From Prasinococcaceae sp. CCMP 1430 (taxonomy: Eukaryota > Prasinodermophyta > Palmophyllophyceae > Prasinococcales > Prasinococcaceae): a DNA stretch of 64,000 bases. Where the stretch lies: the NCBI GenBank assembly GCA_013416795.1, contig RQSC01000027.1, positions 267,344 through 331,343 on the forward strand, read 5' to 3'. Below the pieces are notes generated by a model that had not been told where the DNA came from, searched no databases, and worked only from the letters and a program-made list of their open reading frames with translations. Position numbers and translations under genes: made by a program. Positions 1-64,000 of this stretch are shown piece after piece (the first letter of the stretch is position 1; every line of letters begins with the position of its first letter).

Positions 1-2649
1 CGGCATCCTGCCTGGAATGGTGGAGTTGAGCTGGCTCACGCCGATCTCGCCGTGCTGTACCATGGCGAGCGTGCGCGGGATTGGCGTGGCGGTCATATTG
101 ATCATGTGCGGGTGCGGGTAGTTCTTGCGCCGCAGCCTGGTTCTGTCACGCACACCGAACTTCTGCTGCTCGTCGATGACGGCCACCGCCAGGCTCTTGA
201 ACACGACTTGGTTGGCCTTGCCGTATACAAGAGCGTGCGTGCCGATGAGAACGTCCACCTCGCCCGAGCGCAGGTCGGCCAAGATGCTCTCCCGTTCGCG
301 CTGCTTGGTTGACGAGCTCAGCAGCTCCACCCGCGGCCGGGGCTGCCCCGGCGGCAGCGCATCCGCGAAGCTCGTGAATGCGTCAAAGAGCTGCCGCGCG
401 AGCACGCCCGTAGGCGCCATCAGCGCGCCCTGGTGGCCAGCGCCGAACGCTGCCATGAGTACCAGGTATGCGATGACCGTCTTGCCGCTGCCGACGTCGC
501 CCTGGATGAGCCTGTTCATCGGCTCATCTTTCTGCATGTCGCCGAGCACCTCCTCGTACACCTCACGCTGCCCCTCCGTGAGCTTGAAGGGCAGCGCGCT
601 CAGCGCGGACGCGAGCGTGGAGGACGGCTTTATGGGCGTCGCATGCGCGCCCGAGTCGCTCAGCCCTCGCTCGGCGAGGGCCTCGAGTCGCGTGTGCTCG
701 CGCACCAAGCTCAACCCGACCAGACCCTCGAACTTGAGGCGACCGTGCGCCTTGTCGAGGTCCGCGGCCGTCTGCGGGCGATGCATGAGCTTGAACGCGT
801 CGCGCTGCGACACTGGGTACATCCGCGCAGGCAACGGATCGGCACCCTCGGGGAAGCGCTCCATCAGCACCAGCACATCCCCGATGTGGTCTCCGATCTT
901 GTCGCCCTTGAGTGGCGTGCGATCGCTGTGCACGGGCAAGAAGAGGGGGCCCTCGCCGAACGCGCCGTAGTGTTTCACGTGATTGTAGGAGGTCGCCACG
1001 CCGCCCCTATTGACCTTGCCGCGCAGCGAAACGGCGGCGCCCGTGCTGTACGTCTGGCTGAGCTTGCGCAGCAGGTAGTAGTTGCTGAAGAGTGTCACGC
1101 GCACAGATCGTGGGGGTGCGACTCCGTCTCCTGCCTCAACCTGCACATCAAAGGTCGCCCTTGTCACGCCGCGATTGCCTTGGCTGATCTTGAAGTCGGC
1201 GGCCACTCGGCCGTTGACGATCACCTCGTCGCCGTCAACGTGTCGGTCGTGCAGAGGCTCGACGTCAATGTACTCGCGCGGCACGTGCCACAGCAGGTCG
1301 TGCATGGTGTGAAAGCCCGCCTTCTGCATGCTCCTGAGCGGCACATTGGGCAGCTCGCCCTTCATCTCGGACAGCGGGGTGTACACCGTCACGCGGCGAG
1401 TTAGGCGCGCCAAGGTTTTGCGCGTCTCGTCTATCGCCTGCTGCTCCGTCTTCTTGGGTAGGGGCGGTGCTGGTTCCAATGCGATCGAGGGCTCCCGGTC
1501 GCCCGGCCAGCCGTGCCGTCCGAGTTGGAGGAGGCTGTCGGCGCTCAGCGCGTAGTCATCCATCACCGCCTCAAGAACCAGCTGCAGGTGGCTGCAGTCG
1601 GACAGAGCGCGGTGCTCCTGCTCGTCGTCGATGCCGTAGTGCTCCATGAGCACCTCCAGCTTGCCCCTGTCGAGCACGGGCCTGCCCGCCTTGCTGCGCC
1701 TCGTTCCGTCCATGGCGGTCTTCTTTACCACGGTGAGCGTGTCACAGAGGAGCCAGTTGTCGGGACGCTCCAGCCCGCACTCGGGAAACCAGTGGGACAG
1801 CCACCTCGCGTCGAATCGACTGCCATTGTGCGCCATCATGACGGGGCGCGCGCGCGCGCCGTGTGACTCCACCGCCGCCTCGATGAAGCTGCTGAAGGCC
1901 TGCAGCGCATGGCGCAGCTCGACGCCCTCCGTAAGCAACATTTGCGGCGTAATGCCGGTGAGCTTCACGATGTTTTCCTGGAGGTCCACGTGCGCGTCGC
2001 CTGGGTGCACGAGGCGCGAGAAACGCGCGCCTGTGGCCACGTCGATCGCGGCGATTTCGATGATGCGATCGCACCTCTCGCTGAAACCGGTGGTCTCCAG
2101 GTCGAACAAGATCATTGGGTGCGACGCGCCGCTCCACGCGCTGGGCGAAATCTCCTCGGACTGAGGGGCGGACGCCTCTGCGCCAGAGAGCGCGCGCTCC
2201 GCGTCCGCGATGAGCCGATCCATCGTCGAAGCGCCGGATGATGTGGGCGCGGGCGCGGGCGAGGGCGCCGAAGGAGGCGTCGGCGGGCGCTGGTTGAGGT
2301 TCTGGGCCACCGCGACGACCAGCCCCTGCGACGTCGGCCTGTTCTTGGCGCTCTGGAACATATCCGCCACGCCATAGAATTCCACCACGCGCCTGACCAT
2401 GTCGGAGCGCTCGGGGACGGGCAGATGGTCGTAGCACAGCGCATCGCACAGCAGCGCCTCCGCCTCGTTGTGGCGCGAGGCGAAGCGCTCCGACTGCAGC
2501 GCACCTTGCAGCGCCTGCACTACAAATGTGCGGAAGTCGCCGCGCTTGCCCTGCGCGTTCGGGTACGACCGGCGTGCCTCATAGCTGCACGCCTTCGCGA
2601 TCCTTTCGGCCTGACTGCTCTGCGACGCACCGTACGACGCGCGCGCCAT
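1..2649 (-). CDS. DEDDh 3'-5' exonuclease fused to RecG-type DNA helicase (3' end outside window)
   Basis: One uninterrupted frame runs from about 2649 to the left edge (at least 883 residues), so the C-terminus is missing. After about 160 N-terminal residues there is a DnaQ-like exonuclease core: ILFDLETTGF (about residue 180) followed by RIIEIAAIDV, then MMAHNGSRFD and EHRALSDCSH. The RecG part follows: wedge/OB domain (about residues 430-620), Walker A GDVGSGKT (near 490), MAPTGVLARQ, LIGTHALVYG, VIDEQQKFGV (motif II, DEQQ instead of the usual DEQH) and MTATPIPRTLAM. RecG remodels stalled forks and recombination intermediates; plant RecG works in organelles, and the Ala/Arg-rich leader suggests organelle import here too. 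The ATG at 2649 is the first near conserved sequence; an in-frame ATG at 2832 would add a longer basic, glycine-rich leader. The domain fusion is read directly from the frame; its combined role is inference. Confidence 0.88.
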   Translation of the reverse strand, partial: MARASYGASQSSQAERIAKACSYEARRSYPNAQGKRGDFRTFVVQALQGALQSERFASRHNEAEALLCDALCYDHLPVPERSDMVRRVVEFYGVADMFQSAKNRPTSQGLVVAVAQNLNQRPPTPPSAPSPAPAPTSSGASTMDRLIADAERALSGAEASAPQSEEISPSAWSGASHPMILFDLETTGFSERCDRIIEIAAIDVATGARFSRLVHPGDAHVDLQENIVKLTGITPQMLLTEGVELRHALQAFSSFIEAAVESHGARARPVMMAHNGSRFDARWLSHWFPECGLERPDNWLLCDTLTVVKKTAMDGTRRSKAGRPVLDRGKLEVLMEHYGIDDEQEHRALSDCSHLQLVLEAVMDDYALSADSLLQLGRHGWPGDREPSIALEPAPPLPKKTEQQAIDETRKTLARLTRRVTVYTPLSEMKGELPNVPLRSMQKAGFHTMHDLLWHVPREYIDVEPLHDRHVDGDEVIVNGRVAADFKISQGNRGVTRATFDVQVEAGDGVAPPRSVRVTLFSNYYLLRKLSQTYSTGAAVSLRGKVNRGGVATSYNHVKHYGAFGEGPLFLPVHSDRTPLKGDKIGDHIGDVLVLMERFPEGADPLPARMYPVSQRDAFKLMHRPQTAADLDKAHGRLKFEGLVGLSLVREHTRLEALAERGLSDSGAHATPIKPSSTLASALSALPFKLTEGQREVYEEVLGDMQKDEPMNRLIQGDVGSGKTVIAYLVLMAAFGAGHQGALMAPTGVLARQLFDAFTSFADALPPGQPRPRVELLSSSTKQRERESILADLRSGEVDVLIGTHALVYGKANQVVFKSLAVAVIDEQQKFGVRDRTRLRRKNYPHPHMINMTATPIPRTLAMVQHGEIGVSQLNSTIPGRMP

Positions 2650-3468
2650 CGCCGCCGCGCGCCGCGCGCCACGCGCTCGCGCGGGCGTAGCGCAGCCCGC
2701 GTCACGCGCCCCGCCGCGCGCGACTGCGGGGTTCCCTACCGACCCACCCGCACCACCAACCACCACCTCTCCCCCGCTCGTCGCCACCCCCCCAACGCCC
2801 CCTCCGCCAGCAGCCCGCGGCCGCGCATGCATGTGGCGGCGGCGGCGGGGGGGGCCAGCCAGCGGCGCGCGCGCGCGAGAGCGCGCACGCACATTTCGAG
2901 TGGAGCGCATTCGCATTCAAACGAACGCGTCCTCGCCGCGCGCCGCGCGCCCCCTGACGGACTGACTGGGGAGAGTGCACTCGCGGCACGGGTCGCGTGC
3001 CTCGGTCGGTCGACGTCCTCCCCTTCTCACGCCCGGCCAGACAGTCTTGTCGGTCGGTCGGTCGGGCAGTGGGCGTCCCGCCGGACCCTTCGATGGATCG
3101 ATGGATCCATCCATCGATCGATCGTGCCGCCCACTCGTCAGCAGCATCCACGCGCTTACGCCGTCCTTTTCTGGGTTCGCGCCGCGTTCGTCAATCGGTC
3201 GGCGCGGGTCCACGCTGTCGGCGGGGTCGCTCTGTCAAGTGCTGTTGAGTGCGCGGCGCCGCACCCCCGGGCCACTGCGCGCCCGCGTGCGGCGCAGGGG
3301 GGAGGGGGAGCGGGGGGGGCGCTCGCTCAGACGGCGCGGAAGAGCAGGTGGGTGAGGGAGGCAGGCGCTGCTGCGCGACTGGCACGCGCGCCGCCGCGGT
3401 GCGCTTTTGCGGCGACGGTGGTGGCAGCAGTGGAGCCCAGCCGCGTGGCGCAGGCGGCGCGCTGCGCG
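2650..3468. promoter_or_regulatory. Divergent intergenic region (RecG fusion / golgin)
   Basis: About 0.8 kb between two head-to-head genes; no coding sequence I can support. It holds a TCGG simple repeat (about 3049-3064), GC-rich tracts with CG alternation, and an imperfect inverted repeat of GATC/CCATC units centred on GGATCC at 3091-3124. It presumably carries both promoters, but no clear TATA box is visible. Confidence 0.4.
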
Positions 3469-5628
3469 ATGGCATCCGGGGGCAGGCCGCCAGCAGGAGG
3501 TGCGGGAACGCCGCCGCAAGGAGGCGACGGCGCGGCGGCCGGCGATGCGACGGCCTCGCCGATGTCGCCCGTCGATCTCGAGAACGCGCTGAGCGTCGCG
3601 CGTGCCGACACCGCCAAGGCGCGCTCCAAGCTTACGAGCGCCATCCGCAAGGGCAAGTCGATCGAGAAAGAGCGCGACGAGCTGCGCACGCAGCTGGCGA
3701 GCGCGCGCGAGGCGCTCGAGGACACCGAGGCGAGGCTGGCCACGGCAGAGGCAGAGGTAACCGCGGGTGGGCCCTCCATCACCGCGGCGGCGCTTGAGGA
3801 TCTGAGGGAGCAGGTCGCCGCGCTGCAAGCCAGCAGGGAGGCGGCCAGCGCCGCGCTCGCCAACGAGACCGCGGCGCGAGCGAGCAGCGAGGAGGCGCTC
3901 GCAGCTAAGACGGACAAGCTCAAGGCAGCCGTGCGCAAGGGCAAGGAGATGGAGCGCGAGCGCAATCTGCTGCGTGAGCAGCTGGAGGCGATAAGCGCCG
4001 CCGCTGCTGAGGGCACCGAGGAGGGCGACGGCGGCGGCGACGGCGACGGCGCCGCGGCGGCAGCCGCGGTCGCCAATGCGGCCGCGCTCGCGAGCGCGAA
4101 GGAGGACGCTCGCAAGCTCCATGCGGAGCTGGAGGCCGCGCGGTCCAAGGCCGCCGAGCAGGCAGCAGCCGCAGCGGCGGCCGCCGAGGCAGAGCGCGAG
4201 GCGCTGAACGAGCAGCTCGCGGATCTCAAGCGCCAAGCGGCGAAGGCTGCGCTCGCTCAGGCATCCCAGGCGGTGGACGACAAGAGCGAGGTGAAGGGCC
4301 TGCTTGAGCGCGCGGAGGATGCAGAGGCGGCACTGGCGGACGCCCGCGCGGAGAACGCGAAGCAGGAGGAGGAGCACGCCGCGGAGCTTTCTAAGGCGTC
4401 CAAGGAGGCCTCGCTGGCCGCAGAGGAGCAAGCCCGCGCGGAAGCTGACGCACGCGCCGCGCGCGCCGAGGTCGAGGCCGTCGAGTGGAAGCTGAAGGCC
4501 GCCGAGGCCGAGGCGCGCTCGGCCGCGGCCGCGCGCCAGCAGGTGGAGGAGGTGACGCATCTGCTGGAGGAAGCGAGGCGCGAGCGCGCCGAGCTGGAGG
4601 CTGCCGCCATGATCGGCGAGTCGCTCGCCGCCGACGCGAGCGAGGCGGGCAGCGAGGCGGCGCAGCGCAGCGAGCGCATGCTGCGCGACGCGCGCGAACA
4701 GCTGCAGGCGGCGCAGATGGACGCGGACACGCGGGCGGCGCAGCTCGAGCAGGCGACCGCTGCGGCCGCGCGCGCCCACGCCGAGGCCGTCGCTGCGAAG
4801 GAAGAGGGCGGGGCCGCGCATGCTGATGCGCGCGCGGCGCGTGCACAGCTTGCAGTGGTCGAGGAGCAGTCAGAGCGCGACATCGCGGCCGCCGACCGCC
4901 GAGCGGGCGAGGCCGAGGCGCAACGGCGCCTGACGGAGGAACGCGTTGAGGCGCAGGCTGCGCAGTTGTCGGCACTCAACGAGGAGCTCGCGTCGACGCG
5001 CGCCGAGCTCACCGCCGCACACTCGGCCGCGCGGGCTTCCGCCGCGGCAGAGATAGCTGAGGTGAACGCCGAGGCCGAGGAGATGCGCGCTCGGCTGCGT
5101 GCGGCCGAGGAGCGTCTCGCGGCCTCCTCTGAGCGAGTGTCGCGTGGCGAGGCGCGCCTTGCCGAGGAGATGGCGGCGAGGGAAGCCGCCGAAGAGGCTG
5201 CGCAGTTGGCCAAGAGAGGCGGTGGTGGCGGCGGTCTGGAACGCATGGAGGCGCTTCTCGAGGGCGGAGGCTCTGGCACGGACGCCACTACTATGGCCCT
5301 GCGCGCTGAGGTGCGGTCGCAGCGCGCGCGGATGGCGCAGCTCGAAGGTGAGAATCGAACGCTGCAGCTCCGAGTTTCGAGCGGGGGCGTTGGTGCCGCA
5401 GGCATGAAAGCGGGCGGTGGCTTTCGTGGCCTCGTGGGCGGCGAGAAGGGGCGTGGCATCTGGCGTCCGCGCGTGTGGCTCGTGTGCTATTTGGTCCTCC
5501 TACACGTGTGGCTCATGTACCACATCAGGAGGAGCTCACACGGCGTGTGGTCGGAGACAAGCCTCTTATCGGCAGGAGACGCGCACTCGTTGCCGGGATG
5601 GGAAGGTCATGAAGCCAAGCTCCCCTAA
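3469..5628 (+). CDS. Golgin-84-like coiled-coil protein with C-terminal membrane anchor
   Basis: 719 residues. Residues about 30-600 are almost pure heptad-type coiled coil (Ala/Glu/Arg/Leu-rich), followed by a glycine linker and, at about residue 667, a single hydrophobic helix VWLVCYLVLLHVWLMYHI close to the C-terminus. The LLHVW core in a tail anchor is typical of golgin-84 (plant golgin candidates 1/2) and related CASP tethers, which capture vesicles at Golgi rims. Length fits golgin-84 (about 700 residues). Start: the frame is open far upstream, but upstream sequence is promoter-like; the ATG at 3469 opens the acidic Gly/Pro leader before the coiled coil. AATAAA-like TAATAAATAAA begins immediately after the stop. 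The alternative is CASP or another tail-anchored golgin. Confidence 0.75.
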   Translation: MASGGRPPAGGAGTPPQGGDGAAAGDATASPMSPVDLENALSVARADTAKARSKLTSAIRKGKSIEKERDELRTQLASAREALEDTEARLATAEAEVTAGGPSITAAALEDLREQVAALQASREAASAALANETAARASSEEALAAKTDKLKAAVRKGKEMERERNLLREQLEAISAAAAEGTEEGDGGGDGDGAAAAAAVANAAALASAKEDARKLHAELEAARSKAAEQAAAAAAAAEAEREALNEQLADLKRQAAKAALAQASQAVDDKSEVKGLLERAEDAEAALADARAENAKQEEEHAAELSKASKEASLAAEEQARAEADARAARAEVEAVEWKLKAAEAEARSAAAARQQVEEVTHLLEEARRERAELEAAAMIGESLAADASEAGSEAAQRSERMLRDAREQLQAAQMDADTRAAQLEQATAAAARAHAEAVAAKEEGGAAHADARAARAQLAVVEEQSERDIAAADRRAGEAEAQRRLTEERVEAQAAQLSALNEELASTRAELTAAHSAARASAAAEIAEVNAEAEEMRARLRAAEERLAASSERVSRGEARLAEEMAAREAAEEAAQLAKRGGGGGGLERMEALLEGGGSGTDATTMALRAEVRSQRARMAQLEGENRTLQLRVSSGGVGAAGMKAGGGFRGLVGGEKGRGIWRPRVWLVCYLVLLHVWLMYHIRRSSHGVWSETSLLSAGDAHSLPGWEGHEAKLP

Positions 5629-5736
5629 TAAATAAATGGAGGTTTCTGTTGGGGATTGCTGTACAATAGTAGCTGCTCTACTACAACTCTAGCTAGTTAG
5701 TCACTAGTCAGCGCGCCACGGCCCGCAGGCGATCCT

Positions 5737-6750
5737 TCAGCGACCGAGGCGAGAAACGAGCAACAGGCATGCGTACAACAGCACTACCGCTGCGGAGGGG
5801 CTTAGCCCACTGCGCGCAAAGAGGGTTCGCAGAGCTATCACCGCACGTTCGCCGTACCCCACCTGCTGTGCCCCTTCGCTCGACAACGCTGCCCGATGCG
5901 CGCTCTCAGCTTTGCGAGTGCCCCCGCCAGAACCCGTATCAAAGAGAAGAACATGCGTCACTCTGCAGAGATCAGCATTAGAGACGACGTGGTACCCGTT
6001 CTCCACACGGTCGGCGCCATCCTGGACGAGCTCCACGACGAGCACAGGCGCTGCGCGGCGTGGAAGCGTGGCCGCCGCCGACCAGCCATCCACGGCTGCG
6101 GGCGTCGCGAATGAGAGGGCAGTCGTCAGGTGCTCCGCCAGATAGATGCCATCGCCGAATACCGACCCATTGCGCTCGAGGGTCTCGCGGCCGCTCGCGC
6201 TAATGAGGCCACCGCAGCGGAATATGGAGTGCAGACGCTCTGCCGCTGTGCCATGGTAGAGACGTCGCGTTCCGTTGCGCACCGCAGCAGCTGCGAACGC
6301 GCTCGAGCGCGCTGACCGCCCGCCCGCGTCGAGATCGACGCACATCACGGCGCACGGCCAGGTGCCGTCGACGCCACCTCCAGCGGCCGCACACTGCCGC
6401 CGCAGCCAATCCGGCAGCGCAGATGGCTCCGTCTCCATGTGGCACGCGCGCATCCTTGCCGCGCCAGTGTGTATGAACTCTGCGAGCGCCTCCCTGGCGT
6501 TGCCTGCAGCGCTGCCGACGCAGACATCTCTCCACTTCTCCGCACGTGGCAGCGCGTCGAGCTCTATGCATGCTGCTGCGAACCTATCCGCCATGCCACC
6601 TAGCGCGCGCGGGAAGGGCGCGCAACAACTCGCCCGCCGCGGGCCTCGCGCCGCCCACGCAAAGGCGTGCGCGCACAGCTCCACCTCTGCCGCTGCCGCG
6701 GAGCACCCGTTGCCGCGCCCCCCTGGCGGTGCCGGCGGGCGCGCAGCCAT
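5737..6750 (-). CDS. PARP16-like mono-ADP-ribosyltransferase, tail-anchored
   Basis: 337 residues, close to animal PARP16 (about 320). The N-terminal helical part has the family's pattern (AAEVELCAHAF, then APFPR). The catalytic domain has RLYHGTAAERLHSIF (about residue 165, first catalytic His), FGDGIYLAEHLTTALSFA (about residue 198, catalytic Tyr), VLVVELVQD and YHVVSNADLCRVTHVLLF, matching the H-Y-Y type of mono-ADP-ribosylating PARPs. A hydrophobic helix (AAVVLLYACLLLVS) followed by basic residues ends the protein, as in PARP16, which sits in the ER membrane and is linked to the unfolded-protein response in animals. The frame stays open upstream to 7032, but only through non-ATG codons and low-complexity sequence, so the ATG at 6750 is preferred. 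Function in algae is inferred. Confidence 0.82.
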   Translation of the reverse strand: MAARPPAPPGGRGNGCSAAAAEVELCAHAFAWAARGPRRASCCAPFPRALGGMADRFAAACIELDALPRAEKWRDVCVGSAAGNAREALAEFIHTGAARMRACHMETEPSALPDWLRRQCAAAGGGVDGTWPCAVMCVDLDAGGRSARSSAFAAAAVRNGTRRLYHGTAAERLHSIFRCGGLISASGRETLERNGSVFGDGIYLAEHLTTALSFATPAAVDGWSAAATLPRRAAPVLVVELVQDGADRVENGYHVVSNADLCRVTHVLLFDTGSGGGTRKAESAHRAALSSEGAQQVGYGERAVIALRTLFARSGLSPSAAVVLLYACLLLVSRLGR

Positions 6751-7171
6751 TGGCCCGGCGCCACTCGCGGGCGCTGCCGGCCGTCGCCGAGCTCGGAAGG
6801 CAGCCCCGCGCCGCCTCAGCGCGAGGCAGGACGCAGGCGCGGGTGCGCCGCCGAGCGCGCTCTGGCGCCAACACCCACTGCCCCTCACCCCCCACCCCCA
6901 CCCCCATGCCACCACGCCTCCCCTTGGTCCCAGCCGGTGATGCAGCGCTGCGTGCAGCAGGCACAGGGGCATTCGCAAGTGTTTTGACCTCACGTCATGC
7001 GGAGTGAAGTGACAGAAGTGTTCCGAGGCCAAAACATTTGCGCGGCGCTAACTCGGACAGCGCCAGCGCTGTCAACACTTTGCGCCGGCCGCCTGCCCGC
7101 GGCTCCCGCGCGGTGCCATACGTGCGCGCCCAGGTGCAGCCGGGCGGCGCCCGCCCTCCGACGGGGCGGGC
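6751..7171. promoter_or_regulatory. Divergent promoter region (PARP16-like / sulfotransferase-like)
   Basis: 421 nt between two ATGs pointing away from each other. Contains a CCCCCACCCCC-type pyrimidine run near 6890-6905 and a less GC-rich core (about 6970-7040). No specific element recognised. Confidence 0.35.
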
Positions 7172-9340
7172 ATGCCAGCGACCATGGGGCGGCATCGTTG
7201 TCGCGGTGCACTCGTCGTCGCGTCACTGTCGACGATGATGTTATTCGCGGCGGATCCCGTCGCACTGAGGGGTGCCGCGGCGGCCACGGGTGCTGTAGGC
7301 GCGGCCGGTGCGGGGGGCGACGACGCGCTGGCTGGTGTGCACTCGTATCCGCTCCTGCTCAACGCCCACGGCTGCAGTTCGAGCTCCTTTGCCCAGGCGA
7401 CAATGCGGCGGCTCCTGGCACTGCACGGGCGCACCTGGCACAAGTCACCATGGGTTGACGACGAGGCGTTCCGTGCAGCGAAGAACCACTGGGTCCAAGA
7501 GGAGGCGCGGCACTTGCCAATGGCAGACGCGTACCGGACTGGCATGACGCGCATGCTCGACGAGACGAGGTCGTCGGGGCTGTGGGTGATCACCAAACTT
7601 ACCGACTCACAGTGCTGGCAGTGCGACAAGGCCGGGGCCTACAAGGACGTGGTACGAAAGTTCGTCGAGCGAGGCGCGAAGGTGGTATCAGTCTGGCGCT
7701 CTAACATCTTGGACTACGAAGCGTGCAAAAGACACGACTGTTTCACGGACCAGGGGAGTTTGCGCTGGAAGGACAATGGCACCGACGCCACGAAGGCGGT
7801 GTGCGGCAAGGCGAGCGATTGGGTGCTGCGGTCATATAGCAGCAAGAACGGGAGCGCCCCCTCTTTTAGCGACAAGAGGCACGCACGCCGCCAGCTCACG
7901 GTCGTGGGCTTGAATCCCAAGACAGTCGCGGCGACGCTTGCAAGGGGCCTCGGCCTAGGTCAATACCAGGCTCGCGCGCTCCGTGCGCTCGGCTTCAAGA
8001 ACTTCGAGACGATCGCTGTGGAGTCGCTGGCAGCCTTTGAGGATAGCTGCGAGGAGCTGGAACATAGCGTCGCGGCGTGGATCAAGCTGCTACAGTCGCT
8101 GGGAGTTGATCCCGTCAACGCAACGGCAGTGCGCGAGGACCTAAGACCTCAGTGCGGTACGCGGCCGCTTAAGCCACACAGCAGCGTGCTATACGACTAC
8201 GAGAGAGTCGCGGCGGCCATACGTGCGTCTCCCAACCCGCAGGTCAGGGCCATGCTGCGCGAGCCCGCGCCGGCGCCAGCGCAGGCGCGAAACGATGCGG
8301 AGGTCGACGCACCTATCGTCGTTGGCAGTGGACAAAGCACTGGCACAGCAGGAGTGGCTGCGGGGGGCAACGACGTGCCTGCAGGAGTTGGCCCGCACCC
8401 CCTTCTAATCAGCGCCACCGGATGCAGCTCGAGCACGTGGACGGAGGCCATCACCCGGAGATTGGTGGCCGCGCATGGCCGCAAGCCAGCCTTTGTACCT
8501 AAGGAGGCATTCAAGACCGAGCAGAATCGCTGGGTGCGGGAGGAGGCGGCCAAACTGCCGCTGCCGGAGGCTTATCGTGCAGGCATGAAGCGCATGCTGG
8601 ACGAGGAGGGTCGGGCAGGACGATCAATAGTTACGAAGCTCACGCCGTGCTGCACCACATCCAACTGCAACAAGGCGTGCAACAGTAATCGGGCCTACGA
8701 GCGCGTTGTACGCGACTTCGTCCGTCGTGGATCTCGTGTGGTGAGCGTGTGGCGATCAAACATCCTTGACTTTGAAATTTGCAAAGTGCACGACTGTTTT
8801 CAGCAGTGCAAGGGGTGCCTCCGCTGGAAGGGCAATGGGACCGACGCGACTCACGCCGTCTGTGATGACAAGGCCAGCTACTGGGCTCTCAAATCGTACA
8901 GTAGCGATGGGGTGAGCAAGCCAACCTTCATGGATAAGCGACGTGCTCGCCGCGAGCTCACCACTGTCAGCCTCAAGCGCGACCCCAAAAAAATCGCGAC
9001 GATGCTGGCGAAGGGCTTGCAACGAGGTCGGGAGCAGGCTCGCATGCTCCACTGGCTCGGCTTTAAGAACTTCGAGACAATCGCTGTTGAGGACCTCGCG
9101 GCGTTCGAGCACAGCTGTGACAAGATCGAGCACAGCGTCGCAGCCTGGGCCAGGCTCCTCAGGTCGCTCGGAATAGAGCCCGTCAACAAGACAGCAGTGC
9201 GCGAGAACCTCATGGCTCATGATGGCTGCGGCGAGAGGCCGCTGGAGAAGCATTCGAGCTTGCTGTACGACTACGAGAGGGTCGCTGCGGCCGTACGCGC
9301 GTCGCCCAACGCGCAGGTCAGGGCCATGCTGCGCGACTGA
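7172..9340 (+). CDS. Tandem-duplicated sulfotransferase-like secretory protein
   Basis: 722 residues with an N-terminal hydrophobic signal/anchor (about residues 13-27), then two clearly homologous units (about 58-360 and 400-722). Each starts with a P-loop-like nucleotide-binding segment (NAHGCSSSSF; SATGCSSSTW), has ITKLT plus a Cys-rich insert, VVSVWRSNILDYE / VVSVWRSNILDFE (resembles the 3'-phosphate-binding strand-helix of PAPS sulfotransferases), a Cys-rich RHDCF / VHDCF segment, LRWKxNGTDAT, GFKNFETIAVE and a shared end (SSxLYDYERVAAAxRASPNxQVRAML). Conserved cysteines and NGT sequons suit a Golgi-lumen enzyme, perhaps sulfating polysaccharide or protein. The two-copy architecture is seen directly; sulfotransferase activity is inference from the two motifs. 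Start 7172; ATG 7184 is an alternative. Confidence 0.65.
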   Translation: MPATMGRHRCRGALVVASLSTMMLFAADPVALRGAAAATGAVGAAGAGGDDALAGVHSYPLLLNAHGCSSSSFAQATMRRLLALHGRTWHKSPWVDDEAFRAAKNHWVQEEARHLPMADAYRTGMTRMLDETRSSGLWVITKLTDSQCWQCDKAGAYKDVVRKFVERGAKVVSVWRSNILDYEACKRHDCFTDQGSLRWKDNGTDATKAVCGKASDWVLRSYSSKNGSAPSFSDKRHARRQLTVVGLNPKTVAATLARGLGLGQYQARALRALGFKNFETIAVESLAAFEDSCEELEHSVAAWIKLLQSLGVDPVNATAVREDLRPQCGTRPLKPHSSVLYDYERVAAAIRASPNPQVRAMLREPAPAPAQARNDAEVDAPIVVGSGQSTGTAGVAAGGNDVPAGVGPHPLLISATGCSSSTWTEAITRRLVAAHGRKPAFVPKEAFKTEQNRWVREEAAKLPLPEAYRAGMKRMLDEEGRAGRSIVTKLTPCCTTSNCNKACNSNRAYERVVRDFVRRGSRVVSVWRSNILDFEICKVHDCFQQCKGCLRWKGNGTDATHAVCDDKASYWALKSYSSDGVSKPTFMDKRRARRELTTVSLKRDPKKIATMLAKGLQRGREQARMLHWLGFKNFETIAVEDLAAFEHSCDKIEHSVAAWARLLRSLGIEPVNKTAVRENLMAHDGCGERPLEKHSSLLYDYERVAAAVRASPNAQVRAMLRD

Positions 9341-9711
9341 GCTGCCACCGGGCGGAGTGGTGCTGGTCTGCGTACAGGACAGTGTGCAGCATGGGCGCCC
9401 ACTCACTTCAATAGGGTCGCCCCGCGCGGGCGGTGAGAGCGCCTTTTCGTGGCTTCGAACCCCGCGTATGAACCCTGTTGTGAAACAAAAAAGCTCCACC
9501 GAAACCTCCCGCGGACACGCATGCATTCTCGGCTGGCAGCTGCCGAGTGTCCGCACGCATACGAAATTTCGGGCGCGCGCGCGCGCGACGCTCGTCCCGC
9601 CACAAGGGGCGCTCGCCCCCCCCCCCCCCCCCCCCCCCCTCGCAAGGCGAGGGCGGGGACGGGCGCGCTCTAGGAGGTTGTTCACACGCCCGCGGCCGAG
9701 GATACTGGGAC
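9341..9711. promoter_or_regulatory. Intergenic region upstream of GCP5, with C homopolymer
   Basis: 371 nt between the sulfotransferase-like stop and the GCP5 start. It holds the 25-nt C run listed separately and a (GC)n alternating run at about 9572-9586. No other gene seen. Confidence 0.35.
9616..9640 (+). repeat. C homopolymer, 25 nt
   Basis: Twenty-five consecutive C about 70 nt upstream of the GCP5 ATG, in the presumed promoter or 5' leader. Its length may be unreliable because of sequencing slippage. Confidence 0.9.
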
Positions 9712-12700
9712 ATGGCCACGGTAGACCTTGGCGCAGGCGCGAGTGGCTGGTCCGCGGAGCGCAGAGCGCGCGTGCGCGCGCTCGTCGGAGCGCTGGTTGA
9801 GAGGCTCACGGGGCTCGGCGGGGCACCTGAGCGGGGCGGCGTAGCGGATGCGGACGCCGAGGAGAACCGCGCGACCGCCGTGGCGTTCGTCGAGGGGAAT
9901 CTCAGGCACCACACGTTCCTGGATGTCAACCCCTCGCAGCTCGGGAGGAAGTATGGCGCGCTCGAGGAGCGCTTCCGCAGGCGCGCGCAGCTGCGCAAGG
10001 CCGAGGCGCTGCGCGCGCTCGCAGGGAGGCTCTCGCGCACGCCGTCGCCCGAGCAGGAGCCAGAGGCGAACTACGCGGTCCTGAGCGCGCTCCTGGCACT
10101 CGCGAACGAGCCACTCAAGTCCGAGGACGCCTACCCGCCAGAAGGGTGGGACACCACAGCCGCTCAGCGCTGGGAGGCCGATCCGGGCCGTCAAGGAGGG
10201 GCCAACGCGTTCGGCGAGTTCGACGGACCGCTGGGAGCTACGCTCGGCGACGGGCCGCGTGCCGCGGTGGACGTCGACGTCGACGACGACGCAGGGTCGA
10301 TGGGAAGCTGGCACTACTCGGAGCTGAGCGGGGAGGAGGACCTGTCCGACTGGAGCGAAGACGAGCCACAGAGCGAAGAGGTTGAGCGATGGAGGCGGCG
10401 GCGCGAGGAGGAGATCGCCTCGGCCGCGGCCGAGGCGCGCGCGAGACAGGAAGCCCAGCAGACGGAGGGGCAGGTGGGTAATGAGAGAGGGGACGGCCGT
10501 GCTGCGGCGTGTGATTTTGGAGGGCGGCTGTTGGGCGCCACGGTCGATGACGACAGCGAGGCGGGCACGCCGCAACGTGAGAGACGGAGGCAGCCACAGA
10601 CAGTGCTTGAAGCAACCCTCGCGCAAAGCGATCCCGGCCTAAGCACCGAGCCGACGCACACGGAACTGGAGCTCGTTCGCCAGATCGTCGCGATGGTGCG
10701 CTACGGTGCAGTCGGGGGCGCTTTCTTACTCGCAGATGCGGGCGCAGACGTGGGGAACATGGCGAGGACGCGTTTCGTGCTCGCGCCGATGGTGCAGGTG
10801 TCGCACCTGTCGCGTACGGCGCTGCGATCTGCCGTCGAGCCGCTGCTGGACATTGCCACAGCCTTGCTGAAGCTGAGGAGGGTATCTAGTGCATGCGCCG
10901 CGCCTGCACGAGGAGGCGCCCGGGCGATACCTACCGCGGCAGCCATGGGCGGGGCGCTGCGGCGCGCGCTGGACGCGGCGCTGGCGCCAACAGAGGGCAT
11001 CGAGGTTACGGCAATGTGTAGCGCTGAGGACGGCGGCACTGACCTATGCTCGTGCACGCTGGCGTGGTTGAGCACGTCCATGGCCGACGCTGGGCTTCCA
11101 TCCGCAGTGTGCGCGCTTGAAGCTGCCGTTTCGGCTGCCCGCCTGTATGAACTGTGTGGGATGAGCAAGGTGCGGGGCTCCGTCCGTGCTGACGCCGTGG
11201 AGGTGGCACGCAGCCTGTCAGGATTGTACGCACAGGCTGAGCGAGAGTGGGCCGCGGGACAGCCGCCAGACGAGGCATACGCGATGCCCATGCTCATCGA
11301 CGCGCTCCATCCCTATGCCGAGAGTCTGAGCGCGTGGCTGCACGAGGGGAACACCGAACCGGGTGAGACTCAGGGGGCGTTCGTGCGCGACGCTGGCGCT
11401 GTGGAGAAATCGCGCTTTTGGGCGGACAGGTACTCGATCGATGAGGAGCTGTGCCCGTCCTTCTTGCGACAGTCGGCTGCGGCGATTCTGGAGGCTGGTA
11501 AGTCTCTGCGTCTCCTCAGGGACGCTGGTCCGAAGTTGGACGAGGTTGGATCGGCGTGCGGAGCTGGTGGGGATTCGCCACGCGCCGAAGCAGGCGCGAG
11601 CAGCCCGCGCTCAACGCTCGTGTACTCGGCTGCAACGAGTGCGGCAGAGACAGATGAGATCGTCGCGCTGGCCGAGGCTGTCACCGAGCGGCCTGCCTCT
11701 CTGTCTGACCGCATGCGCGCGGGCACTGAGGACCTCGTCGCAGGCTCGCTGGCCGCGCGCGAACGCGCGCCAGGGGATGCAAGTCTGCTCGAGCTCGGCC
11801 TTGATCCGAGCACGCTATGTGGTGTCGCTCGTGATCCCGCAGATGGCGCCGCGGAGGGGGAGGACGCACGCGCGGGCGCTCGCGTGCCTGCCGCCCCCGC
11901 GTCCGCCTCGGCCCCGCGTTCGGCGACGCAGCTTGGACTCGATATCTTGCGGGGGGACGCACTGCTCGCCTCGGATGCGACGCGCGCGCCGTGGCAATCA
12001 TCAGAGGTCCCGTCAGGAGCCGCCTCTGGTGGGTCGTACGGCGTGGGCGCGCACGCTGGCGTGGCCGCGTCTTCCTCAGCCGCCGCTGCATTGGCACTCT
12101 CCGCCGGTGTGGCAAAGTCGCTCGAAGTACCCGAGCCGTCCGAACGAGTGGAATCGATGGCTGCGTCGGGAGCGGTGCGGGCTGCGCTGGTGGCTTCGCC
12201 ACCGTCCGCGGTGCTCGCCGCATCCCTGCTGGATCCTGTCACCGAGCGGTGCGAAGAGATCGCCGCAAAGGTGTGCGCAGTGGCACGGACCGTGTGGAAG
12301 CTGCCCGAGACGCTGGCGTCTCTCCGTGCAGTGTACCTGTGCGCGGCCGGTGACGCGATCCACGCATTTGCGTCTACGGAACTTTTTGACCGCATCGCCA
12401 AGCCCGCGGCTATCGACGACGAGAGCGCGCTGAGCGCCTCTCTGTCTGCTGCGCTGGCAGATTCGTGCCATGCTGAAGCGCGCGACGCTGCCGACGCAGT
12501 TCGCGTCCGCGTGCTTGGCGCTGGCGGCGCTCGCACGCGTGGCGCCCCTGCCATCGCGCGAGACGGTGGCCTCGACGCTATCTCCTCTCTTAGGGTCGAC
12601 TTCGACGTCGCGTGGCCAGCGAACATTGTGGTAGACGCAGCTGCTCTGTCGCAGTACAATGCGGTCCTGCGCCTCATGCTGCAGCTCAAGCACGCGCATA

Positions 12701-13251
12701 GCTCCCTCGCGGCCGTGCCAATATGTGCTGGAGAAGCTGCCGCCGAGGAAGACGCTGCTGCGGCGGCGGCGGGGCGGCGCGTGGCTGTGCTGCGCGCGAA
12801 GCTGCTGAATTTTGTATCCGCCCTGCGCTCGCACGTCATGCACCGCTCGCTGGACGGCTGCTGGCACATGCTCCAGAGCGCGATGGCCGCGGCGACTTCG
12901 CTGGAGGAGATGTGCGCGGCGCATCGTGCGTATCTGCACGCCCTTTCCCGGCAGTGCATGATTGCGCCTGACAAGTTCTGGTCGCTGGTGTCTGAGCGCG
13001 TGCAGTCGGCATTGAGCGCTGTGCTTGCCTTCACGGCCGCGGCGGGGACGCTGTCTGACGGGTACTGCTCGGCTGCTGAGGTCAGGCGAGCAATGGCAGC
13101 CGTCGAGAAGGCTGAACGCGCTTTTGACGAGTCGGTGCGCTTCCTCATCCAGGTACTGAACGCCAAGCTCAAGGTGGGCACATTTCCCGCCCTCGCGGAG
13201 CTGCGCGGTTCCCTGGACTTCAACGGCTTTCATGGCTCGCGCATTGGATGA
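9712..13251 (+). CDS. Gamma-tubulin complex component 5 (GCP5)
   Basis: 1179 residues, single exon. The N-terminus has the GCP5-specific pattern: FVEGNLRHHTFLDVNPSQL (about residue 60), then NYAVLSALLALANEPL, then an acidic stretch and GSWHYSELSGEEDLSDWSED. The C-terminus carries the Spc97/Spc98 C-terminal domain: LRSHVMHRSLDGCWHMLQSA, LEEMCAAHRAYLHALSRQCM and the family's closing segment ALAELRGSLDFNGF. GCP5 is a core subunit of the gamma-tubulin ring complex that nucleates microtubules. The long middle is Ala/Ser-rich and poorly conserved. The ATG at 9712 gives MATVDL, directly before conserved sequence; the open frame reaches back to 9547 through the C homopolymer, an unlikely coding region. 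TGTAA follows six nucleotides after the stop codon. Confidence 0.85.
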   Translation: MATVDLGAGASGWSAERRARVRALVGALVERLTGLGGAPERGGVADADAEENRATAVAFVEGNLRHHTFLDVNPSQLGRKYGALEERFRRRAQLRKAEALRALAGRLSRTPSPEQEPEANYAVLSALLALANEPLKSEDAYPPEGWDTTAAQRWEADPGRQGGANAFGEFDGPLGATLGDGPRAAVDVDVDDDAGSMGSWHYSELSGEEDLSDWSEDEPQSEEVERWRRRREEEIASAAAEARARQEAQQTEGQVGNERGDGRAAACDFGGRLLGATVDDDSEAGTPQRERRRQPQTVLEATLAQSDPGLSTEPTHTELELVRQIVAMVRYGAVGGAFLLADAGADVGNMARTRFVLAPMVQVSHLSRTALRSAVEPLLDIATALLKLRRVSSACAAPARGGARAIPTAAAMGGALRRALDAALAPTEGIEVTAMCSAEDGGTDLCSCTLAWLSTSMADAGLPSAVCALEAAVSAARLYELCGMSKVRGSVRADAVEVARSLSGLYAQAEREWAAGQPPDEAYAMPMLIDALHPYAESLSAWLHEGNTEPGETQGAFVRDAGAVEKSRFWADRYSIDEELCPSFLRQSAAAILEAGKSLRLLRDAGPKLDEVGSACGAGGDSPRAEAGASSPRSTLVYSAATSAAETDEIVALAEAVTERPASLSDRMRAGTEDLVAGSLAARERAPGDASLLELGLDPSTLCGVARDPADGAAEGEDARAGARVPAAPASASAPRSATQLGLDILRGDALLASDATRAPWQSSEVPSGAASGGSYGVGAHAGVAASSSAAAALALSAGVAKSLEVPEPSERVESMAASGAVRAALVASPPSAVLAASLLDPVTERCEEIAAKVCAVARTVWKLPETLASLRAVYLCAAGDAIHAFASTELFDRIAKPAAIDDESALSASLSAALADSCHAEARDAADAVRVRVLGAGGARTRGAPAIARDGGLDAISSLRVDFDVAWPANIVVDAAALSQYNAVLRLMLQLKHAHSSLAAVPICAGEAAAEEDAAAAAAGRRVAVLRAKLLNFVSALRSHVMHRSLDGCWHMLQSAMAAATSLEEMCAAHRAYLHALSRQCMIAPDKFWSLVSERVQSALSAVLAFTAAAGTLSDGYCSAAEVRRAMAAVEKAERAFDESVRFLIQVLNAKLKVGTFPALAELRGSLDFNGFHGSRIG

Positions 13252-13555
13252 CCCACTGTAAAACTGTCGCTCTTACAGGTGTGTACTGTACTTTGAAGAA
13301 ACGCTGTCAGAGCCGCAAAGGGGGGGTGCGCGTGTGACTTGCTGCGCATCTCCCGCGTGTCTCATTCGGTGAGGCAGAGGGCAGAGCCATGCCCCTCAGT
13401 TAGCTGCATTCTCGCACACGTAGGTCTTTCGACGCCTCCGACAATCTCAACGGTGTCTCCCGCGGCTGGCGAGCGACGTAGCGTCCGTCGCGCAGGGTCC
13501 CTTCGCACGCGTCGCCAGCAATGCGGGTTCCAAGCTTGGGAGGCAAAGGGGTCGC
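13252..13555. other. Convergent 3' intergenic region
   Basis: 304 nt between two convergent stops. Contains TGTAA at 13257-13261 (GCP5 poly(A) signal), TTACA at 13274 and TGTACTGTAC shortly after. The rest shows nothing. Confidence 0.4.
13257..13261 (+). terminator. TGTAA poly(A) signal of GCP5
   Basis: TGTAA six nucleotides past the stop; the same pentamer follows several other genes here. Confidence 0.55.
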
Positions 13556-15826
13556 TCAGACCCAACCGCGAGCTGCCGCCTGCTGGTTGCTGGGCGCGCG
13601 GCGGCCAGGGGGTCTTGGTTTTGGCGGTGGCCACGGCGCGAGTGGATCCATCTGTTCAGGAAGCATTGGTGGGGGAGGCTCCGCCGCGGGGTCCGAGGTT
13701 GGGCTCGGGCTCGGACTCAGACCGCGCTCGAGCAGCCACACTCGAGCGTTCAGGCTGCGGGCTTTGCTGCCTCCCTTGGCATCGCGAGGGGCTTCGTCGC
13801 TGGATACCATCAGGTTGGTCCTGTCCTCCAGCGCAGAGGTGGCTGCAATGCTGGGATCAGTTTCGAAGCGTATGTTCCTGCGCGCGTCAGTTTGCTGTGG
13901 CTCTTCCGCACTGACCCACTCCCCGAAACTGGACGACACTGACGTTGCGCTCGCGTGTCCACTGCTGGCGGGACGCGGCGGCGATGCCATGGCCGGGGCG
14001 TCATCGCACTCCTGCGGCATCGGCAGCGCCTTTGGCGAATCGCAGGGCCCCGCCACCAGAGTGGGAAATTCGGGCTGGCCCTCGCTGTCCGGGACAACGG
14101 AGGTAGGGCTCGAGTTGGCCGCGGCGGAGAGAGCGACCGCCTCAACGTCGCCCACGGACGCGGCGGGCGAGATCCGCGGCTCGTTGGGCGCGCCTTCCTC
14201 GTCGATGCGGCCCTTGCTGCTGCTAAACGGCGACGTGTCTGCTACCACTGCCTCCGCCGACCCAGCGCATTTGTTGGACGCATGTGCAGACTCGGCGACG
14301 TCGTTTTCCTCCGCCTCTGTAGCTTCGAGGTCTGCCTCCTCATGAATGGTGGGGGAGAGCGAGAAATGCGGCCTGCTTCCGACGCTGCCGCTGCTTGCCT
14401 GCGGCGGCGGCGACTGCTGTTGCCTCGCCTCCATGTGCTTTGGCTGCCCGGGCAATGGCGTTCCTCCCGGCGACCGCTTGAGGTTTGTCTTCCGTAGCGG
14501 ATTGTTCCCTCGCTGGCGAAGCTCAGCCATGAGCGCGTCGCGAGGCGTCACCGGCGGCAGTGGTGCGCGCGCCACAGGAGGCGGCGGTGGCGGCTTCGGC
14601 GGTGGCGGACAGGCGGCCGTCGGCGCGCCGGGAGCAGCTCCGCCGAGTGCCGATGGGAGCGGGGCCGGCGGGGGAGGAGGGGCCGGCGGAGGAGGCGCTG
14701 TCGCCTGCACGTGCGCGGCCGCAACAGCGGCGGTGCTGGTAAACGGCGCCTGCTGCGGCATTGCCGGGACGGAAGCTGGCAACGGAGTTGCTGCGACCAG
14801 TGGAGCTGCTTGCACGCGCGTCGCCATCTGCGGGCTACGGTTCACAGAGCTCGTGCTCTCATCGTCAGAGCCTGCGACGCTTGGTATGTAGCATCCTACG
14901 AAGCAGCCACCCTTGCGGCCGAAGAGCCCGCCGCCGCTGCGCTTGCTTTTCTTCTTCTGCTTGTGCTTCGCCGTCGAGGCCTTGCCCGTCGCCTCCGCGC
15001 GCACCGCCGGTGGCTGCTGCTGCTCTGCCACGCGCGCGCTCATCTGCTCCATGCGCGACCGCAGCTCCTTGATCTCCTCTTGCATCGCCGCGGACCTTGG
15101 GGACGGCCTCGACTCCTCGGCGGCGGCGGTGGGAATTGTCATTCCGGCCGCCGCGGACAGCGCCCTCGGTGCGTCCCTCGCCGCCTTACGCAGCGCTTCC
15201 CGCTCCGCCTTCGCTTGCTCGGGCACCGCGGCCAGCGCCGACACCGCGCGGGTAGGCGCTCTCGTCTTGCCCGCAGCCAGGTCGCGTGACGCTGTGCCTG
15301 GGGTCAGGGGCTGCCTGCGCCGCGCAACCCAGGGCGTCGCCGGCTCGGCCTTCCTCGGCGGCGACAGCGGCGCGCGTGCGGAGCCCAGCGACGTCCTGCG
15401 GCGCGGCTGCCCGGCCAGCGGCGAACGGCTGCGTGGCCTCGAGCGGGCGCCCTTCGCGTCGCCCGCGCGCGGGGGCGCGTTTTCCTTCCACGCCGCTCCG
15501 TCGCAGAGGCCACCGGCGCCACCGGTCTGAGCCTCGCGGGCTTCCTTCGACTTCGGCTTCGAAAACAGCCCGACGCGGCGAGTGCGCCGAGGGCTGGCGC
15601 TTCGGTAGTTGTTCCACGACGAGGTTGCAGTGCGCATCTCCGCCGCCGCCGACGACGCGTGGCGCTGCTCCTCAACGACGCGCGCGCCTGCGCGGCCAGG
15701 CCTGACACCCACGCTCGCCTCGCGACCGCCTGTGGCTGTCACGCGCGCGACATCGGCGCCTGCGCCTCGGTCGATGACGACGCGCTGTGCCGCCGCGCGC
15801 TCGCGCCAGCGCTGCGACATCGACAT
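13556..15826 (-). CDS. Proline-rich protein with WH2-like actin-binding motif
   Basis: About 756 residues from the ATG at 15826 (a second ATG is at 15820); the frame stays open to an ATG-less start at 16069. Most of it is basic, Ser/Pro/Arg-rich and probably disordered. Near the middle a short predicted helix (MQEEIKELRSRMEQMSARVAEQQQ) precedes a Lys/Gly/Cys patch, then repeated polyproline runs (PPPPAPPPPPAP, PPPPKPPPPPP) and TPRDALMAELRQRGNNPLRKT. This last segment fits a WH2 motif (amphipathic helix, then an LRKT-type actin-binding end), and polyproline plus WH2 is the layout of WASP/WAVE-, formin- or WIP-type actin regulators. No other domain recognised. A profilin/actin-binding role is inferred; identity within the class is open. 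Confidence 0.55.
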   Translation of the reverse strand: MSMSQRWRERAAAQRVVIDRGAGADVARVTATGGREASVGVRPGRAGARVVEEQRHASSAAAEMRTATSSWNNYRSASPRRTRRVGLFSKPKSKEAREAQTGGAGGLCDGAAWKENAPPRAGDAKGARSRPRSRSPLAGQPRRRTSLGSARAPLSPPRKAEPATPWVARRRQPLTPGTASRDLAAGKTRAPTRAVSALAAVPEQAKAEREALRKAARDAPRALSAAAGMTIPTAAAEESRPSPRSAAMQEEIKELRSRMEQMSARVAEQQQPPAVRAEATGKASTAKHKQKKKSKRSGGGLFGRKGGCFVGCYIPSVAGSDDESTSSVNRSPQMATRVQAAPLVAATPLPASVPAMPQQAPFTSTAAVAAAHVQATAPPPPAPPPPPAPLPSALGGAAPGAPTAACPPPPKPPPPPPVARAPLPPVTPRDALMAELRQRGNNPLRKTNLKRSPGGTPLPGQPKHMEARQQQSPPPQASSGSVGSRPHFSLSPTIHEEADLEATEAEENDVAESAHASNKCAGSAEAVVADTSPFSSSKGRIDEEGAPNEPRISPAASVGDVEAVALSAAANSSPTSVVPDSEGQPEFPTLVAGPCDSPKALPMPQECDDAPAMASPPRPASSGHASATSVSSSFGEWVSAEEPQQTDARRNIRFETDPSIAATSALEDRTNLMVSSDEAPRDAKGGSKARSLNARVWLLERGLSPSPSPTSDPAAEPPPPMLPEQMDPLAPWPPPKPRPPGRRAPSNQQAAARGWV

Positions 15827-16349
15827 CGCCCGGCCGGGAGCCTGCGAGTGCCGAGCGCGGGCCACGGAGTCGCCCGCAGGTCCTCCGTCCGCGCCGCCGT
15901 CGCCGCGACCGCGCCTGGAGGCGCCACGCAGCCGCCTGCCGGCGCCGCACCAAGGGCGGCGGGGCTGAAATTCAAACTCGTTTTCGCGTCGCGCGTCTGA
16001 TCGCGCCCGACCTCGCCGGCCCGCGGCAGCCCTCCTCGGCGCCCCCCCCCCCCACGCGTCCCGCGGCACGCGCCGCGCGACAGGGGCGCCAACGGGGAGG
16101 GGGGAGGGGCCAACGCGGGGCCCTCGGAAACGCCCTGAGGCGGCTTGTCCCGCTGCCGCGCCGCGCGCGCGCTCTGTGGTGTTAGCGCCGTGCGCCGCGA
16201 CGCCGTCCCCGGCGGGGCGGAAGCGAGCGCGCGCGGTGCGCCGAACAGCTCGTTTTCGCGTTCAGACGGCTGTTCGCGCTCGCGGGCGCCGTTTGTGTGT
16301 GTGTGCCGCCCTCGGACCGACAGCGCGCTCGGGACGAACACGAGCACAC

Positions 16350-16387
16350 CAAACAAACAAACAAACAAACCAACCAACAAACAAACA
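16350..16387 (+). repeat. (AAAC)n microsatellite with CCAA interruption
   Basis: Tandem AAAC units, two CCAA units, then AAAC again; strikingly AT-rich for this locus. It lies in the shared divergent region. Confidence 0.9.
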
Positions 16388-16544
16388 CCCCCTCTGCTGG
16401 GCGTCGGTCGTGCAACGGTACTGAGGAAATTGGAAGATGACGCGAGATCCATCATTTCCCCCGATCGACAGCGGGCCACCGTCCAGTTCCAACCAACCAA
16501 AAAACCGCCAACAGACAGTCATCAACCGACCGAAACCTCACCCC

Positions 16545-16566
16545 GACGTCACCCACGTGCCACGTG
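16545..16566. promoter_or_regulatory. CRE-like GACGTC plus paired G-boxes
   Basis: GACGTCAC at 16545-16552 followed by the perfect palindrome CCACGTGCCACGTGG (16553-16567), i.e. two CACGTG G-boxes one base apart. In plants and algae ACGT cores are bound by bZIP or bHLH factors, often light- or stress-responsive. It lies about 500 nt upstream of the NIT-kinase ATG. Confidence 0.5.
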
Positions 16567-17060
16567 GGATTTATTTGTTGGGGTGAACCCGGGCTTGGAT
16601 CCGTAACTGGCGCACCCGGCACGAATGGCACGCACGTGCGGCCGTTACAAAAGCCTGCAGAATTTATCCAAAATCGCTGCCGGCGCGCGCCGCTTGCGCG
16701 CGCGCACGCCGCGCGCGCGCGAACCGAACTGCGGGCCAAATTCGCGCTCCGCGCGTTCCGCGGTTCGATATCACCAAGCATTGGGATCCCGGCGCACGTC
16801 TGCGCGGTGTAATTCCGAACCCGCTTCGCCTCCGCACGGACGGCGAGCCGGATTTGGGGCGCTCGGTGCTGTTCATACGATGACCCTTCGGCGCTGGCAG
16901 AGGCTCGGCGCATGCTCTTTTGATGGGGGCCAGCCAGCGGGCGAGTCGGTTCGCAGCCGCGCCGCGCGGCGGCCGCCGCCGCGCACCCCACCCGGGTTGG
17001 GCAGCAGGTGGCTGCGCCGGCGATGGGCGCCGCCCCACCCCAAACACACCCCGTTCAGTC

Positions 17061-19632
17061 ATGCCTGGCGCACGCTATCTGGAGACCACGGCACTCGCCA
17101 GTCCGGGCTCGAGCAGTGACACTCAAGGCACGCTCTCACGCTCGCTCTCCATGACGTCCTTGTGTGATAGCGAGGCCTCTCCGCGCTCACTTCGGCGTGG
17201 CACCCTGTCCCCCCTGTCCCACGGGCCCATGGGTGGCGATGGCGGCAGCATGCGCCGTCGCTACAGCATGCGCATCAACAGCGTGCGCATGTCCGCGGCG
17301 GGGCGCACTCCGGTGGACCGCGTATTCACCGCCGACGCGATCATGAACCTGGTGCACCTGATTCAGCGCGAGCGCGGAGTGACCTGCGCGCTGCTTGGCG
17401 GCTCTCGGGCCGAGTCGTTCGCGCCGGTCGTGCGGGCCGCGAGGCGGGACGTTGACAAGGTGATGGAAGAGCAGTGCTGGCCCGCCGCGCGGTGTGCGTG
17501 CCTGGCGAAAGCGCGTGCCTCTGCAGACCACCCGCTGGCGGACGCGCTGGCCGGGCGCAGAACCAGCAGGTCGGATGCGGCGCGGGTCGACGCGTTTTGC
17601 CGGGCGTTTGAGGATTACAACTCGTTGATGAGGCAGGAGATCGACCATGCGTTCGCCCAGGTCAAGGTGGACGGCTACGAGTGGGAGCTGGGCAAAATGT
17701 ACGCGACGTACGAGGCCTTCGCGCGGCTCAAGGTGCGTGCCGCCGCGAGCAAACGCTCCGCCGAGCGCGTGCGCGCCAGGGCTTCTCCTGCTCTTCCGCG
17801 GCCTTCTCTCTGACGCGCGCACATCCTCCTGCCCGCGTGCTTGCCGGTCGCGCGTACTCGCGTAGGAGGCAACGGGCAAGGAGCGCGCGTTCGTCTGCGG
17901 CATAACCTCTCTGCCCACCAAGAAGTCGGTTGAGCTCGTGTCGCAGCGCACCAGGGCCGACCTCATCGTGGCCCTCAACGAGCAGCAGCTGCACCGCACG
18001 TTCGTGAAGAAGCACGCGCCTCGCACGGTCATGCAGATCATCGAAACTGGGCTTACCTACGAAAGCACGGAGCTGCGCAACATCCACAGGACGCTCGAGG
18101 AGACGTTCGACTACATCTCGCTGTGGGGAGTGAACAGCTACTCGCTCTGGCTGAAGTATAGCGTCCACATCGACCGCACGCGCCAGCTGCAGGTGCTCTT
18201 GGACCAGCTGATGCGCAACGCCATGACCAAGGAGGAGGAGGACGAGAACGTGAATGAGGATCTCATCGCTCGCACGATGGCGCTCGTGCACGCGCCACCG
18301 GCCGTCAAGCCCGGCGAGGCGTGGGAGGGGCAACGGGACGCCATCATGCGCGAGCTTGTCGATGCAGACGCGGATGCGCTCAAGCGCGCACTGCTGAGGG
18401 TGGTCGACCTCGCAGGCACAGAGGAGGACGCGTCCCTCCGCTCATTTGACTCACCCCGTTCGCCACGTGGGGTGGGACCGGAGCCGTTCCGAGCGGCGAG
18501 GCCGATGTGGCCGAACTGGCTGTCGTGCCTCTGCGGTGGGAATGGGGCCACCGCGCCGTCTTCGCGCCCGCGCGTGGTCCCGGGCCGTTTGCCGCCTCAG
18601 GCCGCGGGCAAGTTCGAGAACGCGTCTTTCGTGCAGAAGTTCGGCATTGGCCTCTACGAACTTCAGTTCCAGCACAAGATTGGCTCCGGGGCAGCGGGCA
18701 CCACCTACGCCGCGGACTTTAAAGGCAAGCGGGTCGCCGTCAAGGTCGCCGGGAGCAGTGAGGTCAGCCTGGATGGATGGGAGGCTGAGGTGGTCGTGCT
18801 GGGCTATCTGAATCACGTCAACGTCGTGAGCTTCCTGGGGGCGGTGATGGAACCTCCCACCCACTGCCTGGTCATGGAGTTCTGCGAGGGAGGGGACTTG
18901 AGCGCGGCGCTCACGCGCAGCACGCCCAAGGGCTTCTTCATGCGCATGGCACGAGGAATCGCCAGCGGCATGGAATACCTGCACTCGAAGAGCATCCTGC
19001 ACAGAGACCTCAAGTCCTCCAACGTGCTGCTGTCTGCAGACCTGGAAGCCAAGGTCACCGACCTCGGGCTCTCCGTGGCGCTCCGCACCGAGGACGACGA
19101 GACCATCGCGCGCGCCCACGTGCTCACTTCGGAGATCGGCACGTACCGGTGGATGGCGCCCGAGGTTTTGCGGCACGAGTGGTACGTCACGTCGGCGGAC
19201 GTGTTCTCCTACTCGATGGTGCTCTTTGAGATCCTCACACATCAGCTTCCGCACGCGGATCGGACGCCGCTCAAGGCTGCTCTGTCCAACGCCACCGGCG
19301 ACGGCGAGCGGCCGCGGCTGCCGGAAGGCGTGCCGCCGGCGGTGCGAGCGCTCGTTGAGGCATGCTGGGACAGCATGCCGCACCGTCGCCCGGCGTTCGC
19401 CGACATAGTCCGGCGGTTGGACGCAATCGAGGCCGAACTGACTCCCGAGGAGCGCGCATGGCTCGACGCGCCTGAGGGCCATCCTGTGTACACCAAGGCG
19501 GAGATCGAGGCGGCCAGCACCAAGAAGAACTCCAGGACGGCGGAGCTCGAGACCGCCGACAGCAAGAGGTCGTCGAAGAAGTCGTCCGCAAGGTCGTCCG
19601 ATCACGGGACGCGCTCGACGACGCCCAGATGA
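17061..19632 (+). CDS. NIT-domain sensor fused to Raf-like (TKL) protein kinase
   Basis: 812 residues in two exons: 17061-17732 and 17866-19632, separated by a 133-nt phase-0 GT-AG intron (AAG/GTGCGT ... GCGTAG). After a Ser-rich leader comes a NIT (nitrate/nitrite-sensing type) domain, about residues 95-330: LVHLIQRERGVTCALLG early and, rebuilt across the splice, FARLKEATGKERAFVCG, then RTADLI-like and LWLKYS segments. The kinase (about residues 490-750) has GSGAAGTTY (Gly loop), VAVKV (Lys), HRDLKSSNVLL, DLGLS (DLG rather than DFG), GTYRWMAPEV and WDSMPHRRPAF, typical of Raf-like TKL kinases. The C-terminus is Lys/Ser-rich. No transmembrane helix is obvious, so it may sense a cytosolic ligand. 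The ligand is unknown; nitrate or nitrite is only suggested by the bacterial family. The in-frame ATG at 16920 is an alternative start. Confidence 0.85.
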
Positions 19633-20031
19633 ATTGAAGGTGCCAGCGAATGCACAGTCCACCGCATTGCGATTTATTTTGCTGCATAATTTTGGAAAGG
19701 AAAAAACTTGAAAAGAAATGCAATTTGATGTACATGTACAGTATGTAGTATGTTCCCACACGAGGGTACACAAAAATTCAAACAGGCGCCATTCTTGCGC
19801 GAAGGCGCGCGGGCGGGCGCGCACGTGCCACATCGCGCGTGTGTCACACCGTGGAGGCGCCGGCCCGGCGCACGCGGGCTTTCGCCCCGCCGGCGTGTCC
19901 ATCGTGCGCGCATCGTCCACACTCTACGCACACATCCCGCCTGGCACCCTGTCTGGCACCTGTATCCTGGCCTGCGCCTGCTTCAATCTGCAGGGCTGTT
20001 GGCGTGCTGCATCCGTCTTGCGCACGGCACT
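19633..20031. other. Intergenic region between two + strand genes
   Basis: 399 nt. The first part (about 19665-19760) is unusually AT-rich (GCATAATTTTGG, TGTACATGTACAGTATGTAG), probably the kinase 3' UTR. The rest is GC-rich leader of the next gene. No gene seen. Confidence 0.35.
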
Positions 20032-23000
20032 ATGGCAGCCGACGCAGGCGGCAGCAACGCGGGCGCTGGTGGAGGTGCGCCCATGGGACCGACTGGTGTC
20101 TCCGTGACGCTGTACGCCCGCCGTGCATTGATGATGGGTGGAATGTCAGACAACGAGCAGGCACAGCCTTGGCGGCACGCGCGCGCATCTGGCGCAGCCC
20201 TCAACGAGGACGTAGTAGACATTGCAGGTTCCGAGGCGAGGCCGATGGCAACACGCGTGGCTGCCCCGCTGGGGCGTCACGCGGCTCGGCTCCAGCAGCT
20301 GCGGCTGCGCTCGGCATCTGGCCGCGGGGCGGCGAAGACCTTTGCGTCGTCTGAAGTCATCGGCTGCTCTCCTGTCGTGGCTGGACCGCACGGAGCGGGC
20401 ATCGCCGGGGCCGTCGCAGCGCAACAGAGCCTCGCGGCGATGTCGCGCTTCAAGCATCACCCATCGGCAGTCGCAGGGCCTTTACTGACCACCTTAACTG
20501 CGGTGGCTGCGGCTGATGAATTTGACCCCTCTCCTACCAAGGGCGATCGAAGCGCGCCAGGCGCAACATCGACCTCCGATGATGAGTGCACAGGGTGCGA
20601 GGGGCTTGCAGACGACGAGTGCTACGTCACTCTCAAGGACAGGATTCGCGCCCTGCTTCCCTGTGCAGACCTGGTAGTTGCGCAGCAAGCCTCGCTGATG
20701 AGGATGGGGGAGTCGATCGTACAGAAAGACCAGCAGGCCAAGCGAGACGGGCAGGCACTGGCGTCGACCATCATGAATATGGCGCGGGAGCTCCGCGACA
20801 CCCAGGCGGAGCTCGCTGACAAGGAGCGGAATCTCACGGAGGCGATGAAGGTATCGCTCGAGAGAGAGGAGCGATTGGATGAAGCAGAGGCGGAGCTTGA
20901 GAACCTGACCGCCACGTGGGAAGAGGCCGCGATCGAGGCTGAGGCTGCCAACGACGACCTCAAAAGCACCGTCGATAGACTAAGATCGGAGGCGGCGGCG
21001 CGAGCCGAGGCGCAGCGACGCTCTGCACAGGCTCTGGTGGCCGAGACCGGTCGTGCAGAGAAGGCAGAGGCTGACGCTGCCGGGCTAGAGGCACGTCTCA
21101 GCAGTGCGCTCCGCGAAATCGACGAGCTCGAGCGTGACGTGGACACCCTGAAGCACGCGTCGAGTCAAGTCAAAGAGATGCTCGACGCAGACGAAGGCGG
21201 GGCGCGAACGGCCATCCTCGGTGGCGCGTCGGAGTGCGCCTCACCAGACGGCCACGGAGGTCCCCACGAGACGCTCGCATCTCCGTTGCGTCTGGCAGAA
21301 GCTGCGATGATAGGTAGCAGGTTGCATGCCGAGGAGGTCGATTCCACGACGGACGAAGATAGCGCGAGCGCCAAGGCGGCGCGCTGCCGCGATGCCTTCA
21401 TGGACTGTGTGGACCACTGGGGTACCGTCGTGTTTGAGCTCGAGCAGGCTGCACGTGGAATCGCTAGAGAGCTCACAGCGATGACAGGAGAGCGCGACGG
21501 CGCGTGCGACACGATACGCGTACTCGAATCACGTGTGCGCCGACTCGAGCGAGACGTGGAGGCAGGCGCTGGTGAGCTCGCCGCATCTGCAAGGCTTTGC
21601 GACGCGGCGAATCAACGCGCGGCGGAGGCAGAGGCTCGCGCGACGACGCTCGAAGCGGAGTCGAGCAGGGCAGTGGCGTTTGCCCAGGCACAGGCCGAGG
21701 CATTTCGTGAGCGGTGCGAGCGTGCCGAGGGTGTCAGTGCCAAGGCATCAGAGCGCGTTGAGGCCACCGGTCAGGCCCTGGCGCTGCTGATTGACTGTGT
21801 CCGCGAGCTCCCGGCCGCGGGGCGGAGCGCGGAGATAGAGGAGGCACTTGCGCGCGCGAGGGCCGACGCAGACCATGCAGATGACGTGCTGGCTGATCTG
21901 TGCACTTCCGCCCGCGGCGAGGTCATGCGCGTCGCTGCAGAGCTCGCCGAATCGCGCCAGCTGAGCAGGGAGGCAGACGAGTCCTGGCGCCAGGTGGTCG
22001 GCGCCCTCGAGAGGCGAATTGACGAGCTCAGCAAGGAGCTTCGCGAGGCACTCACTCGGAACGCAGCGGCCGCGGCCGAGTGCGACGCTGCCACCAAGGA
22101 CGTCGAGCGAGCGTGCACATCGATGGAAGCCATCGAAACCAAAAACGCGAACATCATCACAGCCTACGCTGAGGCTGAGGCGGACGCTCGGACGCGCGAG
22201 AGCGAACAGGTCTCTGCCCTCGAGGCACGCGTGCGTGTACTGCAAGACCAGGCCGACGTCCAGATCGAGGAGCTTGCCACCGCCCACGAGGCCACCGCCA
22301 AGGCAGCGCACGAGGCGACACAGACTGTCGACAGGGCCCTGTCCGAGGCACGTGCGGTTGCCGAGGCAGCAGCTGCCAAGATCACAAAACTGCGCAAGAA
22401 GCGCGACGACGCCGTTGGGCGCGCCAACCAGGCCACCGAGCGAGGGGTCGAGCTGCAGCGGCAGGTGAAGGCACTCGAGGACGCAGTCGCGAGCGCTGTG
22501 CGCGACAGGGACGTGGCGACGACGCAGTGTGCCGCGGCTGAGGCACGTGCAGAGCAGGCTCGCACTGAACTTAGGGACGAACACGACGAGGTGCGCGAGG
22601 CGCTGGCGGCGGCTGTTGAGACGGTGGCAGCAACCGAGCAGCACAACGAACGCCTTAGCGAGCGACTTGAGGCGATCCACGCGGAACGAGATCGTGCTTT
22701 GAGTGACCTCAGAGAGGCTAGGACAGAGGTGCGCGAGACGAAGGAGGCATTGGCCCTCGCTGAGAGCGGGAGACTCGCTGCCGACAGCGAGCCTGGTGCA
22801 GAATCGCTCGGGGCGCTCATGGAGGCGGAGATGCGCGTGCGTGTCGAGATGGAGCAAGAGAGCGCCGAGGCGGAAGCAAAGCTCAGACACGACTTTGAGA
22901 ACACTCTCGCCAAGCGCGCCAAGGCCAACGAGGACCTGCAAGCCGCGCTGTCTGCGCTCGCGCTAGAGATGAAAGAGGCCCAGGACAAGGCGCACGCCTG

Positions 23001-23778
23001 CTGCGCCGATGCAAACGCCAAAGCGGCCTCGCTGCAGACACTGCAAGCGGCTGCGCGCCACGCCGTGTCAATGGCGCGCTCCGTCACGCCCGAAGCCGGC
23101 CGTCTGGATGATACCGCCCGCGAGGACGAGCAGCTCGAGGTCGCCCTCGTCGATACGGTGGAAGAGGCCGTGCAGATGCTTCGCACGTGGCAAGGTGCGC
23201 TCGACGGAGACCTGAGTCTTCAGGGTCTGGGTCTCAAGCCACATCTTAGGACAGCCAACCCAAATGATCGCAATGAGGGCTCCGCGCTCTCGCTCGCTCG
23301 TGTCGCTGAGCCCGAGAGACATAGCATGCCCCTCGAGACCGTGGGCGGTCAGTCGCTGCCCGAGCTCTTCAACTCCGTCGATGGATCTACGTCTGCGAGC
23401 CCGCCCTCGTCCTCCAGTCCGGCAGACGCGTCGTTGTCGTCAGATGCTGCAGCCCCGCATTCTGGCAGCTCACCCGGCGGGGACTCCATCGACGCGCACC
23501 TGGCTAGGCTGCGTGCCTCGTACGCGTCCTCGGAGGGCAAAGGTGCCGACGATATCGTGCGCGTCCTCGCCTCTATCACCAAGGTCAGCGGCGACTATCT
23601 GTTTTCAATCGGCTCCAAAAGGTGCACACTCGCGGTCATCGACGGCCACCTGAGCATCCGAGAGGGCGGATCAGGCGTAGGCTATCTGAATTTTGAGTCA
23701 TGGCTGCGCAGCCAGGCGCCAAATGAGGCAGCAAAGCTCGACCCCCTGCGTGAGCTCAACGATGCGCGCCGGGTGTGA
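20032..23778 (+). CDS. Long coiled-coil protein with C-terminal GAS2-like domain
   Basis: 1248 residues, single exon. Residues about 220-1040 are continuous coiled coil (Glu/Ala/Arg/Asp-rich heptads), then a Ser/Pro linker. The last about 90 residues form a compact domain with DYLFSIGSKRCTLAVIDGHL and REGGSGVGYLNFESWLRSQ. The pattern (Y-F-x-Gly-Ser-Lys, hydrophobic strand, RxGG, then L-x-x-F/WL) resembles the GAS2/GAR microtubule-binding domain, here an inference from the pattern only. A filament- or microtubule-associated scaffold is likely. The ATG at 20032 (MAADAGGSN) is preferred over open sequence upstream, which lies in the probable 5' leader. Confidence 0.65.
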   Translation: MAADAGGSNAGAGGGAPMGPTGVSVTLYARRALMMGGMSDNEQAQPWRHARASGAALNEDVVDIAGSEARPMATRVAAPLGRHAARLQQLRLRSASGRGAAKTFASSEVIGCSPVVAGPHGAGIAGAVAAQQSLAAMSRFKHHPSAVAGPLLTTLTAVAAADEFDPSPTKGDRSAPGATSTSDDECTGCEGLADDECYVTLKDRIRALLPCADLVVAQQASLMRMGESIVQKDQQAKRDGQALASTIMNMARELRDTQAELADKERNLTEAMKVSLEREERLDEAEAELENLTATWEEAAIEAEAANDDLKSTVDRLRSEAAARAEAQRRSAQALVAETGRAEKAEADAAGLEARLSSALREIDELERDVDTLKHASSQVKEMLDADEGGARTAILGGASECASPDGHGGPHETLASPLRLAEAAMIGSRLHAEEVDSTTDEDSASAKAARCRDAFMDCVDHWGTVVFELEQAARGIARELTAMTGERDGACDTIRVLESRVRRLERDVEAGAGELAASARLCDAANQRAAEAEARATTLEAESSRAVAFAQAQAEAFRERCERAEGVSAKASERVEATGQALALLIDCVRELPAAGRSAEIEEALARARADADHADDVLADLCTSARGEVMRVAAELAESRQLSREADESWRQVVGALERRIDELSKELREALTRNAAAAAECDAATKDVERACTSMEAIETKNANIITAYAEAEADARTRESEQVSALEARVRVLQDQADVQIEELATAHEATAKAAHEATQTVDRALSEARAVAEAAAAKITKLRKKRDDAVGRANQATERGVELQRQVKALEDAVASAVRDRDVATTQCAAAEARAEQARTELRDEHDEVREALAAAVETVAATEQHNERLSERLEAIHAERDRALSDLREARTEVRETKEALALAESGRLAADSEPGAESLGALMEAEMRVRVEMEQESAEAEAKLRHDFENTLAKRAKANEDLQAALSALALEMKEAQDKAHACCADANAKAASLQTLQAAARHAVSMARSVTPEAGRLDDTAREDEQLEVALVDTVEEAVQMLRTWQGALDGDLSLQGLGLKPHLRTANPNDRNEGSALSLARVAEPERHSMPLETVGGQSLPELFNSVDGSTSASPPSSSSPADASLSSDAAAPHSGSSPGGDSIDAHLARLRASYASSEGKGADDIVRVLASITKVSGDYLFSIGSKRCTLAVIDGHLSIREGGSGVGYLNFESWLRSQAPNEAAKLDPLRELNDARRV

Positions 23779-23851
23779 ATGCACGCCACCCCACCACCAA
23801 CGTTCATGGCATTGACATGGGCTGTCGGGAATGCCGACGCGTGCTTTGCGA

Positions 23852-23856
23852 TTACA
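23852..23856 (-). terminator. TGTAA poly(A) signal of the BLTP2-like gene
   Basis: TTACA on the + strand, about 23 nt beyond the stop on the minus strand. Confidence 0.5.
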
Positions 23857-23878
23857 GAAAGTAAGAGAGTACTGTCAG

Positions 23879-26800
23879 TCAGTTCCCAAGGGTTGGGACG
23901 ATTTTTTTCGAGTGCCTTTTGGTTCTATTCGGCGAGCCGAGCAAATTGCGAAAGAGACGCGCGCCGCGGCTCTCCCTCTTCGGGCTCGACTGCGTGCTCT
24001 TGTTGTCGGGCTCTGGCGGGGTTGAGTGCACGAAGGGCGGGCTGGGGCGCGTACTCGACTCGCTAGTGCCGATGAATGTCTCGTACAGCTTGCGGCCCGT
24101 GACTGCCGCGCCGGCCTTGAGTATGGACCACACGATATCCCTGCGCACAGTGCCAAGCAGGTCCCTCCAGTCACCCTGCGCAACGCATAGGGGAGGGGTG
24201 GCACGGTTAGCACCACGGGGCTACGTGGACGACCATCGTCTGCCACGGCAAGGGCGATGCGGGCGCGCATGCTCGCAGCGCGAGAGGCAGGCATCCTTGC
24301 GCACCTCGTACGAGTGGAAGACCCTCGGCGGGAGCTGAAAGTGCGCTGAGGAGAAGCTGAAAGGCGAGCCCGCATATGCGATCACGACCTTCACCTCATT
24401 CATGCGGATGTAGTCCGCCGTGACGCGCGTGGCAATGCTGTCAGCTGCACGCGGCGTCGGCGTGGGGGTGCTCTTGAGCCGCCGCGCCGCGGGTGGCGGC
24501 CCAGGGTCGGCCACTGCATTGAGGCTATCGACGCCCATCCTGGCAAGGACGCTGGCATCAACTGACATGGACCGCGTGTGCTTCAGCTTGCGCTTGGCCA
24601 CCCCTTTTGGTAGCCGCGATGGGCCGACATCCGATGACGGGTCGAAAAGCGAGCTCGCGTCGTCGCTGCCTGCCGAAAATGTCGATGGGATCTTGTCCGA
24701 GTCTTGTCGCCTGTGCCGCGCCGCCGAGCCTCCCCCCTTGAGGGGCGAAAACGCAAGGCCAAGCACCGTCTCCGACCGCTGACGGCGGTGGTTGAACTTC
24801 GAGTTGGAGCCGGGCGCAGGCGGCAGGGGCGCGCCACCGCCGCGCGGATGCGGGGATGCAGGTGCCACCGAGCGCTCGCCGGATGCCCCCGTGCGGCTGG
24901 CGGTTTCAGCCCAAAGCGGCCCGAGAAAGCGTTCTGCCCTGAACATCAGACTCTCGGTCACATTGATGGACAGCGGGAAGACCTGTGTCTCCAGGTGCGT
25001 CAAGAAGGTTTTGCCAGGAACTGATCTGCCCTGCTCAGCACGCACGCGCAGCATGACGTCACCCTTGCCCCAACCCGCATCCTCGTGCACCCCAAGCACG
25101 CGCCACATGCCCTGACTCGGACTGCCTGAATCGGTCGAGCAACCGCTGCTCATTCGACCGGTCGACCGTCTACTGCTTCCCCCAGACTCGGCGCCGCTGC
25201 CGACGGCGTCCACCCAAACCTTCGACACAGTTGCAATGACCTCAGCGCTCCTGTCCTCGTGGCGTGCCATCGACAGCGTCGCGCCCCGCAGCTCAACTGT
25301 GGAGAAAGGCGCAGCGCTGCTCGACGGACCACTGTCGAGGATGTCGAAGCGCGCGTCGCCGAGCGACGCTTCGACATAAACAGCCGCCGGGCGCGCGCCC
25401 TGATTGTCGTTGCCTCGGCGAGCAATCCTCTCGCGTCTGGCTGAAGCAGCCATATCGAGTACGGTGCAAAACTCACGGCCGTGCTCGCTGACCTTGTGCC
25501 GCAAAGACTCCCCAAGCGGCAACACCAGGGCGTCTGCTTTGGACGATACCATCCAGAAAGGATCTGCATATGCGATGGCGTCGGCGGGGCCTTGTCCGTG
25601 CGTGGCGAGCAGCAAATGTCGCGCGTTGGCCATGTCGGTCAGGAGGCGCGCATCTGCCACCAGCGCACAGGCGACGGTCCTAATCTCGAGGCCACTCCCA
25701 CGCACGAGAGACGCTGCTCGCAAGGCCTCGTGCACAGCGGGCGCGGACACCGGCGAGCGGCGGAAAATAACGTCCATGCGACTTCCGAGGGTCAGAGCGG
25801 CGCCGACAAGCACAGAGAACTGGTGTCCGTCGACAGCGACAGCCAAAGACGGCGAGTTCACGACGACTTCGGTCTGCTCAGCCACAGCGGCCTCGGGCGG
25901 CGTGAACTTGCGCACGCTCAGCCCCACGCGACAGCCCTCACCGCTGATGTTGCGCATCGAGGCAGTGCTAGCGGCGGACTCGCCATTCTCTGGCGCCCAC
26001 GAAAAGGTCGCGCCGGGATTGACGTCGTTGCGCGCCACCCAGGTCCTCACATTCTGCAGATTTAGCGAGTACGACGTCAAAGTGCCGCCTTGGTCGAGCA
26101 TCCCATGGCGACCAAGCAAGCGCGCCTTGCGCGATTCGAGGAGCAAGTGGCCCTCGCTGGCCGAACCAGACTGCACGCACAGTTGCGCCTTGGAGACATC
26201 AACGACGAGAAAGATCGGATCGGCGCTTTCGGGGATCGCCTGGTCATGGGCGGGGCTCGTGAACTCATCCTCGTTCGTCTCCAGATGCTTGCCTTCGGCT
26301 CTGAGCTCGGATGTCAATACACCGCGGTTCAACAAGGCGAGCAGGTCATCTCCCTTCGATTCGAAGGACTTGCCGAGGGTGCGAGCGCGACGCGCCACCT
26401 GCGGGGCTTGCCCCGGAGATGACCCCGCACCGCTGCTCTGCCGACTGGACAGGCCATGTGACGGGCCGTGGCTCAAGATGGATGCCGCCAGCGCGGCAGC
26501 CGCACGCCCCGTCCGCGAGGCGTACGGGTGCCGCAGGCCAGCGACCGTCCCGAGCCAGCATGCCATCACGGACGCACGCGTTTGGTCGGTCCACATCATG
26601 TGGAGACCGACAATGGCAATGCGCAAGCACGTGGACGGCTCACTGTCGCGAACGGCCTGCCCAAGCCTCGGGGGGGTGCCCTGGCGCACCAGCATGGCTT
26701 GCAGGGCCTCGCGGTCGTCCGGCTCGAGATCTTTCATGCTCAGGTTTCCGTGTAACCGTTGGCGGACAGAGAGGCTCGAGGCGGACGCGACAAACGTGTC

Positions 26801-29800
26801 CCTGTTGTCCTGCGTCCATGCGGCCTCGTCGCAAGCGAACCCCTGCCCAGAGCTGCACACATCGTCAAGGTCCAGATGGACACGGACGGACAGCAGATCA
26901 ACTTTGAGCTCATCGAGTGTGTTGGCAACGAATCGCATCATCACAGACAGGCTCTTGGCACGGCCGTGGAGCGAGTACAGCTCGATGTCCTGGTCCTCAC
27001 TCGGTAGCCCGGCGACGTCGAACGTCGTCGCCAGTGGTTCGACCTCGAGTTTGAAGGTACTCTCCTCCAGAATTGAGCCGAGGGAGCGACCGCGATGTCC
27101 TCGCCTCCCCGACGATGGAGCTCGTCCGCACGTGGGTGTCTGGGGCGAGGGCGTCGCGACAGCAGGCTTGCTCGAGCGCAGAGGCGAGACCTGCACCACC
27201 GACACTGGCGGACGAACGATCGCAAGCACGAAGGCCTTGAAACGCATCATGGACTCGGGAGCGAGGGACAGGTGCGCGCCCCTTCCAGCAGCATCTTCGC
27301 TTCCCGGATCGCCCCGCACCCGCATCAGCACCGTTGCTTTCACTGCTGTCGCTCGGAACGCCCGCATGCGCCGCTGAAGATTCGTGATAGCAGAGCACCT
27401 GCTCGGCGGCGTCCAGCGCGGCGTCAGAGACTCCTGGTTGACGGTGTCTGGGGTGAAGGCGTGCAGGAAGTGTTGACTTGGGTCATGATCGAAGCCGCAC
27501 TGCCAATCCATGCCCATGGAAAACTCAGCTTCAGGGGCGCGCAGCAACTCCACTGCCTCAAGATCCTCTACGTGGCTGATGCGCACATTCTTGCTACGAA
27601 CGACGAGCGAGGAAGGTGGTGCCACCTGGATGGCGGCGCCCGATGCCACCGATACGAGCCGCTGCGACCGCTCCCCCTCCCCGAGCGCACCGCACCCGCC
27701 GAGGATGGTCAGCGATGCATTGCTCACCCAGATGTCAATCTGCCCGTGCACGAGGAGGCGAAGGTCGTCCCACCAGGAGAACGCTGCCTGAGACGGCGGT
27801 GATATGAGGGCCGGGGGAGATGGCACGGGAGGCACGCTAATGGTGAGTTTGGGGCGCTGGGCGCTGTCTGCCTTGAAGGGTGAGGGCGTGGGCCCTACGT
27901 ACGCTAGGTCTCCACTCGCGGCGTCGCCATCTCTGCCTCCCTCCGAGCTGTGGAAGGACATGGCTTGGATGACGTCGCTGAGGTCGGCCTCATACCCAGG
28001 CCCGCACACAGCCCTACCGTCCTCGACAGAGACTCCCACATCGACGTAGAACTTCGTCGGTGGCGAGTGCGGTTCAAGGGCTGATTCGACCCAGTCCAAC
28101 GTGTGGCCTAGGCTGACGCGACGTTGCTCAGCCTTCGCGCACGCGTTCTTGCACTCACTTGCAAGCAGGTTGCCGCGTACCTCGGCGACGCCGGCAATGA
28201 CTCCGTACGTGTGTCCAGAGGTGAGCTGCGCGAGCGGCGATGTGTGTTGCCGAAAATGCAGGGACGCGGCACCGGAAGTCATGCTGAAAGCAAATCCCCG
28301 AGCGCGGCTCTCGTCAAGCTCCACCTCGCGCGCCGCAGGGTCTACAGATCGGGCCACGGCAATTGCCACCGCGGGTCCTGAGAGGCGTGACACGCGCAGC
28401 TTCATGTCAACGCATGTCGCCGCAACCATGCCATGCGGCGGTGGGAGCGCGTAGCCTTGCGCGCTGGCCAAATGCGGGGGATAGCGAGCGTTCGCTGCCA
28501 TTGAAGCCGTTTCCCACGCCCGCTTGAAACTCGCGAAGAGCGTGTCGTCCAAGCGCGCTCGGGCACCGACCAGCTCTGCGTCACCACCATCGAGCTGCTC
28601 TCGCGCGGCCTGCTCGAAGAGCGCCTCGCGAGCGACGCGCTCGGGAAGCGTGGCAGCCATCGCAGCGGCGCGAATAGCCATCCATCGCTCCAAAGGCGAG
28701 TCTTGCAAAGACGTTGTCAGACGCGCGATGTTGAATTGCAACACGGGCCTGATACTGCCCTGGATTTTGGTGGGAGATCGCAGGCCATTGGCAGCATCAA
28801 ACGCAGCCTTCACTGCGTCGGCAGTACTCGTGATCATGTCCATCGTCTCGTCCACCGCATTGTACGTGGCGCGGAGTCCTGTCGTAAGCGGCGCATCCAA
28901 GGCCAGCATGCTTGACTCGAGCAGCCATCGAGCCGCCGGCGCCAGCACCCTCCGAGCAGTCTCGGCGACAAAAGGAATGCTCGGTGGACGGAAGGGGGCG
29001 TCATCCAGACCTGGGCACGTGACGCCGGATGCTGCATCCTCCGCTAGTAAGTATGACGGCGGGCGGACAGTCAAGTCCGCGGCCGTCAGCATTCTGTGTC
29101 CATCGACCTCCACAGCCAGGCGCTTCAACATTACCACCGTCGACGTGCCGAAGCGCTCGAGCGCCGAAGCGCGCACCACGAACGCCTTGCCGTTCATCAG
29201 CGCAATGACAGCGCACGCATCCTTGATTTGAAAGGACAAAGAGACCACGAGGGGAATCTCAGGGGCAACACCACTCCTTGTTGTGTCCACGTCGGCGCTC
29301 GCTCTCACTGTAGCTGCCACCGCCTGCAGTGCCACGGCCACGCAGCGCACGGCCACGCAGGTCTCGACGTCGACGCACGCCTCGACGCCGGAGACGAAAA
29401 TGTGCGTGCGGGGCATGCTGTCACGCTCGCAGGCCGCTGAGTTGTCCTGGGGCCAACGCGCCGCCAACGACGCTGAGTCGACAGTGAGCAAAGCCGACGA
29501 GCCCGGCACCTCACTGGTGCCCTGGTAGCCGCGCACCCATGTCTGAGAGAGCAGGACATCCGTGGACAGCGGCACGCCGCCCTCCACCAGCTCGCCACAC
29601 ACCTCCATCTCGCCTACAACGACAGACGTTGCGAAGTCAAGGCAGGCGCATCCATCGCTCTCACGCGGGGGGTCATCCTGGCCGCGCACCACCAAGGATG
29701 GCATCGCGGGGGCTGTCGTCAATACCTGCACCTCCACTTGCACCAACCTCACGGCAAAGTTCACCCCCCGCATCGATCCCCTCCGTTCGGAATGAACAGA

Positions 29801-31654
29801 GGTTGCACGCGGCGCGCTATGCCCGGTCCCTTTACGCCACTGCTGCGACATGCCTGCGAAGAGCTCGAGCTGCTTGGTGTGCACGCAAGCCCGCGCCCCT
29901 CTGATCTCGAGCTGGATGTCATGGGGACCGTGCTGCAGGTCTTCAGGGGGGAACTCGAGCGAGGTCACCACGGACGCTGCCTGCAACAGCGGCCACGCCG
30001 AGCTGTCCAGCCGCAAGTCTGCGCCACTCATTAGCACCGTGACCTCAGCGTTGTCGTTGGTTTCTCGCACGGGTGACGGAATCACTGCTGTCACGTGCAT
30101 GGTTGCGAGCTGGAGAGACGCACTGTCCCCTTGCAGTTGCTCTGGTTCTGTGAGCTGTAGCTGCCACCCCTGCCCCTCAAGACTGAATGTCCAGTCAAGG
30201 GACTTGATGTGCGACACGATTGAATGCTCCTTGACCTCGGCCGCCATTTGCGTGGACTGTCGTGCCCGTCGTATACGCTTCAGCTGGACGTGCACACGCC
30301 TTACGTCGTCGACCCAATGCAGCAGAGCAGGTCGGTGTACCGCGCTTGCATAGTCTAGCTGCATCTGCATGCTCGCACTCAGCTCCCTCGCAGCCGGTGT
30401 ACCGTTGTCCGGCCAGCACGTCGCGTCGATGGGAAGCGGCACATCCACTGTCACCGATGTGCTAGAGCTCCAAACCATGCTGAGCGCCTTCTCAGCCGTC
30501 GCAACTTCTCGGGGCCGCGAGGGATACCGCGCGTTCTCAGCCCGCAGGACGACCCTGGCCCTCGAGCACGCCGAGGAAAGTGACGCACGCCAGCAGTCCC
30601 GGTCAAACTTAACTGCAGTGCGAAGGGCAGAGCACTCGGCTTCGATGGGACGTATGGTCCTGCCTTCAGGATCTTCCATGAGCACGCACACACCAATCGA
30701 GCAAACCTGCAGCGACAGCTCTAGCGGGCACCCCTCAATCAGCTCGAGGAGGTCAGCCCCACGGTCTGCACTCTCGCCCGCGTTGCCACGTTGGTCGACC
30801 TCGGCGACTCGCAGGGCGGCGTGGGCTCGCACGAGCACCGCAGCGTCCGAGCATGAAACTGCAACACCGCTGCACAAACTCTCAACAGCATTCAGCCGCA
30901 GCATTGCCTGCACCTTCAAGTGCTCGAGGTCCGCATCGACGACATCCGTGGAAGCGCAGACGTGTCCCATTATTGCGACCACGTTGGCAGACTCTGGTTG
31001 CAGCGTCACGCAGCGCAGAGACATGTTACGCACGCCCACATTCCCGGTGGCCGCGCGGGTATCCGCCGCGCCGCTGAGGTGCACTGTCGCGTTGACGACG
31101 CGGACCTCGACAAGCTGCGCGAGCCGCTGCAGCGCGCCGAACTTGGCCTCATCGATGCGCCTCCCGAGGAGCCGCACGCCCTCGGCGCGCCTCTCGGAAT
31201 TTTCCGATCCGAGCTTGTGCCGCTCCCTCCTGGCGTCGGCCGCTTGCTGTCGTTGCCGCGCCCTCCTTTGCTGCTGCTCCGCCGCGCGCTGCCTGGTGCC
31301 AGCAGCATCCAAGCTCGCGAGCACGACTTCGACGTCTTTGACGACGACCGGGAACGCAGCGCCGCCCCTCGCAAATGCGAGCTTGAGCACCGATATCCAC
31401 GACGGCAAGAGCGCGATCTCGCCTACCCTGAGCGACTCAATCACACCATTGCCGCGTTCGAAGGCGACGCTCACGCCACGCAGCTTCCATTCCGCCGGTG
31501 ACGCGTGCCTCACTGACGCGCGCGCGCCAGGGACGAGCCCACGTAGCCACACGGCGACGCATGCGCCCAGTGCCCGCCGCGCCCAGTGGTGGACCGCGTG
31601 GACCGCGACGAATGCGAGCGTGAGCAGCACCGCAGCGGCAACTGCTGCTCCCAT
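23879..31654 (-). CDS. Bridge-like lipid transfer protein, SABRE/KINKY POLLEN/FMP27/Hobbit (BLTP2) family
   Basis: About 2548 residues: exon 1 31654-24305 (2450 residues) and exon 2 24175-23879, joined over a 129-nt phase-0 intron (GAG/GTGCGC ... TTGCGCAG). It starts with a membrane helix (about residues 5-27) and SW(I)SVLKLAF, as in RBG/bridge-like lipid transfer proteins; a long series of beta-rich repeats follows. The C-terminal Golgi-body/Apt1-type motif is YIRMNEVKVVIAYAGSPFSF and, rebuilt across the splice, FHSYEGDWRDLLGTVRRDI followed by VWSILKAG, matching the family's TWRDLLxxLKKHIIWDVLKS pattern. These proteins form hydrophobic grooves that move phospholipids between ER and plasma membrane; plant SABRE affects cell expansion and polarity. 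Reading through the intron would give a wrong C-terminus of about 28 residues. Confidence 0.82.
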
Positions 31655-32211
31655 CGCGCCCGGGTACAGCGCAGCCCCCTACGCCGTATCCCCCTTCCCT
31701 CCCTTCCCAGCGTGCGCCTGCGCGTGCGCGCGCCACGCTGGCGTTTTCCTCCTGCGCGTGTTTCAAACGCCCACGAGGGCCGCCGGGTGCACCGGCCGCT
31801 GCCGCCAAAGCCGGTCTCCGCAGCGGCAACCCGCAACCCCCGGGCGGCCCTCGCGGCGGCCACGAAGGGTGCTGCGGCGGCGACCGCCGCCGCCGCCGCC
31901 GCGCCAGGGAGCGCCGCGCGCGCCCGCGCGCGCGCGCACGCGCCGGGCGCGCGCACTGTGGCTGGCGCGCAGTCGTGTCTTCGCGCCGCACAAGAAGACA
32001 CGCAAAAGTACAGTAAAAAAAGTGCCGTCTGGCATCTGCCATCGAATGCCATTGAACGTGCCATGAATGTGCCATGTGCCATTAATTGGCATGTGGATCA
32101 GGACCAGTCCAGGCGGCACTGACAGGACAGCTTGGGCTTCGGCGCTGGCCCTGGAGCGAGATCTGTGATCTGTGGTTTGTATTATTGATTACGTCACCCA
32201 CGGCGTAGCCC
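31655..32211. promoter_or_regulatory. Divergent promoter region (BLTP2-like / PIG-V)
   Basis: 557 nt. The BLTP2 side is extremely GC-rich; from about 31990 the base composition drops and the TGCCAT cluster (32037-32092) appears, then ATTATTGATTACGTCA near 32180. No gene seen apart from a possible first exon of PIG-V that I cannot place. Confidence 0.4.
32037..32092. promoter_or_regulatory. Cluster of five TGCCAT hexamers with an inverted copy
   Basis: TGCCAT begins at 32037, 32047, 32059, 32070 and 32077, i.e. spacings of 10, 12, 11 and 7 nt, close to the helical repeat, followed by GGCAT at 32088-32092 in the opposite sense (another GGCAT at 32031). It lies in the shared divergent region. 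This looks like an arrayed protein-binding site, but no named factor is claimed. Confidence 0.5.
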
Positions 32212-33654
32212 TTGCACGCGCGCGCGCGCGAGTGCGACCGCCTCGGCGCCGCGTGTGAGCGTGTGGCGCGGACGCACGCCGCGAGGCCGGCAGGTCGTCG
32301 CCCTAGCACCGCCGCTCTGGCGCTCGCGCTCGCCGCCGACGTGGCACTGGGCGACTACGATGCGTCGGCGCGCATGGCAGCGAGCGCGCCGTGCGCGGGC
32401 GCGGTGGGATCCGCCGCCGCGGGAGCGCATGACGTGGGGGACAGGCGGCCCGGCTGGCTCGGGGCGTTGCGCGCGAGCCTCGAGGGAGTCGTCAGCTGGG
32501 ACGCGGTCCACCTGCAGCGAGCGGCGAGATGCGGCTACGAGTACGAGCACAGCCGCGCCTTCTATCCGGGCGTGCCCCGCGCGCTCGCTGCGATAGCGAA
32601 GGCGCCAGGCTTTGGCGCGGCGCGCACCGCCATTGGCGAGGCTGCGACGATGTCGGCAATCTCACTCGTCATGAGCCTGCTGTGTACAGTGGTTGCCGCC
32701 GTCGCGCTGCATCGCCTCACAACGCGCCTGTGGCGCGACGGCGTGCTGGCGGACTACAGCGCGGCGCTCTTCTGCGCGTCGCCGGCGTCGCCGTTCCTCG
32801 CGCTGGGGTACACGGAGGCGCCGTTCGCGGCGCTTAGCATGACGGGGCACGTCGCGATGGCCTCGGGGCACGCGGGTCTTGCGACGCTCCTGTACGCGCT
32901 TGCCGCGACGACGCGCTCCAACGGCGTGCTCAACGCAGGCCACGCCTGGTGCGCAGCGCTGCTCTACTCGCTCCACTCCGTGGCGACGCGTGCGGCGCCG
33001 CGCGAGCGCGCGGCAGCAGTGGCAGGGGCGTGCACTGCCGCGGCTGCGCTCTCGTTGCCTGTGCTTGCCGTGCCCGCGTGGGTGGAGCTCGATGCGCATC
33101 GGGCGTTCTGCGAGGGTGCCAGCGGCACAGTCGAGGCAGTGCGGCCGTGGTGCGCGCGCTGGCCTCTGACGTCTGCGTACGGCTTCATCCAGGCGCAGTA
33201 CTGGGGACAGGGCCTCTTCTCGTTTTGGCGGCCCGAGCAGCTGCCCAACTTTGCGATGGCGGCGCCTGCGCTCCTTCTGGCGCTCGCGTCGGCGCGGTGG
33301 GGCCTCGGCCGCTGCACCGACGCGTGGCGCGAGCGAGGGCTTGAGACACTCGGCGCGGGCAAGCGCTTGCGGGTGCTTGGTGCGCCGCTGCCGCTCGTGG
33401 CCCCAGCGGACGCGCAAGCGCAGGCTGGGGCGCTCGCGCACTTCGTGCAGCTGGGCGCGATGGCGATTGTGGCGGCTTGCTGCATGCACGTGCAGGTGGC
33501 GGCGCGCTTCATGTGCGCGCAGCCGGCCCTGTATTGGTACGCGGCGAGCGTCGCCATGCGTGGCGGCTCGCGCGCCGCGGCGCTGTGGGCTTACTTCCTG
33601 TGCTTCGGTGCGGTCGGTACTGTTGCGTTCGTCAACGGCTTACCGTACGTCTGA
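32212..33654 (+). CDS. GPI mannosyltransferase 2 (PIG-V/Gpi18)
   Basis: Up to 480 residues. Multi-pass ER membrane enzyme adding the second mannose to the GPI core. Diagnostic segments: SWDAVHLQRAARCGYEYEHS (WDAxHF-GYxYE signature), AFYPGVPRAL, PFLALGYTEAPFAALSMTGH (luminal TE motif), RSNGVLNAGHAWCAAL, and near the end VQVAARFMCAQPALYWYAAS. Several hydrophobic helices lie between. The start is unsettled: the frame is open from just after a TAG at 32206 but has no ATG until 32374, while residues before that ATG (ALALALAADVALGDYDAS) match the family's first membrane helix and DYD segment. So a short upstream exon, or a non-ATG start, is likely. PIG-K/GPI8 of the same pathway lies about 27 kb away. 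Confidence 0.85.
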   Translation: MHARARECDRLGAACERVARTHAARPAGRRPSTAALALALAADVALGDYDASARMAASAPCAGAVGSAAAGAHDVGDRRPGWLGALRASLEGVVSWDAVHLQRAARCGYEYEHSRAFYPGVPRALAAIAKAPGFGAARTAIGEAATMSAISLVMSLLCTVVAAVALHRLTTRLWRDGVLADYSAALFCASPASPFLALGYTEAPFAALSMTGHVAMASGHAGLATLLYALAATTRSNGVLNAGHAWCAALLYSLHSVATRAAPRERAAAVAGACTAAAALSLPVLAVPAWVELDAHRAFCEGASGTVEAVRPWCARWPLTSAYGFIQAQYWGQGLFSFWRPEQLPNFAMAAPALLLALASARWGLGRCTDAWRERGLETLGAGKRLRVLGAPLPLVAPADAQAQAGALAHFVQLGAMAIVAACCMHVQVAARFMCAQPALYWYAASVAMRGGSRAAALWAYFLCFGAVGTVAFVNGLPYV

Positions 33655-33693
33655 GCGCGCTGCGTGCAGGGCGTGTTGTATCTGTACTGTACT

Positions 33694-33698
33694 TTACA
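33694..33698 (-). terminator. TGTAA poly(A) signal of EF-hand gene
   Basis: TTACA on the + strand, 12 nt beyond the minus-strand stop. The TGTACTGTAC just before it may serve the convergent PIG-V gene. Confidence 0.45.
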
Positions 33699-33709
33699 TC
33701 ATTGCAAGC

Positions 33710-34264
33710 TCAGGTGGCACATGCGTGCCCGCACTGGCGCACGTGCGCTGGCGCGGCGGACGGCAAATGCGACGCGCCTCCGCGTGACGTCATCGCGACA
33801 AAGAACTCCCTGGCGGAGAGCCTCCCGTCGCCATCCTCGTCGAGCTCCTGGAATGCCGCGTCCAGCTCGAAGGCGAACTCCGCACCGCGCTCAGCGAGCA
33901 GGCCACACTCCTTGGCGGCGCGCTGCAGCGCCTCGCGCGAGATATGTCCCTCGCAGCGATCGTCAAGCGCGCGGAACGCCTCGCGCACCGCGGCCGCGTC
34001 GGCATCCGCCGCAGCGAGCGGCAGCGCTCGTTCCTGGGCGTACCTCCCCAGGGCGGTCGCGGTCACGCCCGCGTCCCCGCACGCGCCCACTAGCGCGTCG
34101 ATCTCAGCCGCGCACGGCACGCGCCCCGTCACCGCTGCGAGCGCGCAACGCACGCCGTGCCGGTCGAGCGCGCCCTCCCGCCCGCCTCCACCCGCACGGC
34201 AGAAGCGCGCATGCGCGGCCGTCGCGTGATCCACCACGCTTCCTTGCAGGCCCGCCGCCGACAT
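33710..34264 (-). CDS. EF-hand calcium-binding protein
   Basis: 184 residues from the ATG at 34264. Four helix-loop-helix-like units can be drawn, but only the last loop is canonical: ELDEDGDGRLSAREFFVAM (D-x-D-x-D-G...E). The third, LDDRCEGHISREAL, lacks the Glu at position 12 and is probably unable to bind calcium; the first two are weaker still. Size and layout are calmodulin/centrin-like. The ends of the PIG-V and EF-hand genes are only 55 nt apart, so their 3' UTRs probably overlap. Partner unknown. An open frame reaches 34354 but through a non-ATG codon. Confidence 0.7.
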   Translation of the reverse strand: MSAAGLQGSVVDHATAAHARFCRAGGGGREGALDRHGVRCALAAVTGRVPCAAEIDALVGACGDAGVTATALGRYAQERALPLAAADADAAAVREAFRALDDRCEGHISREALQRAAKECGLLAERGAEFAFELDAAFQELDEDGDGRLSAREFFVAMTSRGGASHLPSAAPAHVRQCGHACAT

Positions 34265-34525
34265 CGCGCCGGCCTGCCCGCACCCCGCCGCGCCTGTGGC
34301 GCGCAGCGCCCCTGCGCTCTGTGACGCCAACGCTGCACGAGCTGCGCGCGACAACGCCCGCCAGCGCGCGATTCAAAAAATGCAAACCCTGATGTGACTT
34401 TCAGACTGTTTGGACGTCTTTTGCACTCAAATCAACGTCACGAACCTCAAAGTTTTCAAAGTGTTTAAGACATGCAAAACATCATCGATGTGACTCTAAC
34501 CCTAACATGTCGCCACTGCGCGCTG
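34265..34525. other. Intergenic region with telomere-like CTAACCCTAAC
   Basis: 261 nt, unusually AT-rich between 34370 and 34510. Contains CTAACCCTAAC (34496-34506), and GATGTGACT occurs twice (about 34389 and 34487). No gene seen. Confidence 0.35.
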
Positions 34526-37500
34526 TCATGTGCCCGTGATATCGCCGCTTGTGCTTGGAGGACGCAGCGGTTCGCTCGCCCTGCGGCTCAAGGCCCGTAT
34601 CTCGGCCATTCGCTCACCCGCCACGACCTGCACCTCCTCGAGTGCCGCGGGATGGCGCTGAACGGCCTCCTGCCACTCGTCGCGGTCGAGCCGGAGAAGC
34701 TGGCATCCCTCGTCGCCCGTCACGACCGTTGCGACGCGAAGGCTGTCTGGGTTTAGAAGCGCCATCTCGCCAAAGTAGTCGCCCGTGCGAAGAATTTTCT
34801 GGCCCTCGCCGTCCGTGATGGCGGAGTCGCTCCCGCTTCTCGCCATTGACTTCCCAGGATCTGCGTCGTGCAGCTGCACAATCGCGCTGCCACTGTGGAT
34901 GAAGTACATCGAGTCCCCCCGATCACCGCGTCTGACGACGACCTCGCCAGGATCCATTGTCTCAAGCGCGAGCTCGGCAAAGAGCTCGTCGCAAAGCTGC
35001 GGGTGGTGCTGCATGAATGGACACTCGCGCAAGAGCTGGGCAACGCCACGGGTGAGAAAGAGAGTGCTTGCTTGGCGCGTTGTGGCTGTGCGCCTAATTG
35101 CACGCAGCGTGTCGGGAAAGTTCGCCATGACGTGGCTAAAGTCGTCCTCGTTGAGCACCAGCACTTGCACGCCCCTCTCGCCAGCACGCACGTCTGCATT
35201 GCGCTTGCTGTGGGTTTCGATGAGCGCGCCCTCGCCGAAGAAGTCGCCTAATTTGAGGCGTACCACGCCACTGCGCGAAGCGCCGCCGCGTTCATGGGCG
35301 CGCGCGCCCGAGCTCCGAACCGACGCATCCTCAGGGATCGTCGCGGGCGCCGAGCGCCGCGAGCTCCGCAAGGTCTTGCCCGCTTTGCTTGGCAGAAGAA
35401 CTTCGGCAGTGCCGTCGTAACAAAAGAACATCTCCCGCCCGATGTCGCCTCTGCGCACAATGTACTCTCCCGGTCGATACGATCTGAGTTGCATGCGCGG
35501 GAAAAGAGCGACCGCGACCTCTGAGCCCTCGTCGCCTTGCGAGAAGAGCGGGCATACCGCGACGATGCGAGCAGCGTTGTGCATTGCGTTCTCAGTCTGC
35601 CTGCCCTCTGCCGTCGTGGACACCTTCTCGGCAAAGTCGGAATCTCTGATGAGGATGGCGTCCCTGTCGTCCTTGTCGAGCTTCATGAGCTCGCACCGCG
35701 GACTCTCAACGATGATGCTGGCCGTGCGCCCAGTGTCTGTAGCCATCTCGCCGAAGAACGCGCCCTGGCCGAGCCCAGCCACGCGGTCACCCGGCAGCTT
35801 GAGCTTGCCGTCGTCGCCGTCGGGCTTGGCGACGTACACACCAAGCTCACCCCTTGTGACAAAGTAGACGCCGTCGCTGGGATCCCCCTGTCGGAAGACG
35901 TGCTTGCCCTTGCGCAGCTTGACCGAGTGAAGTGCGTCCAGGATCTGCTGGATGGACTGAAACGACAGCCCGCTGAGGCTCGGCAGCTGGAGAAGCGTTC
36001 TTCCCAGGATGTCCAAGTGGTTTGGTTTATGCGCGCGGACGAACGCGGTCAGCAGATTCGTCTGTGCCAGCTGTTCCATCCACTCCTTGTTGCGCTTGTC
36101 GCCGCTGACACCCTCGACCATGGCGCCTTCGAGAAAGAGACGGAGGCGCTCGACAGCGCCATCCGGCGCGGTCACAGACTGGGTTATCACATGCGCTTCG
36201 ACGTGGGTCATCAAGGCACCAATATACTCGCGCATCACGCCGAGGAACTGGTTTGCAGCGGTAGCCTGGGCAGCCGTGACAGAGTGAAGAGGCCGAGAGG
36301 GCGGTGCACGGGACATGTACGTCGAGCTTTCGCTGCTGCCGGCAAACGAGACCGGGCGGCGCAGGCCGATGCCAAACATGCCACCGCCGCCTCCGCTCTC
36401 GGCAGGCAGCCCCTCGCGTGCGACGACGCGTCCTTCGTCCCACAAGATCTGGTGGCTTCCATGCAGGGCCGCTGCTAGGGCGGTCGCACCCGGCAGCGTG
36501 GGAAGCATCCCGGGAGCCTTGACTTTGTTCGCGGAAAGGTCGCAGATGACGAGGCGGTCCTTGTCGACGCCCGTCGCCTTTCCCGCCCGCTTTTCGTCCG
36601 GCATACCGACGACGAAGCCGTGCGTGCGCCCTTTCTGCACGCGGCGCTCGAAGCCGGGCCCAACGATGGGTACGAGGTTCGACATGGGAAGAAGCGGCCA
36701 AAGCAGGGGCGCCAACGCGAGCACCGAGGCCGTCAGCACGCCCAGGTTCTTGTGAGTCAGAACAACAGGATATTCCAGCAACGCCGCACTCATGAGGAGG
36801 AGGCAGTTGTCCACGCTGAGCGTGGCGCAAAGCGCCGGGATAGCCCAGGTCGCAATTGCTGATGCCTCCTCAGCCTCCTGCGCCCATCTCCTCGGAGGCA
36901 TGCCGTCTTGCAGCGGGAGGCCGCCTGCTCCACGCTCCAGCACCGCGTGGGCGGCGCTGTCTCCGTGCTCCGTGGGCACGTCAGCGCGCGGGACGCGTAG
37001 CTCAGCGCCACTGTCCTTGAAGTGCCCGATCTCCCCCCTCAAGGGCACTCGCAACTTGTGATAGGCGCGCAGCGTGTCGTCGGGCGGAGCGATGCCGGCC
37101 ACTTTGCCGCCGCAGAGCGCCCCAAGGCACCTCAGCCGCTGGCGCTCGGCCAGCGCGTGGAGCACATTCCACGTGGTGGTGAAGAGCGCCTGCCGGGTCA
37201 GGAAGCAGTATACGCGCCTGGTCACGACGAAGCGGCGTTGCCGCCCGCCCGCCATGCGAGCTGCGCCCGTCGCTGCCTCCCTCCGAAAGCCGTCGCTGTC
37301 CTCGCACAGCAGGGGCGGCGCGTCCAGGAGCTCGTCGGCAGCCAGGCACACAACCCAGAACGGGCGCCTTCCACCCATTTGCGCGCCTGGTTGGAATCGC
37401 AGCAAGTACGCTCCCTCAGTGGACTCGAGCGCCCCCTTGCGCATCGCCATGTCATCGAGCGCCCCGGCCAGCAGCGGGCTGCCCTGCGCACCGGGCAGCG

Positions 37501-38188
37501 CCGAGCAGCGCGCGCCCGCGGGCATGACCATTTCTGGAAGGTTTTTGAGAACCCGGCGCAGATTGGCGCCGCGTACGCCATCCCCGTCGTTGGTCCCATA
37601 CGCATGGATCCTGCCGGTGCTATTGAATGTCTTGCCGGGCGCAAACGCGGACAGCAGCACGGGCTTCTCCATCCATGCCAGCGTCCCTCCGCCGCGGCGC
37701 GGCGTGCCCTTCGACTGCCCGCTGGGTGGCTTCGCACCAGGTGGTGCGCCCACTACCGCGAAGAGCTCGTAGGCGGGATCCGAAAGCTGCGCAGCGGTCG
37801 CGGCTGCGGGTGACAGCGAGATGCCGGTGGCGACCTGCATGAGCGCGCTTCCGGCCCTGCCGCTCTGCGGCGTCGCGGGCGTTGGAGGTGACGCCATCGC
37901 GGAGGTCACAGATGGAGAGGCACTTGTCGCCTCCGAGGCCGCCGACGCGTGCCTCGAGTATGGTGGGCTCGACGCACTGACACTGCCGCTCGCCGCGGAA
38001 CTCGTTGCCGCATGGGTTGCGCGGTCGCGGCTCTCGGCCTGCGCCACGACTGCCAAGAATTCCATCTGCCAACCGAGCATCTCGGGATCGCGCAGAGCAA
38101 TCTCCTCAGTCAGCTTGAACTGCCGCCGGCGCTTCACTTGCCGGCGGAAGCGCCGCGCGATGCGCTCCCACATTGTGAACACCCCCAT
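34526..38188 (-). CDS. DENN-domain protein with three cyclic-nucleotide-binding domains
   Basis: 1220 residues, single exon. N-terminal half: DENN module, with upstream part PAYELFAVVGAP (about residue 140), FTTTWNVLHALAERQRL (about 340), then LSVDNCLLLMSAALLEYPVV (about 460), VLALAPLLWPLLPMSNLVPI, VVGMP and DRLVICDLSANKV, the core DENN pattern; DENN proteins are exchange factors for Rab GTPases. C-terminal half: three CNB domains with phosphate-binding cassettes FFGEMATDTGRTAS (about 814), FFGEGALIETHSKRNADV (about 984) and YFGEMALLNPDSLRVATV (about 1139). Each keeps the cassette Glu and Arg that contact cAMP/cGMP, so all look binding-competent. A Rab exchange factor switched by cyclic nucleotides is the natural inference. 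ATG 38188 is preferred; the open frame upstream is a pentamer repeat without ATG. Confidence 0.85.
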   Translation of the reverse strand: MGVFTMWERIARRFRRQVKRRRQFKLTEEIALRDPEMLGWQMEFLAVVAQAESRDRATHAATSSAASGSVSASSPPYSRHASAASEATSASPSVTSAMASPPTPATPQSGRAGSALMQVATGISLSPAAATAAQLSDPAYELFAVVGAPPGAKPPSGQSKGTPRRGGGTLAWMEKPVLLSAFAPGKTFNSTGRIHAYGTNDGDGVRGANLRRVLKNLPEMVMPAGARCSALPGAQGSPLLAGALDDMAMRKGALESTEGAYLLRFQPGAQMGGRRPFWVVCLAADELLDAPPLLCEDSDGFRREAATGAARMAGGRQRRFVVTRRVYCFLTRQALFTTTWNVLHALAERQRLRCLGALCGGKVAGIAPPDDTLRAYHKLRVPLRGEIGHFKDSGAELRVPRADVPTEHGDSAAHAVLERGAGGLPLQDGMPPRRWAQEAEEASAIATWAIPALCATLSVDNCLLLMSAALLEYPVVLTHKNLGVLTASVLALAPLLWPLLPMSNLVPIVGPGFERRVQKGRTHGFVVGMPDEKRAGKATGVDKDRLVICDLSANKVKAPGMLPTLPGATALAAALHGSHQILWDEGRVVAREGLPAESGGGGGMFGIGLRRPVSFAGSSESSTYMSRAPPSRPLHSVTAAQATAANQFLGVMREYIGALMTHVEAHVITQSVTAPDGAVERLRLFLEGAMVEGVSGDKRNKEWMEQLAQTNLLTAFVRAHKPNHLDILGRTLLQLPSLSGLSFQSIQQILDALHSVKLRKGKHVFRQGDPSDGVYFVTRGELGVYVAKPDGDDGKLKLPGDRVAGLGQGAFFGEMATDTGRTASIIVESPRCELMKLDKDDRDAILIRDSDFAEKVSTTAEGRQTENAMHNAARIVAVCPLFSQGDEGSEVAVALFPRMQLRSYRPGEYIVRRGDIGREMFFCYDGTAEVLLPSKAGKTLRSSRRSAPATIPEDASVRSSGARAHERGGASRSGVVRLKLGDFFGEGALIETHSKRNADVRAGERGVQVLVLNEDDFSHVMANFPDTLRAIRRTATTRQASTLFLTRGVAQLLRECPFMQHHPQLCDELFAELALETMDPGEVVVRRGDRGDSMYFIHSGSAIVQLHDADPGKSMARSGSDSAITDGEGQKILRTGDYFGEMALLNPDSLRVATVVTGDEGCQLLRLDRDEWQEAVQRHPAALEEVQVVAGERMAEIRALSRRASEPLRPPSTSGDITGT

Positions 38189-38884
38189 TGCGCCGACCTC
38201 TTGACGTGGTACCGCACAGGGCGGCGCCTTGCGTTTCCCCCCAGAGCACGCGGCCGGAGCAACGCGGTCGCTGCACGCCCGGCCCGGCGCGCCGCACGAG
38301 CCGCGCCGCGCGGCACGCCTGACGCCTGCGCCCGCGTTCTCCCCAGACGGCAGAAGCCTCGCCCGCAGTGCGCCACGCCGAGCCGAGCCGAGCCGAGCCG
38401 AGCCGAGCCGAGCCGAGCCGAGCGATGCGCGCTGTGGCGCGCCCGCACGCGCGCGCGCACTCACGGCCCAGCTCGCAACAGCCTCGCACACACGTGCTGC
38501 GTGCGTGCTCGCTCGCCTGCATCATCGGCAGTGCATCGCTCCTCTCCCTTCGCGGGACGCTCCTACGTCACACGCCGCCCGCGGCAAAAGAATCAGGGCA
38601 ATGCATCGATGCCTTCCATACGTACTTTCCTCACGGCGTATATTCGTATGCGCGTCCACAGGTCAGGCGCACGCTCGCCGCGGCGCGCTTGTCGTATTTG
38701 GCGCGCGCGCGCCGCTTTTTCGCGTTTCGAAAGCAGTGCCGGCGCAGCGCGCGCGCGCGGCACACCCGGCGCGGGCGGCGCGAACAGCCGCCCTCGGTCT
38801 GAAGGCAGGCCTCTGACGCGGAGCGCGCGGGGCAAGGGGTGGGGGGCGCACGCCTCACGCGCCGCGCGCGCGGCCGCGGAGTGT
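38189..38884. promoter_or_regulatory. Divergent promoter region (DENN-CNB / unknown membrane protein)
   Basis: 696 nt, containing the GCCGA pentamer repeat and a (CG)-rich stretch. No further gene seen. Confidence 0.35.
38377..38418 (+). repeat. (GCCGA)n pentamer repeat, about 8 units
   Basis: Uninterrupted GCCGA units in the 5' region of the DENN-CNB gene; read on the minus strand they give SARLG repeats, but no ATG precedes them in frame. Confidence 0.9.
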
Positions 38885-40504
38885 ATGGCGCTTTTCGGGG
38901 GCGGAGAGGCCGCGCGCGCGGCGGGCGGAGAGGGGGAGGACGTTCTTTTGCAAGCGCGCCGGTTTCGCTTCCCGCCGCGCGATTCGTCTGGCAGCGAGGA
39001 GGAGGAGGGGGAGGGGGGCTGCACCGTAGAATCACCAGAGGAGCCCAGCCCGTCAGTGCTAGCGTTCGCTCGGGCCGTCCACGCGGTGGTCTGGGCGTGC
39101 GCGGTCGTGGCGGCCTCCGTTGGAATCGCCCTCGCGCGCGTCTGGGTGGCGATTCGCAGCGCCGTGCTGACCACGGCGGAAGAAATGTGGGACCTGCGCG
39201 AGGTTGTCGACGCAGCAGCGCTCCACGCCGTCGATGAAGCGAAGGCGGACCATGACGTCCAGAGCCAGAGCAGCATCGCGAGTAAGGAGCGCCTGGAGCC
39301 CACCACGCTTGTGCCCGCTGCGCGCCACGGCCCCGCAAACGTGGCCATGTCCCCGACGACGCCGATTCAAATGATGAACTTTGGAAGCGTGGATGTGCCC
39401 ACGCCAGTGACGAAAGGGCTGCCGATCGTGCACGAGGAGGACGGCCACGAAGGGGAGAGCTCGGGTAGTGACGACCCCCCTGCGACCGATGGGGGTGCCA
39501 AAGAGATGCCAGTGTTCGCCTCCGAGGCTGCGGCGGTGTCGCCCAGGCGCCCGGGCATTGGCCGGTACCGCAACGAAGGCCACTGCGGCCCAGATGACGG
39601 ACGAGAGCCGGGCATGGATGGCGTGCCCCCTCGTCGCCTGCGACGCTTTCGTCGCGGGCGCGCCTTAACCTCCGCGGACACCCGCAGGTCGAATCATGGC
39701 ACAAGGACACTGCCACCGCCCGAGGCCATCGCAATCTCAAAAGCCATGCTCGCAATCGGCGTGGAGAGTGTCGATACGAGCACTCCCTTGCCGCCGTCGA
39801 CAGCCGCCTGCTACAACAATGGTTTGAGCTCAGCAGACGACGGCGACTCAGACATGGACGTTGACGAAGATGGCACGCCTGTGCTGCCCCCGCCGATGCC
39901 GCTGAGCCCGGAGGAGTTTGTGATGCTCACGCCCATCGGCGCACCCCTGCCAGAGAGCTCGAGCAGCTGCAGCGACGACCTGGGCATGCGGAGCAGCGCG
40001 TTTCAGACCTCGGTGGCAAGCGTGCTAACGACGCCGTCGGCTGGCGACGACATCACATTCCACTCGTTCGCCGTGGGCAGCGACGATATTGAGAGCCCAC
40101 AGACCAGCTGGTTCCCGCGACGAGGAGACGCGCCGGCAGAGCCGGAGACGTGCTCTGCGTCCCAGACGCCGGGGTGCGCATGGCGCACGCCAGCGGCGAT
40201 GCCGCCGGCGGCGAGCCCACCCCACGCCGACGCTCGCGCGGGCCGAGGGCTCTTCAATAGCCCCTTGCCGCAGATGCCGGCGACGCAGCACCACACAGTC
40301 CGCGAAGGCCTCACAGGCTGGCGCAAGTGCGTCGCGGACAATTGGTGCGAGTGGGTGGCGAAAGGTGCTGACTTCTCAGCGCTCAAGCTGAATGGCGCAC
40401 GCCGTCCCGGCGCGACCGCTCGCCGCGTAGCGCGGGCAATGAAGAGCGAAGCAAGACGAGCGCTCGAGCGCATCGAGACGAACCGCGGTGGGGCCCACTT
40501 CTAA
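38885..40504 (+). CDS. Unknown protein with one membrane helix and Ser/Pro-rich tail
   Basis: 539 residues; not recognised. Acidic N-terminus (RDSSGSEEEEGEGG), one hydrophobic helix (about residues 58-90, AVHAVVWACAVVAASVGIAL), then a long Ser/Pro/Asp-rich, probably disordered region with many SP/TP sites (possible kinase targets). It ends with a basic segment carrying GWRKCVADNWCEWVAKGADF and RRVARAMKSEARRALERIE, which looks folded and may be the functional part. Start: first ATG after the GC-rich leader; upstream the frame is open but lies antisense to the DENN-CNB 5' region. It could be a tail-anchored or single-pass scaffold. No function proposed. Confidence 0.6.
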   Translation: MALFGGGEAARAAGGEGEDVLLQARRFRFPPRDSSGSEEEEGEGGCTVESPEEPSPSVLAFARAVHAVVWACAVVAASVGIALARVWVAIRSAVLTTAEEMWDLREVVDAAALHAVDEAKADHDVQSQSSIASKERLEPTTLVPAARHGPANVAMSPTTPIQMMNFGSVDVPTPVTKGLPIVHEEDGHEGESSGSDDPPATDGGAKEMPVFASEAAAVSPRRPGIGRYRNEGHCGPDDGREPGMDGVPPRRLRRFRRGRALTSADTRRSNHGTRTLPPPEAIAISKAMLAIGVESVDTSTPLPPSTAACYNNGLSSADDGDSDMDVDEDGTPVLPPPMPLSPEEFVMLTPIGAPLPESSSSCSDDLGMRSSAFQTSVASVLTTPSAGDDITFHSFAVGSDDIESPQTSWFPRRGDAPAEPETCSASQTPGCAWRTPAAMPPAASPPHADARAGRGLFNSPLPQMPATQHHTVREGLTGWRKCVADNWCEWVAKGADFSALKLNGARRPGATARRVARAMKSEARRALERIETNRGGAHF

Positions 40505-40709
40505 ATACCGCTCCGCATGTGTGAGCATCAGCTCAACACTACCGCAGGACGGGAGCACACGTCGCCAGTCCGTGCTCGCGCCCTCACGCGCGCGGCCGTG
40601 TCACGGCAGTGCCCCCCCACCCACCCATAGACCCACTGCGGGGCGCATACGTATTAAAAGGGGTTATTATGTCAGTCGTCACACCCCGCCAGTATTATGA
40701 AGCTGCTCC

Positions 40710-42484
40710 TCACTCAGCGTGGCAGCTGAACGGCATCCCCCAGGTCTTGCTGTCACGAACTGTGTGAGTCAGATTCGAGTACAGGCCAAGCACCATGAGC
40801 ACGAGAGTCATTGCGATCAGCGCGAACTGACCCACTCGCTCGAGCGTGGACAGCTGCAGGACACCCCTGGTAGCTGCCGCGAGCGCCAGCGCCGCCGGCA
40901 TGCCGAAGCTGATGTTGGATGCCATGAGCGAGCCGATAATGCCCGTCAGGTCATCGAAGAATGGCACACCGTTGCTCACAAAGATGCTCCACAGTAGCAC
41001 GCCACCTGAGATGACCGCCCAGTGCATTCGCCCTCTGGTGCCACGGTCCTCCACTGTCGCTGGCGAGACGCGCACATGAATGAAGCGCGAAAGCACCTGA
41101 CTTGTGATGAGGTAGCTGATGACCATGTGCACGAGCATGAAGCCATTGGCGAATCGCTTCACCGTACCATCCGGCAAGGACTCCATGATGTTGGCTGGAG
41201 TCGCCGCTCCCAGGTGCCCGTAGCCCACCAGGCTTACGAGGAGATATATTCCCACCATGAAGGGCGCCGCAGCAAGCAGCGCGCGCGGGAAGTGTGCGGG
41301 CGTGCACATCTCGGCGATCACTGAGCCGCAGAGAAGTGGAGGTCAGGTACGGCACGCGGGTCAGCCCAGGCGCACGTGCGCGCACGGCGGCGACAGTAGG
41401 CGTGTGCTCGGCGCGGGAGTGGATGTCACAAAAACGACACGAGGGAGGATGCACATAGGCGAGCGGGCGCCCGCGCCCGCGCGCGCCCGCGCGCCTGCGA
41501 GCGCTACGCACTCTCCAAGAACACCGACTGGCCGGCATACGCAAACACGATTCCAGTGAGTGCCGTAAACTTGTCCATGAAGCTCGAGTTGGCCACCCAC
41601 ACCGGCCCCACGTACTCCTCCACAGTGTCACCGTAGTCGCCGATGCCGCCCCCAGCTTCGGTTGCCTGCGCAGGAGGCGGCGCCGCGCCAACCCCGCCAT
41701 CGCCCTCGTCCGAGTGCACGCCTAACCCCCGACCCGCCATGAGCTCGACCATGCAGATGCCGACCGCCAAGAGGATAGTCACGGCAGAGACGGCAGACAG
41801 GCCCGCGAGGCTGTGCAAGCTGCGCAGCTGCACTGGCATCACAAGCAACAAGCCCGACACCACGCTCGCTGGGAGCAAGCATAGTCGCTTGCCGACAGCG
41901 AGGCCCTGGACCGCCTCGGCGAGTACCAGCACGTATCCGCCGAGGACAGAAAGAAAATACGTGGCCATGAAAGCGTGGCCCATCTGCGCCCAGCGCCGCC
42001 CAGCCGCCACGCCGGCGAGCTCGCCATACGAGAGCGCGTTGGGGTACCGCAGCGACAACCGCGAGAGCATCCAGCCCGTGTACAGGTTGATGGGTGAGAA
42101 CAGCACGATCAAGAACATACCGGGCCCCCAGCCGAGCTTGCGTACGTTGCCGGGCAGTTCGAGCACGCCCGTGCCGACGGTGTCTGCGATGAGAAGCAGC
42201 GCAACGTGCCACCACTGCGAGCGGCGCTTGGGCGCCGGCCCTGCTGCTGGCGTACCATTGAGCTCGAGGCCGTCGCTGCTTCTCGACGGCCTGCCATCCA
42301 GCAGCTCGACGGTGTCGAAGCCGTCGAGATTCGCTGCCACGCTGCTGTGCGTGCTGCTGTTGCCGGTGCTGCCTCCGCGCGCGCGCGTCCCGGCATGGGA
42401 GCGCAGCGGCACGCTCTCCTCATCGACGCCCCCACCGCCGCCGTTTCTCGCGTCCAGCTCGGCGACGTCCGCATCCACTCCCAT
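40710..42484 (-). CDS. Amino-acid transporter, AAAP family (Aa_trans)
   Basis: 528 residues in two exons: 42484-41512 and 41320-40710, joined by a 191-nt phase-1 GT-AG intron (GGAGA/GTGCGT ... GCTCAG). About 90 Ser/Asp-rich cytosolic residues precede ADTVGTGVLELPGNVRKLGW, the family's first-helix signature (GxGxLxLP). About ten further hydrophobic helices follow. Across the splice GIVFAYAGQSVFLEMIAEM matches the family's FxYxGQxxxLExxxEM loop; later SYLITSQVLSRFIHV and SNGVPFFDDLTGIIGSLMA. Proton- or sodium-coupled amino-acid import at the plasma membrane or vacuole is the family role; substrate unknown. Start 42484 is the first ATG; a 72-nt assembly gap lies about 120 nt upstream, so 5' UTR features are not visible. 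Confidence 0.85.
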
Positions 42485-42607
42485 ATGCGTTCACGCCCCA
42501 CACCACCGCCGGCGTGAAGGGGGGAGACGCTCGGCGGCACGAGACCGTGTGTGCGCGCGTGCGTGTGTGTCTCGCGAGCCGCGCGGCCGGCGCGGCGCGG
42601 CGGCCCG

Positions 42608-42679
42608 NNNNNNNNNNNNNNNNNNNNNNNNNNNNNNNNNNNNNNNNNNNNNNNNNNNNNNNNNNNNNNNNNNNNNNNN
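42608..42679. other. Assembly gap (72 N)
   Basis: Run of 72 N in a GC-rich divergent region between the transporter and the next + strand genes. The first exon of the gene fragment at 42817-43029 could be inside or left of it. Confidence 0.95.
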
Positions 42680-42816
42680 CGCCGAGTTCGCCGCCAGCGA
42701 GCCGCGCGGTGCGGGCGCGCGGTGACGCACGATCGGGCGCGAGTGCGCGAGCGCGCGCGCGGGCGCACTGCGAATGCAGTTCTGGCCGCGCCAGTGCGCA
42801 CGCGGTCTTCCCTCTT

Positions 42817-43029
42817 AGAGCACTCCACCGTTGTTGACGCGATTGCTGACGCACGTGATTGTTCTCCTCCCTCCCCACCTGCATCCTCTCCGTCCTCGTC
42901 CGGCGTGCCACTCAATGGGCACACGCAGCGCTGCGAGCGGCGGCGAGCGCGTTCACGGACCTGCTAGCACTCGCCTGCGCCGGCGTCGACAAGTTCGGTG
43001 GCGAAGACACCAAGGGTACCGCCGCGTGA
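42817..43029 (+). CDS. Possible 3' exons of an unrecognised small gene
   Basis: After a possible acceptor (CCCTCTTAG, ending 42818) the frame reads EHSTVVDAIADA; a short GT-AG intron (42855-42928, 74 nt, pyrimidine-rich) joins it in frame to PLRAAASAFTDLLALACAGV, then DKFGGEDTKGTAA and a stop at 43027-43029. The joined sequence reads like a real protein end, whereas the unspliced frames are low-complexity. The 5' part would lie in or beyond the N gap. The intron is shorter than the others here, no family is recognised and no start is visible, so this is tentative. Confidence 0.3.
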
Positions 43030-43142
43030 GCCCGCCAAAGGGCGCGCGGTCGGCTCGTCTGCGGGTGGAGCGTGTGGGTGCTGCTCGGAGTGGGGTGACC
43101 TCCCCAAACGCGCTGGCTCGCCGTCGGGCTACGCCTGGTGGG

Positions 43143-43403
43143 ATGAGCGCGCTGAAGGCCGAACTTGGGAAGTTCATCGCTGGCGCCGCAGCGCGCAAGC
43201 TTTATCGCTCAGCGCTGCGTGTTGCCAGCGATGCGCCTGAGCCGGCGCGGAGCGAGATCCGCAAAGAGGCGCGGCGCCAGTTCGAGTTGGGCAGGAACGT
43301 CGACGCGAGCGACACCTCGCAGGTGCAGTGGCTGCTCAACGAAGGCACGCGGCAGCTCAAGGAGCTCAAGGACATGGTCGGGCTGAGCTCGCGCACGCTC
43401 TGA
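43143..43403 (+). CDS. LYR-motif protein, LYRM2-like
   Basis: 86 residues, the size of LYRM2 (88). The LYR tripeptide is at KLYRSALRVA, followed by IRKEARRQFELGRNVDASD and LLNEGTRQLKELKDMVGL, the order expected for LYRM2. LYR proteins are small mitochondrial three-helix adaptors for Fe-S transfer or respiratory-complex assembly, working with the acyl carrier protein. The frame is open upstream and includes an ATG near 42915, but that part overlaps the gene fragment above and is low-complexity, so the ATG at 43143 (MSALKAEL) is chosen. TGTAA lies five nucleotides past the stop. Confidence 0.82.
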   Translation: MSALKAELGKFIAGAAARKLYRSALRVASDAPEPARSEIRKEARRQFELGRNVDASDTSQVQWLLNEGTRQLKELKDMVGLSSRTL

Positions 43404-43408
43404 GTGCC

Positions 43409-43413
43409 TGTAA
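43409..43413 (+). terminator. TGTAA poly(A) signal of LYRM2-like gene
   Basis: TGTAA five nucleotides after the stop. Confidence 0.55.
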
Positions 43414-43474
43414 TTGACGTGTACTATTCTTGATCGAGGAGAGCATTGAAGCCATCAACTGCTGCTCCAGTATC

Positions 43475-43479
43475 TTACA
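43475..43479 (-). terminator. TGTAA poly(A) signal of the amidotransferase gene
   Basis: TTACA on the + strand, 24 nt beyond the minus-strand stop; it faces the LYRM2-like signal in a convergent pair. Confidence 0.5.
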
Positions 43480-43503
43480 TCACTGCCGACTACGAGGGTC
43501 TTC

Positions 43504-45327
43504 TCAGCGAGGCGCACTGCACGCGATCTCATCCGTCCCTCCGTGCAAGCCAACAGCGCCAAAGCGACCCGCCAGCAGCGACACGCCCTTCGAGCTGTGA
43601 ACGGACACGGGGACGCTCGCTGTGCTCGGTGCTCGCATCGGGCGCGGCGACTTGCGCGGCGATATGGCCACACGGGCACTTCCGAAGTCGTCGATGCTCT
43701 GCGCCACAGCCGGCGCCGGTGGGTCCTCACAGCAGCCCCTGTGAATGTCGTCAAGCGACTCGAACTGCACGCGTATCACGGGAGTGTCTGATTTTGTCTT
43801 GCCATCGGCGATGCTGGTCACGAGGTCCCGCCGCTTGCACCGGCCCCTGCCGGGTCGGTGGGGGACGAGGACGGCGAGTGTATTGGCGGGCAGCAGGTGC
43901 CACTTAGGGGATTCTCCCGAGGCATCGTCGCCCTGCAGGTTGAGAGGCTCGCTGGCGAAGATCAGAGTGTCCGAGGTCATGTGGCTGGCACGAGGGCGGC
44001 CGCCTTCTGTGAACGACTGCGACTGTGCTTCGGCGTGGCAATCACCCTGCTGTTGGGGCTGCTGCAGACTCGATGTCAGGGCAGACCTCGCAGGCTCCGC
44101 TGCGGGCGCAGGCAGCGTGGGCGTGCTCGCCACCTTGCGGTCCGCCCTTTGACGGGGCGCGCTGGAATCGCCACCCCCACAGGCGACCGCCGGCAGCGAG
44201 GCCGTCCTCGCCACCTCACGGGCCGTCCCATGGCGGGGTGCGCTGGAACTGCCGCTCCCACAGGAGGAGGACAGGGAGAGGGTACCTTCCGAGTGTGCCT
44301 GCGGCTGCTGCTGCTGCCGAGGCTGCTGATTTTGAGGCTTGGGCGTACAGGGCGCCCCGTCGCCTGCCATCCGATTGTTGTCCTCCATGGAAGAAACCTC
44401 CAACATGCTGCCCTTCATGTGGTTTACCATGGCGCCCGTCTTGGAGAAGTTCCACTCCTTGTCTCCTCGAAAAGGCCGGTGCAGGCAGTAGTAGAGCGAG
44501 GGCGGCTGCTTGCCCTTCTCTTTCTCGACGAAGCTGCGGTAGCGGGTGGCCACCGTGGTCTCCCCGTCCGTCACAGCTATGTTGAGGCTCGATGCCACGC
44601 CAGGTGTCAGCTCGACGACCTTCCGAAGCATGGTGCGAACCGCTTCCTTTATCACCGCAGGGTCTTGCAGCGTGTGTGCGTCTGGCAACTGGTCGAGGAA
44701 CAGGGCAAAAAGCAGCTCGCTATCCGTGGTGCCGCTGATGTGCTCGAAGTTCTCGTCGCGGAGCGTGCTGAGGAGCTTCCGCCGGATGCTCGAGAACATC
44801 GCCACCTCGCCGTTGTGCATGAACAAGTACCGGCCTTTCGAATAGGGGTGGCAGTTGTATTCGTGCACGGAGGCCATATGGCCAGCCGCACGCACGTGGC
44901 CGAAGATGAGCGAGCTCTCGATGGCGCGCGAGATGCGTCGCAGGTTGCGGTCGTGGTTGGGCGCGTGCGTGGACGTGTACACTGCCGGGCGGCTGTACGC
45001 GGTGAGTCCCAAGGCGTCCTCGAGCCCGACGGCATGCGACATGTACCATCCGACACCGCAGCCATGGACGTTCACGACCCTGTTTGCATTCCCGTCGGGT
45101 ATGCACCCGGGTGTGTAGCCAGCAGCCTAGGATTGCCGCAGGCGGCGCGGGCGCGTGTCAGCGTGCCGCGCCGAGCGCCGAGTGCCGAGCGCGGCGCTGA
45201 GCGCTCGCGCCGCGCGCGCTCAGCAGTGCGCTCGAACCTCGCTCTGCGCTGCCAGGGAGTGAGACGTGCCGAAGAGCAGGTCGTGGCAGCACACGTCCCT
45301 GCCGATGTAAAAGAGCCACCTGCACAT
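43504..45327 (-). CDS. Class II glutamine amidotransferase, DUG3/YafJ type
   Basis: 570 residues. Exon 1 (45327-45238) encodes MCRWLFYIGRDVCCHDLLFG and SHSLAAQSE; a 111-nt phase-0 intron (GAG/GTTCGA ... ATCCTAG) leads to exon 2 starting AAGYTPGC, NRVVNVHGCGVGWY. Cys2 is the expected catalytic nucleophile once Met is removed. Further family marks: FGHVRAAG, HEYNCHPYSKGRYLFMHNG, SGTTDSELLFALFLDQLPD, LNIAVTDGETTVATRY, LIFASEPLN, W-LLPANTLAVL. In yeast Dug3 works with Dug2 to degrade glutathione; bacterial YafJ is related. A long Gln/Ser-rich insert (about residues 245-375), absent from typical members and carrying an internal duplication, separates the last strands. Amidotransferase fold certain from motifs; substrate not known. 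Confidence 0.85.
44128..44283. repeat. Tandem duplication of about 78 nt inside the amidotransferase insert
   Basis: Two adjacent diverged copies; the minus-strand product has SSAPRHGTAREVARTASLPA and SSAPRQRADRKVASTPTLPA. The reading frame is kept. Confidence 0.7.
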
Positions 45328-46086
45328 CGTCCCGGCTGCGCGCTGCGGCCGCTCCCAGCCCCCCCTCCCCCTTCTCCGGCCCCCAGTTCCCCGCCAGGAG
45401 CAGGGCCCTGCCGCCCGCGCTTGTGGCCCCGCGCTCGCAACGCGCTGCGAACGCGACCCCTGCCCCTCCCGCCGCGGCCGAGGCCCCTCCCCGCGGCGCT
45501 GGTGTGGCCCCTCCCTCGCTCCGTCCAACCCCTCCCACCCTCCTCACCCAGCCAACGGCCAGCCTCGACGCCAGCGGGGGCTTCCGCTGTCCAGCGGGGC
45601 CTTGAAGGGGCCACACACCACGGCGCTGAGGAGGATCAGGATCTTCGATTCTTGCTACTAGGGTTTCGGGCTGAAGGGTTTCACCAAAGCCCGACCGAAA
45701 CCGTCTGACCCGGAGCTCATCCTGGGCTCCTTGGTTGGCGCGCCAGACTCGACCGACGCGACGCAGACCCTTTCTTTACCCCGAGGCGCGAGACCACGGC
45801 CCGAAAATATCCGAGCGCAAAAAAGATCCCGAGGGAAAGCGTTCCCCGAGTGCGCGCGCACGCCTGCGAGCGCGAGTGCGCGCGCGCACGAGAGCGACCG
45901 GGCGAAGAGCGCGAGCCGTGCCAACCGAGGCTAATTTCAAAGGCAAGAAGTGAAGGACGACGAGAAACTACTGCAGCGTCCGTAGATTGGACAGCGAGCA
46001 AGCGGGCGGCCTTCTCTGCTGGGTAGTAAGAGGGGGGGGGGGACGCAGAGGTGCGACCTCACCCTGTGGTCCGCCGGGGTGGCGCA
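45328..46086. promoter_or_regulatory. Intergenic region upstream of the amidotransferase gene
   Basis: 759 nt; pyrimidine-rich near the amidotransferase start, two telo-box-like sites at 45659-45681, (CG)-rich runs, and a G12 run near 46032. No gene supported. Confidence 0.35.
45659..45681 (-). promoter_or_regulatory. Telo-box pair (AAACCCTA / AAACCCT)
   Basis: TAGGGTTT (45659-45666) and AGGGTTT (45675-45681) on the + strand, i.e. telo-boxes on the minus strand, about 330 nt upstream of the amidotransferase ATG. In plants telo-boxes drive growth-related and translation-related genes. Confidence 0.45.
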
Positions 46087-47085
46087 CTACTTGTCCGAGA
46101 ATTTGAAGTACCCGTCGCCGGCTGGGATCATCAGGTGAACGTAAGGCGTGCCAGGGAACATTTGGTACGGCGATCCGCTGTAGGGATCGGTCGGGAACTT
46201 CTCGAGAGACTTGGGGTCCTTGGGCATCAGCATGAGGTGACTGCCGCTCTCGATGTACTGAGAGGGGTCCTCCGCGTCGGCCTTGGTCAACACCATCGGC
46301 TTGGTGTTGTCCTGCGTGGGTGGGGGTGCGCAGCGCGCGAGGCCGCGTAGCGCACGTGCGCGCCGCGCGGGCAGCGACTGTCAGCTTTGAGGAGCACCTG
46401 GAGAAGTAGAGGTCCTACGGTGCGGCCACACGCTCGCGCTGGCGCGCGCGTGCACACGTGCCTCCCCCATGTCGCCATGCAACATGTACATGATGGAGTC
46501 GCGCTCCATCTTAGGAGCCTCGCCATTGACGTAACCAGTGATCCACTTCATGCCCTCCTCATCAGCGCAGAGAGGCATGGCGTCGTGTGCGCTCGCCCAG
46601 CCCTTGCCCTCAGGGTACGGGCGCGGGTTGCCCGCGAGGCAGGTCCAGCCGTTGCTGCCCTCGCGTAGCACGCTGTTGGCCTCGCCTTCTTCGCTCACGC
46701 CAATCACCGTGGCGCTCTCTGCGATGTAGCTCGGGGCAGCCGTGGAAAACGCCCAGGTCTGCCACTCGGCGCTGGTGTGCGGCTTCTTGGGCTCCTTCGG
46801 GGAGGACGCTGTGGGTGCCATGCCGTCGTCCATGTCCATGTTCATGCCGCCCATGCCCATGCCGCTGAGCGGTCCCATCGCCGACGCAGGGGCGGCCGCG
46901 AGCACCAGTGCGGCCGCCGCGCCCAACGCGTGAGAGGATAGCGCGGCCGCGCGCTCCGCGAGCCCGGCGCGATCTGCAGGGCCGATCGGGCCTGACGCGC
47001 GGGGCGCGCGCCGAAGTGCGGCCCGCGGCGCCGCCGCGGCGCGAGGCGCAGGCAGGGCAGACAAGGCGGCAGCGCGGTGCATCAT
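46087..47085 (-). CDS. Unknown protein, probably thylakoid-lumen targeted
   Basis: 282 residues in two exons: 47085-46462 and 46311-46087. The intron (46461-46312, 150 nt) starts with GC (GGGGAG/GCACGT) and ends CACGCAG; only this donor gives the in-frame join YMLHGDMGEDNTKPMVL without inserting low-complexity residues. N-terminus: Ala/Arg-rich transit peptide without acidic residues (MMHRAAALSALPAPRAAAA), then a hydrophobic stretch ending APASA/M, like a twin chloroplast-lumen targeting signal. The mature part has a Met-rich start (MGMGGMNMDMDDGM) and compact sequence with SAEWQTWAFSTAAPSYIAES, PYPEGKGWASAHDAMPLCAD, WITGYVNGE, YIESGSHLMLMP and TPYVHLMIP. No family recognised. A metal-binding role for the Met-rich start is possible but unproven. 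Confidence 0.65.
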
Positions 47086-47577
47086 GGCACAGTCCGGCGA
47101 ATTGGAATTCGTGCGCAGCCTGAGCGCGCGGTGCACGTGGTGTGCGCGCACGCGTACGTGCACCCGCCTCGGGCAGGGACGCCTCGACCCTCCCGCCTTC
47201 CCCCGCACCCGAGGCAAATGGTGCGCAGGCAGGACGCGCAGGAGTCCTGCGCGTCCTGCCGTAACAACCGCCGTAACTACCGCGCCCGGCGCGTTCCCCC
47301 AAATGCGCCTTGGCGTCGGAGGTCAAAGCGAGCGCAATGACCTACAAACCCTAAAACGCATCAACACCAACATTTTGACCCTAAACCAAAAACCGTATCC
47401 GCGCTGGTTGCGGCGGCTGCCGGCAGCGGGGCGGTGGCGGTGGCGGCAGGGGTAGCGGTAGCGGTGGTGGCGCGGTGGCGGCGGCGGAGGCCCGCGCCGC
47501 CACACTCCGTTCTCCGTCGGCCGTGGCGGTCGCGGCGGTCGTAGCGGACACGCCCTCAGCGCGGTGGCAGGGCGCTG
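47086..47577. promoter_or_regulatory. Divergent promoter region (lumen protein / TRIP4-like)
   Basis: 492 nt with two telo-box-like motifs (47346-47356 and 47378-47387), a short inverted repeat CAGGACGCGCAGGAGTCCTGCGCGTCCTG-like around 47230-47260, and a GGT/GGC-rich run before the TRIP4-like ATG. Confidence 0.45.
47346..47387 (+). promoter_or_regulatory. Telo-boxes AAACCCTAAAA and ACCCTAAACC
   Basis: Two telo-box/plant-telomere-like motifs 32 nt apart, about 190-230 nt upstream of the TRIP4-like ATG. Confidence 0.5.
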
Positions 47578-48918
47578 ATGGCGCCCAGCCGCCGGGCGAC
47601 CGAGACCAAGGGCGGGCTCGCGGTGCTCGACGCGCTCGACGACGCGCCCGAGCGCGGCGTGCTGACCAACTGCCTCCGCTGCGGCAAGGTGTACGACTGC
47701 CGCACTGCGCTCAACCAGGAGAAGAATGAGTTCCTCCATTCCGGCGGCGTGTGTGTCTTCTGCGGCACGCAGGTGCTGCTCAACGGCGAGCCCCTCAGTG
47801 AGGCCGAGGTGCTCGGGTGCGCCGACTCGGGAGAGGCCGCCAGGAGCGCCGAGGCGCGCGCAGCGACGCTCGTCGCAGCCGACAAGAATTCCGGAGCGCG
47901 CACGCACGTGCACGATGACCAGGCAGACTACTTTGAGACCTCCTCCGACGCGTGGCTGACGCCCGAGGAGAAGGCGGAGCTCGACAGGCGCCAGGCGGAG
48001 AAGGAACGCCTCGAGGAGGAGAACAGGCGCAAGGTTGTGGTGAGCATTGACCTGGTGGGGCGGCGAGTGGTCATGGACGAGCCTGTGACGGCTAGTAGCA
48101 GCGGGGATGTCTCCAGCGCGGGCGTGGCGGTGGGCGGCGCGGGCGGCAGCGGCGCCACGGCAGGAGGCGCTGGCGCCTCCGTGCCATCGGAGCTTCCCCC
48201 AGACCTCGCAGGCGCGATGGATGCGATGGCGATCGCGGACGCGCCGTACGGGCTCGGACCAGCGGCGACCGCGGCGGCGATTGAGCGCGCCGTCGACGCA
48301 ATGTCAGGCGGTGCGCAGTCCATGCCGGCGCCGGACCTACCTGAGGGCCGCGCGCCGCTGTTTGTCAAGCCCGCGAAATCGGTGGGCGTCTGTCGCGAGC
48401 CTCGGGACAAGGAACAGGTAGAGCTTCTGGCAGCACTAAAGGGTGGGGAGGGCAGGGTTCAGCACAAGGACCAGACACTCGCCGACATCGCACGTGACAT
48501 GCCCGCCGACAGCCTCGAGCGCAAGGCCCCGTTGCCTGGCAAGGCGGCCAAGCGACCACAGCGGGGGGGGCATAGCAAGCGCGAACCGCAGGCGCGGCGC
48601 AGCACCGAAAAGACCCAGTCGAAGGCCAATGGACGCAAAGCAGAGCCATCAACATCTGCGCCGAAGTCTACGACGCAGCCACAGCGCCGACCTGCTGAGC
48701 AACGAGCAGCCATTGTGCCACCGCCGTCTGCAGCCGCGGGCGTCGCGGAGCCAGCAGCACAGTCGGTGCAGCCGCCGCCGCGCATGTCGGCAGAGGACAG
48801 CGCGGTGAGTGCGCCAGTGCGACCAGCGGCCAGCAGCGCCAGCGGCACCTCTGCCGCTCCCGCACGTCGGAGGGACCGCGCATCGCGTGCCGCGCTGCTT
48901 CGCAACGCTCGCAGCTAG
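47578..48918 (+). CDS. TRIP4/ASC-1-like zinc-finger protein (zf-C2HC5)
   Basis: 446 residues. Near the N-terminus is the ASC-1 zinc finger: LTNCLRCGKVYDC ... SGGVCVFCGTQVLLNG. A conserved acidic/basic segment follows: DDQADYFETSSDAWLTPEE and EERRK-type helix, then VVVSIDLVGRRVVMDE, the post-finger block of TRIP4. In animals TRIP4 is part of the ASC-1 complex acting in transcription and ribosome rescue. The UBA-like N-terminal part found before the finger in other species is absent; an in-frame TAG lies just upstream of the ATG, so unless an exon is missed, this protein starts short. The C-terminal half is Ala/Pro/Arg-rich, and no ASCH domain is visible. TGTAA follows the stop. Confidence 0.75.
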   Translation: MAPSRRATETKGGLAVLDALDDAPERGVLTNCLRCGKVYDCRTALNQEKNEFLHSGGVCVFCGTQVLLNGEPLSEAEVLGCADSGEAARSAEARAATLVAADKNSGARTHVHDDQADYFETSSDAWLTPEEKAELDRRQAEKERLEEENRRKVVVSIDLVGRRVVMDEPVTASSSGDVSSAGVAVGGAGGSGATAGGAGASVPSELPPDLAGAMDAMAIADAPYGLGPAATAAAIERAVDAMSGGAQSMPAPDLPEGRAPLFVKPAKSVGVCREPRDKEQVELLAALKGGEGRVQHKDQTLADIARDMPADSLERKAPLPGKAAKRPQRGGHSKREPQARRSTEKTQSKANGRKAEPSTSAPKSTTQPQRRPAEQRAAIVPPPSAAAGVAEPAAQSVQPPPRMSAEDSAVSAPVRPAASSASGTSAAPARRRDRASRAALLRNARS

Positions 48919-48925
48919 TGCTCGC

Positions 48926-48930
48926 TGTAA
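48926..48930 (+). terminator. TGTAA poly(A) signal of TRIP4-like gene
   Basis: TGTAA eight nucleotides past the stop, 20 nt before the convergent CPSF-A-family stop. Confidence 0.5.
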
Positions 48931-48949
48931 TACAAATAATTGATTACCT

Positions 48950-51900
48950 TCACCCCAGGAGCTCTTCGAGGAGACTTGCGGCGGCTGCCGCATCGGCACC
49001 CATGACCTCGCGCCGCACCGTGTCATCCACGTCAACCAGCTGCGCGAGCACGTCTCCGCTCACAAAACCCGGGTCGTGCGGCTCATGCATGTTGTACTCG
49101 CCGTCCCACGGCTCGCTCGGATGCTTCGCACCCACCAGCGACGCGAGCTGCTCGTGCTTGAGGCACCGCCGCTGGATGCGCATGAGCACTTGATAGTGCT
49201 CATCGGACAAGGACTCGAAGGTGAGCACGCGCCCGAGCACGGTGACCGCTACGAAGGGATCGCCGCCGCCCAAGGAGGCGTGCGCCCGGCGCAGGCTTGG
49301 ATGGAGGACAGCGAGTCCGTCTGCAGCATTCTCGGGGGGGAGCATGTCGCCATCCCCAGCCCGGAGGGTGCGATATGTCACGTATTCCCCGCACACGGCG
49401 TCCGGACAAAAGTCGAAGCCCGCGCCCGACCTGCAGAACTCTGTGAAGGCCGTGAAGGCCTCGTGTGTCTCCGCCACGCCAACGCCGTCCTCGCCATCAG
49501 CAGCCACGACAGGAGTCGCTCGCTCGGGCGCGCCGGGCGTTTGCGTCTGCGAAAGCGAAAGCATGCCAGGCCGGATCCGCAGCATGCCTTCGTTGACGTC
49601 TGTCACACACTCGATCTGCAAGTTGCGCTCGGGGCCGGACGAAATGGTTGCCACTGATGGCAACGCCTGCAGTTGGCCAGGCGGTGGCAGCGGCGGTGCG
49701 ACAGCCGCCTCCTGGTGTTCACCCGCGCGCTCGGGCGCGTCTGCTGGCGGGGCACACAGGACGATCTGGCCAGCCTTGTCTACGGCAATCGCACCTTGGT
49801 GCGCGCAGGCGGCAACGCTAGATACCAGCCTGTGGTGTGGGTCCGACCAAAGGCGCTCCAGCCCGCGGTTTCCGTACACCTCGTCCTGCTCGAGAGTTGG
49901 CTTCAGCACGACAAGGCCGTCAAGTGAGTCGCCGGCGATGATGCGATCACCATCGCAGCTCACGCTAACGATGGGATTGCGACATCGGTGCACGGCAGCG
50001 ACGCGGATCCCCTTGCTCATGTGGGGCACAAGCACCATGACACGCCTGCCGATGCCAGCCACGAGGCCGTGCTCGCGATACGTAGCAAGGGCGCGCACAG
50101 CGTATCCGGGCTCGAACCCCTCCTCGTGGAATAAGGCAAACGCCCAGCCGGAGCCAGCCCCGTCCTCGCCCCCGCCGTCGCCTTTGCTTGCGGTGGGATG
50201 CCGCAGCTGCAAGAGATGGATGGTTCCGGCGCACGACTCGACGTCAGCTGGTCCAGCGTGCGAGCTGCATCCGACGGCGATGAGCTCGTAGCCACCGTTA
50301 CCCCGCCCCGCCGACTGGGCAAAGCTCATGGGAAATACTTTGAGCGTAGCGATGGCACAGGCGACGTGGTAGCCGGGCACCTTGATGCTCGCGAGCGTGG
50401 CTCCTGTGAAGGGGTCTACCGCGCAGACTTCCATACTGTCACCCAGGATGCTGTGGCTGCGTGGGGCGCATGCAACGATGAGCGCGCCGCTCGATGAGTG
50501 CAGCTGAACCCTGCGCGGGCGTTCGGCGCACTCGAGTGGTAGCACACTTATGTCGTAGGTGCCGGTCGTTGCCGCGCCACTTCCGCCGCCCCACACGCCA
50601 CCGGTGCCAGCCTTCAATGCAGTGAGGTGTAGCGCGCCATCCCCAGTTGCGAAGAGGACCCCCGATGGCACGCTAGGCTCGGCGCACGCGAACGGTGCGG
50701 CCCGAACGCATGATCCCACACCTGGCGGCAGCGCCACCGCCGTACAGGCGAGGCGCGCGAGCGACCTGGAGGGACTGATCACCCAGGGCCAGTCGCTCAA
50801 CGCGAGCACGGGCACTCGCGCTGCACGGACGAGGGGCACAAGCGACACGGGCGTCCGGCCTAGCTGAGTACGCGACACGAGCCGCAGCTGTCGCGCGTGC
50901 ATGTCTGCGCCGGAGGCAAACGACGCCCGGTGTTGCACCCACTGCAGCGCTCCAGGCCACTCGAAGCGCACAAGGCACCCGTTGCGCAAGCCGACCATCA
51001 CGTACGGCTGGTCGTACACGACGATCGCCACGCTCTCGGGAACAGCGCTTCCCATGGCGGCTCGCTCGCGGCGCTCGCCATCGCCCTGCGAGGATGGGGT
51101 GCCGCTTGCTTGCAGAGACGCCATGGCAAGCAATTCGGGGGCCTCTGCCCCGAGCGGCTCTTGTCCACCTGCGCCTATGTCAACAAGCTCCGCCGAGGGC
51201 AGGTATGTGCCAACGACGCACAAGTTTGCCGGCAGCGTCGCGACCATGTTCTCGGGCGGAAGCGAGAGGCAGCTGACTTCGGCCCGCATCTCAATGCGCC
51301 TGGTGAAGGCAAGCTCCGCATCGCTGCCCACGCCCCGCACGACTTCCATCACAAGCAGAGCAGGCGAGGGCCTTGACACGGCCATGACGACAAAATCCTC
51401 ACCGACGGCAGCGCACTGCGTTGATCCGCTGTCAGTAGGCAGAGGCAACGTGCGCGCGCTCCCACGCAGCTGGCTTGACTGCGAGCTCGCAAGTCCAGCC
51501 TGAGATCCCTGCTGTGTCTGCGATTGGGATTGGAGCTGAGACGACGCCATCCAGCCGCCGGCTTCTCGCGCGAGGGTGGCTGAGACGACGAACGTGTCGC
51601 ACACTTGCACCATCAGGCCATCAGCTACGCGCCCACAAGCGAGGGTGGCCGCGCTCGGGTTCAGTCCAACGCTCTCTGTGACGTCCATCAGAGTCGCACC
51701 AAGCGCGAGCGCACGCGTGGCGAAAACGAACGACAGGACGAGCAGCGCGTCGCAGGGGTCGGCGCGGCTGACTGGCACACGCCATGCACCTGTGACCCCC
51801 TGGTAGTCGCAAGCCGTGCGTAGCAGGTGCTCCACGCCGACCCCGTGCCGCACCACACGCAGGCTCGGCCTTCCGCTGCCGCTTACGGCGAAGAGCTGGT

Positions 51901-53482
51901 CTTGCCCTTCGCCGTACAGGTCTGCCAGCTCGAAGTCAACCACCGAGGCCAAGCCGGGCGTCGTTTGTGCGAGCGTCAAGCCGCCGCTAGCATCATCCAG
52001 CAGGAGCACATGTGCATCGCCGCTCGCCGCGTGGCAAAGGAGGGCCCTGCGCCCGCGCCAGGGAAGGGGCAGCCACACCGCGCTCGTGCACTCGTCGGGG
52101 AGCGCCAGTGGCGCACTCAGCATCTCCATCCCCCGAGAGGATGTCTGCACCAGCTGGGCTATGCCTCCCTCCATAATGAGCGCTGCCAAACCAGGCAAGG
52201 ACTCGTCTGTCGCAACTACTGATACCAGCCCCCCGCCGCTCCGCAGATCGGTTGTGTCGGCGCCACGTCCGGGCCCCGCGGCGCCTGCATCGCCGATGCC
52301 CTCCGCGCCTACCCCGCTGCCGCCGCCTGGGCGTTCTGCGTGTTCGGCTACCTCCATGTCCATACCCTCAGGCTCTGCTGCGGCGGCAACCATCCGGGCG
52401 CACTGCGGCAGAGCAACCACGTACGTGTCGCGCGGCGCTGCGGTATCCTCGGTGTCTACATACACTGCAGTGCCCTCGCCCAAAAGCAGGGCACTCTCAG
52501 GACCCCCGCTCCCGGGCTGCGCACCCGCGCGTTGCGGCAAACGTGCGATGTGCGAAAAAAGGACGCGGGATGTCGCGCCCACCACCCCGAGCGAGGATGA
52601 GCGAGGGAGTGAGGGCGTGGGCACACACGCCAGTACCGTCAGCGCACATCTCGCGTCGAACCCGCCACCGTGCATTTCCTCGCGCTGCCGCGCCATGACG
52701 GTGTCGACGCCCACCAGGTGCAGGTCGGTGTTGGCCTGGCCTGGGCGTGAGTGCAGCAGCGCGAGCACCGGGACGTCTGGCTCACGGCCGCTGAGGAAGG
52801 CCATGTCCCACAGCGTGCCCCAGCGCTCGCCCACCTGCGCCCAGCCCTCCTGCGGTGGCTCGGCCGCGACCATCGAGCTCTGTCCGACGTTAGCACGGCC
52901 GCTGTCGCCCTGCTGAGCAGGCAGCACGGAGTGCCCGCTCGGATATCTAGCCATGAGGTCACGGTGCGTGACACAGACCTCCACGCGACTTCGAGTCTGC
53001 AGCGCGGGCGCGGCGGTGGTGAGGAAGACCGCCACGAGCTCCTGCATCGCTGCGACGGCGATGGCGCCACTGCCTGGCGCCACCGCGACCATGTGCCCGA
53101 GCTCGCGCCTGCCGAAGCCAGGGGCTGCGACATCGACGCCCGTGATCGGAACGAAGCGCTCCTTGGCGCGACTGTAGCCCACGAAGGAGAGCTTCCCAGA
53201 TGCGGACGTGAGCGCGAGGATGTCACACCCAACGAGCTCGTGCCCCTCAGGAAGTAACCCCTTCCTCCAGCCCACGCGCGCCACGCTGCGCAGCACGCTG
53301 AAGACCGGGTGCACGCACACCGAGGTCAGCTCGCCGCCATCACCGGGCTGACGTAGCATCTCAAGCACGGTCTCGCGCGCGAGAACGATCCCACGAGTGC
53401 CTGCCCCGCCGGAGGCCCCACAGAAGCCGCCCGACACCGCGGCGAGGACCGCGCCGGGAGCGAGCGGCGCGCGAACGAGCAT
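48950..53482 (-). CDS. CPSF-A/DDB1/MMS1-family beta-propeller protein
   Basis: 1510 residues, single exon. The layout is that of the MMS1_N plus CPSF_A superfamily (DDB1, SF3B3, CPSF1): a long series of beta strands forming three propellers. Diagnostic segments include LLRTACDYQGVTGAW, DALLVLSFVFATRAL, LMDVTESVGLNPSAATLACG, VADGLMVQVCDTFVVSAT in the middle and, at the end, VTVLGRVLTFESLSDEHYQVL and VSGDVLAQLVDVDD. The middle block resembles the plant-specific CPSF-A-like protein (Arabidopsis At3g11960 type) more than DDB1 or SF3B3. Role unsettled: DDB1-like adaptor, splicing/polyadenylation scaffold, or something else. Low-complexity inserts (SQLQSQSQTQQGSQ; an Ala/Gly-rich run) interrupt strands. 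Start 53482 is just beyond a 49-nt G run. Confidence 0.75.
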   Translation of the reverse strand: MLVRAPLAPGAVLAAVSGGFCGASGGAGTRGIVLARETVLEMLRQPGDGGELTSVCVHPVFSVLRSVARVGWRKGLLPEGHELVGCDILALTSASGKLSFVGYSRAKERFVPITGVDVAAPGFGRRELGHMVAVAPGSGAIAVAAMQELVAVFLTTAAPALQTRSRVEVCVTHRDLMARYPSGHSVLPAQQGDSGRANVGQSSMVAAEPPQEGWAQVGERWGTLWDMAFLSGREPDVPVLALLHSRPGQANTDLHLVGVDTVMARQREEMHGGGFDARCALTVLACVPTPSLPRSSSLGVVGATSRVLFSHIARLPQRAGAQPGSGGPESALLLGEGTAVYVDTEDTAAPRDTYVVALPQCARMVAAAAEPEGMDMEVAEHAERPGGGSGVGAEGIGDAGAAGPGRGADTTDLRSGGGLVSVVATDESLPGLAALIMEGGIAQLVQTSSRGMEMLSAPLALPDECTSAVWLPLPWRGRRALLCHAASGDAHVLLLDDASGGLTLAQTTPGLASVVDFELADLYGEGQDQLFAVSGSGRPSLRVVRHGVGVEHLLRTACDYQGVTGAWRVPVSRADPCDALLVLSFVFATRALALGATLMDVTESVGLNPSAATLACGRVADGLMVQVCDTFVVSATLAREAGGWMASSQLQSQSQTQQGSQAGLASSQSSQLRGSARTLPLPTDSGSTQCAAVGEDFVVMAVSRPSPALLVMEVVRGVGSDAELAFTRRIEMRAEVSCLSLPPENMVATLPANLCVVGTYLPSAELVDIGAGGQEPLGAEAPELLAMASLQASGTPSSQGDGERRERAAMGSAVPESVAIVVYDQPYVMVGLRNGCLVRFEWPGALQWVQHRASFASGADMHARQLRLVSRTQLGRTPVSLVPLVRAARVPVLALSDWPWVISPSRSLARLACTAVALPPGVGSCVRAAPFACAEPSVPSGVLFATGDGALHLTALKAGTGGVWGGGSGAATTGTYDISVLPLECAERPRRVQLHSSSGALIVACAPRSHSILGDSMEVCAVDPFTGATLASIKVPGYHVACAIATLKVFPMSFAQSAGRGNGGYELIAVGCSSHAGPADVESCAGTIHLLQLRHPTASKGDGGGEDGAGSGWAFALFHEEGFEPGYAVRALATYREHGLVAGIGRRVMVLVPHMSKGIRVAAVHRCRNPIVSVSCDGDRIIAGDSLDGLVVLKPTLEQDEVYGNRGLERLWSDPHHRLVSSVAACAHQGAIAVDKAGQIVLCAPPADAPERAGEHQEAAVAPPLPPPGQLQALPSVATISSGPERNLQIECVTDVNEGMLRIRPGMLSLSQTQTPGAPERATPVVAADGEDGVGVAETHEAFTAFTEFCRSGAGFDFCPDAVCGEYVTYRTLRAGDGDMLPPENAADGLAVLHPSLRRAHASLGGGDPFVAVTVLGRVLTFESLSDEHYQVLMRIQRRCLKHEQLASLVGAKHPSEPWDGEYNMHEPHDPGFVSGDVLAQLVDVDDTVRREVMGADAAAAASLLEELLG

Positions 53483-53514
53483 GCGCCGCCGCCTCCGCCG
53501 CGGCGCTGCTTCGC

Positions 53515-53518
<4 letters not shown>

Positions 53519-53567
<49 letters not shown>
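53519..53567 (+). repeat. G homopolymer, 49 nt
   Basis: Forty-nine consecutive G, 37 nt upstream of the CPSF-A-family ATG. Potential G-quadruplex or triplex former; the true length is uncertain because of polymerase slippage. Confidence 0.9.
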
Positions 53568-53818
53568 CGCGTGTGGCTTGCCCGTCTCGCAGCAGCGCGG
53601 GTGTGCTATGCTGCCAGCCGGGCAAAGGACTTCTGATTTTGACGAGGCGGGAATGCGCGCGCGGGGCGCTCCACGTCGCACGCTGCTCTGTGCCACACCA
53701 ACCCCTGTGCGGCGCGGCGCGGGGCGCTGGCGCTTGCAGCGGCGCTTTGACCGCGGCGGCCGCCGGCGTGGAGGCGTCCTTGCCTATCCGCCCCCGCCCC
53801 CGCGCCTGCGTCCGCGCT

Positions 53819-53819
<1 letters not shown>

Positions 53820-53849
<30 letters not shown>
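53820..53849 (+). repeat. G homopolymer, 30 nt
   Basis: Thirty consecutive G, about 100 nt upstream of the lectin ATG, followed by A and more G. Confidence 0.9.
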
Positions 53850-53850
<1 letters not shown>

Positions 53851-53949
53851 GGGGTGGTGGTGTTGGCGTGGCGTGTCGGTGACGTGGCGGTTGCCACGGC
53901 TCTCGCTCCTACGACCGCGCCGCCGTGGCGTCTGCGTGCAGGCGGAGGG

Positions 53950-55206
53950 ATGCGCACGCGGCGCGCGCCACCCGGGCGCGGCAGCGCCTGCGCACTCGCG
54001 CTGCTGCTGTGCGCGGCGAGTCCCGGCAGCGCGGCGGACTTTTCGTACTCGAACTTCGCGAGCGCAGACGCCACGCTGCGCATGGTGGGCGTCGCAAACC
54101 GCACCGACGACAGGCTGCGGCTGACGCCTGCGAAGCAGAGCCTCGCAGGCGCGGCGTGGCACGCGGAAAAGGCCTCCGTCGAGGGCGGCTTCAGCGCGGA
54201 CTTCTCCCTGCGCATTTTCGGAGACGAGGGTGTCGTCTCGTCGCCGTGCCGCACAACGGAGAATCTGCCCGAGCTGTGTGAACGGCGCGGTGGTGACGGG
54301 CTCGCGTTTGTGGTGCAGAACGTGGCCGCGGGCGCGCTCGGCGGGCCGGGGGGTGCGATGGGCTACGGTGGGATGCACAACGCACTGGCCGTGGAGCTGG
54401 ACACGTGGTTCGATGCTGACGCGCGCGACCCGTACCAGAACCACGTCGCGGTGCTCACAGCGGGCACAGGCCAGCTGAGCGCCGCCCATGCGGTGGCGCT
54501 TGGGTCGACGGTTCGCGTGCCCGACTTGGCGGACGGGGAGGTGCACTTCGTGCGCGTGAGCTATGAGCCCGAGTTCCATCCCGCGGCCACGCTGCACCCT
54601 GCGTTCAAGGCCGCGCCGCAGGTCGGACGCATCGCGTCTGGCCAAGCGCGCACGCCAGCGCTCGGCAAGGGTGCGCTCGGCACGCTCGCCATCTTCGTGG
54701 ACGACCTGAGCGAGCCGGTGCTTGTCGTCCCCGTCAACCTCGCAAACACGCTGGAGCTGGACAACGGACGAGCCTGGCTCGGCTTCACGGCCGCCACCGG
54801 CGAGGCCGTCGACAACCACGAGATACTCAGCTGGTCGGTTCGCGAGCGCCTCAGCGAGACGATGGCGTTCACTGCGCGCGCCGGCGAGGGCGTGCGTCCC
54901 GACGTGAGTATCAGCTGCGGCCAATGCGCTGCTCTGCGGCGCGCCTTAGGGCCCGCTGTGCGGCGCGCGCGCGTCGCCGCCGCTACCACTCACGCGCCCA
55001 CGCGCGGATGCGCACACACACAGCCGCTCATGCTGTGTGTACTGACGGATGCGCCTCGCGACTCTGGCACCCGCGTCGAACACACCTGCACTGCTGCGCA
55101 GCTCGACGACCCGTATGTGCCTCCGAGAGGCTACATGGCCGTCGTCGAGGCAGACAACGGGACCGCGCCCGGGGACGACTTCAATCCCACGCTCGGAGAC
55201 GCGTGA
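53950..55206 (+). CDS. Secreted L-type (legume-like) lectin-domain protein
   Basis: 352 residues after splicing. Signal peptide MRTRRAPPGRGSACALALLL with cleavage near GSAA/DF. The lectin domain (about residues 30-310) has FSYSNFASAD at its start, GDGLAFVVQN, GGMHNALAVELDTWFD (the FD/E metal-binding strand), NHVAVLTAG and RAWLGFTAATGEAVDNHEIL SWS at its end. A strong donor (GAC/GTGAGT, 54904) and acceptor (CTGCGCAG, 55101) define a phase-0 intron of 198 nt; because 198 is a multiple of three and has no in-frame stop, the region reads as open, but its translation is low-complexity. Exon 2 (55102-55206) encodes LDDPYVPPRGYMAVVEADNG then a stop. Carbohydrate binding in the secretory pathway or cell wall is expected. 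Confidence 0.78.
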   Translation: MRTRRAPPGRGSACALALLLCAASPGSAADFSYSNFASADATLRMVGVANRTDDRLRLTPAKQSLAGAAWHAEKASVEGGFSADFSLRIFGDEGVVSSPCRTTENLPELCERRGGDGLAFVVQNVAAGALGGPGGAMGYGGMHNALAVELDTWFDADARDPYQNHVAVLTAGTGQLSAAHAVALGSTVRVPDLADGEVHFVRVSYEPEFHPAATLHPAFKAAPQVGRIASGQARTPALGKGALGTLAIFVDDLSEPVLVVPVNLANTLELDNGRAWLGFTAATGEAVDNHEILSWSVRERLSETMAFTARAGEGVRPDVSISCGQCAALRRALGPAVRRARVAAATTHAPTRGCAHTQPLMLCVLTDAPRDSGTRVEHTCTAAQLDDPYVPPRGYMAVVEADNGTAPGDDFNPTLGDA

Positions 55207-55336
55207 GCGAGCAGCGAGGAGCTGCCGGGCGCGCCGCGAGCCTGCGCATGTACTTCAGTATCATGTATCATAGTACAGTACAATCTTTGGCAACAACGGC
55301 GTGCAGAACCGAATGGACGCGCGCGCTCCCGTCGCG

Positions 55337-56671
55337 TCACAGCGCGGCGTACATGCCCTGGCCGTCCACGTATATTGCGCCTAGAAGCTGCAGCTCCTCC
55401 AGGGCCGAAAGGCACCTCTCCTCTGTCTCCTGCGTCCGCGACGTGATCGCGGCCAGAGACACACCTTCTCGCACCTCGAACAAGATCTCCTGTATGCGGG
55501 CGGTCAGGGGCCGCGGCTCTGCGCTCGCCTGCTCCTTCGGCTGCTGCCGCCGCGGGCGACAGAGCTCGCGCGCGAGCTCGCGGAGGAAAGCAACTTTGAG
55601 AACCCCTCGCTGGCCCCAGCCGAGCGTTCCCTGAGGCACATTCGGCCTGAAGCGCTCATAGAGTGCGTACGCCCCGCGCCCGAGCGCATCGTCGGGCTCG
55701 AGCCCGCGCGTCAGCTCGCACATGGCGAACCAGACTGACGGCCAGTGTTCTGCGAAAGCCCTCTCCAGATACCGGGCGACGTTGGCTGGATGTTTGATGG
55801 TGCCTTGCGCGTCCATGGCGCGGAGCGGGCCGTCTCCGCGGACGATCGGCACTAGCCGCCCCAGGACAGTACGCGTCTCACCGCTCACTGCCAGCGCGCC
55901 GCCGTGCCCGTCGGCGGCGCTCGGTGCGAGGATGCCCAATGAAGCTCCCTTCGACTGCGCGTTGAGCGCGGTGCACGCTGATGCGAGCGAGAGCGCCGCC
56001 TCCCAGTCCAGCCCGGCACGCACGCAGCACGCCGCGGCCCATGCACACATCACCGGCGCGCGGTTCGTGCTCACATCGGGGCTGGGCGGCGCGCCATCCG
56101 GCCCTCCGCTTGACGGCGGCGGCGGCGGCGGCACCGTAACGGTTGGGCCTTTCTGCGGAGACTCTGCGTGTGCGCCGCCCGCCGCGCGCTGCTTGCCTCC
56201 CCTCTTCGTCGGGGAGGCGCCGCCCTCCGCGTCGCCCTGCGATCGCAGCTTCTTGACGCACGCGTCCAACTTGCGGCGCAGGCTCTTTGGCACGGAGTCC
56301 TGCGCCCTGGCGAGCGTGCGCTCGTCGCCGCGCGCAAGCCGCGCGGCGTCGACGCCCGCGCTCGCAAGCGCGTCGGCGCACGCAAGCGCGTCGGTGATGG
56401 GCATCGCGCCTGCCAGCACGCGGCAGAGCGCGCTCGTCGCTGCCGCCGCAGTGGTATCGGCAGTCTCGGCCACGTCGGCCGCGGCAGGCCCGTCCGCCGC
56501 GGCGGTCGCGCCGGCTTCCCCACCGGGGACCGCTCCGGAGCCTGCCTCCATTGCCGCCGTGGCGAGGGCGGAGGCGCTGCGCCGCCGGGGCGGCGCCCCT
56601 GGGCGGCCCCGCGCGCAGCGTGTGGTCGACGGCGGTTCGCGGTTGAGCACATGGAGATGTTTAACGTCCAT
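55337..56671 (-). CDS. Conserved-domain protein with C-terminal winged helix (RPA2-C-like)
   Basis: 444 residues. N-terminal third is Ala-rich with a helical segment (VPKSLRRKLDACVKKLRSQG); then a polyproline linker and a folded block, TNRAPVMCAWAAACCVRAGL ... ALNAQSKGASLGIL, and YALYERFRPNVPQGTLGWG, which recalls an uncharacterised bacterial/fungal family (from memory, unverified). The last about 60 residues, ARIQEILFEVREGVSLAAIT ... LSALEELQLLGAIYVDGQGMY, fit a winged helix like the RPA2 C-terminus (protein interaction in DNA replication/repair). ATG at 56671 or 56551 possible. Function not assigned. Confidence 0.55.
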   Translation of the reverse strand: MDVKHLHVLNREPPSTTRCARGRPGAPPRRRSASALATAAMEAGSGAVPGGEAGATAAADGPAAADVAETADTTAAAATSALCRVLAGAMPITDALACADALASAGVDAARLARGDERTLARAQDSVPKSLRRKLDACVKKLRSQGDAEGGASPTKRGGKQRAAGGAHAESPQKGPTVTVPPPPPPSSGGPDGAPPSPDVSTNRAPVMCAWAAACCVRAGLDWEAALSLASACTALNAQSKGASLGILAPSAADGHGGALAVSGETRTVLGRLVPIVRGDGPLRAMDAQGTIKHPANVARYLERAFAEHWPSVWFAMCELTRGLEPDDALGRGAYALYERFRPNVPQGTLGWGQRGVLKVAFLRELARELCRPRRQQPKEQASAEPRPLTARIQEILFEVREGVSLAAITSRTQETEERCLSALEELQLLGAIYVDGQGMYAAL

Positions 56672-56924
56672 CGCCAGGCACCATGCGGGCGGTGTCGGGT
56701 GAGGGGTTACTTAGTGGGGATGGCGCCTACGCGCCTCGCGGCGGAGATGGTTGCGCTCCCTTCGCTTGCGGTCGGACGTCTCTTGAGCATAGAACGCCCT
56801 GCATCAATGCGACCCAGGTACAGCCGTGCGCGAGAGAGACGTGTGGAGTGACAACGTTTAGACAGTGTGCAGAGACATAATGCCCGCGCAAGGGGCACAG
56901 GCGCACATTGAACCAGCTGGAAAC

Positions 56925-57779
56925 TCACTCGGTCGGTGCTTCCGGACCACCCGGCACGACTATCACCGGATGGTGCAGGTTGTTCAGAAGGTAGTGCGAG
57001 ACGCTGCCCAAGAAGAGCCTCTCGAGCCATGACTTGCCGGTTGAGCCGACGACGACGCACTCTGCGTTGTAATCGTCAGCCACTTGCGACAGGACGTGGG
57101 CTGTGTCCTCGAAGGTCTGCTCTACGACGACGCTGATCTCCACGGGGAGGCCGCGCGCAACCAGAGGCTCGGCGAGACCTATGAGCAAATCCTCGTTGCG
57201 CTCGAGCGCCTCCTTGATGAGGTCTTCCCTGACCTCGAGCGGCAGGGCGGTCGGGGTGAGCCCCGGCCCCGGCCCAGCGAACTCGACCGCCACACTCGAA
57301 CCGGCGATCGTCTCATCGTACGAGATCACGTGCGCGAGAAGGAACAGGTCGCCATCGCGCGCTAGATTGTCCGCTGCCCACGTTACCGCATTCTTGCTTG
57401 CCTCCGAGCCATCGGCGGCAATGAGTACGTGCCTCAGCACCTTCTCGCGGTCGAGGATAGCTGCAGCCTCCGCCCCGCTTTCTTGCACTGTCGGGAGGTC
57501 AGCATTGTTCACGACGCTCCACCACAGGGTGTCAGTCAGGAGCTTTGAAGGGCGAAGCGCGAGATGGTGCTCTGCTGTGCCCTTGTCGGCGTCGGCTGAT
57601 GCGGCACACGCGGCGAGCGAGCGCCTCGTGCAGCTCGCCGCCGCTCGCGTCCCTGAGGCGAAGTGTGCTGTCGAGAGGTGCGCGCGCACGCTGGCAGCGC
57701 CGCGGCAGCGCTGCACGGCGGCTGAGGCCACTCCGTTCAAGAGCGAAGACGCGCGCGCCGCTGAGACGGCCGACATCAT
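56925..57779 (-). CDS. Universal stress protein (UspA), organelle-targeted
   Basis: 284 residues. N-terminal about 65 residues are Ala/Ser/Arg-rich with few acids (transit peptide; MMSAVSAARASSLLNGVASA). USP core: RHVLIAADGSEASKNAVTWA, LFLLAHVISYDE, then NAECVVVGSTGKSWLERLFL and GSVSHYLLNNLHHPVIVVPG. The last contains the ATP-binding pattern G-x2-G-x9-G-S, so an ATP-binding UspA member rather than UspFG type. Universal stress proteins bind nucleotide and help survival under stress; the target here is inferred to be plastid or mitochondrion. Start: first of two adjacent ATGs (57779, 57776) at the beginning of the transit peptide; the longer open frame upstream is low-complexity. Confidence 0.8.
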   Translation of the reverse strand: MMSAVSAARASSLLNGVASAAVQRCRGAASVRAHLSTAHFASGTRAAASCTRRSLAACAASADADKGTAEHHLALRPSKLLTDTLWWSVVNNADLPTVQESGAEAAAILDREKVLRHVLIAADGSEASKNAVTWAADNLARDGDLFLLAHVISYDETIAGSSVAVEFAGPGPGLTPTALPLEVREDLIKEALERNEDLLIGLAEPLVARGLPVEISVVVEQTFEDTAHVLSQVADDYNAECVVVGSTGKSWLERLFLGSVSHYLLNNLHHPVIVVPGGPEAPTE

Positions 57780-58206
57780 GCGTATTGCAACCGATCGTTC
57801 GAGCGTACGCAGAAACTCGAGTCCAGCAAAGCAAAGCGCACAAGCGCAGGCTCCCTGGGGCAGGGAAGGCCGGCGCGCTCGACGACTCCGCAGTCGTGTG
57901 GGGTTCCGGCGAGGATGTGCACGCGAACCGCGGGTGCGGGCGGTCCGGCGTATGGCGTGCGCGCGCGCGCCACGCACAAGGCACGAGGCAGCGCAGTCCC
58001 TGGACTGCGCAGCGCGCGCGCAGTACGCAGCGCAATTGCCGGAAAAATCTGCTGCGCCAAGTGTCAAAAACACAATGAGTCTTGATCTGTCTGCAGTGAA
58101 GCTGCTCGTGGCACGGCATTGCTCATCGCGACGCACGTTCTTCTCGAGCGTGCGGGCCACGTCAGCGCTCTGGCGGCGACCCGACATCGGAAGAGGGAAT
58201 TTTTCC
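57780..58206. promoter_or_regulatory. Region upstream of USP gene and downstream of the hydrolase
   Basis: 427 nt of the USP 5' region; (CG)-rich runs at about 57955-57975. No gene supported. Confidence 0.35.
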
Positions 58207-59175
58207 TTACAATTTCGCGTCGTGCGCTGGTCTGAGCAACACAGCAGTCGCCACACCTGCGGCGACGGCCCCACCGCGCGCGAGGGCGCGCAGCCATCGT
58301 CGGGACGACGGTCTCGAAGCAGCGCCAGAGCGCCTACCCGCCGCGCCTCCCGTGCTGTGCGGATCCTTCGCTTTGCTATGTCGCCGCCTCCGCCTGAACG
58401 GCGCGAGGGGCAGCAGAGCAGCCGCCTTGACAGCGCGCTGCGCCGCACCAGGGCTCGAGGCAGTCGCGCCAGCACCACGATGGCCATCACCACTGCCGCT
58501 ACAAGCACTGTTGTGAGCACCTCGCGTCCCGCGGTCTTTAGCCCTCATGTCCATCACAGTCTCGACCACAGCATCGCACAGCTTGGGTCGAACGCGCAGG
58601 ATCTCGTCCCCCGAGTGTCGCCACGCGCGAGGGTGCACAGCGTTGGAGAGGAGCATAACATACATGTTGCGATCCGGGTCAATCCACAGGCTTGTGCCGG
58701 TGTAGCCCGTATGTCCGAAGCTGCGAGCGGACAGGAGGCGTCCTGCAGCGCCCTTCGCGCGGTCCTTCGCTCGCGTCGCGACGTCGAATCCCAGCGCGAA
58801 TGGCCTCGGGTTGTGGCGCGTGCGCGGCGCGGCGCGTGTGAAGAGCCGGGCAGTATCCTGCCGCACCAGCGCCCCCGGTTGCCCGGCCAGGCTCGCGAGC
58901 ATGGCTTTGGCAAATTTTCCAACGTCAGCGGCCGTTGAGAACAAGCCGGCGTGCCCAGCGACACCTCCCATCAAGTAGCATGTCGGGTCGTGGACCTCGC
59001 CCCACAGGAGGCGCCCACGGCGGGTATCGACCTCCGTTGGGACCACGCGTATCGAGGGGGCAGGTGGTGGCCCGTGCCCCGCTTTGACTTTTCGGAAGTG
59101 CGTGTCAAGCATGCCGAGAGGGTCGAAGATACGTTCGCGGCAGAAGCGCTCCAGCGACATGCCTGAGCACCGCTC
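58207..59175 (-). CDS. Beta-lactamase-fold serine hydrolase, N-terminus missing at assembly break
   Basis: At least 323 residues. RFCRERIFDPLGMLDTHF is the usual segment of class C beta-lactamase/penicillin-binding-protein-related hydrolases (PF00144 fold), followed by GGVAGHAGLFSTAADVGKFA and SFGHTGYTGTSLWIDPDRNM, the third active-site motif (HTG in place of KTG). The part that would carry the catalytic S-x-x-K is upstream, beyond the N at 59176. The C-terminal about 130 residues are an Arg/Ala/Ser-rich tail ending in a hydrophobic helix (AVAAGVATAVLL) and could be a tail anchor. An esterase or peptidase role is more likely in algae than antibiotic resistance. The stop TAA is embedded in TGTAA. 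Confidence 0.65.
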   Translation of the reverse strand, partial: ERCSGMSLERFCRERIFDPLGMLDTHFRKVKAGHGPPPAPSIRVVPTEVDTRRGRLLWGEVHDPTCYLMGGVAGHAGLFSTAADVGKFAKAMLASLAGQPGALVRQDTARLFTRAAPRTRHNPRPFALGFDVATRAKDRAKGAAGRLLSARSFGHTGYTGTSLWIDPDRNMYVMLLSNAVHPRAWRHSGDEILRVRPKLCDAVVETVMDMRAKDRGTRGAHNSACSGSGDGHRGAGATASSPGAAQRAVKAAALLPLAPFRRRRRHSKAKDPHSTGGAAGRRSGAASRPSSRRWLRALARGGAVAAGVATAVLLRPAHDAKL

Positions 59176-59176
59176 N
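59176..59176. other. Single N: probable scaffold join
   Basis: The hydrolase frame ends here with no start; upstream sequence (59177 onward) shows no matching N-terminus. Confidence 0.6.
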
Positions 59177-59981
59177 CTCGCCCGGCGCGGCGGCGCCCCG
59201 GCGCCGTGCCCCTTCGCCCAACGGGCGCGAGACGCCCAACAACCAACCAAACCCGCTCCGCCGGACCACCTTTTCCTTGGGCTTGGAAAAAAAAAAAAAA
59301 AGCAGCGCCGCACCGCGCGCGCACGACGGTTTTATTTCATCGAAGATTTCCGGCGGATTTCGGCAGCAAAATTCGGCCGCTTTTGATTTTGCAGGGCCGG
59401 GCCGGAGGCCCCTGGACCGGCCGGATGGTTGGCAGCGCCGGGCGGGCAGACGTGGGCTCGCGATGAGGCAACACGCCGCCTCCGGCCACGAATCATCACG
59501 CCGCCCCACCGCCATCAGCAAAAAAAAAAAAAAAAAGCTCAGGCGAGGGTCGAGGCACTTCCAGGGAAAAATAATCGGAAGGAGAATTTTGGGAAGCGCT
59601 CCGCAATTTGTGATTACGATACGCACGCTTGCAGAACCACCGGAACTGGGTTCGGGGTTGCAGTAAGATCGAGGTGCGGTGCGCCGCGGTCGCGCGGCGC
59701 TGCGGATCGGGCGGAAAAGGAAAATCGCGCACGGGGCGCGGGGCGCCAGAGGTCAAAACGCACCCGACTCCGCGCCGCACAAAGAACAACGAGCGTGCAT
59801 CCCGTGGGTAATTGTGATATATACAATAACAATCCATCCTTGGGTTTGCGTGCGCACACTCACCCGCAGCCCCCGCCGGCGGCGGCGGCGGCGACGACGG
59901 CGGACGGGGGAGAGGGGGGGTCAGTACGCTTGCGCTTGCGTACGCGCGCGTGCGTTTGTGCGACTTCGCACACATGCGCAC
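59177..59981. other. Non-coding stretch with two poly(A) tracts
   Basis: About 800 nt with A15 (59287-59301) and A17 (59520-59536), and AT-rich patches. No PIG-K exon, RNA or protein gene recognised. It could be intron or 3' flank of PIG-K. Confidence 0.35.
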
Positions 59982-60618
59982 CTCCGAGGACGCCTCGTAC
60001 CCGCGGTAGTCCACCTCGATGGACTCGCCGTACAGGTTGGGGTTGGAACCCGCGCCCGCGCCTGCCGCCCCACCGGCGTACACAGCGGGCGCCAGCGCGT
60101 TGCGCGCGTCGCAGGCCACGTCGTCGCCCAGCATAAGCACGATGCGCTCATCGGGCACGCCCAGCCGCTTCACCGTGCGGTACATCGCCAGCGTGTTGGC
60201 CACGTGGCGGTAGTTGAACCAGTAGCGACTCGTGCACGCGAGCACCGCCTTGCGTGCGCGTGTGTGCGCGCATGCGTGCGTGCATGCGTGTGTGTACGTG
60301 TGTGTGTGAGACACGGATGGTTGGTTGGGTGCGCATCGGCGCAGATGCGAGATTGCGAATAGGCGCGCACGTGCGTGTCCGCATGAGCTGGGCGCCACAG
60401 GCTGGCGGTGCGGTACTAAAGCACGCGCCCGCGCGCGCGGATAACGCACCCACGTCGAAGTGTGGTTGCCACCAAAGGCTGCCGCCGCCTCTGCGGCAGC
60501 CTGCGCCGCTGAGCCTGCGTGGACAGCTCTCGCGCGCCCCGCGGTCGCGGCCCCATCGCCCGCCCCCGCCGGCGCCGCCGCCGGNGGCAGCGACGATGGC
60601 GAAGATCCGCGTGAACAC
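59982..60618 (-). CDS. GPI transamidase catalytic subunit PIG-K/GPI8, 5' exons only
   Basis: Exon 1 60618-60450, exon 2 60248-59982; 201-nt phase-0 intron (TGG/GTGCGT ... CGCAAG). Exon 1 starts MFTRIFAIVAA (signal peptide) but the frame then shifts exactly at the N at 60594; on the other side it reads QAAAEAAAAFGGNHTSTW. Exon 2 gives AVLACTSRYWFNYRHVANTL, AMYRTVKRLGVPDERIVLML, GDDVACDARN and EVDYRGYEASSE, matching GPI8 closely. A GAG/GTGCGC donor ends it. Downstream exons, with the catalytic His-Gly-x and Cys, are not found in the window. GPI8 is the caspase-like subunit that transfers proteins to GPI anchors. The frame shift is best explained by an assembly error at N. Confidence 0.75.
60594..60594. 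other. Single N inside PIG-K exon 1
   Basis: The reading frame differs on the two sides, so the missing length is not a simple one base. Confidence 0.65.
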
Positions 60619-60762
60619 CTAGCACTGGCGGCGGCGAGTGCGCCACAGAGCGGGCGAGCGCCGCGAGGTGCGCTCGGATTTTGTGCGGACCCGCAGCAGG
60701 GGGGGAGGCACGGGAGCGCATTGGGTGGCGCTGCGTCTGACTCGGAGGAGGAGCGCTTCGAG

Positions 60763-61407
60763 ATGGAGCAGCTACGCCGCGCGCGCGTGCAGGCGCACAA
60801 GCAGAAGGCAGCGGGCGCAGGTAGTCACTCAACACGTATACGCGGAGGCTCAGCTGGCGTGCGCGGAGCCCCCGGGGGACGTGGCGATGTCTCCCTCATG
60901 GACGTCGATGCGGCCGCTGACCAGGCGATGGAGGCGCTGCGCAAGGACGCGGCGCAGCTCGAGAGTCGTGCCGAAGCGATGAAGCGAGAGGCTGCGTCCG
61001 CAAAGGCGCGCCATGCGCAGGCGACCAAGGCGGCCGCGGAACTCGCCGAGTCACTCACCATCGCGGGCGAACGTTTCAGTCTCGCACAGCGTGCGCGGAC
61101 TTTTGTCCGGGATCTGTGCGATATGCTCCAGGAGAAAGCACCTCTACTTGAGGAGCTCGAGGAGACGCTACGCGTGGCCGCCGAGAGGCGCGCCGATGCC
61201 GACACCGAGCGGCGCACTGCCGATGATGCAGAGGCGACGGCACAGGTCGAGGCAGAGGCTGCTGCAGCTCTTGGTGCGCTCGGCAAGGGTGTAGCGGCCG
61301 GCTCGAACGCGCTCGCCGAGGCCGTCGCGGCCGCGCCCCCCGCGGCGGCGGCCCCCGCCAAGAAGCGCCGCAAGGCGCGCCGCAAGAAGGCGCGGAAGAA
61401 CGCGTGA
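60763..61407 (+). CDS. GCFC/ILP1-like coiled-coil protein, incomplete
   Basis: 214 residues from the first ATG. SDSEEERFEMEQLRRARVQ (just before and over the ATG) and QRARTFVRDLCDMLQEKAPL, LLEELEETLRV, ADTERRTADD match the EQIRKG-type and DFLQDK-type segments of GC-rich sequence DNA-binding factor-like proteins (PAXBP1; plant ILP1), which act in spliceosome disassembly. Coding clearly begins upstream of the ATG: in-frame sequence extends to a possible acceptor (CCCGCAG near 60697), so the first exon is missing or beyond the N. It stops after a Lys/Arg tail (KKRRKARRKKARKNA), well before the usual C-terminal GCFC domain. Truncated gene, spliced gene or isoform are all possible. Confidence 0.5.
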   Translation: MEQLRRARVQAHKQKAAGAGSHSTRIRGGSAGVRGAPGGRGDVSLMDVDAAADQAMEALRKDAAQLESRAEAMKREAASAKARHAQATKAAAELAESLTIAGERFSLAQRARTFVRDLCDMLQEKAPLLEELEETLRVAAERRADADTERRTADDAEATAQVEAEAAAALGALGKGVAAGSNALAEAVAAAPPAAAAPAKKRRKARRKKARKNA

Positions 61408-61507
61408 GACGGCGCCGGCGAGTAGCGGCAGATTGTGCGAGCGGCGTGGTCATGTGAACCAAAATTGAATGGCTTACACCGCCCTCTCCGTGCGCTTCGC
61501 CGCGTCG

Positions 61508-62043
61508 CTACTTCATCGCGCCCTTGGCGAGCGCGCGCAGGTGCTCCGTGCGACGCTTGAGGTCGGCCTTGGTATCCTCGGTGAGGCTGTGCATGTACAG
61601 CGGCTGCCGCCACCCCACGGTCACGGTCACGGGCCGGCCGGTCAGCGCGCGGGCGCGAGGGCACAGGCGCGCTGTGTGTGTGGGGTGTGGGGGGTTGGGG
61701 TTGGGGGAATGCGTGGGCGGGGGGCGCGTGCGCGTGCGCGGGCGCCGGCCCTTGCGCTCTCGCTCACCTGCAGCGGCGCGGGTTTCTTTGCCGTCGATCC
61801 CTGCACCATGTAGTAGTGGCGCGGGTACGGAATCTGGTAGTGCACACCCAGCTCGAGCCTGCTGGACGCCTCGAAGAGCTTGGCGTCGATGGTCTCCGGG
61901 TCGGTGGCTCCCCTGTTCTTCCGGAAGAGCGCGCCGGCCTCCTCGCGGATGTATGCCTGCTCCTCGGCGCCGCCCTCCCAGGTACGCGCGGTGCGCAGTA
62001 TCGCGCGGTACAGCGACAGCGCCTTGGCTCGGCGCCCGCCCAT
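61508..62043 (-). CDS. LYR-motif protein, LYRM1-like
   Basis: 123 residues, as in LYRM1 (122). Exon 1 62043-61768: MGGRRAKALSLYRAILRTAR, then AYIREEAGALFRKNRGATDP and SRLELGVHYQIPYPRHYYM, the LYRM1 signature order. A 164-nt phase-0 intron (CTGCAG/GTGAGC ... GCGGCAG) leads to exon 2 (61603-61508), PLYMHSLTEDTKADLKRRTE then a stop. The acceptor choice is inferred: the other AG upstream hits a stop. LYRM1 proteins are mitochondrial LYR adaptors; the exact role is unclear. The ATG lies only 14 nt from the orphan helicase exon on the other strand. Confidence 0.8.
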
Positions 62044-62057
62044 CGCGCTCTCTCCAG

Positions 62058-62261
62058 CGCAAGGGTGATGAGCCAGCGGGGTTTGCGGCGGATGAGAGAA
62101 GGCTCAACGTGGCGCTCACGCGCGCGCGCCATGGAATGGTGGTCCTGTGCCACGCGCGGACGATGAGGAGGGCTGGGGGCGCGCTCAAGGAGGTGGTGGA
62201 GGATGCGAGGAGGAGGGGGTTGCTGGTGAGCGAGGAGGAGTTGCGGAGGAGCTTTTCTTGA
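62058..62261 (+). pseudogene. Orphan 3' exon of a UPF1/SEN1-type superfamily 1 helicase
   Basis: After an acceptor (CTCTCCAG) the frame reads AGFAADERRLNVALTRARHG, MVVLCHARTM then 35 more residues and a stop. RRLNVALTRAR is motif VI of UPF1-like (AAA_12) helicases, which normally lies at the end of about 400 residues of helicase core. No other helicase part is present; immediately upstream is the oppositely oriented LYRM1-like gene. Either LYRM1 is nested in a helicase intron whose earlier exons lie outside the correct assembly, or this is a duplicated remnant or misjoin. Confidence 0.5.
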
Positions 62262-62393
62262 GGTAGTCTAGTGGTGATAATTTGGGTAGATAAAGTAGGG
62301 TCTGTATATATTCTGTGGTGTGATGTGTGTGTAATGCAGGTTCGCTTTCGGTGCTTCGTCTCGCCGCGCGCCCGCGCGTGCAAAAAAAAAATT

Positions 62394-62417
62394 GCGTGCG
62401 CATGCGCATGCGCATGC
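62394..62417. repeat. Alternating (GCATGC)n palindrome
   Basis: GCGTGCGCATGCGCATGC-type alternating purine-pyrimidine run, self-complementary, directly downstream of the tRNA 3' end; possible Z-DNA or hairpin former. Confidence 0.75.
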
Positions 62418-62422
62418 AAAAA
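62418..62422 (-). terminator. RNA polymerase III terminator (T5)
   Basis: AAAAA on the + strand, i.e. five T on the minus strand, 4 nt beyond the tRNA 3' end; a second A10 run lies at 62382-62391. Confidence 0.7.
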
Positions 62423-62426
62423 GATG

Positions 62427-62506
62427 TGACATCGGCAGGATTCGAACCTGCGCTCTTTCGAACTAGCACCTGAAGCTAGCGCCTTAGACCGCTCGGCCAC
62501 GATGTC
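62427..62506 (-). tRNA. tRNA-Leu (anticodon CAG)
   Basis: 80-nt type II tRNA without intron. Acceptor arms GACATCG (62506-62500) and CGATGTC (62434-62428), discriminator A. A box TGGCCGAGCGGTC; anticodon stem CTAGC/GCTAG with loop TTCAGGT gives anticodon CAG; short variable arm; B box GGTTCGAATCC in the T arm. CCA is not encoded, as usual for eukaryotic nuclear genes. Confidence 0.93.
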
Positions 62507-62534
62507 ATCACGGCTGCTGTCACAAAATGGAAAC

Positions 62535-62541
62535 ATATATA
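62535..62541 (-). promoter_or_regulatory. TATA-like element upstream of tRNA-Leu
   Basis: TATATAT about 30 nt upstream of the tRNA 5' end, as in plant tRNA genes, where TATA-like sequences near -30 aid polymerase III. Confidence 0.5.
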
Positions 62542-62671
62542 GGTACAATACAACGGAACGTCCGCGCCTATCAAAACGCACCAATTGCCAATTCCGAAAT
62601 CGGCGCGGAACCGTCACTTCCTTCCCGCGCGCCCGGCGAGCCCCCCCGGTTCCCCCCCACACACACCCTCC

Positions 62672-62672
62672 N
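62672..62672. other. Single N: probable scaffold join before ALB3
   Basis: The ALB3 frame runs open to this base with no start codon or transit peptide; sequence to the left is unrelated. Confidence 0.6.
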
Positions 62673-64000
62673 GCGCGGCGGCTGCATTCGCGGGCGCCGC
62701 GGCGTCGCTGTGGGCCGCAGCCCCCGCGCTCGCCGAGGACATTGCCGCGGCGGTGCCCCCCGAGGCCGCCGATGCCGCCGCCCAGGCTGCGTCGACCATC
62801 CCCGCGTACCTGCAGAACCCGCGCTCGGGCGCGCTCGGCCCGCTCGTGGGCTTCCTGGAGGACTTTCTGAAGGTGCTCGAGAGCGGCCTGGAGACGGTGG
62901 GCGTGCCGTACGCCTACGGCTGGTCCATCGTCGTCCTCACGCTCACCGTCAAGGCGGTCACGTTCCCGCTCACCAAAACGCAGGTCGAGTCGAGCCTCAG
63001 CATGCAGCGCCTCCAGCCGCAGATCAAGGCCATCCAGGCGCGCAACCAGGACAACAAGGAGGCCGCCCAGCAGGAGATCGCGCGGCTGTACCGCGACGCG
63101 GGAGTCAACCCGCTGGCGGGCTGCCTGCCGACGCTGGCGACCATCCCCGTCTTCATCGCGCTCTACCGCGCGTTCGGCGCGGCGTCCGTGGAGGGATACC
63201 TCGACGACGCGGCGTTCTACTTCATCCCCTCGCTCGGCGGGCCGACCAACGTCGGCGGCGGCACCGGCTGGCTCTTCCCGCTGGTCGACGGCCACCCGCC
63301 CCTCGGCCCGTGGGAGTACTCCGGCCGCTACCTCATCCTGCCCGCCATGCTGCTCGTGTCGCAGTACGCCACGCAGGCGCTCGTGCAGCCGCCGGCCAAC
63401 GACCAGGACGAGTCGCAGAAGAGCACGCTGCTGATCCTCAAGTTTCTGCCGCTCATGATCGCGTGGTTCTCGCTCAACGTGCCCGCGGGACTCGGCGTCT
63501 ACTGGTTCACCAACAACATCGTCACCACCGGCATTCAGCTGTACCTCAAGCAGGGCGGCGGTGCCGCCGTGTCCATCCCAGACCCCAAGGACCTCGAGCT
63601 CAAGGCGGGCACCGCCAAGCGCTCCACGGCGGAGGACCGCGAGGCGCGCGAGTCGAAGCGGCTGGAGGAGCAGGAGGCGCGCCGCGCGCGCTTCGCAGCG
63701 AAGCGTGCAGCCGAGGAGGAGAAGGCCGCCCAGCGCAACGCGGAGCGCGATGCCACCGAGAGCGCGCGCAAGGCGGAGCGCGCCAAGCAGGCCGCCGCCG
63801 CGCAGAAGGCCAAGGAGGCGCTCGAGAGCGCCAACGCCGCCACGGCGCAGGCCGAGGTGGCCGCCGAGGTGGCCGAGACGGTCGAGGCCACCTTCGAGGA
63901 GGTCAGCGAGGAAGGGGAGGAGCAGCAGCAGGAGGAGGCCGCCGAGGTGGTGGTCGCGGCGGAGGCCGCCGCTGCGCCGGCGGCCGCCGAGGCCGTCGCG
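62673..64000 (+). CDS. ALB3: Thylakoid membrane insertase ALB3 (YidC/Oxa1 family), both ends missing
   Basis: 443 residues, open at both edges. Begins inside a hydrophobic/Ala-rich leader (AAFAGAAASLWAAAPALA, lumen-type signal), then five membrane helices with family marks: YAYGWSIVVLTLTVKAVTFP (first TM), LQPQIKAIQARNQDNKEA, ARLYRDAGVNPLAGCLPTLA, TIPVFIALYRAF, DGHPPLGPWEY, LKFLPLMIAWFSLNVPAG and LGVYWFTNNI. From about residue 305 the tail is Ala/Glu/Lys/Arg-rich coiled coil, longer than typical and running past the window edge. ALB3 inserts light-harvesting proteins into thylakoids with cpSRP43, whose binding motifs would be in the tail outside the window. The N-terminal transit peptide is lost at the N at 62672. 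Confidence 0.93.

Follow-up and report, generated by a model that had tools for sequence, protein, structure and literature searches.

Does a single gene join a DENN module to cyclic-nucleotide-binding (CNB) domains, and if so, could its product carry a second-messenger signal to a traffic GTPase? To our knowledge, a link between a second messenger and a traffic GTPase is otherwise described via kinases such as PKA, or via the Rap regulator EPAC. The question is raised by an open frame at 34526-38188 on the minus strand of the window analysed here, a stretch of DNA of 64,000 nucleotides that is 67% G+C and lies on one contig (C73 in our analysis) of a 24.5-Mb, 145-contig assembly. The neighbouring genes are ordinary eukaryotic ones and encode a PIG-V mannosyltransferase, an EF-hand protein, a Hobbit/FMP27-type protein, a CPSF1/DDB1-type protein and a gamma-tubulin complex component. 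The window positions 24221-31675 form a single open frame of 2484 codons with Hobbit/FMP27 (bridge-like lipid transfer) similarity.

One open frame spans the DENN and CNB parts

The frame is 1220 codons long and has no internal stop, which bears out both the extent and the single exon given by the initial annotation (Table 1). Codon log-odds, trained on five other long ORFs within the window, favoured this frame almost throughout, from ~38180 to 34526, and the signal dropped upstream of the ATG and directly past the stop. It peaked at 36260-35660, the junction between the DENN part and CNB1. Because the coding signal is continuous and strong over this junction, the join itself is coding sequence and we discount a chance read-through. 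To the extent that genomic sequence can tell, the DENN and CNB parts thus belong to one uninterrupted gene. We also considered a reading as two separate genes, and rejected it because the signal is unbroken from one part to the other. Immediately upstream of the ATG, at 38370-38430 of the window, there is a GC-rich pentanucleotide tandem repeat, (GAGCC)n.

Table 1 Features of the DENN-CNB gene. Residue numbers are those of the 1331-codon stop-to-stop frame, not of the 1220-aa protein.
Feature	Position in window	Strand	Description
Whole gene	34526..38188	-	ATG at 38188, stop at 34526; 1220 aa; continuous coding signal
N-terminal basic stretch, then Ser/Ala/Pro-rich low-complexity region	37830..38188	-	from sequence
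u-DENN/longin-like region (AYELFAVVGAPPG ... RRVYCFLTRQALFTTTWNVLHALAERQRL)	37082..37804	-	no Pfam match; weak collinearity with C49
Core DENN domain (PF02141)	36404..36880	-	E 1.2e-5; well conserved in its first half and divergent in its second, with W..PVLP..APxP lost
d-DENN-like region (FLGVMREYIGALMTHVEAHVITQ ... WMEQLAQTNLLTAFVRA)	36032..36256	-	no Pfam match; weak similarity to C49
CNB1	35567..35986	-	non-canonical; best Pfam stretch residues 867-957; 55.5 bits; AF2 pLDDT 88.6
CNB1 phosphate-binding cassette FGEMATDTGRTASII	35711..35755	-	Glu-to-Arg spacing 6
CNB2	35102..35584	-	27.6 bits; ~40-residue basic/Ser-rich insert ahead of cassette
CNB2 cassette FGEGALIETHSKRNADV	35189..35239	-	spacing 9; Glu, Arg kept
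CNB3	34589..35053	-	most canonical of the three; 54.4 bits
CNB3 cassette FGEMALLNPDSLRVATV	34724..34774	-	spacing 9; Glu, Arg kept

The DENN core is recognisable and its presumed flanking domains match no profile

The DENN core scored 25.7 bits against PF02141 (E 1.2e-5), a modest margin over the cut-off of 23.4, and the genome profile scan placed its match at 36536-36844. The nearest DENN relative that we found is a paralogue on another contig of the same genome (C49, locus L025), to which the core aligned with 39% identity (E 7e-6) and a Smith-Waterman z of 15.6, with 0 of 500 shuffles as good. The C49 gene has a strong Pfam match to DENN and weak ones to uDENN and dDENN, and because u-, c- and d-DENN parts can all be recognised in this homologue, it supports the reading of the core in the window gene. 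Both PF02141 and the similarity to C49 therefore identify the core (c-DENN) domain of a DENN-domain protein. In contrast to the window gene, the C49 gene is in pieces, no CNB was found with it, and it keeps the stretch W..PVLP..APxP in the second half of the core. This stretch, which is common to C49, human DENND1B and a third DENN locus in the genome (on contig C4, DENND1-like; PDB 3tw8, E 1.6e-32) but is not a formal family-defining feature, reads PLLPMSNLVPIVGPGFERRVQKGRTHGFVVG when the window gene is aligned, so that the signature is lost.

The flanking regions are less clear. No uDENN or dDENN profile of Pfam reached threshold in the window gene. By eye, the blocks expected of u-DENN stand in the correct order before the core (AYELFAVVGAPPG, LPEMVMPAG and RRVYCFLTRQALFTTTWNVLHALAERQRL), as do those expected of d-DENN after it (MREYIGALMTHVEAHVITQ and WMEQLAQTNLLTAFVRA), and global alignment to C49 gave weak signals for the u region (z ~2.2, 11/400 shuffles) and the d core (z ~2.4, 7/400 shuffles). 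Single-sequence AlphaFold2 of the DENN region was uninformative (mean pLDDT 34.5). Taken together, the sequence comparisons suggest that a tripartite DENN module is probably present but divergent. What had been annotated as a full DENN module is thus supported for its core, and its completeness in the u-DENN and d-DENN parts, where profile matches are lacking, is not demonstrated. The label Rab-GEF, which the same annotation attached to the module, was an assumption: the core signature is lost, and Avl9 and DENND6A have been reported to be Arf-family GAPs (preprint, PMC12803157). Since monomeric DENN proteins include such GAPs, Rab-GEF is no safe default (PMC12803157).

Two canonical CNB domains and one atypical one

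The CNB region matched PF00027 (cNMP_binding) with E 5.4e-43 and 145 bits against a cut-off of 27.5, in four stretches. These represent three CNB domains, because a low-complexity insert splits CNB2, and the genome scan picked up each of them on its own (55.5 bits for CNB1, 27.6 for the second part of CNB2, 54.4 for CNB3). In the PDB, the region is related by sequence to HCN channels, PKA regulatory subunits, PKG, EPAC2 and SthK; CNB3 has at most 41% identity with bacterial CNBs. All three domains contain FGE and the cassette Arg, and all three retain the Ala202-equivalent. CNB2 and CNB3 also have the canonical cassette (Glu, 8-9 residues, Arg) and the Gly of the beta2-beta3 loop, both of which are absent in CNB1. 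From these residues, CNB2 and CNB3 look competent for cyclic-nucleotide binding.

We aligned CNB1 with 43 bacterial CNBs and with the window's own CNB2 and CNB3. In CNB1 alone there are six residues between the Glu and the Arg, compared to eight or nine in all the others, and its cassette falls two residues short of the normal length. In the beta2-beta3 loop CNB1 has Ser, where 43 of the 45 other domains have Gly and the remaining two have Ala. This double departure is notable because Kannan et al. 2007 (PMC2246266) report that a Gly of this loop and the Arg of the cassette evolved in concert. AlphaFold2, run with this alignment, nevertheless gave a model of CNB1 with a mean pLDDT of 88.6 and a pTM of 0.80, which Foldseek matched to CNBs of PKG, PKA RIalpha, CAP and SthK in the PDB at E ~1e-10, but in which no helix was assigned in the cassette. 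All three domains can thus be assigned the CNB fold, CNB1 by its model and PDB matches and CNB2 and CNB3 by sequence, and on the model CNB1 would be a CNB fold in which binding is doubtful. The initial annotation had called all three CNBs binding-competent on the strength of the Glu and the Arg. These residues are indeed in place throughout, but the claim goes too far for CNB1, with its spacing of six, its Ser and the missing cassette helix of its model.

The genome encodes a wide cyclic-nucleotide signalling system

Profile scans located at least 39 CNB places in the genome, together with seven or more loci for class III cyclases, several PDEase_I loci and 29 Ras-superfamily matches; PKG-like kinases and CNG/HCN-type channels are also encoded. 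According to Pfam, 17 other CNB frames include kinases, a PP2C-CNB-kinase, cation channels, a sulfate permease-STAS-CNB, a four-CNB protein and a Dpy-30/2-CNB protein, and no second GTPase-regulator fusion was among those surveyed. With cyclic-nucleotide signalling this wide and CNBs placed on many outputs, a CNB-DENN fusion is plausible and somewhat less astonishing.

Comparison with known regulators

The closest parallel is EPAC (RAPGEF3/4), in which CNB domains and a small-GTPase regulator share one polypeptide and cyclic nucleotide is coupled to a GTPase with no kinase in between, as we predict for the window protein; EPAC2 structures (1o7f, 2byv and 4f7z) are among the sequence matches of the latter's CNB regions. 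EPAC, however, is a CDC25-type RasGEF that acts on Rap, with a DEP domain and its CNB(s) N-terminal to the GEF, whereas in the window protein the DENN core is N-terminal and the three CNBs are C-terminal. A Pfam scan of the window protein found neither a CDC25-homology RasGEF nor a DEP domain, and we rejected membership in the EPAC family for this reason. Dictyostelium GbpC/GbpD (GefT/GefU) are likewise GEF proteins with cyclic-nucleotide-binding domains, and have been judged convergent, an independent invention of a cyclic-nucleotide-linked GEF (PMC1273635). They differ in having a RasGEF rather than a DENN domain, and their GRAM, LRR or kinase parts are missing in the window protein. The tandem CNBs recall PKA regulatory subunits and PKG, whose domains are among the matches of the CNB1 model, but here there are three, with a DENN core and without a kinase or docking/dimerisation domain. 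Since a Pfam scan at E 10 showed no protein kinase domain and no PKA-R docking domain, membership in these families was also rejected.

On the DENN side, the core resembles that of DENND1A/B (connecdenn) in alignment, with a phmmer E of only 2.9 to DENND1A. These proteins are without CNBs, DENND1B has the signature APMPY stretch that the window protein lacks, and the window's u- and d-DENN are not recognisable by profile. We know of no CNB domain in Avl9 or DENND6A. These two resemble the window protein as monomeric DENN proteins that are possibly not Rab-GEFs (PMC12803157). We found no description of a DENN and CNB fusion in the literature searched, a limited collection in which absence is not proof, and this is consistent with the initial impression that the architecture is unfamiliar among Rab regulators; one paper that did match, PMC9436416, matched through a surname. 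A keyword search of the survey of DENN proteins by Zhang et al. 2012 (PMC3521125) returned no mention of cyclic nucleotides, and Kannan et al. 2007 (PMC2246266), surveying CNB domains, name EPAC and PDZ-GEF as GEF classes and leave DENN unmentioned. Scans of IMG/VR detected no relatives of the DENN half, the CNB half or the DENN core profile. From its domains, we predict that the window protein is a cyclic-nucleotide-linked GTPase regulator built on DENN instead of RasGEF.

A possible cyclic-nucleotide-gated DENN regulator

By analogy with EPAC, we give about even weight to the proposal that cyclic nucleotide gates the DENN module of the protein, and that the module targets a Rab- or Arf-family GTPase as a GEF or possibly a GAP. 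The tandem CNBs, C-terminal to a divergent DENN module, would most likely gate that module much as CNBs gate the RasGEF of EPAC. The ligand of CNB2 and CNB3 would be cAMP or cGMP, produced by class III cyclases of the cell, and binding might shift hinge helices such that a contact with the DENN module is relieved or imposed. CNB1, directly after the d-DENN-like helices, may bind ligand weakly or in an altered way, its main role being that of a hinge or coupling domain. The DENN module would then act on its GTPase, and a change in cyclic nucleotide could alter vesicle traffic with no kinase step. Gating, ligand and target GTPase alike are inferred. This gated reading is supported by the unbroken frame and coding signal across the junction, by the Pfam matches of the three CNBs and the DENN core, by the homology of the core to C49, by the CNB fold of the CNB1 model, by the Glu and Arg of CNB2 and CNB3 at a spacing of nine and by the Ala202-equivalent in all three CNBs, by the cyclases, PDEs, PKG-like kinases, channels and Ras-superfamily genes of the same genome, and by the fact that CNB-linked GEFs arose more than once, in EPAC and in GbpC/GbpD. 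Counting against it are the u-DENN and d-DENN regions without a profile match, the lost core signature and the atypical CNB1.

The same observations leave room for other explanations. The fusion could be real and responsive to cyclic nucleotides while its DENN module works as a GAP on an Arf-like GTPase, or as a scaffold that binds a GTPase and so brings the cyclic-nucleotide sensor to a membrane. We consider this unlikely, though it is the most serious of the alternatives: W..PVLP..APxP is absent from the core and Arf-family GAPs do exist among monomeric DENN proteins (preprint, PMC12803157), but the longin arginine-finger loop that defines DENN-GAPs is not locatable without a confident longin model. 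Moreover, residues at the Rab contact diverge broadly among DENN proteins (PMC3438538), so that divergence does not prove a different activity and the signature loss does not decide between GEF and GAP. More improbable still is a mainly structural role for the CNBs, or another ligand, which would leave a trafficking regulator outside cyclic-nucleotide control. CNB1, in which two cassette residues and the Arg-coupled Gly are missing, would fit this explanation, and some eukaryotic CNBs have non-canonical cassettes, such as that of PDZ-GEF (PMC2246266), or bind nucleosides (PMC10959531). In the nucleoside-binding PKA-R of kinetoplastids, however, the Ala202-equivalent is not kept and is Glu instead (PMC10959531), whereas CNB2 and CNB3 keep this Ala along with the Glu and the Arg, and the organism has both cyclases and PDEs. 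Finally, DENN and CNB could be two genes or a join made by assembly error. Significant DENN homology, in the Smith-Waterman comparison with C49, does stop well before the junction, but there is no stop and no frame change, and the gene's strongest in-frame coding signal lies over the junction itself, so that we regard such an origin as very improbable.

Returning to the gated regulator, if the anatomy reflects function, a second messenger would be tied directly to a membrane-traffic GTPase. It would also add an independent case of CNBs recruited to control a GTPase regulator, in a lineage with many CNB fusions. More tentatively, and with somewhat less than even confidence, we propose that the protein represents an undescribed class, an "EPAC of vesicle traffic", in which cAMP or cGMP, by binding to a C-terminal CNB array, would switch the activity of a DENN module towards a Rab or Arf GTPase. 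A coupling of this kind would be directly testable on one recombinant protein.

Other CNB frames in the genome

Several of the other CNB frames have unusual architectures. A PACRG stretch, two CNBs and a protein kinase share one open frame at L115:1216-3888 (G000:C43 ~418215-420887), a PACRG-PKG fusion that possibly has a ciliary role. Two further unusual CNB fusions, each in one frame, are the sulfate permease-STAS-CNB at L126:2-3004 (G000:C89) and an MA3-kinase-CNB at L127:2-2170 (G000:C82). The PP2C-CNB-kinase frame lies at L118:313-3729 (G000:C43); this architecture has been called plant-specific (PMC2246266), and the frame may hint at a green-lineage organism. Two CNB-channel frames on different contigs, L121 (G000:C19) and L122 (G000:C52), have identical domain positions and near-equal scores, which suggests that the assembly retains an uncollapsed duplicate or haplotig.
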